From: a virus
Strand: one strand, 5' to 3'
Length of the DNA stretch: 24,154 nt
Virus record (IMG/VR): IMGVR_UViG_3300030106_005863
Coordinates: 1 to 24,154 of that record
In this document: in pieces, positions 1 through 24,154 of the stretch
How the letters are laid out: each line of letters begins with the position of its first letter
Numbering within the stretch: position 1 is the first letter of the stretch
Notes under the pieces: generated by a model
Databases searched by the model: none
Seen by the model: the letters and a program-made list of their open reading frames with translations, nothing else
What the model was told of the DNA's origin: nothing
Position numbers and translations under genes: made by a program

Positions 1-42
1 ATTGCGGGGGATTGCCGTTGTAAGATTTAGACCGCCCCCTCA
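1..42. other. putative cos / packaging-site element
   Basis: This stretch is strikingly G+C-rich in an otherwise A/T-rich genome. On the plus strand it holds GGGGG (6-10) and CCCCC (35-39) about 24 bases apart, and a direct repeat ATTGC (1-5 and 11-15). It starts directly after the stop of an HNH endonuclease gene of the type found beside terminases. If the sequence is circular, it lies upstream of the zinc-ribbon and terminase genes at the right end. In phages with the HNH, small terminase, large terminase layout, the cos site commonly lies in this interval. The cos call rests on position and composition; the nicking points cannot be read. Confidence 0.5.
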
Positions 43-381
43 CAGTTTTTTTTTATTTTTATTATATACCTTAATCCCTTTTCTATATTCTACGGATTCC
101 CTTGCTGATTTTTTAGCATGACAAGAATTGCATAAGCTTTGTAAATTGGATAAATCATTTGTACCTCCCAATGATAATGGTTTTATATGATCAACACATT
201 GAGCAGAGCTTAATTTGTTCTCCCTTTCACATTGTTCACATGTTGGATTATTTTTTATTTTATATGATCTCAAAGATTTCCATCGCTTTGAATTATAAAA
301 ATTTTGATTATTTACTTGCCCAAAGACTTTTCTTGACTTAGGTATCCACGATCTTTTTTTAGATTTTGGAAGATTCGGCAT
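40..381 (-). CDS. HNH endonuclease, packaging type
   Basis: This 113-residue protein carries a classic HNH fold. Zinc-ligand pair C48-x2-C51 is followed by the catalytic core around D64-H65 (VDHIKPLSLGG), N79 in DLSNLQSLC, and a second pair C84-x2-C87 with H88. The N-terminus is basic, and a FYNSKRW segment precedes the first cysteines, as in phage HNH proteins related to HK97 gp74. In that family the nuclease works with the terminase to cleave DNA at cos. It is the last gene of the early-strand operon. Its stop TGA abuts the G/C-rich element at 1-42, and the terminases lie just across the window junction, which supports a packaging role over a homing one. Confidence 0.9.
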   Translation of the reverse strand: MPNLPKSKKRSWIPKSRKVFGQVNNQNFYNSKRWKSLRSYKIKNNPTCEQCERENKLSSAQCVDHIKPLSLGGTNDLSNLQSLCNSCHAKKSARESVEYRKGIKVYNKNKKKL

Positions 382-659
382 TATATTTCTTTTTTATTTA
401 TAATATTATAAGCTCTATTAATTATTCTTGTTAATTCTTTTTGATCTTCAATCTTTAATAGTTTTTTAAATAAAGATAATATTTCTTTTTTGTGAGTATC
501 TGTTGCAATAGCATATCCAATCATTGACATCATTAACATATTATCCTTATAATCTTTATCTTGTTCAATGTAATGATCCCCCGCTAAATCTTTAAGGGTT
601 TCACATGCTGAGTTTAAAACCAAAGTCGATGCCGCTTGTATAAAAATATTTTTAGCCAT
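381..659 (-). CDS. hypothetical protein, helical, between two HNH-type genes
   Basis: I do not recognise this 92-residue protein. It looks mostly alpha-helical. It has a central methionine-rich hydrophobic stretch (NMLMMSMIGYAIA) and ends in a basic helix. There is no signal peptide, no cysteine pair and no clear catalytic motif. It overlaps the gene before it and the gene after it by one base each, so it is translationally coupled in the early operon. Its position between the HNH-like protein and the packaging HNH could suggest a DNA-end-processing or packaging accessory, but nothing in the sequence proves that. Confidence 0.75.
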   Translation of the reverse strand: MAKNIFIQAASTLVLNSACETLKDLAGDHYIEQDKDYKDNMLMMSMIGYAIATDTHKKEILSLFKKLLKIEDQKELTRIINRAYNIINKKEI

Positions 660-988
660 TATTCATTGATTAAAAAATAATATTCAGTATCAACTTCTAA
701 TATATATTCCATATTGCGATGATAGTCTAAAAGCTTATATCGTTCATTGCTTTCCCATATGTCATGACATCCTCTTCTTTCTCCAATACTTAAACAATGA
801 TATGTTATGTTGTTTTTGTCTGTTGTTAAATCAGGGCGGCGGCTTCTTGGAATTAAATGCGAATGAGATAAAGGAACATTTGATTGACCGCACCCAGTAC
901 AATAGTGAGGTCTTTCCAAAGATATTTCTTTATATATCTTTTTTAACTCTTTATTGACTTTACTTTGCTTTTTACTTACTGTTTTCAT
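659..988 (-). CDS. zinc-binding HNH-like (beta-beta-alpha metal) protein
   Basis: This is a 109-residue protein with a basic N-terminus. C30-x2-C33 is followed by a SHSHLIPRSRR core (H42, H44), then N60 before a YHC segment (H64, C65), and C74-H75 in GCHDIW. The order CxxC, histidine-rich core, asparagine, C...CH is what is expected of an HNH or NinG/Rap-like recombination nuclease. The central motif differs from the canonical DHIxPxS. It lies directly after a VRR-NUC nuclease, with a 17-base overlap, and two genes before the packaging HNH, so it belongs to the recombination and end-processing block. Nuclease activity is inferred from the metal-site pattern only; it could be a non-catalytic zinc protein. 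Confidence 0.7.
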   Translation of the reverse strand: MKTVSKKQSKVNKELKKIYKEISLERPHYCTGCGQSNVPLSHSHLIPRSRRPDLTTDKNNITYHCLSIGERRGCHDIWESNERYKLLDYHRNMEYILEVDTEYYFLINE

Positions 989-1358
989 ATCTCATATGAC
1001 ATAATCCTTTTGTCTTAGTTTGCGACATATACGAATCTATTGTTTCAATTGTTTCATCAATTCCTTTGCAAATATATGCAGCATATCCTCTTTCTTTTAA
1101 ATCTTTAATCCATTCTTTTTGATAAGATGTTGCTCTTCCTTTATTTGTTTTAATTTCTATAAATAAACCAAAATATCCTCCTCTTGCTTCAGTGATCTGT
1201 AAATCGGGAAAACCTTTGACATATCCCGTTTTAACGGCTTTTATTGATTGTTTTATTCCCGTATATATCCCCCCCAAACTTGCACAAAAACGAGCTTTTG
1301 GATAAGTTAATTTAATATATTTAATAATAGCCGACTGTAATTTTTCTTCATTATTCAT
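972..1358 (-). CDS. VRR-NUC domain nuclease
   Basis: This 128-residue protein fills a single VRR-NUC domain of the PD-(D/E)xK superfamily. An N-terminal acidic residue (E4, E5) and helix lead to GFPD (D52), then the strand IEIK (E68-x-K70), then a Q80 helix and the C-terminal AAYICKG strand. Stand-alone phage VRR-NUC proteins cut branched DNA such as Holliday junctions or flaps. It sits between a NinB/Orf-like recombination mediator and an HNH-like protein, which suggests a role in resolving replication or recombination intermediates before packaging. The start overlaps the upstream gene by 8 bases. Confidence 0.85.
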   Translation of the reverse strand: MNNEEKLQSAIIKYIKLTYPKARFCASLGGIYTGIKQSIKAVKTGYVKGFPDLQITEARGGYFGLFIEIKTNKGRATSYQKEWIKDLKERGYAAYICKGIDETIETIDSYMSQTKTKGLCHMRYENSK

Positions 1359-1734
1359 TGCTTGGAAGATTTATATTTAAAGTATCATTTGCAAAAAAAT
1401 GAACATTGTTCATCAATGCAGAAAATTCTTTATGTGTTAAAGTTGAAGTTCCTTTTATGATTGTTTCTTCATATCCATCTATGTTGACAACTGATCTTTT
1501 TAAAAATTTATATTTCATTAATTGATGTGTTTCTTCTTTTGTGTATCCAATTTCAAGCCCTATTAAATCCATCCATTTCCACCACAGAGAGTTTTGTTCT
1601 TTTGATCTGTTAGGGCTTCTTTCTTCTATTTTAATAATGATATCTTTTCCCTCAAATTGTTTTAATTCAAGATTAAATTTATCTTTATTATTTAAAATCA
1701 ATTTCCCCTTTTTTATCTTTCCAAATGTTCTCAT
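1351..1734 (-). CDS. NinB/Orf-like recombination mediator
   Basis: The 127-residue protein follows the layout of the lambda NinB (Orf) family. An N-terminal beta region ends in IIIKIEERS, followed by the signature RSxxQN (R43-S44...Q47-N48) with LWW, a helix-rich middle (ETHQLMKYKFL), a beta pair and a threonine/serine segment (GTSTLTHKEF, about 95-104) before the final helix. Lambda Orf binds single-stranded DNA and SSB and helps load recombinases. Many phages of Gram-negative hosts carry such a protein next to HNH or NinG-type nucleases, as here. Overall identity to lambda Orf looks low, so the family call rests on motif order. Confidence 0.65.
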   Translation of the reverse strand: MRTFGKIKKGKLILNNKDKFNLELKQFEGKDIIIKIEERSPNRSKEQNSLWWKWMDLIGLEIGYTKEETHQLMKYKFLKRSVVNIDGYEETIIKGTSTLTHKEFSALMNNVHFFANDTLNINLPSNE

Positions 1735-1828
1735 GTATTAATATAAAAATTATTATAAATCCCAGTATCAAAAATATTGGTAATGTTACTAAAGTGAAAC
1801 ACATTTTTATCATTTCTCTAAAAATCAT
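1688..1828 (-). CDS. membrane microprotein (46 residues)
   Basis: A short frame encodes about 46 residues: a charged start (MIFREMIK), one strong hydrophobic helix (about residues 10-32, rich in Ile, Leu and Phe) and a charged tail. It begins inside the last codons of the preceding microprotein gene (11-base overlap) and runs 47 bases into the NinB-like gene in another frame. The clean helix and the chained overlaps argue for a real gene; the long overlap with NinB argues against. Function is unknown. Confidence 0.45.
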   Translation of the reverse strand: MIFREMIKMCFTLVTLPIFLILGFIIIFILIHENIWKDKKGEIDFK

Positions 1829-1946
1829 ATTTGTCCCTTAAATTCTTTTCGTATTCTTTTAAATTTTCTAAAAGATTATTTTTTGTTTTTAATTTGGAAT
1901 ATCCATAAAAAAACACAATAAAAAAACCTATTATAAAATATTTCAT
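1818..1946 (-). CDS. membrane microprotein (42 residues)
   Basis: This 42-residue frame has a hydrophobic N-terminal helix (MKYFIIGFFIVFFYGY) followed by a lysine- and glutamate-rich helix, the layout of a membrane-anchored small protein with a cytoplasmic amphipathic tail. The start overlaps the stop of the upstream microprotein gene (TGA/ATG overlap at 1943-1946), and the end overlaps the next one. No known family is recognised. The start-stop coupling is the main support. Confidence 0.55.
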   Translation of the reverse strand: MKYFIIGFFIVFFYGYSKLKTKNNLLENLKEYEKNLRDKYDF

Positions 1947-2101
1947 TTCTTTTTTGTTTTTTCGTTTATTCTATCTCTTGATAATGCTCCCGTTAGTGTA
2001 TTTTTGTAAAGTGGCTTTTTTACACTCTCATAATATTTTTTATTTGTTTTATATATAAATATTATTAAAAGAATAAAAATTATAATTAGTTTTATTATCA
2101 T
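1943..2101 (-). CDS. membrane microprotein (52 residues)
   Basis: The frame gives 52 residues: a hydrophobic N-terminal helix (about residues 2-17, almost all Ile, Leu and Phe) followed by a basic, soluble tail that ends in alternating lysines. Its ATG shares its A with the TAA stop of the zinc-binding protein gene upstream (TAATG at 2103-2099), and its stop overlaps the next start. It is the first of three overlapping membrane microproteins. A type I-like orientation with the basic tail inside is expected from the positive-inside rule. It could be a superinfection-exclusion or host-modulating protein; there is no direct evidence for that. Confidence 0.6.
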   Translation of the reverse strand: MIIKLIIIFILLIIFIYKTNKKYYESVKKPLYKNTLTGALSRDRINEKTKKK

Positions 2102-2286
2102 TATATTAAAACTTTTTTTATTTCATATCCTCCTTTTTCAAGTTCTTCTTCATAACACTCTTCACATAAATTATCGAGATCATATTCATCTAAATAATTT
2201 TGACATATTTCGCAAGTTTCATTATCTTTTTCATTCCATTGTGATGGATCATCATAATAGGGTGCGATCAATGTTTTTATATACAT
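2101..2286 (-). CDS. small zinc-binding protein (two CxxC)
   Basis: This 61-residue acidic protein has two CxxC knuckles, C25-x2-C28 and C41-x2-C44, spaced as in a treble-clef or zinc-ribbon finger and separated by an Asp/Glu-rich loop. The acidic character makes direct DNA binding unlikely and protein binding more likely. Its ATG lies within the last codons of the helix-turn-helix gene upstream (10-base overlap), so the two are probably translationally coupled and may act together. No specific family is recognised. Confidence 0.7.
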   Translation of the reverse strand: MYIKTLIAPYYDDPSQWNEKDNETCEICQNYLDEYDLDNLCEECYEEELEKGGYEIKKVLI

Positions 2287-2642
2287 ATTGTTTGTTTTTG
2301 TTTCATCCCTTTTTCCATATAAAAATCATCTAATGCTTTTTTTACTGAGCTTCTTGAAATTTGAAAAACTTTTCCAATCTCTTCTTCTGTTAAATTGGGA
2401 AATTGATAAAAAAACTTTACAATCGGATTATTAGATTCAATAACAACTTCACATTTATTTCTTTCTATATATGTGTTTTGTTCTGTTTTACCGCTATATT
2501 TAAAATATTTATCAAAATCTATATAATTATTTTTTTGATCCTTTTTAAAATCTTGATTCATTTTATATTGATCAACAAAATATTTTATTAGATGTTTTTC
2601 CATATCGTAAAAATATAATATAATTTTATTAATTTTTAGCAT
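2277..2642 (-). CDS. helix-turn-helix protein, sigma-region-4-like
   Basis: This protein has up to 121 residues. The C-terminal third carries a clear helix-turn-helix, NLTEEEIGKVFQISRSSVKKAL (about residues 83-105), resembling sigma-70 region 4 or a simple regulator. The first 80 residues are lysine- and asparagine-rich, with no recognised domain. An alternative ATG at 2603 would remove the first 13 hydrophobic residues and give 108 residues; both starts have A-rich leaders and I cannot decide between them. A dyad just upstream (2655-2674) could be its own operator. The most likely role is a transcription regulator of the early or late switch, but this is inference. Confidence 0.7.
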   Translation of the reverse strand: MLKINKIILYFYDMEKHLIKYFVDQYKMNQDFKKDQKNNYIDFDKYFKYSGKTEQNTYIERNKCEVVIESNNPIVKFFYQFPNLTEEEIGKVFQISRSSVKKALDDFYMEKGMKQKQTICI

Positions 2643-2654
2643 TTTTTTAAAATT

Positions 2655-2674
2655 ATTAACGTTTAATTGTTAAT
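2655..2674. promoter_or_regulatory. dyad symmetry, candidate operator
   Basis: A perfect six-base inverted repeat, ATTAAC and GTTAAT, flanks an eight-base spacer. It covers the stop region of the upstream gene and the short gap before the helix-turn-helix gene, so it is well placed for autoregulation. In such A/T-rich DNA, short dyads of this size also occur by chance. Confidence 0.3.
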
Positions 2675-3061
2675 TAATCTTTTTTTTTGATGATATTCTA
2701 TCTGTTCAGGTTGTTTTTGCATGATTGTCTTTATTTCTTTTGGAATAACATGAAAGTTTTTATTTTGGAAATTATACCATCCATTCCAAATATCTTTTTT
2801 CATTTTATTTAACCATTTACACCAATTAGCGGGGCTTAACATAAATAAATCCGTATCCCTTATCCCATTATAAAAAGCAATTCTAACGGCGATAAAGGGC
2901 ATAAAAGAATAACGATTAATCAAATCCTTAGCTAAACTTTGAGAAAGCATGACTTTATTTTCAGCATCATCATCTTTTTGATTTAATTCCATTAATGATT
3001 GTGTTATTAAATCCAAGCACATCATTTCCAGTTCATTTTTTTTTATGTTTTTAATTTCCAT
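2663..3061 (-). CDS. hypothetical protein, possible replication accessory (loader-like)
   Basis: The 132-residue protein is helical. Its conserved-looking core FIAVRIAFYNGIRDTDLFML is followed by NWCKWLNKM, a pattern I associate with small proteins next to replication initiators in Bacteroidota phages. It overlaps the DnaD-like gene by 11 bases, so the two are likely coupled. A role in loading the host helicase is a reasonable guess from position. No nucleotide-binding P-loop is present, so it is not a DnaC-type ATPase. Confidence 0.6.
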   Translation of the reverse strand: MEIKNIKKNELEMMCLDLITQSLMELNQKDDDAENKVMLSQSLAKDLINRYSFMPFIAVRIAFYNGIRDTDLFMLSPANWCKWLNKMKKDIWNGWYNFQNKNFHVIPKEIKTIMQKQPEQIEYHQKKRLINN

Positions 3062-3707
3062 TTTGTAAGTTTTTTAATATTTGTTTTGCTTTTTCATGAC
3101 TTGATAATCTTTGCATAAGTTTTGAATCAATTTGAGTTTTTTCTTTTCTCATATTTTCCCAATTTCGAACGGCGGCTTTCCAATTTTTCATTTTATTTTT
3201 TCCAACCATCCACCCCTTGCTTTCATAATAATCGAAAAATCTTTGAGCTTCAATATTGTTTTTTCTTTCTAAACAATAATTTTTTATATCTTCAATTTTT
3301 GGTTTTTTAAACCTATTTTTGTTATTAACTGTATTATTAAGTATTGTATTATTTACTTTATCATTTTCTAAATACCCCCCTTTAGTTTTTTTAATACCCT
3401 TATCGCTTTTATTATATACCCTATTTAATTTATTAACCACCCTAATTTTTCGAGCAATAATTATTTTTCCATCTCTTTCAAATTCAATTGATATTAAACC
3501 CTTTTTTTCAAGTGCATTTATTACTTGAGAACATCTTCCTTTTGTTATTCCAAAAAACTCTGAAAAGTATTTGTTTGAAGCATAGCAACAAGATTCATTA
3601 TCTAAAGAATCAATTTCAACTAAAAATATTTTTTCAATTAATTTTAGCTCATTATTTAGCCAAATTTCTTTTGGAATCCAAATTCCTTTAAAATCTCTAT
3701 TTTTCAT
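3051..3707 (-). CDS. DnaD-like replication initiator
   Basis: The protein has 218 residues and two domains. Residues 5-90 form a winged helix typical of phage replication initiators (IWIPKEIWLNNELKLIEKIF, a SNKYFSEFFGITKGRCSQVI recognition region, then the wing). A low-complexity Asn/Lys linker at about 95-135 follows. The C-terminal part holds AQRFFDYYESKGW and NWKAAVRNWE (about 154-184), the same end signature as DnaD/phage replisome-organiser proteins. Such proteins bind the phage origin and recruit host helicase. No polymerase or helicase gene is visible here, so this is probably the main recruiter of host replication. It overlaps the methyltransferase gene by 4 bases. Confidence 0.75.
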   Translation of the reverse strand: MKNRDFKGIWIPKEIWLNNELKLIEKIFLVEIDSLDNESCCYASNKYFSEFFGITKGRCSQVINALEKKGLISIEFERDGKIIIARKIRVVNKLNRVYNKSDKGIKKTKGGYLENDKVNNTILNNTVNNKNRFKKPKIEDIKNYCLERKNNIEAQRFFDYYESKGWMVGKNKMKNWKAAVRNWENMRKEKTQIDSKLMQRLSSHEKAKQILKNLQNGN

Positions 3708-4360
3708 TCAAATATTGTTTTTTGTTTTATATTTTGTTTTTTAATTATTCCAAGCATTGCTTCAAATATATTTTTTCCGACTTCATAATCAATTGTATTT
3801 CTTGCAATTTTAACTCTGCGTTGATTACCTTTATATTTTTGAAAATCAAAATTATGAAATATTGACAATGATTTTATTTCTTGTTTCATCTCGCACATTA
3901 TCCCATTAGTTTTTCTAATTTTTATATTATTTGGAATATTAAAATTTGACCAATATAAGTGGCGACCTCTTTTTTTACCTTGAATTAATGGAGGGTAATA
4001 AGGTAAAACATTTTCAACAACATATTTTCCTGAAAAAAAATTATCTAAAAAAATTATTTCTTCGTAAAGTTTTAAATCAGGATATTTTGGAATGAAAAAA
4101 GATCGGTTTCTTTGAGATGCTCTTATTTGTGAATGAGTAGGACAAGGAGGTGAACTCCAAATAAAATCATAATTTTTATAATTTTTTATCAAAAAATCAT
4201 GAGCATCTGTAACAATTACATTATCACTGGGAAATCTTTCTTGATATAACCTTGCACATTCAGGATCAATTTCTATTGCCGTTACTTTAATATCATTTTT
4301 TATTTCATTCCATTTATATCGATTCCCACCAATACCCGCATATAAATTTAATATTTTCAT
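3704..4360 (-). CDS. DNA (cytosine-5) methyltransferase, short phage type
   Basis: The motifs appear in the usual order: SAM-binding motif I LNLYAGIGGN (4-13), E30 of motif II, catalytic Cys motif IV SSPPCPTHSQ (69-78, nucleophile C73), motif VI VENV (115-118) and a QRRVKIARN segment (180-188) in the place of motif VIII. At 218 residues it is well below the 300-400 typical of cellular Dcm-type enzymes, with little room for a target-recognition domain. There is no partner restriction enzyme, so it is an orphan enzyme, likely protecting phage DNA from host restriction or marking it for control. It ends in QKTIFE, close to a bacterial sliding-clamp-binding peptide. The start overlaps the winged-helix gene by 4 bases. 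Confidence 0.88.
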   Translation of the reverse strand: MKILNLYAGIGGNRYKWNEIKNDIKVTAIEIDPECARLYQERFPSDNVIVTDAHDFLIKNYKNYDFIWSSPPCPTHSQIRASQRNRSFFIPKYPDLKLYEEIIFLDNFFSGKYVVENVLPYYPPLIQGKKRGRHLYWSNFNIPNNIKIRKTNGIMCEMKQEIKSLSIFHNFDFQKYKGNQRRVKIARNTIDYEVGKNIFEAMLGIIKKQNIKQKTIFE

Positions 4361-4728
4361 TCAAAAAGTGTTGTTTGCCCCGTTCCTCCAAACATTAGTG
4401 TTTGTTTCTCTAAAGCGTTTAAAACATCGACTTGAGCTTTTATTCTTTGTTTTAATGATATAATATATTCATTTAACTCTTTTTCATTGTCTGCTATAAA
4501 ATAGCCATTAGAAGAGCTACAAAGCCCAAAAATCAAATTATTTATTCTGATATGATTTATTATTTTTCTTAATCTTGGAGCTTTTAAATTTAAAGCTTCA
4601 CATATTTTTGTGCTTGTAACGGCTTTTCCTTTACCGATTTTTTTTTCTAATCCTTTTATAACAATTGGAAGTTTTTCCATTTCTTCCTTTGTTAATTCAT
4701 AAGTTATATCTTCAAATCCTTTGAGCAT
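4357..4728 (-). CDS. winged-helix DNA-binding protein with clamp-motif-like tail
   Basis: This 123-residue protein has a winged-helix-like region (about 30-80, with VTSTKICEALNLKAPRLRKIINHIR as recognition helices and YFIADNEKE as wing). A helix at about 82-108 resembles the coiled dimerisation arm often found in such small phage proteins. It ends at the residues GQTTLFE; QTTLF fits the Q-x-x-L-F core of bacterial beta-clamp-binding peptides. The following methyltransferase ends in a similar way. The function may be transcription regulation or a replication accessory role. The gene is coupled to its neighbours by 4- and 17-base overlaps. Confidence 0.65.
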   Translation of the reverse strand: MLKGFEDITYELTKEEMEKLPIVIKGLEKKIGKGKAVTSTKICEALNLKAPRLRKIINHIRINNLIFGLCSSSNGYFIADNEKELNEYIISLKQRIKAQVDVLNALEKQTLMFGGTGQTTLFE

Positions 4729-5128
4729 TTTGTTTTATTTTTCGTTCATAATTATTTAACTCTATTTGCAATTCAATTAATTGTCTTTTTTTATCTTTCA
4801 TTGATTCGCCTTTAATATCAAATATTTGCATTTTTTCAATAAACATTTCATATTTTTCTTTAACATCTTTATAGTTTTCAATAAACCATTCCATTTTGTT
4901 ACAATGATGAATTGAAGTTGCATGACAAATTCCTTTTATATAATATTTCATATGAACATGCTTAATTCTCATAAATCTATTTAGATAAAATATTAACATT
5001 CTACGAGCATAAATTATATGAGCTTTTCTTGAATCTACTTTTCGAAGCTGATTTTCAGGTGCTTGATATATTTCTGCAATAAAAGTGGTTGCAGTATCCA
5101 CCATACGATCAATTGTTGTTGTTTTCAT
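4712..5128 (-). CDS. DnaA domain IV-like DNA-binding protein
   Basis: The 138-residue protein contains a region (about 32-83) that matches the C-terminal DNA-binding domain of DnaA in layout: a helix AHIIYARRMLIFYL, a second helix, and the signature CHATSIHHCNKM, which corresponds to the DHTTV-type motif of DnaA that contacts the DnaA box. The AAA+ domain is absent; instead a lysine- and glutamate-rich coiled coil (about 86-135) follows. It may bind DnaA-box-like sites in phage or host DNA without ATP, helping to bring host replication to the phage origin or blocking host initiation. No clear DnaA box was found in the window, so the target is unknown. Confidence 0.65.
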   Translation of the reverse strand: MKTTTIDRMVDTATTFIAEIYQAPENQLRKVDSRKAHIIYARRMLIFYLNRFMRIKHVHMKYYIKGICHATSIHHCNKMEWFIENYKDVKEKYEMFIEKMQIFDIKGESMKDKKRQLIELQIELNNYERKIKQNAQRI

Positions 5129-5853
5129 TATATATTTATATTTATTATGTTTGGTTTTTCTGTTCGTTCATTGCATTTAACATTGCATTTTCGACATATT
5201 TCATATCTTTTTATGGGTTTTGGCTCAAATGTCTTAAAATCGCTTCTGAATGTGTCTAAGAGCATTCTGTATTCATCCATCCCATTTTGTGATATATCAA
5301 CGCAAATAAATTTAACCCATCCACTTTTCCCAAAAACAAGATAAAAGAAAGGTAAATATTCGCCATGTTTTAAATAATACATTTCAACATAATGAAGTGC
5401 TTGTCGAAAATCTTTATATTCTAAATCATCCCAAGCATATGGATTCCATTTGCAAGAATCGTTTTCTTTAACTCCCGTATATTTTAAATCTAAAATTGCT
5501 TTTTCTCCTTTATATGTAACTAAACAATCAGGATGCCCAATTAGATCATCAACCATCCATTCAGGTTGCACTTCTAAAATTTTTATTTCTAAATCTTTTA
5601 TTGTTTGTTTAGCAAATTCAGATAATTCAATTAAATCCAATTCTCTTTTTGATGGTTTTCCGCTTTTTAATTTGGGCAAAGAATAAGTTTCTCCTCCTCT
5701 ACTTTCTCCAATCACTAATTGCTCAAATATTAAGCCATCAATCATTGCGTTGGATGGTGTAGATCTATAATTATTTAGATAAGTTTCGCTCCATTTAATT
5801 TTGCAAAAATCATCATTATAAAAATCCCGTATAGAAGATTGACTAATCATCAT
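5128..5853 (-). CDS. PD-(D/E)xK nuclease, Cas4/RecB-like with four cysteines
   Basis: The protein has 241 residues. The nuclease core is complete: G40-x3-E44, GHPD (D109), LDLK (D122-x-K124) and the QALHY motif (Q151...Y155). An N-terminal cysteine (C17) and three clustered C-terminal cysteines (C220, C223, C227) frame the domain, the arrangement that holds a 4Fe-4S cluster in Cas4 and AddB-type nucleases, although the final spacing (C-x2-C-x3-C) is tighter than in Cas4. No CRISPR genes are present, so it is a phage exonuclease rather than an adaptation protein. It follows a possible annealing protein by a 4-base overlap, resembling an exonuclease/annealase pair for recombination-driven replication. 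Confidence 0.8.
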   Translation of the reverse strand: MMISQSSIRDFYNDDFCKIKWSETYLNNYRSTPSNAMIDGLIFEQLVIGESRGGETYSLPKLKSGKPSKRELDLIELSEFAKQTIKDLEIKILEVQPEWMVDDLIGHPDCLVTYKGEKAILDLKYTGVKENDSCKWNPYAWDDLEYKDFRQALHYVEMYYLKHGEYLPFFYLVFGKSGWVKFICVDISQNGMDEYRMLLDTFRSDFKTFEPKPIKRYEICRKCNVKCNERTEKPNIININI

Positions 5854-6257
5854 TTTTTTAAAGCGTTTAAAGATGCAGATGGTTGATTTTCCAGTTCAGC
5901 TTGACCTTTTATTCCGCTCCATTTCATTGTCTGTATAATGCAACGAGCTTTTGCTCTTTTTTCAGCCATTTCAACTAAAAAATGTATGTTGCAGTTATTT
6001 TTTGAAGCACTTCCAAAACTCTCAATAATGGGAACAAATTCATTTGCATTTGGATCATATTGCATTGATACCGCTTTTAAAACAACATTATCTAAATCGC
6101 AAACAATAACTTCATATGCAATTTTTATATTGTTTTTGTGTTGTACTTTTTCAATTCCATCTTTTGATATTATTATAAATCCCCTTTTATCTTTATGAAC
6201 ATCGCTCGGGCTTAAATTATGAGTTTTATAAAATTGTTTGAGTTCTTCTCTATTCAT
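5850..6257 (-). CDS. possible single-strand annealing protein (exonuclease partner)
   Basis: The 135-residue protein has an alpha/beta N-terminal half (YEVIVCDLDNVVLKAVSMQY) and a central ESFGSASKN segment followed by an MAEKRAKARCI helix (97-107). That pattern is shared with small phage proteins annotated near recombination genes and faintly recalls Rad52/Erf-type annealases, where a KAEK-type helix follows a glycine-rich turn. It sits directly before a Cas4-like nuclease with a 4-base overlap, the usual order for annealase plus exonuclease. The annealase call is inference; the family may be something else. Its ATG shares one base with the stop of a 20-codon microORF upstream. Confidence 0.45.
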   Translation of the reverse strand: MNREELKQFYKTHNLSPSDVHKDKRGFIIISKDGIEKVQHKNNIKIAYEVIVCDLDNVVLKAVSMQYDPNANEFVPIIESFGSASKNNCNIHFLVEMAEKRAKARCIIQTMKWSGIKGQAELENQPSASLNALKK

Positions 6258-6319
6258 TATTCTATTATTTTAAAATATAAAAATATAATTATTAAAAATG
6301 TAAAGATTATAGTTTCCAT
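6257..6319 (-). CDS. 20-residue membrane microprotein
   Basis: A minimal ORF encodes METIIFTFLIIIFLYFKIIE, a single hydrophobic helix with a glutamate near each end. It exactly fills the gap between two genes, with one-base TAATG stop/start overlaps at both ends (6317-6321 and 6255-6259). Such a fit suggests translational coupling through the gap. Whether the peptide itself matters or only keeps ribosomes moving cannot be told from the sequence. Confidence 0.45.
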   Translation of the reverse strand: METIIFTFLIIIFLYFKIIE

Positions 6320-6606
6320 TATTTTCTTATATAATTCATTAATTTATGGATTGCATTATTCCAATCATCTTCAGTTGCTTTTTTATTTTCTTCACTAAAA
6401 ACCGCAGAAAGTGAAGTGTCTTCATATGATATTTGATCAAAATTATTTGATATCCTAACAACATCACATTTTGTTCGCCCCTCTGCATTTCGGCATCTAT
6501 AATACCATAAAGAAACACCTGAATCATAAATTGTGTAAATCGGTAAATCTTTATAATGATACTTTTTTATTGTTGTTTTGGTTGTTTTAACTTCGAATGT
6601 TTTCAT
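6319..6606 (-). CDS. hypothetical early protein
   Basis: I do not recognise this 95-residue protein. It begins with a basic, threonine-rich beta segment, contains a tyrosine/tryptophan-rich middle (SGVSLWYYRCRNAEGRTKC, with two cysteines seven apart) and ends in a short amphipathic helix (WNNAIHKLMNYI). It reads as a small alpha/beta soluble protein. It is the first sizeable gene after the early promoter, a position often held by host-takeover proteins. It starts one base after the stop of the 35-residue microprotein gene. Confidence 0.65.
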   Translation of the reverse strand: MKTFEVKTTKTTIKKYHYKDLPIYTIYDSGVSLWYYRCRNAEGRTKCDVVRISNNFDQISYEDTSLSAVFSEENKKATEDDWNNAIHKLMNYIRK

Positions 6607-6607
6607 A

Positions 6608-6715
6608 TTAATATATATTTAAAATTATTTCCATTAATGATATAAAAGCAAAAAATACATATAATATTAAAAATCCTAAAGTTAAAGCTGCTAAATATTG
6701 AAAAATCTTTTTCAT
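6608..6715 (-). CDS. 35-residue membrane microprotein, first early gene
   Basis: A short frame encodes MKKIFQYLAALTLG followed by a long Phe/Ile/Leu-rich helix, ending after 35 residues. It is a single-span membrane peptide with a positively charged start. It lies about 15 bases downstream of the predicted transcription start of the early promoter, has an A-rich leader (AACAAATG), and its stop is one base before the next ATG, all as expected for the first gene of the operon. Confidence 0.6.
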   Translation of the reverse strand: MKKIFQYLAALTLGFLILYVFFAFISLMEIILNIY

Positions 6716-6736
6716 TTGTTTTATGTTTTGTTTTGA

Positions 6737-6767
6737 CAAACATATGCTTTTTTAACACTTGTTGAAA
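6737..6767 (-). promoter_or_regulatory. early promoter, Bacteroidota type
   Basis: Read on the minus strand, TATGTTTG (6744-6737) matches the Bacteroidota -7 consensus TAnnTTTG fully. A TTTC (6767-6764), one mismatch from the -33 TTTG/TTG element, lies 19 bases upstream, the expected spacing. It is in the largest gene-free gap of the early side, just after the late-operon terminator and before the first early gene. Transcription would start near 6730. Confidence 0.55.
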
Positions 6768-6804
6768 GTTTTTAAAATTAAGATATTAACAAAAAATTGT
6801 GAAT

Positions 6805-6832
6805 TAAAGAAAAGCCCCCAAAGATTGAGGGC
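6805..6832 (-). terminator. intrinsic terminator of the late operon
   Basis: On the minus strand GCCCTC and GGGGGC form a six-pair stem with one G-U pair around a seven-base loop, followed by TTTTCTTT. The same stem on the plus strand would have a C-A mismatch, so the signal favours minus-strand transcripts. It lies after the last late gene and before the early promoter. Confidence 0.7.
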
Positions 6833-6878
6833 AAATTCTACGACAAGATAAGATTTTTTTTTATGAATTTTTGCAAAT

Positions 6879-8108
6879 TTAAATAATTATTTTGAAAACT
6901 GTTTGTTTTTTGTGAACTTTATTTGCAGATTTTGAATTATATGCAGCAAGTTCTTTTTTAATATCATAACCTTTGAAACCATCTATATTTTGTAAATCAA
7001 TTCTCAGATCATGCCGACCATCTTTCAAAAAGATATAAAGGTTTTGAGCAGCTCTTGAGCTTAAATTTAAAGCGTTTTCACTATAAGCATTCGCACCAAC
7101 TAAAGATGATGATCTTGCAAACATATCCGAAATCAAAGTTTCGTGCAAATGTCCGCAAATCATAAAATCAATTTTAACTCCTTTTCTTGAATACTTTGCA
7201 ACAACAGATGATATTTTAGAAGTGTTCATTTTTCCCAGTTGATGACCATGTATCAAAAGAATTTTTTGTCCTCCTATATCAACAACCAATTCGAGAGAAT
7301 CTCCTCGTATAAAGGATATATCAGGTAAAAGCAAACGCAACATTTCAAATATTGTAAAATCATAATTATCTGAAGCAACAATATCAACCCAACCAAGCTC
7401 ATCGTTTACTCTTGATTCGTTACCCGTAACACATGCAATTGATATATTTGCAATTTGATTTAAATCTAAAATAAAATTAGATAATAAATGAACACCTAAA
7501 AAAGTAGCTTTTGCTCTATTTGTAGCCATTGCAAGTTTTTCATCTAATCGGCGATCCGAATTAATTAAATCCCCAGTAATGGCGATTAATATATTTTTTA
7601 TATTATATATATCAGCGTATTTTTTTATATAATAAGCAAATTTTTGCAACCTCTTGGATGCAATATTAAAATCATATTTATTGTGTTCTAAATCAACAAG
7701 CTCGTTGAAATGCGTGTCGGCAATATGAACAACTAAAGCCGCTTTTTCATCTGTTTTATGTGATATAATTTTAAATGAAAAGCTCTCCTTTTTTAATAAA
7801 GAAATAAGCTCTTTATTATACTCTGCTAAAGAGTTTTCAATCCTTGCATGTTCTCGAAAGGATTTGTTTTTTATGCGGTTTAAATCGTTTAATTTTTGTT
7901 TTTGTTTTTCTAAACGTACATTATATTTGACAATCTCTTTGTCTGCTAATTTAAAACGAATTGTTCTTGAAACTCGTTTTCTAACCGCTTGATTTTTTAA
8001 TGGAAGATTATGTCTATCTATGAGAATTTGAGCAATATCTCCATAATTATTGCCCAAATCCCATAAATTTGCGATTTCATCCTCATAGATATCAAACTGA
8101 ATACTCAA
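6879..8108 (-). CDS. calcineurin-like metallophosphoesterase with N-terminal HTH and coiled coil
   Basis: The 409-residue protein has three parts. Residues 1-55 look like a helix-turn-helix (LWDLGNNYGDIAQILIDRH, then NQAVRKRVSRTI); 56-110 are a charged coiled coil. From 124 comes a metallophosphoesterase: D131-x-H133, G179-D180, G229-N230-E231, H287-G-H289 and G319-H320-x-H322. Glutamate replaces the usual histidine of the GNH motif, so transition-state chemistry may be altered. The fold is that of Mre11/SbcD-type nucleases and other phosphodiesterases. It starts at TTG (8108-8106), 2 bases after the previous stop; there is no nearby in-frame ATG before the catalytic domain. It is placed last in the late operon, behind lysis genes, which is odd for a DNA enzyme. 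The substrate is unknown. Confidence 0.82.
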   Translation of the reverse strand: MSIQFDIYEDEIANLWDLGNNYGDIAQILIDRHNLPLKNQAVRKRVSRTIRFKLADKEIVKYNVRLEKQKQKLNDLNRIKNKSFREHARIENSLAEYNKELISLLKKESFSFKIISHKTDEKAALVVHIADTHFNELVDLEHNKYDFNIASKRLQKFAYYIKKYADIYNIKNILIAITGDLINSDRRLDEKLAMATNRAKATFLGVHLLSNFILDLNQIANISIACVTGNESRVNDELGWVDIVASDNYDFTIFEMLRLLLPDISFIRGDSLELVVDIGGQKILLIHGHQLGKMNTSKISSVVAKYSRKGVKIDFMICGHLHETLISDMFARSSSLVGANAYSENALNLSSRAAQNLYIFLKDGRHDLRIDLQNIDGFKGYDIKKELAAYNSKSANKVHKKQTVFKIII

Positions 8109-8110
8109 TG

Positions 8111-8317
8111 TTATTTTTTCTTAGCTTCTTTTCCAAAATCAGCAAGTCCTTGAAAACCCGCTAATGATAAAAGTGCATAGAATAATTTTTGAGCAGTTTC
8201 TTCATCTACTCCTAAATAACTAACTAAACTTGGAACAATTACAGAGCTTAAAGCATACCAAAATTTCTTAGAGCTAAGTATTTGTTGAACAAATAATTTT
8301 TGAAACCAATTTTTCAT
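8111..8317 (-). CDS. small membrane-associated protein, holin-like candidate
   Basis: This 68-residue protein has a basic amphipathic N-terminus (MKNWFQKLF), a hydrophobic helix FWYALSSVIVPSLVSYLGV (about 19-37), a short DEETAQ turn and a second, less hydrophobic helix (KLFYALLSLAGFQGLADF, 44-61) before a lysine tail. Two helices and a basic tail, next to an M15 peptidase gene, are compatible with a class II holin or a related lysis protein. The protein at 8807-9013 is a rival holin candidate. Confidence 0.65.
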   Translation of the reverse strand: MKNWFQKLFVQQILSSKKFWYALSSVIVPSLVSYLGVDEETAQKLFYALLSLAGFQGLADFGKEAKKK

Positions 8318-8339
8318 TTTTAAAATATTTAATTATTAA

Positions 8340-8711
8340 TCAATAAACCCAAATTACATGCTCATCCTTGCATGGTTCATTGTCAACATGGATGAAATTT
8401 TTTGCGATTCCTATTCTATTGAATCCCGCATAAGCCAAAGCTTCTATTATATAGGCTCTTGATCTACTATCAATACAATGAATATCCGCAGCCCATCCTC
8501 TCAAATGAGGAGAGTTTTTTGCAACTTTATATCCTTTTTCTTTTAGTTTTTCAGAATGTTTTTCACACCTATAACCGCTATTGATTTTGAAAGGAATTTG
8601 TGCGAACTCTCTTGCATCATCTAACAATTCAACAAAATCATCTTTCATTTTTTCCTTTCCACAACAAGGGCAAACAAATTCAGAGGATTTAAAATATTTA
8701 TAATTTTTCAT
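8340..8711 (-). CDS. endolysin, M15-family peptidase
   Basis: The 123-residue protein is a single Peptidase_M15-type domain. The zinc ligands are readable: H69 and D76 in SPHLRGWAAD, and H108 in FIHVD, with the ISGYR-like INSGYRCEKH segment (43-52) before them. A CPCC cysteine cluster (14-17) near the N-terminus may bind a second metal. These enzymes cut L-Ala-D-Glu or D-Ala peptide bonds in peptidoglycan. There is no signal peptide, so release to the periplasm needs a holin; genes for two small membrane proteins flank it. The single-domain form without a wall-binding domain fits a Gram-negative host. Confidence 0.88.
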   Translation of the reverse strand: MKNYKYFKSSEFVCPCCGKEKMKDDFVELLDDAREFAQIPFKINSGYRCEKHSEKLKEKGYKVAKNSPHLRGWAADIHCIDSRSRAYIIEALAYAGFNRIGIAKNFIHVDNEPCKDEHVIWVY

Positions 8712-8844
8712 ATGAATTTGATATATAAATTTTTACTCCTTTAATTTCTTGAACAAGTTTCAAGTTCTTTGGAGAGTTTTTTTCTTTTTCTTCTTTTGAG
8801 AAGTATTTAGGATTTTTTGATCCGAGTTTCCTTTTTTTGCTCAT
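8698..8844 (-). CDS. small basic ORF between holin-like and endolysin genes
   Basis: The frame encodes 48 residues, very lysine-rich (MSKKRKLGSKNPKYFSKEEK at the start) and ending in a VKIYISNSYEKL beta-like tail. It overlaps the holin-like gene by 38 bases and the endolysin gene by 14 bases, a layout seen for small lysis accessory genes. There is no hydrophobic segment or lipobox, so it is not an obvious spanin. It fills a gap that would otherwise be 95 bases without a gene. Confidence 0.45.
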   Translation of the reverse strand: MSKKRKLGSKNPKYFSKEEKEKNSPKNLKLVQEIKGVKIYISNSYEKL

Positions 8845-9013
8845 TTCGTTTCTTTTTGTTATAATACCATTTATCCGCCGTATAAAAAATTGTAACTAAT
8901 AATAAAATAATTTTTAAAATTATTTCTAAATTAGTGAAAGTTGCTATTGAAAAAACTGTTGTATTTATTGCAGTAACTTGCAAACTATCTCCGATTGTAT
9001 TTTTTATATTCAT
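8807..9013 (-). CDS. holin-like membrane protein
   Basis: I chose the ATG at 9013 (68 residues). A GTG at 9028 would add five residues and overlap the tail gene, but the ATG has an A-run leader and lies 4 bases after that gene's stop. One strong membrane helix, LEIILKIILLLVTIFYTADKW, follows a weaker hydrophobic stretch (VTAINTTVFSIATF); the C-terminus is highly basic (KKKRNEQKKETRIKKS). Two spans and a charged cytoplasmic tail beside an M15 endolysin gene make it the best holin candidate. Holins form no single sequence family, so this is context-based. Confidence 0.6.
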   Translation of the reverse strand: MNIKNTIGDSLQVTAINTTVFSIATFTNLEIILKIILLLVTIFYTADKWYYNKKKRNEQKKETRIKKS

Positions 9014-9017
9014 TTTT

Positions 9018-12000
9018 TTATATATCACTAATTAATAATTTTCCCCCATAAATTCGATCAGACATTGCGGTTGTAATAACTTTCACTCCAATATAATTTG
9101 TAGCATCTGAAGATGTATCTGTTACAGAAAACCCAGTCGCTCCCGTTGATCCCGTTCCAATAGTTGATCCCACACCGCTTGAATCGACATTTAAAACATA
9201 AACCTCCACATCTCTTGTTGCGTTCCCCCATACATTGCAATATGTTACTTTTTTACCATAAGGAACTTGTCTAAAAGCCCAAAGTTCTTGAGTTGCATCT
9301 TGTATTCTAACCCCCGTAGTTCCACTATCATCAAAATATATTGATCGATTAACTTTATTGTCATTTGGAATGAAATCGCTTGGAATTAGTTTTATATAAT
9401 CCATATCAACACCAACAAAAGTTCCCGTTCTACTATTCCAACCTCCAATGGTTTCTGAAGTAATTGCAAAACCTCCAACAGTTCCCATTGTTTTCCGTTG
9501 ATATTCTGTAATCAAATTCTTTTTTGATAAACCAATTACGCTTCCACTATATATGTTTCCATATAAAGTTAAAGAGTTAATTGAAATAGTTGTAGTCATA
9601 GACCAATTATCAGTAAAATTTCCTCCACTTGTTGAACCCGTAGAGGGTGGAACATAATCTGCCGCCAATGTTATTTCATATGTTGTTCCACTTCCTCTAT
9701 CCACTAAATCAAAAACATCTCCTGATTTATAAATAGCATCATACGATCCAACAACTGTTATTGATGTAATTGGACTTGTTGAAACATTAATATTTCCTAC
9801 CGTTTGAAAAGCGTAAAAATTATCAGTAATATTTGTATTTGGTGGATTAATAGCCATTCCAAGATTGGGAGTATTATCTTGAGGTAATCCAACAGAACCC
9901 GAATGCGGACCAACATGGTTGGTTTGTGTTGTTGTTGGGCTTGTGCTTGTGTAGTTTATTTCAAACATTTCAAGATCAACCTGATCAGATAATAAATCAA
10001 AAGTTCCTGAAGCAAAAACAAAATTTCCATTTTGATCAACTAATCTTCCGATTGGATTTATATATTTTAAACGTGTTCCACTTCCATCAGTTTCTTCTTT
10101 ACTATTAACAGATAAAACTGAAGTTCCTGAAAATTTATAAGATGTAACCGCTCCATTATTTAAAATTTCTTGACAAAGTAAAGTTGAGAAATTAAAGTTT
10201 CCTGAAGTGGTTTGAACACCCCATTTCCCAGTCGCATCTGTTAAAACCCAATTTGCTCCATCATACACTTCTAAAGCAGAAACAGTGTCAACATCCACAT
10301 CGCCCCAAAATAATTTCTTTACTGTATAAATATATGAATTATCATTTAAAGATAAAATATCTTCAACATTTTGAACTCCAATTGCTCCGTTTTTTACTTG
10401 ACAAAAATAGTTTGAAGAGAGATCAACATTTGGATTGTGAGGTGCGGGAACTAAAGTTCCCTGATTACTCCAATTTGGATGCCAAACGGGATAGTTCATG
10501 TTAGTCATTGTAGCTTCATTGATATAAATAGGATCAACTCCCGTTCCCCCTAAATCGTGAACGGGCCAAAATGGAAAATAATATCCAAAATTTGCAATAA
10601 ACTCGCTAACAATCCCCCCGTGTCCATTTAATACGGGAACACTTGTTGAAGATGGAGAAGATGGTGCATAATATGTTGCATAAGCAATCCATTGAAAAGT
10701 CCATGTTCCAGTAAAAGCTGAATCCGTTGGAATTGCTCCTCCTCCAATTTGACTCGCCATGATATTGATTGTTGAAGAACCTGATGGTAATTCTATTAAT
10801 TTACAAAAAGCTAAAACACCATCAGAATTTTGCAAAATAATTGAAGTCATGGGATCAACAACACCTCCCGTTGGTGCGGTGTAAGAATCCCAATATAAGT
10901 TAGAAGCCCCTGATTTCAACATATAAGTCCAAGAAGCTGATCCTTTTGGCTTAGCTCTTAAAGTGAAATTTGTCAATAAATCTTCTTTTCCTCCCGTATT
11001 ATTTACATTTAAAAATATTTGAGTAAAAAATGAATCAGCTAAAGCGGGATTTTTTATATTAATAATCTCTCCCTCTGTTATCACTTCTTGAGTAGTTAAA
11101 GAAGCATCCCAAACTCCTTCATTAAAAATTCTTGGGAAAGCAACATGATAATTGTAATTCCCAAAAGAAAGAAAATTACTTTTAACTTGTTTAATAGGAG
11201 TTGAAAAATCATAAGTTGTTCCTGATAATTTTTGCAAACCATTTGCTCCCGATCCCTCAAAATCTAAATCATAAGCTAAATTAGTTGTTCCTATGTCATC
11301 CGCAGCCGAAACAAATGTTCCGTTTTTATCATAAGTTCGTGTTGTGATATTTATAGGAGATAAGAATGTTCCGCTTTCAGAGTTTTTATATTGTGATATT
11401 TGAATAAAAAAAACAGTATTTCCCCAATAAATCATTCTCATTCCCCAAGTGATGCACATATATTCCAACACCGAAAAAATTGTGTTAGCTTCATATTTAT
11501 AATCCGCCCAATTATCATTCTCTATTTGATTATACATCATTTCAACTGTGCATCGGGTAAGGGCTAAAGGATCATCGGTTGCAGTTGTTCCTGAATGCTC
11601 TTCATTGTACCAATCAACCGCCGTTTTTATATTATAATCCGCAGAAGCTCCTTGAGTAGTTGTTGGAAAACCAATATTCGAAACCATAGTTTTCAGCCAA
11701 TAAATAAAGGTTTGAGGATCGCTTTCCATGAATGTATCCGCAATATCAAATGGAGGAAATAATGCAACATCAGGAACAAAAGATAAGTTTTTACTTAAAG
11801 CAATTCCATCAACCGCACAAAGATTAACAGTATAAGGATAAGCCAAATCTTCTTCTTTTCCTAATTCTAATAAAATAAATCCGCCCCAAATTAAATCCGA
11901 TCCTTTATATATATAAACATAAACATCTTTTTCAGAATAAGAGGATGATCTTAATTGGTTAATAAAATTCGCATCGCCCCCGCTTTGAACAATAAAAGGG

Positions 12001-12191
12001 AGTTTGCATTTAGAGGTAATTATTGGATTATACTTATCATTTGTATCTCCATTATAAGTAATATCAAATCCAGTATCGATTTTAAAATCATTCGCCGAAA
12101 CAGAGGTAGTGACATTATCCCATATTTCAACTGTGTATGTTGTTTCATTGTATGATTCAACAGTGGTGGAATATCTTTTAGTGAAAGCCAT
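9018..12191 (-). CDS. large tail-tip / host-recognition protein
   Basis: At 1057 residues this is the largest gene, and the only one between the tape measure and the lysis cassette. The first 150 residues (YTVEIWD, GFDITYNGD, IYKGSDLIWGGFILLEL, YTVNLCAVDGIALSKNLSF) have the beta-rich layout of the N-terminal domain of Bacteroidota-phage tail proteins that cap the tube. The rest is Gly/Ser/Thr/Asn-rich with many short beta segments and no coiled coil, as in adhesins and carbohydrate-binding tail tips. No lysozyme or peptidase motif is seen. It probably combines distal-tail, tail-hub and receptor-binding functions normally spread over several genes. The start is ATG at 12191. Confidence 0.75.
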   Translation of the reverse strand: MAFTKRYSTTVESYNETTYTVEIWDNVTTSVSANDFKIDTGFDITYNGDTNDKYNPIITSKCKLPFIVQSGGDANFINQLRSSSYSEKDVYVYIYKGSDLIWGGFILLELGKEEDLAYPYTVNLCAVDGIALSKNLSFVPDVALFPPFDIADTFMESDPQTFIYWLKTMVSNIGFPTTTQGASADYNIKTAVDWYNEEHSGTTATDDPLALTRCTVEMMYNQIENDNWADYKYEANTIFSVLEYMCITWGMRMIYWGNTVFFIQISQYKNSESGTFLSPINITTRTYDKNGTFVSAADDIGTTNLAYDLDFEGSGANGLQKLSGTTYDFSTPIKQVKSNFLSFGNYNYHVAFPRIFNEGVWDASLTTQEVITEGEIINIKNPALADSFFTQIFLNVNNTGGKEDLLTNFTLRAKPKGSASWTYMLKSGASNLYWDSYTAPTGGVVDPMTSIILQNSDGVLAFCKLIELPSGSSTINIMASQIGGGAIPTDSAFTGTWTFQWIAYATYYAPSSPSSTSVPVLNGHGGIVSEFIANFGYYFPFWPVHDLGGTGVDPIYINEATMTNMNYPVWHPNWSNQGTLVPAPHNPNVDLSSNYFCQVKNGAIGVQNVEDILSLNDNSYIYTVKKLFWGDVDVDTVSALEVYDGANWVLTDATGKWGVQTTSGNFNFSTLLCQEILNNGAVTSYKFSGTSVLSVNSKEETDGSGTRLKYINPIGRLVDQNGNFVFASGTFDLLSDQVDLEMFEINYTSTSPTTTQTNHVGPHSGSVGLPQDNTPNLGMAINPPNTNITDNFYAFQTVGNINVSTSPITSITVVGSYDAIYKSGDVFDLVDRGSGTTYEITLAADYVPPSTGSTSGGNFTDNWSMTTTISINSLTLYGNIYSGSVIGLSKKNLITEYQRKTMGTVGGFAITSETIGGWNSRTGTFVGVDMDYIKLIPSDFIPNDNKVNRSIYFDDSGTTGVRIQDATQELWAFRQVPYGKKVTYCNVWGNATRDVEVYVLNVDSSGVGSTIGTGSTGATGFSVTDTSSDATNYIGVKVITTAMSDRIYGGKLLISDI

Positions 12192-12251
12192 TAGAAGTTA
12201 TAAATAATTTTAAAAGGGATTAATTGAATCATTATATTAAAAATTTTAAAT
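12192..12251. other. 60-base A/T-rich gap between tape measure and tail-tip genes
   Basis: There is no open frame here, and no stem-loop or full TAnnTTTG promoter match is visible. It is the longest gap inside the tail module and may hold a weak internal promoter or leader for the large tail gene. Confidence 0.3.
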
Positions 12252-14552
12252 TTAAACATAGCGTTGTCTATTAAATTCAGCTCTTTCGGATGCAATAATA
12301 ATATCGTTTCCACTTATTCTTCCAACAACTTGGACTGTTTGTTGTCCGCTTGACATCATGCTTTTTAATTTAGATAACGGAGCAATTACTTCAGGATTTG
12401 AACTTGCTCCCGCATACTCTCCCATCAAACCAACAGTTGGACCTGAAACGATTCCTCCTTGTGCAAATGTAGGAAGCGGAGTTGATTGAATTACTCCAAT
12501 TTGTGCAGCCCCCATAGCTCCAACTACTCCCGCTAATATTATCCCCGCAAGTGCGGGTTTCATTGCTAATGCGGATGTTACTCCCTGAGCGGTGTTCATT
12601 ATAGCCCCCATTAAAGCCATTTTTTTATCCCGTTTAGCCATTTTAATTTTGATGTCTTTTTCTTTGTCTGAAAGTTTTTCATCTAAATCAATTCGATCTT
12701 GAGCGGCTTTTTCATCAAGCTCTTTAATTCTTGCATCTCTTTCGCTTTTTGTTAGAACTTCATTTTCTAAATCTGCATATCTATCTGCAATTTTATCTTC
12801 TAATATTTGTTCCTCTTTTTTTCTTGTGTTATCCATTAACCTTTGATCCTTTTGATTCATAGCACTTAATAAACCTGAAAAAGAATTAACGGCGGTTGAA
12901 ACCATAGAAATAGCATTAGTCCATCCATCGCCCCATGTTTTCCAAAATGCTTTCCATTGCTCCATCAAAGTTGGTGGAGGTTCTAAAATTTCAAGCGGAG
13001 GCGCTAAAGGTAATTTTGGAAGATTCTGAGTTGATGTTTTCGAATCTGTTTTAATATCAGAACTTGCTGATCCACCCGTTCCAACACCAAACAAACCTGA
13101 AAATTTTTGTTTTAATTTATTAAAAAACTCTCCCGCCTTGTCTGTTGCAGCATCAATATCAGATTCTGAAATAAATTTAACTTTTGTTTTTCCTTTTATA
13201 TTGTTCCAAGCGGTTGCAAAATTCTCTTTTGTATCTTCTGCTAAAGTTTCAACCGCTTGTTTTAGTTCGGGATTGTTTTCGGGATCAAATGCGTTTGCTA
13301 AACCCTCTTTTACCGCATCTTGTCCTTTCGTTATTGTTTCAGGATCAAAAGTAAAAATACCTTTTATTATATCTCCTAATCCTCCAAATAAATTTCTTAT
13401 GTTCATTCCCATCCCTTTAAGAATACTCCAACCCGCATTTGCAAAAAATTTCACATTAGCCCATAATTGTTTAAATGAAAAAGCAATAGTTTCCACTATT
13501 GTTCTAAAAACAATTGATTCATTGTATAAATCAATAAAATAATTAATTACATCAACTAAAACTTTTTTTACATAATCCCAATTCTTGACAATTACAACGG
13601 CTGCCGCAACTAATCCACCAATTACCGCTCCAATAGGAGTTAGAGCAACCGCCGCAATTTTTGAAATTTGCCCAAGAACCAATAAAGCGGGACCAATTGA
13701 AGCCGCTAAAACACCAATTTCGATAGCGGTATTTTTTACTCCTTTAGATAAGCCGTTCCAAAATTTCAATCCTCCCTTAACTAAATTCATTAATTTTTGT
13801 GCAATCGGCATTAATGCGTTTCCAATTTCAACGGCTAAATCCTCAAATTGTGCTTGAAGTAAACGAAGTTGATTTGCAAAACCCCCTGAAGTTCTTGCAT
13901 AATCTCCTTGAGCTTTTTGAGTTTGCTCCATAGCAATTTGTAAATTTGCTAATGCTTTCGCTTGTAATTCTGAAACCCCTTGCTCTTTCATAATTTGAGC
14001 AACTCGATCTTTATAATCTTTTGTGTTTTGTCTAATTACAATTCCAAGTGCTTTTGCTGATTCTGTTTCTCCAACTAATAATTTGGTTAGAGCTTTCGAC
14101 GCACCCGCGGAACCTCCTGAAAAGTTTGTGAAAGAAGCTAAATCGACCGCTAATTCATTAACTTGTTTAGATAAATCTAAAGCCGAATCTTCCGTAAAAC
14201 CAAAACCAACAAGCAAATCCCCAGTATCTCCAAGCATTTGTTTAGCAGCTTTTCCTGATAAACCAAAATCTCTTTTAAAAGTTGCAGCTACTTTTGAAGC
14301 CGTTCCTTGTATAGAAGAAAAAACTTGATTAAATTTTTGCTCTGTTTCTGCAAAATCGGAAGCTAATTTAACCGCAGTTCCACCCAACGCAACTAAAGGA
14401 ACTGTTAATCCCGCAGTCATTGTTCTTCCCGCATTTGTCATGCTTGATCCAAATTTTTTGATTCTTTTTGATGCCTTGCTCATTGCACGATTAAAACCTT
14501 GCATGTTTGCACCAAATGAGAAAGTTAAATATCCGACTGATTTATTCGCCAT
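12252..14552 (-). CDS. tail tape measure protein
   Basis: The 766-residue protein shows a TP901-type tape-measure N-terminus: FSFGANMQGFNRAMSKASKRI (11-31), then an amphipathic helical region with AETEQKFNQVFSSIQG. A set of membrane-like helices follows (about 275-325, alanine/valine/glycine-rich), then helical repeats, a proline-rich stretch (LPKLPLAPPLEILEPPP), a long charged coiled coil (about 570-650) and a hydrophobic Gly/Ala segment near the C-terminus. The protein fills the tail tube, sets its length and helps DNA entry; at about 0.15 nm per residue the tail would be roughly 110 nm. It follows the G-T chaperone gene with an 11-base overlap. The membrane-like segments probably insert into the host envelope. 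Confidence 0.93.
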   Translation of the reverse strand: MANKSVGYLTFSFGANMQGFNRAMSKASKRIKKFGSSMTNAGRTMTAGLTVPLVALGGTAVKLASDFAETEQKFNQVFSSIQGTASKVAATFKRDFGLSGKAAKQMLGDTGDLLVGFGFTEDSALDLSKQVNELAVDLASFTNFSGGSAGASKALTKLLVGETESAKALGIVIRQNTKDYKDRVAQIMKEQGVSELQAKALANLQIAMEQTQKAQGDYARTSGGFANQLRLLQAQFEDLAVEIGNALMPIAQKLMNLVKGGLKFWNGLSKGVKNTAIEIGVLAASIGPALLVLGQISKIAAVALTPIGAVIGGLVAAAVVIVKNWDYVKKVLVDVINYFIDLYNESIVFRTIVETIAFSFKQLWANVKFFANAGWSILKGMGMNIRNLFGGLGDIIKGIFTFDPETITKGQDAVKEGLANAFDPENNPELKQAVETLAEDTKENFATAWNNIKGKTKVKFISESDIDAATDKAGEFFNKLKQKFSGLFGVGTGGSASSDIKTDSKTSTQNLPKLPLAPPLEILEPPPTLMEQWKAFWKTWGDGWTNAISMVSTAVNSFSGLLSAMNQKDQRLMDNTRKKEEQILEDKIADRYADLENEVLTKSERDARIKELDEKAAQDRIDLDEKLSDKEKDIKIKMAKRDKKMALMGAIMNTAQGVTSALAMKPALAGIILAGVVGAMGAAQIGVIQSTPLPTFAQGGIVSGPTVGLMGEYAGASSNPEVIAPLSKLKSMMSSGQQTVQVVGRISGNDIIIASERAEFNRQRYV

Positions 14553-15227
14553 TTTTATTTTTTAAATTATGTTCATCTAAGTTCTTATAATATTCTGCTC
14601 TATTTTTTAACTCTTCAACATTTACTTCTTTGCCCTCCTCCCAATAAAACTTGATCAAATCTTTTGGTTTCAAAGTTTTATTTCTTGGAAGATGAATATT
14701 TAGTAAATAAGTTGTCATCCATCGAGTTCTAACCCATTCTTGTTGTTGTCTTAAATTTTCATACTCATAAAACCCATCCATTTTGATCCAAAAATGTCTT
14801 GGGATCATATCATAAAAATCTTCAACATTCATCCCCATATGTCCGAAAGCAATCCTTTCTAAATCAAGCCAAGTTAAAACATTAGTTTCTTCTTGGCTTT
14901 TTACTTTTTTCCCTTACTTCTTTTATTTCTGTTGTGCATTTGTTCTCCAAGAATTTCCATGCACTTTGTTAAAGCATCAAAATCTTCATCAATTAAATCA
15001 GATAAATCATCAATTGAAATTTCGCAAGGTTGTTTGGCTGCACGATAACCATCTTCAATTCCATAATAAACAAGTAAAAGAGCTTCATTTAATGTCATTT
15101 TATTACCTAATTTATCTAAATCAGATAATGAAGTATTTGTTGCATCACTATATTTCCTTAAAGCATTAAAACCAAATTTAATTGGATAATCCTTTTTATT
15201 TATTTTTACAAAAGTATATGTTTTCAT
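14542..15227 (-). CDS. tail assembly chaperone G-T, made by -1 ribosomal frameshift
   Basis: The frame open from 14904 down to 14542 has no stop between the slippery site and the downstream ATG at 14838. A -1 shift at A AAA AAG (14910-14904) joins it to the G protein, giving about 228 residues. The fused part reads VKSQEETNVLTWLDLERIAF and then GHMGMNVEDFYDMIPRHFW, which matches the T-domain layout of lambda-like G-T chaperones (tryptophan, F-x-x-MG, D-F-x-x-M-x-P-x-x-F). An eight-pair hairpin starts four bases after the heptamer. G-T binds the tape measure and recruits tail-tube subunits; it is not part of the virion. Starting the second frame at its own ATG would lose the conserved WLDLERIAF segment. 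Confidence 0.9.
14866..14899 (-). promoter_or_regulatory. frameshift-stimulating hairpin
   Basis: AAGCCAAG (14899-14892) and CTTGGCTT (14873-14866) are perfect reverse complements around an 18-base loop. The stem begins four bases downstream of the slippery heptamer, close to the spacing at which mRNA structures stimulate -1 frameshifting. It lies within the frame that is only read after the shift. Confidence 0.75.
14901..15227 (-). CDS. tail assembly chaperone G (zero-frame product)
   Basis: This 108-residue protein (MKTYTFVKINKKDYPIKFGF at the start) has the features of small tail-chaperone G proteins: an N-terminal beta strand pair, FNALRKYSDATN, an acidic helix region (SIDDLSDLIDEDFDALTKCM) and a basic C-terminus ending in RSKGKK. 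It lies between the major tail protein and tape measure genes, the fixed place for this gene in siphoviruses. Most ribosomes are expected to stop at TAA (14903-14901), right after the slippery AAAAAAG; a minority shift to make G-T. A large excess of G over G-T is normal for the family. Confidence 0.88.
   Translation of the reverse strand: MKTYTFVKINKKDYPIKFGFNALRKYSDATNTSLSDLDKLGNKMTLNEALLLVYYGIEDGYRAAKQPCEISIDDLSDLIDEDFDALTKCMEILGEQMHNRNKRSKGKK
14904..14910 (-). promoter_or_regulatory. -1 ribosomal frameshift slippery heptamer
   Basis: The minus strand reads A AAA AAG in the G frame, the same heptamer as E. coli dnaX, preceded by GGG so that GGGAAAA also overlaps it. The zero-frame stop TAA follows at once. 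The -1 frame continues into the T domain without a stop. Confidence 0.9.
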
Positions 15228-15258
15228 TTTTATTGTTTGTTTAGTTGAGGGAATGCAA

Positions 15259-15289
15259 GGGGATGAAACAAAACAAACAAATCATCCCC
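15259..15289 (-). promoter_or_regulatory. hairpin between major tail protein and chaperone genes
   Basis: GGGGATGA and TCATCCCC form a perfect eight-pair stem with a 15-base loop in the gap between two genes whose products are needed in very different amounts. No U-tract follows, so it is a poor intrinsic terminator. It could protect the 3' end of the upstream message or limit readthrough. Confidence 0.5.
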
Positions 15290-15309
15290 ATACACCCCAT
15301 AAATTTATA

Positions 15310-15744
15310 TTAAGAAACTGTTTGAGTTAAAGCTCCCGTTCCCTCGAAACTCATTGAATAAGTTGCAGTATCTTCTGTTCCCGCACTCACAGAGAATGAA
15401 GTTAAGAAAACACTTCCTTGATAATAAGTATCTCCAGTTGCACCACCCGTATTTCCAAATCTTACAACTAACGGAGTTCTGTTTGTTATAATGTTAGAAA
15501 GTGCTAAATCATCAGCTCCATTTGTTAAAGCAGAACCCGAAGCATCAGTCCAAGCATAAGCACCATCAATATCAATTGTGAAATCTCTTGTTGATTCTAA
15601 AGATTCTTTATATCCTCCCGATTGTTTATTTGTGATTTCTCTCAATGATAGATTCAAATTTATTGAACCATTTTGAGCAAAAGCAACAAGAATATTCGTT
15701 GTTGAATCATATAATCGAATATCCGTTCCATTAAGTATAGCCAT
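15310..15744 (-). CDS. major tail (tube) protein, TP901-1 type
   Basis: The 144-residue protein begins MAILNGTDIRLYDSTTN and has an all-beta layout with short strands and Gly/Ser/Thr turns. The conserved elements of TP901-1-type tube proteins are present: SINLNLSLREITNKQSGGYKE, the FTIDIDGAY strand, and a C-terminal YYQGSVFLTSFSVSAG with TYSMSFEGTG. It lies before the chaperone and tape-measure genes and after the neck genes. The subunits stack as hexameric rings to form the tail tube. It is short and has no added Ig-like domain. It is expected to be one of the most abundant proteins; an AT-only leader with A-runs precedes the start. Confidence 0.88.
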   Translation of the reverse strand: MAILNGTDIRLYDSTTNILVAFAQNGSINLNLSLREITNKQSGGYKESLESTRDFTIDIDGAYAWTDASGSALTNGADDLALSNIITNRTPLVVRFGNTGGATGDTYYQGSVFLTSFSVSAGTEDTATYSMSFEGTGALTQTVS

Positions 15745-15772
15745 TTTTATTTATTTTTTATTTATTAATTAA

Positions 15773-15946
15773 TTAGTTTTCTTTTTTAGTTTTTTTCTTT
15801 TTTGTTTTAGTTTTAATTGCTTCAATGCAACCTGATTCAATTAAATCTTGCAATTCATTGTCTAAAGTAATTACAACATAAGTTCCCGTTTTTATGGTTT
15901 TATTATGTCTTTTACTTTCCCAATCTTTTAGTAATTTATATCTCAT
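15773..15946 (-). CDS. 57-residue basic protein between neck and tube genes
   Basis: This short frame encodes MRYKLLKDWESKRHNKTIKT, then a beta-rich GTYVVITLDNELQDLIESG and CIEAIKTK with a C-terminal lysine run. It resembles small SH3-like or KTG-type phage proteins: charged start, K-x-G-T-Y-V-x-I-T, and a hydrophobic end helix. It fills the interval between the tail-completion and major tail genes, which otherwise would be 205 bases without a gene. The start ATG is 3 bases from the preceding stop, so it is part of the operon. Its function is unknown; it may be a minor neck or tail component. Confidence 0.65.
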   Translation of the reverse strand: MRYKLLKDWESKRHNKTIKTGTYVVITLDNELQDLIESGCIEAIKTKTKKKKTKKEN

Positions 15947-15949
15947 AAT

Positions 15950-16351
15950 TTATGTATTTATAATTCTTATATTAAAATCCAATGCTTTTCGATAAATTCC
16001 TTGATCTCCCGAATCATCATCAAATAAATCATTGTATCCATCATATTTTATTGATTGAACTTCTATTCCTCCATAAGTTCCGCTTTTTCTATCAAGAGCA
16101 GTTCTTATTTTTAAAGCCAAATCACTTGCTTCGGTATATGTTATTGAATAAGCCGAAACCGTTACGATGTCCGTATCTAAAGAAGATACTCCTTGTTTAT
16201 AATCTGTTGGCGTTTCTCCCTCAACATCGTATATAATAAAAGGAAAGGTTGTTCCAACTTTAGTAACATTTGGAAAAATTCGTGTTCCTACTAATGCAGA
16301 AACTTGAGCATCGTTTGATAAAATATTATATATTGCTAATCCTGATTTCAT
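15950..16351 (-). CDS. tail completion protein, DUF3168/gp17-like
   Basis: This 133-residue protein reads as DUF3168: an N-terminal helix with IYNILSNDAQVSALVGTRIF, the strand PFIIYDVEGE, a DIVTVSAYSITYTEASDLAL stretch, then a SGTYGGIEVQSIKY strand and final RKALDFNIRI. The fold is that of SPP1 gp17 and lambda gpU, which terminate the tail tube at the head end. Its place between the gp10-like and tail-tube genes is the standard one. It starts 2 bases after the stop of the preceding gene. Confidence 0.8.
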   Translation of the reverse strand: MKSGLAIYNILSNDAQVSALVGTRIFPNVTKVGTTFPFIIYDVEGETPTDYKQGVSSLDTDIVTVSAYSITYTEASDLALKIRTALDRKSGTYGGIEVQSIKYDGYNDLFDDDSGDQGIYRKALDFNIRIINT

Positions 16352-16353
16352 AA

Positions 16354-16875
16354 TTAATATCCGAAATATCCATATTTTGTTAATCTTCTATTATGTGTTT
16401 TTAAAGCTCTTTTAAAAACTTTTTCGGCTGCTCTAAATCCGTTTGACATAACCGTTTGATGTGCTGATTCCCAAGCGGGTTTCATAAATGGTTGATCTCC
16501 TTTTCTTGCAGTTCCTCTTCCTCCAAACATAACTGATCCTCCGTATTCAATCCACGCACCATAATATCCTGATTTACTATATTTACCCGAATCATCTCTT
16601 TTTGCAAATGCTCCTTTCACTCTTGGACCAACATATCCTCCATTGTATTTTCGACTTGCTCTTGTTGTAAAAAAACCAATACTTCGTGCAAGTTGCCCAG
16701 TTTTTCCAACTTGTTGTGCTTTTTCTCTTGCCGCCTTTACTAATGGTTTGGAATTTTCTCTCCAAAATTTAAGCCATATTTTGTTTTTGTCTATTTGTTT
16801 CGGTAAAGCATCAAAAACTTGAGATATTTCTCTATATCCTAAAACCTCAACTTCTACTCTCACACTTTTAGCCAT
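16354..16875 (-). CDS. head-tail connector/neck protein, HK97 gp10 type
   Basis: The 173-residue protein shows the HK97-gp10-like layout: VRVEVEVLGYREISQVFDALP (4-24), a basic helix with LVKAAREKAQ, then GQLARSIGFFT and the conserved YYGAWIEYGG followed by QPFMKPAWESA near the C-terminus. The family forms the ring between connector and tail terminator. It is very basic, especially at the C-terminus (RALKTHNRRLTKYGYFGY). It shares a TAATG overlap with the preceding head-tail joining gene, so the two are co-translated. Confidence 0.85.
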   Translation of the reverse strand: MAKSVRVEVEVLGYREISQVFDALPKQIDKNKIWLKFWRENSKPLVKAAREKAQQVGKTGQLARSIGFFTTRASRKYNGGYVGPRVKGAFAKRDDSGKYSKSGYYGAWIEYGGSVMFGGRGTARKGDQPFMKPAWESAHQTVMSNGFRAAEKVFKRALKTHNRRLTKYGYFGY

Positions 16876-17195
16876 TAAACTTTTTGTTTTGTTATTAGTT
16901 CTAAAAAAGCTTCTCTTCCATCAATTTCATTAATTGCATGAATATAATAAAATTTATTATCATATGAAACTCTATAAGTTGTATCAATTTCGATATCCAA
17001 ATTTCGTATATAAATATGAACATCAGATGTTGCAGTTATTTTTTCAAGCTCCTCATTTACTTTTCCACCATCCCAATCAACTTTAGCCCATACTGTTCGA
17101 TAATTTGCCCAAGTCAATTCAGCTTCTCCATAATTATTTGCTGATCTTGATGAACTTTGCAAAGTAACTCTTCTATCCAATTCTCCTATTTGCAT
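16875..17195 (-). CDS. head-tail joining protein (head closure, SPP1 gp16-like)
   Basis: At 106 residues this matches the phage head-tail joining family. MQIGELDRRVTLQ at the N-terminus is the typical start, followed by EAELTWANYRTVWAKVDWDGG, an IRNLDIEIDTTYRVSYDNKFYYIHAI beta region and a C-terminal strand LELITKQ. The protein closes the portal channel after packaging. It overlaps the connector gene by one base at its start and the gp10-like gene by one base at its end. No catalytic role is expected. Confidence 0.87.
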   Translation of the reverse strand: MQIGELDRRVTLQSSSRSANNYGEAELTWANYRTVWAKVDWDGGKVNEELEKITATSDVHIYIRNLDIEIDTTYRVSYDNKFYYIHAINEIDGREAFLELITKQKV

Positions 17196-17770
17196 TATCT
17201 TGCAACTTGTATTTTATATTGATCTAATAAATATTTAGCAGACATCGGAAGTTCTGTTGCAATTCTTCCAACAACAACGGCTTCTCTGTTTTGATACCAA
17301 TGTCCGATAGTTAAAAGAACGGCTTGTTTAATTGCCTTATCTACTAAATCCGCAGTTGTAACTCCAACAATATATTCAACCCTGATTGCTGCAATTCTAT
17401 CAGCTAAATCAGGATATGTTTGATCAGGAGCAAGAGCTATTCTTGGCGGCATTGCTGAACTGTCTGAAATATAAACTGAAGCGGCTAAAGTTTGCAACAC
17501 ATTATTGGTATCATAATATTTAATATGACTTATTGATTGTAATGGAGATTTATAAAGTTCAGAAATTTCGCTCCATTTATCCGCATATTGAGTCAAAGTG
17601 GTAGTTGTGAAAAATCTGTTTGTATATTCTTGAGCCGAGTTTGTTGCGGCATCTCTTAGATTATCAATAAGAGTATCATCCGCAGTTGTATCCACTTTTA
17701 AATGCGATTTGATTTCTGCGGTTGTTAAAATATTAATTGTTGAAACTGAAGTGACTTCGTATGATCTCAT
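17195..17770 (-). CDS. head-tail connector protein, gp6-like
   Basis: The 191-residue protein has the connector layout: ILTTAEIKSHLKVDTTADDTLIDNLRDAATNSAQEY, where the helix pair LTxxEIKxHLK...DDxLIxxL marks the HK97 gp6/phiE125 gp8-type family. A beta region, PPRIALAPDQTYP, IRVEYIVG and a C-terminal helix with QAVLLTIGHWYQNRE follow. Twelve or thirteen copies sit under the portal. This is the first gene after the terminator downstream of the capsid gene, so its transcription is expected to be lower than that of the capsid. Confidence 0.85.
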   Translation of the reverse strand: MRSYEVTSVSTINILTTAEIKSHLKVDTTADDTLIDNLRDAATNSAQEYTNRFFTTTTLTQYADKWSEISELYKSPLQSISHIKYYDTNNVLQTLAASVYISDSSAMPPRIALAPDQTYPDLADRIAAIRVEYIVGVTTADLVDKAIKQAVLLTIGHWYQNREAVVVGRIATELPMSAKYLLDQYKIQVAR

Positions 17771-17781
17771 AATTTAAGTTT

Positions 17782-17814
17782 AAAAAAAAGGGGCGGTAGC
17801 TATTACCACCCCTT
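17782..17814 (-). terminator. strong intrinsic terminator after the capsid gene
   Basis: On the minus strand an eleven-position stem (AAGGGGTGGTA with TACCGCCCCTT, one T-G pair) around the five-base loop ATAGC is followed by a run of eight T. It lies between the major capsid gene and the connector gene, inside an otherwise continuous late operon, so it must be partial or bypassed. It would raise capsid message relative to the neck and tail genes. Confidence 0.85.
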
Positions 17815-17834
17815 AATTGTTGTAAAAAATATTA

Positions 17835-19079
17835 TTAAAGAACAGTAGTATATTTAACAAATGAAGCGCCGCTCGCCACACCCCAGTCAAAATAATTGTT
17901 CATTATCAATCTAACCTCTCCCTCAACTGCACGAGAATAAGGATCAACAGTTATATTTGATGGACCAAATTGAGCAAAATAAACTCTTCCAAAATCTCCA
18001 AATAAACCATCCGCAGATGTTATTGGTGGACCACCCGCCGTTGCAGGAGCAGAAGAGAAATAAGCTGGATATCCCGCTAATCTGTCATCAACATATAAAG
18101 GATATACTGAAGAAACTTGAGCAGCTTGTTTGATGTTGCTATATAAAGCCCATTGATTTACAAACGCTAAGTTTCCATCTAATCCATGATCATCAGCAAT
18201 TGTTTGGATTGCTTCTAACATATCAGATGAAGCACCCGCAGAACCACCCGCAGCCGATTCTGTAAATGTTAAAGTACCCGCAGTTTGAACGATAGCGGTC
18301 GGTGCATTAGCAACGTTAGTTGAACCAAACATCGCAGCATCGATTTGAGTTCCCATGTTTCTCCCCATATCTCTCATTACAGATGCTTCAGCAGAAGCTC
18401 CGTTTTGAGCAAGAATAACATTTGATATGTTTGCATATCCTGATATTCTTTTTGGAGTTAAAGTAACTTTTCCAAAGTTAGCACCACCATCTGATGCAGC
18501 AGCAACTTCTCCAGTCCATGCAACAGTTGATCCTCCCGCTATTGGAAGAACAGTATCAGCAGCAACAGTTCCTAAATCGTTTACTCCTAATCTTGAATAC
18601 AATGCCGAAGCTTGTAAACTATCAACGTAAGCACCAACTGAAGTTGGAGCGATTGCAGAGTTAGTTTGATCAATTGCTCTTTTTTCTTTTAGCATAGTTG
18701 GGATTCCAATTCCTTGTAAACCTTTTCTTGCTTCTTTTTCAGCTTCTTGATGTAATTCAGCTTCTAAACCCGTAAGAGAACCTCCGTTTCTTACTTCGTT
18801 TATCGCTTTGAATAAGCTCCAATTTCTAACTTCTTTTTCTGTATTATTAGTGATTATTTTTGATCCTGAAACTGAAGCTGCTAAACGGATTTCTTTTTCC
18901 ACTTTTTCAGCTCTTTCAATTTTAGTATCTAAAGAATCACATTCTTTAAGCAAATTATCCATTTGCTCATTTTCTTCTTTAGAAAGATCACGTTCTTCGT
19001 TTTCTGCAACTAACTTGATTTCCTCAAGCTTTGCGATCAATTCAGAACGAGTTTCTTTCAATTCTTTTGAATTTTTCAT
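17835..19079 (-). CDS. major capsid protein, HK97 fold
   Basis: The 414-residue protein begins with a charged coiled-coil delta/scaffold region (about 1-70, KELKETRSELIAKLEEIKLV and so on), followed by a linker and the HK97-fold body (from about 115). The body shows SVGAYVDSLQASALYSRLGV, LPIAGGSTVAWTGE, KVTLTPKRISGYANISNVIL (the E-loop/P-domain strand) and a final VEGEVRLIMNNYFDWGV. The scaffold is expected to be removed by the protease encoded just upstream. It is followed by an intrinsic terminator. No lysine-asparagine pair for HK97-like crosslinks can be assigned with certainty. The 17-base gap before it has an AT-rich leader and no Shine-Dalgarno sequence. Confidence 0.95.
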   Translation of the reverse strand: MKNSKELKETRSELIAKLEEIKLVAENEERDLSKEENEQMDNLLKECDSLDTKIERAEKVEKEIRLAASVSGSKIITNNTEKEVRNWSLFKAINEVRNGGSLTGLEAELHQEAEKEARKGLQGIGIPTMLKEKRAIDQTNSAIAPTSVGAYVDSLQASALYSRLGVNDLGTVAADTVLPIAGGSTVAWTGEVAAASDGGANFGKVTLTPKRISGYANISNVILAQNGASAEASVMRDMGRNMGTQIDAAMFGSTNVANAPTAIVQTAGTLTFTESAAGGSAGASSDMLEAIQTIADDHGLDGNLAFVNQWALYSNIKQAAQVSSVYPLYVDDRLAGYPAYFSSAPATAGGPPITSADGLFGDFGRVYFAQFGPSNITVDPYSRAVEGEVRLIMNNYFDWGVASGASFVKYTTVL

Positions 19080-19096
19080 GTTATTAAAATTTAAAT

Positions 19097-19720
19097 TTAG
19101 TTATTATTAGTTTTTCTTTTTTTCAACTCGATTTTTAATTTAGCCAATGATCTTGCAACTAAATCAATATCTTCTTTTTTTCTTTCTTGTTTTTCTTTAT
19201 ATAAAGCCAATCCTCTTTTTGCAACTACTAAATCAGATTCAGCTTGAGAATATGCGGGATATGTAACGCTTGAAATATCATATAAATAATCAATTTTTTT
19301 GATTGTTCTTATATCATTACCCTCTTCATCTGTACTCCAAGAATCTCCATCTTTAGCAATAGAAAAAGCAAAAGAACTTTGGCTGATATTTCCATTTTTT
19401 AGATTGATTCCCAAATCTTTCCCGTAAGAAGTTTCAGGAAGTTCATATGCATAAGCTAATCCTTTTTCATCAGGAGTTAAAGTTAAAGTTCCCTCTCCGA
19501 ATTTACTTCGAGCAAGAACCAAATTTGGATCATGATTTATTAAAGCTCTAACATCTGATCTCTTAATTAAATCATCAGTAAATGCTCCTTTATCTATATA
19601 CTCATAAAATCCCATAAATTCCGATCTTGAATCATAAACAGAAGCATGACCGAAAACGATTTGTTTTCCATCTTCATTTTTCTCAACTCTTGATTCAATA
19701 TTAAATATTCTTTTTTCCAT
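19097..19720 (-). other. possible internal start: stand-alone prohead protease form
   Basis: An in-frame ATG (19720-19718) begins MEKRIFNIESRVEKNEDGKQ, which reads like the normal N-terminus of an HK97-type protease, with an A-rich AATAAAACT leader. Translation from here would give 207 residues, the usual length of the family, in addition to the 440-residue form. Only the reading frame and leader support this. Confidence 0.4.
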
Positions 19721-20419
19721 AGTTTTATTATCAAATTTTTTATTCCAAATTCTTACAACTGAATTATCTTCAGTTTCAGTTTCTTCTGTTTGTTTTAAAG
19801 ATTCTTTTGCTTGTTCATGAGATTCAAAGGGCATAAAATATTCAACAGAATCAACCGTATGTATGTGATGACCAAATCCCCCTAATCTTTCAGCTTCAGC
19901 TTCAGCTTCTTCAATAGTATCATATAAAGGAAGTTCAATTCCATCAGATATAATTGTTCCAACTTTTGCTCTTTCTTCTTCAGCTTCTTCTTCTTGTATT
20001 TCGTTTCTTTTATTTTCTGCAAATTCAAAACCCGCATCTCCTGACCATAAAGCCCAAGCAATTCGCCCCGCAGATGGGAAACCATCTTGATCACTTTCAA
20101 AACCCTCAGCTTGTTTATCAACTTCATGTCTTTTAAAATAACTATACATCCTTTTCACTAATTCAATAGTTATTTCATTGTTAATGATTGCGTTTGCAGT
20201 TGCAACTCCAACTTCAGTTCCACCTCGATCAAACTCTTCTCTCCATTTCAAACCCTGAGTTGCTTCATCAATCATTGCTTGAGTTGGTGTCAAATCAATA
20301 TCTTCTAAATCTCTGTAATAATCAGCATTATCATCATCCGCTTCGGCTTGTGTATCATAAATACATTCCCCGTATTCGCCCCACTTCCATTTCCCGTTTG
20401 TGCATTTAATCGATGGCAT
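19097..20419 (-). CDS. multi-domain prohead protease (N-terminal modules plus HK97-type protease)
   Basis: I start this at ATG 20419 (440 residues). An upstream TTG at 20437 would add six, but GGAG precedes the ATG. Three N-terminal parts come before the protease. One is a short CTNGKWKWGEYGEC module (C6, C19). The second, at about 43-133, contains DRGGTEVGVATA, RMYSYFKRHEVDK and PSAGRIAWALWSGDAG, a module of unknown function recurring in phage head genes. The third is a GHHIHTVDSVEYFMPFESH element (about 183-201) after an acidic stretch. The protease (from about 234) has IVFGHASVYD, NHDP with the likely catalytic histidine, and SQSSFAFS with the likely catalytic serine. Normal proteases of this family have about 200 residues. 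The gene overlaps the portal gene by 14 bases. Confidence 0.85.
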   Translation of the reverse strand: MPSIKCTNGKWKWGEYGECIYDTQAEADDDNADYYRDLEDIDLTPTQAMIDEATQGLKWREEFDRGGTEVGVATANAIINNEITIELVKRMYSYFKRHEVDKQAEGFESDQDGFPSAGRIAWALWSGDAGFEFAENKRNEIQEEEAEEERAKVGTIISDGIELPLYDTIEEAEAEAERLGGFGHHIHTVDSVEYFMPFESHEQAKESLKQTEETETEDNSVVRIWNKKFDNKTMEKRIFNIESRVEKNEDGKQIVFGHASVYDSRSEFMGFYEYIDKGAFTDDLIKRSDVRALINHDPNLVLARSKFGEGTLTLTPDEKGLAYAYELPETSYGKDLGINLKNGNISQSSFAFSIAKDGDSWSTDEEGNDIRTIKKIDYLYDISSVTYPAYSQAESDLVVAKRGLALYKEKQERKKEDIDLVARSLAKLKIELKKRKTNNN

Positions 20420-21605
20420 CCTCTCCAATTTTTTCAATTGTTGTCATATTGAGTTGCATAAAATGTTTATCTCCATCATCAATTGTGTTCATATTTTCCA
20501 AAGCTCTCACTTCGTTTATGCTCATCCAACCATTTACAATTGCGGTTTTATAATAATCAGCTCGATCTTTAACGTTTCCTCTAAGTAATCCGCTTACATT
20601 AAATTTAGCGAATTTTTTTCCAATTTCATTTGTTTTAACAAGTTTGAGATTTAACTCCATTTCTATCCTTGTTAAATAAGGCATTAGAGTATAAGTAACA
20701 AATTCTTGAGATTGCATTTCAATATTATTGAAACTTGACTTTGAAAGATCGCCAAGCATATGCGGAGGGATGTTCCATATACGACACACTTCTTCAATTG
20801 AAAAGGTGCGGGATGCTAAGAACTGAGCTTGTTCTGGGGAAATTGATATCGGTTTGAATGTTAATCCCTCTTCTAATATTGCGGTTTGATTTGATCCGCT
20901 TAGTTTTGAATATGTATTATTGAATGAATTTCTCAATCTATCAATTGCGGTTTCTGAAAGAGAGCGATCGGTTGAAAGCGTTCCCGAAAGTTTTGCTCCG
21001 TTTTTAAAGAATGTATTTCCATACTCTTCAATCGCCATTCCCCAACCAATTGCTTTTGCACATTGATCAATCGGGCTTAAACCTTTAATTCCGTTTGTTG
21101 TTAATCCCGTAAAATGTAAAATATTATCAGCATCATGAAGATCGCCCGAATTTTTATCTTCATAAAAAACTAAACTATCTTTTTCAATAATATTAATATC
21201 ATCATAATTCATTGGATATAAAGCAACGGGGCGGGTTGCTCTGTTGCGTTCTATGTAAACATATGAGTTCCCATTAACGCATAAATCCATCATTATTTTT
21301 TCAAAAAATGTTATTTTGTTTTGATATTGATTTGGCTTATATTTTAATAAAGTAGTTAATGAATCATCAAGGGCTTCAACATTATTTCCGTTTGGTTGTC
21401 TTTTATATACTGATATAGGAAGAGAAGAAACCGATTCTGAGAGCAATCTGATTGCAGCCCAAACTGAAGTAAAGGTCAAAGCGGTTTTTGGTGTAACGCT
21501 CATGCCTGATCCATATGCCGTTGTAAAAGTCATTGATCGGGCTTCGCTTTTATTCTCTTTTTTATTAGGAATAAAAACATTTTTAATTGTATCGAATATG
21601 CTCAA
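20406..21605 (-). CDS. portal protein, HK97 family
   Basis: The 399-residue protein shows the HK97-type portal layout: MSIFDTIKNVF at the N-terminus, TALTFTSVWAAIRLLSESVSSLPISVYKR (39-67), LLKYKPNQYQNKITFFEKIM, a VNGNSYVYIERN strand and the clip/stem core GLSPIDQCAKAIG. EEVCRIWNIPPHMLGDLSKSSFNNIE and a PYLTRIEMELN helix complete it. Twelve copies form the ring for DNA passage. It starts at TTG (21605-21603): the residues after it fit the normal family N-terminus and no ATG occurs before residue 25. The following protease gene overlaps its end. Confidence 0.92.
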   Translation of the reverse strand: MSIFDTIKNVFIPNKKENKSEARSMTFTTAYGSGMSVTPKTALTFTSVWAAIRLLSESVSSLPISVYKRQPNGNNVEALDDSLTTLLKYKPNQYQNKITFFEKIMMDLCVNGNSYVYIERNRATRPVALYPMNYDDINIIEKDSLVFYEDKNSGDLHDADNILHFTGLTTNGIKGLSPIDQCAKAIGWGMAIEEYGNTFFKNGAKLSGTLSTDRSLSETAIDRLRNSFNNTYSKLSGSNQTAILEEGLTFKPISISPEQAQFLASRTFSIEEVCRIWNIPPHMLGDLSKSSFNNIEMQSQEFVTYTLMPYLTRIEMELNLKLVKTNEIGKKFAKFNVSGLLRGNVKDRADYYKTAIVNGWMSINEVRALENMNTIDDGDKHFMQLNMTTIEKIGEDAID

Positions 21606-21638
21606 ATCTTAAGAATTTTCACAATAATACGGCTATAT

Positions 21639-21857
21639 TTATTTTTTTTTGTGCAACTTGGTTGCCTTTTTTATTCTTTTATCTCGGCAATTTCTATATG
21701 AATTATAATCACTATATTTTCTTTTTAAAAAATATTTTTGATATTCTTGTTCAGTTTGTTCATAAGCTTCTTTATAAGTTTTTGTTTTTGAAGCATTATC
21801 CCAAAATTTTCGATCAAATCCATCGGGAGTTAATAAAGCAATAATTTTTAAATCCAT
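21639..21857 (-). CDS. small conserved phage protein between terminase and portal
   Basis: This 72-residue basic protein has the pattern YKEAYEQTEQEY...F..RKYSDYNSYRNCRDKRIKK, which I recognise as a recurring small protein near the terminase and portal genes of Bacteroidota phages. No biochemical role is known to me. It is predicted to be helical, with a basic C-terminus suited to nucleic acid binding. It starts within 2 bases of the end of the large terminase gene and lies 34 bases before the portal start. Confidence 0.7.
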   Translation of the reverse strand: MDLKIIALLTPDGFDRKFWDNASKTKTYKEAYEQTEQEYQKYFLKRKYSDYNSYRNCRDKRIKKATKLHKKK

Positions 21858-21858
21858 A

Positions 21859-23403
21859 TTATAAAGTTAAAATTCCTCTTTTATCATAAACAGAATCCGA
21901 ATCTTCACCACTAAAATACGATCCAAAAGCCATGATCAAAGCAACAATGGGATCAATACGATCAACCGATTTTCCTTTATTTGGTTTTATATTTCCCGCG
22001 GGATCTTCTTGAATCATAACATTTGAAAGACACCAATTGACACATGGGTTGTTGTTATGAATTAAATTTTTAGCCAAGATTTCAGCTTCCAAAGTTTTAG
22101 TCGGCATTGACATGGAAACAAAACCTTGTCCGAATGGATCAAGATTTGCTCCATCATTTTGAAGATCAATTACAATTTGTGAAGCGTTCCAACGATCATA
22201 ACAGATAGATTTTATTCTATATTTTTTACTAAGTTCATTTATCTTTGCTCTTATAAAATTATAATCAGCGACATCTCCATCCGTTGCAATTACATGTCCT
22301 TGTTTTATCCATGTTACATAATCGACACGATCTCGATCACTTCTTTTTTTTGCATTTTCTTCAGGAATAAAAATAAATGGAAGCATAATAAATTTTCCAT
22401 CAACATTGAAAAGTAATACAAAAGCGGATAAATCTCTTGTTGAAGCTAAGTCTAAACCGCCCCAACATTCTCGATTTTCTAAAATAGAATAGTCAAATTC
22501 TTGATGACACTTCATCCATTCACTTTGTAGAATCCACGCGACATTGCTTTCTGTCCATATATTACACATCAACCTCTTGAATGTGTTTTGATATGATGGA
22601 AGATCAATCGCTTTTTTTGATTCTCTTTCCATATAATCCTTTTTTAAAGAAACACCAAAGTTTGGATTTGCTTTTTTCCAAGTAGATTCTTTAGTGATAT
22701 CATCATCAGGATCGGCTTCAAAAATTACGGGATAAAAACTTTCATCAATAATGGTTTTGTCTTTAACTTTTTTTGCGTAAGAATATAGCTCATAACATAT
22801 GGAATTTTTTTCATATCCCGCAGTTGTAATTGCAATTGTTAATGGCTCTCTTCTTGCACCCGTTGAGGTTGTTAAAGTATCCCACAAATCTCGATTTGGT
22901 TGAGTGTGTAGTTCATCAAATATTATACAATTAGCATTGAATCCATGTTTTGTTTTGCTATCTGAAGAAATAGCTTGAAAGAAATTTCCTTTTGATTCGT
23001 TGGTTATACTGTTTCTAAATACTTTTGATCTTTGTTTTAATTCGGGATTTTGATAAATCATGCTCTTTGCAATTTCAAAAACTATCCCCGCTTGATTTCT
23101 ATCTCCCGCCGCTGCATAAATTTCCGCTCCTCTTTCGTTGTCGCTAAAAAGCATGTAAAGTCCTATCGCCGCACAAAGAGTTGTCTTTCCGTTTTTTCGG
23201 GGCAAAAAAATAAATACTGTTTTATACTTTCTAAATCCCGTTTTTTTATTTTTCCAACCAAAGATATTTTGGATTATTTCTTTTTGAAAATCTTCTAAAA
23301 TAAAAGGTTTCCCAGTTAGTTCTCCTTTAGTATGTGAAATAAATGTTTCGATAAATCCAACAGATTTTTCGGCGGCTTGTTTGTCAAAAAAGTATTTACT
23401 CAT
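21859..23403 (-). CDS. terL: terminase large subunit
   Basis: The 514-residue protein has both terminase domains. The ATPase shows Walker A LPRKNGKTT (67-75), Walker B CIIFDE (159-164) and a coupling motif ITTAGYE (about 192-198). The RNase H-like nuclease has D318 in GGLDLAS, D403 in ICYDRW and D484 in DRIDP, the expected metal-binding acids. The ATPase pumps DNA through the portal and the nuclease cuts concatemers. The sequence resembles the HK97/P27-associated, cos-type class. The start overlaps the small subunit stop in TAATG, so the two are translationally coupled. Confidence 0.96.
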   Translation of the reverse strand: MSKYFFDKQAAEKSVGFIETFISHTKGELTGKPFILEDFQKEIIQNIFGWKNKKTGFRKYKTVFIFLPRKNGKTTLCAAIGLYMLFSDNERGAEIYAAAGDRNQAGIVFEIAKSMIYQNPELKQRSKVFRNSITNESKGNFFQAISSDSKTKHGFNANCIIFDELHTQPNRDLWDTLTTSTGARREPLTIAITTAGYEKNSICYELYSYAKKVKDKTIIDESFYPVIFEADPDDDITKESTWKKANPNFGVSLKKDYMERESKKAIDLPSYQNTFKRLMCNIWTESNVAWILQSEWMKCHQEFDYSILENRECWGGLDLASTRDLSAFVLLFNVDGKFIMLPFIFIPEENAKKRSDRDRVDYVTWIKQGHVIATDGDVADYNFIRAKINELSKKYRIKSICYDRWNASQIVIDLQNDGANLDPFGQGFVSMSMPTKTLEAEILAKNLIHNNNPCVNWCLSNVMIQEDPAGNIKPNKGKSVDRIDPIVALIMAFGSYFSGEDSDSVYDKRGILTL

Positions 23404-23879
23404 TAATCAAAATAATTATTTATTTGCGTATTGTTGTTTGTTATTGGTGCTGAAATTGAAGCCCTTGCAACGGGTGTTAAACCGAATTGAGCCGCCAATT
23501 TTAAAGCATTATTTAGTGCATCATTTTTTATTTTTAAATATGGTTTTGCTTGGCTTCTTATTAAGTCGCCATTTGTGTTTGTAAAATTATCTATACGCCC
23601 GTTTTTTCTCAGCTCTAATTCGCATTCTATATATAAAGCAATCTCATTGCAATAAGCTTCGACCAATCTAAGATCAACAGAATGAAGCATGTTCAAATTA
23701 AATAATTGCATTGTTACTTTTTCCCATTCCTCTCTTCCAATTTTACTCAATAAATCAGGAGCTTTTGGAATAGAATCTACTAAATCGACTTGCATTTCAT
23801 TCTTGACAAGTCTTGATTTTTCAATTGTTCCTTGCATTGCTTTCAAATTTGTTGGAATTTTTTTTCTGCCTTTCCCCAT
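23403..23879 (-). CDS. terS: terminase small subunit, P27 family
   Basis: At 158 residues it shows the P27-family layout: a basic N-terminal GKGRKKIPTNLKAMQGT (2-18), SIPKAPDLLSKIGREEWEKV (36-55), a LVEAYCNEIALYIECEL helix (about 77-93), then IRSQAKPYLKIKNDALNNALKLAAQFGLTPVARASI near the C-terminus. The RSxxxP...A..LG.TP..R signature is diagnostic. It recognises the packaging site and controls the large subunit. The family usually goes with cos-type packaging and a nearby HNH nuclease, here on the other edge of the window. Its start overlaps the preceding stop (TAATGG). Confidence 0.92.
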   Translation of the reverse strand: MGKGRKKIPTNLKAMQGTIEKSRLVKNEMQVDLVDSIPKAPDLLSKIGREEWEKVTMQLFNLNMLHSVDLRLVEAYCNEIALYIECELELRKNGRIDNFTNTNGDLIRSQAKPYLKIKNDALNNALKLAAQFGLTPVARASISAPITNNNTQINNYFD

Positions 23880-24079
23880 TATTTTTTATTTAATGTTGGT
23901 TCTGTTCTGATTAGACTTGGAATCCCCTCATTTGGTTTTGAAACCATGAACTCATTGCAACCATTTTTTCCGCAAAGAGCTTCTTTCACAACCCAAATTT
24001 TTTTTGTTTGTAAAAAAACTAACGTTTGTTTTTGAATCTCTCGTTTGTTTTTGCATTTTTTACATTCGTATAAACTCAT
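23879..24079 (-). CDS. small zinc-ribbon protein
   Basis: The 66-residue protein has C6-x2-C9 near the N-terminus and C36-x4-C41 in CGKNGC, a rubredoxin-like or zinc-ribbon knuckle pair separated by a basic beta region. It lies between the putative cos region and the small terminase gene, in the same operon, with a one-base overlap to the latter. A role in DNA-end recognition is possible but unproven. The leader is AT-only with a run of A, as is usual in this genome. Confidence 0.75.
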   Translation of the reverse strand: MSLYECKKCKNKREIQKQTLVFLQTKKIWVVKEALCGKNGCNEFMVSKPNEGIPSLIRTEPTLNKK

Positions 24080-24154
24080 TTTTTTTATGTTTTGGTTTTA
24101 GTTTGAACTTAAACTGAAGCTAAACCTCCAATTTTGCGTGTAAAAAAGTAAAAC
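24080..24154. other. leader region upstream of the late operon
   Basis: This has no gene. It is A/T-rich with a short dyad AGTTT-(6)-AAACT and no clean TAnnTTTG promoter. If the genome is circular it continues into the G/C-rich element at 1-42, together making a non-coding interval of about 114 bases between the HNH gene and the first late gene. Confidence 0.35.

Follow-up and report, generated by a model that had tools for sequence, protein, structure and literature searches.

The tail genes considered here lie on the minus strand of a 24,154-nucleotide stretch of viral DNA (IMG/VR record IMGVR_UViG_3300030106_005863), which was analysed at its full length and is referred to below as the window. 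They follow each other in the order major tail protein, G, T and tape measure protein (Table 1). The 3' end of the G ORF reads AAG GGA AAA AAG TAA, with the heptamer A_AAA_AAG in the frame of G and the stop codon directly after it. The -1 frame is closed by a stop at 14916-14914 and is open from there to the stop at 14544-14542, and the overlap between the two frames amounts to about 10 nt, exactly over A_AAA_AAG and the second heptamer G_GGA_AAA. Because the -1 frame opens only after the stop at 14916-14914, any shift from one frame to the other is confined to the roughly 10 nt that hold both heptamers. An earlier reading of the window (the original prediction) had placed the heptamer, the stop and the -1 frame correctly almost to the base, and direct reading bears out both its overlapping GGGAAAA (14913-14907) and its -1 frame running open through to 14542. 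G_GGA_AAA occurs in some relatives only and is thus not the conserved slip site. The predicted G-T fusion is 228 aa long, and the T ORF counted from the ATG at 14838 is 98 aa.

Table 1. Features of the G/T junction and of the flanking tail genes (positions in the window).
Feature	Position	Strand	Details and basis
Major tail protein	15310..15744	(-)	Directly upstream of G; phrog_1407 (E 2.8e-27), PF06199 (E 6.6e-11)
G-like tail assembly chaperone ORF	14901..15227	(-)	0 frame, 108 aa; TAA stop 14903-14901; ORF list, PHROG, fold match
Overlapping heptamer G_GGA_AAA, possible second slip register	14907..14913	(-)	Direct reading; found in some relatives only
Slippery heptamer A_AAA_AAG	14904..14910	(-)	Direct reading; 41/44 distinct junctions, G_GGA_AAG in 3/44
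Stimulatory hairpin (putative)	14866..14899	(-)	Arms 14899-14892 and 14873-14866; conserved core 14897-14892 with 14873-14868; z -5.8, covariation
T domain, -1 frame after the slip	14542..14904	(-)	Stop 14544-14542; WLDLERIAF ahead of first ATG 14838; open frame, homology, codon constraint
Tail length tape measure protein	12252..14552	(-)	Directly downstream, 11-base overlap with the end of T; phrog_991 (E 1e-22)

What G and T are had to be pieced together from several weak indications. G matches PHROG profiles for a tail protein (E 1.7e-4) and a tail chaperone (E 0.0045), while its score against Phage_TAC_12 (16.3 bits) is below the curated cut-off of 26.2, and an E value of 0.01 with the TAC profiles is attained by 4 of 45 relatives. 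A search of solved structures by sequence gave no match for G. Its AlphaFold2 model (pLDDT 85.7, pTM 0.80) matches a 'Tail assembly chaperone protein' in BFVD (E 5e-6, TM 0.73), with several further such matches listed. Among solved structures, a Foldseek search of the PDB with this model returned nothing significant, and the HK97 chaperone 2OB9, one of the two best, is a weak match (Z 3.6, 82 residues, rmsd 4.5). G resembles the HK97-type chaperones and Phage_TAC_12 in gene position and size and perhaps in its predicted α/β fold, but its sequence similarity to them is under curated cut-offs; no sequence similarity of either G or T to lambda G or T was detected. Taken together, the modelled fold, the weak profile hits and the gene order identify G as a predicted tail assembly chaperone without sequence similarity to that of lambda. 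T corresponds to phrog_16333, a family without assigned function whose profile starts some seven residues inside the conserved domain, and the model of the T domain is of low confidence (pLDDT 70, pTM 0.43).

Relatives collected from IMG/VR by searching with T and with a T alignment amounted to more than 80 related loci, many of them near-identical. They were reduced to 43 relatives which, together with the window, give 44 distinct junctions; one locus (L063) was left out, as its contig ends inside G. T lies in the -1 frame of G in every IMG/VR relative with a readable G ORF, and the heptamer is A_AAA_AAG at 41 of the 44 junctions and G_GGA_AAG at the remaining three. The original prediction had held that it would be refuted by relatives with neither the heptamer nor an open -1 frame. 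The opposite was found, a canonical heptamer and a hairpin being present, and T being in the -1 frame, at 44/44. In 11 other genes of the window, 4,541 codon positions hold just two in-frame copies of A_AAA_AAG, and AAG is rare among lysine codons (25/320), while Lys-Lys pairs in window genes are AAA AAA in 20 of 23 cases; AAG is nevertheless the last codon of the heptamer at all 44 homologous junctions. The cassette is well beyond chance. One further relative (L098, around 1880-1915) retains both elements, yet its T frame is interrupted by a TAA just past the heptamer and ahead of the T domain, which is intact downstream. This TAA sits inside the 5' arm of the hairpin (CCTAAG), which can still pair with CTTGGG via G-U, and the copy could be defective or the sequence in error. 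Beyond IMG/VR, no match was found when known phages were searched at the DNA level or when the G protein was compared with annotated phages.

Downstream of the heptamer, the arms AAGCCAAG (14899-14892) and CTTGGCTT (14873-14866) form eight perfect pairs around an 18-nt loop, after a spacer of 4 nt. Folded alone, 14903-14855 reaches -15.3 kcal/mol against a mean of -4.4 for shuffled sequences (z = -5.8), and none of 200 shuffles was as good. The perfect eight-pair hairpin four bases past the heptamer that had been claimed originally is thus exact for the window, but its two outer A-U pairs are not general across the family, in which the conserved core consists of the six inner pairs (GCCAAG/CTTGGC) and begins, in the window, 6 nt past the heptamer. 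Each of the 44 junctions has a perfect stem of 6-9 bp at a spacer of 4-6 nt, and in the alignment of the 44 the 6-bp core is paired in 99.6% of cells, the sole non-pairing cell belonging to a relative (L045) whose stem is offset by one base (TCCCAG/CTGGGA). Three of the six core pairs never vary and the other three change on both sides, with no one-sided changes at all. The compensatory double changes (GC to CG in 4 sequences, AU to GC in 4 and GC to CG in 8) fill 16 cells, compared with a mean of 2.4 in shuffles, and the signal is lost when the partner arm is slid. These counts are not independent events, as the 44 sequences come from closely related phages, though several versions of the arms exist: besides the offset stem and the form found in the window, GCCAAC/GTTGGC, GCCAGC/GCTGGC and CCCAAG/CTTGGG occur. 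RNAalifold recovers the identical stem unaided from the 44 sequences. The hairpin is better than dinucleotide shuffles at p<0.05 in 44/44 (mean p 0.006), and in three quarters of these sequences it also exceeds synonymous recodings of the T frame (p<0.05). An Rfam search of the hairpin region gave no family match.

Whether the -1 frame is entered from G can be approached through the segment that precedes the first possible start of T. Between the heptamer and an invariant Trp, the T frame holds no ATG, GTG or TTG in any of the 44 junctions, and its first ATG lies 11 or 13 codons past this Trp in 43 of them. Ahead of that ATG, the residues W, E, A and G are invariant; in the window they belong to the stretch WLDLERIAF, which, as had been predicted, precedes the ATG at 14838. 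Between the Trp and the first ATG, entropy by codon position is 0.49, 0.28 and 1.21, the third position being the most variable, and single-base codon differences in the T frame comprise 3078 synonymous and 1085 non-synonymous changes, compared with ratios of 484:3804 and 838:4243 in the other two frames of the same segment. Such codon constraint argues that the segment ahead of the first ATG is translated as protein. Together with the lack of a start codon before the Trp, it makes the G-T fusion a plausible product of the locus, and the slip site would evidently be the way into the T frame.

The strongest competitor is the notion that G and T are two separate genes, ribosomes re-initiating on T or starting internally, for example at the ATG at 14838, and the A-rich stretch being nothing other than lysine-rich coding sequence. 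This ATG does offer a T ORF (98 aa, as given above), and in the database entries of distant relatives two proteins are annotated. It is hard to see, however, why the T frame should then evolve as protein ahead of this ATG, with four invariant residues and not a single start codon between heptamer and Trp in 44/44, and the joint conservation of the heptamer and a covarying hairpin is left unexplained. Separate translation of T was rejected on account of the constraint ahead of its first ATG, and is considered very improbable. The distant relatives in question are Cellulophaga phage phi39:1 (gp19/gp20) and Bacteroides phage F4 (proteins 39/38), whose T homologues are about 26% identical to that of the window and are encoded in an identical gene order. 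In both isolates the G and T parts are annotated as separate 'hypothetical proteins', in line with the original claim that a two-ORF annotation misses the fusion. In phage F4, T is in the -1 frame following an A-rich run.

A marginally less probable explanation is that the T frame is restored not by the ribosome but by slippage during transcription of the A run. At 41/44 junctions the site does contain 6 to 8 consecutive A's, and a run of nine serves in this way in Thermus dnaX (PMC3711429). The run in the window is of six A's only, though, and it shrinks to three or fewer in the three relatives with GGGAAAG, which have kept the hairpin. Moreover, this hairpin lies downstream and cannot yet have been transcribed when RNA polymerase is at the slip site. 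Transcriptional slippage is thus considered unlikely and was rejected as well. Finally, a sequencing or assembly indel splitting one gene, to which homopolymer runs are prone and which the odd frame offset of phi39:1 at an 8-A run might bring to mind, has a negligible probability and was rejected for the window, as the identical -1 offset is seen in dozens of separate contigs, those with GGGAAAG included. In phi39:1 itself (L023, KC821626, 3430-3460), unlike in the window, the frame of gp20 relative to gp19 is +1/-2, and the offset occurs where eight consecutive A's are followed by G AAG G, the junction reading AGA AGG TAG in the G frame. Either the homopolymer was misread in sequencing or the shift is genuinely -2/+1; a relative (L104, 53% identity) has T in the -1 frame.

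The junction is therefore best read as a programmed -1 ribosomal frameshift signal of the lambda G/G-T type, with a probability, judged from the sequence, of about 0.95. Most ribosomes would translate gpG and terminate at the TAA. In some cases, the tRNA-Lys of the P site and that of the A site would both slip back by one base on A_AAA_AAG and pair anew, from AAA/AAG to AAA/AAA, with the hairpin 4-6 nt further on delaying the ribosome, and a minority of ribosomes would go on in the -1 frame to produce gpGT. Slippage at the site and its efficiency are inferred. A_AAA_AAG is the dnaX site and far more shift-prone than the other heptamers compared in E. coli (PMC5009743), and frameshifting of 6-7% has been measured for two HK97-like chaperone genes (PMC3711429). 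In lambda, the binding partner of G is the tape measure protein and that of T is the major tail protein (PMC5009743). By analogy, gpG together with the G part of gpGT would form a coat on the tape measure protein, the T part would bring in the major tail protein, and correct tail assembly would depend on the G:GT ratio.

The resemblance to lambda extends to the position of the locus between the genes for the major tail and tape measure proteins, the -1 direction, the slip just ahead of the end of G, the open T frame and the C-terminal location of the T domain in the fusion. In lambda itself, the programmed -1 frameshift of G/G-T was reportedly described by Levin in 1993 and by Xu, Hendrix and Duda in 2004 and 2013. 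G_GGA_AAG is phage lambda's own heptamer and is also that of three relatives of the window phage, whereas the window has A_AAA_AAG and a covarying hairpin 4-6 nt downstream. E. coli dnaX likewise has A_AAA_AAG with a hairpin downstream, but it differs in gene and purpose, and its cassette includes an upstream Shine-Dalgarno sequence. The window family has no conserved counterpart, since a Shine-Dalgarno-like stimulator upstream of the heptamer is absent in 15 of the 44 distinct junctions (the window reads ATAAAAGAAGTAAGGG ahead of the heptamer). The mechanism is thus long known in tailed phages, while the phage group itself is undescribed, and in the literature searched on tail-chaperone frameshifts in Bacteroidota phages no description of it was found.

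The group probably infects Bacteroidota, judging from the distant similarity of T and capsid to Cellulophaga and Bacteroides phages, which are among the matches of both proteins, and from an AT-rich composition. The nearest matches of portal and terminase are to Streptococcus and gut Firmicutes phages (39-45% identity) and do not settle the host. No relative of T turned up among 84,980 prokaryotic genomes scanned, which leaves no prophage by which to name the host. Occlusion of the anti-Shine-Dalgarno is the rule in Bacteroidia, yet prfB frameshifting appears to use it still (PMC8710568). It is conceivable, albeit somewhat short of an even chance, that in this uncultured group, whose probable hosts are Bacteroidota with ribosomes that largely ignore Shine-Dalgarno pairing, the signal has just two parts, the heptamer and the covarying hairpin, with no upstream stimulator, and that G_GGA_AAG can take the place of A_AAA_AAG without loss of the hairpin.

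The lambda tail-chaperone strategy would thus extend to a marine phage group without a close isolate, in which covariation now supports a stimulatory hairpin. Annotation is corrected as well, as the T part had been covered by a family without assigned function and a model starting inside the domain. The natural variants (two heptamers and several hairpin sequences) are usable for tests on Bacteroidota-type ribosomes.

Three other genes of the window deserve mention. A 1057-aa ORF at the distal tail/baseplate position (9018-12191) matches nothing in PHROG, nor anything in Pfam above the cut-off. A 218-aa protein resembling C-5 cytosine DNA methylases (3704-4360) is short or divergent, Pfam covering its N-terminal 83 residues only (profile positions 1-81 of 324). 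Lastly, a TTG-started ORF of 409 aa (6879-8108), which adjoins an M15 peptidase gene, encodes a calcineurin-like phosphoesterase that scores slightly under the Pfam cut-off.
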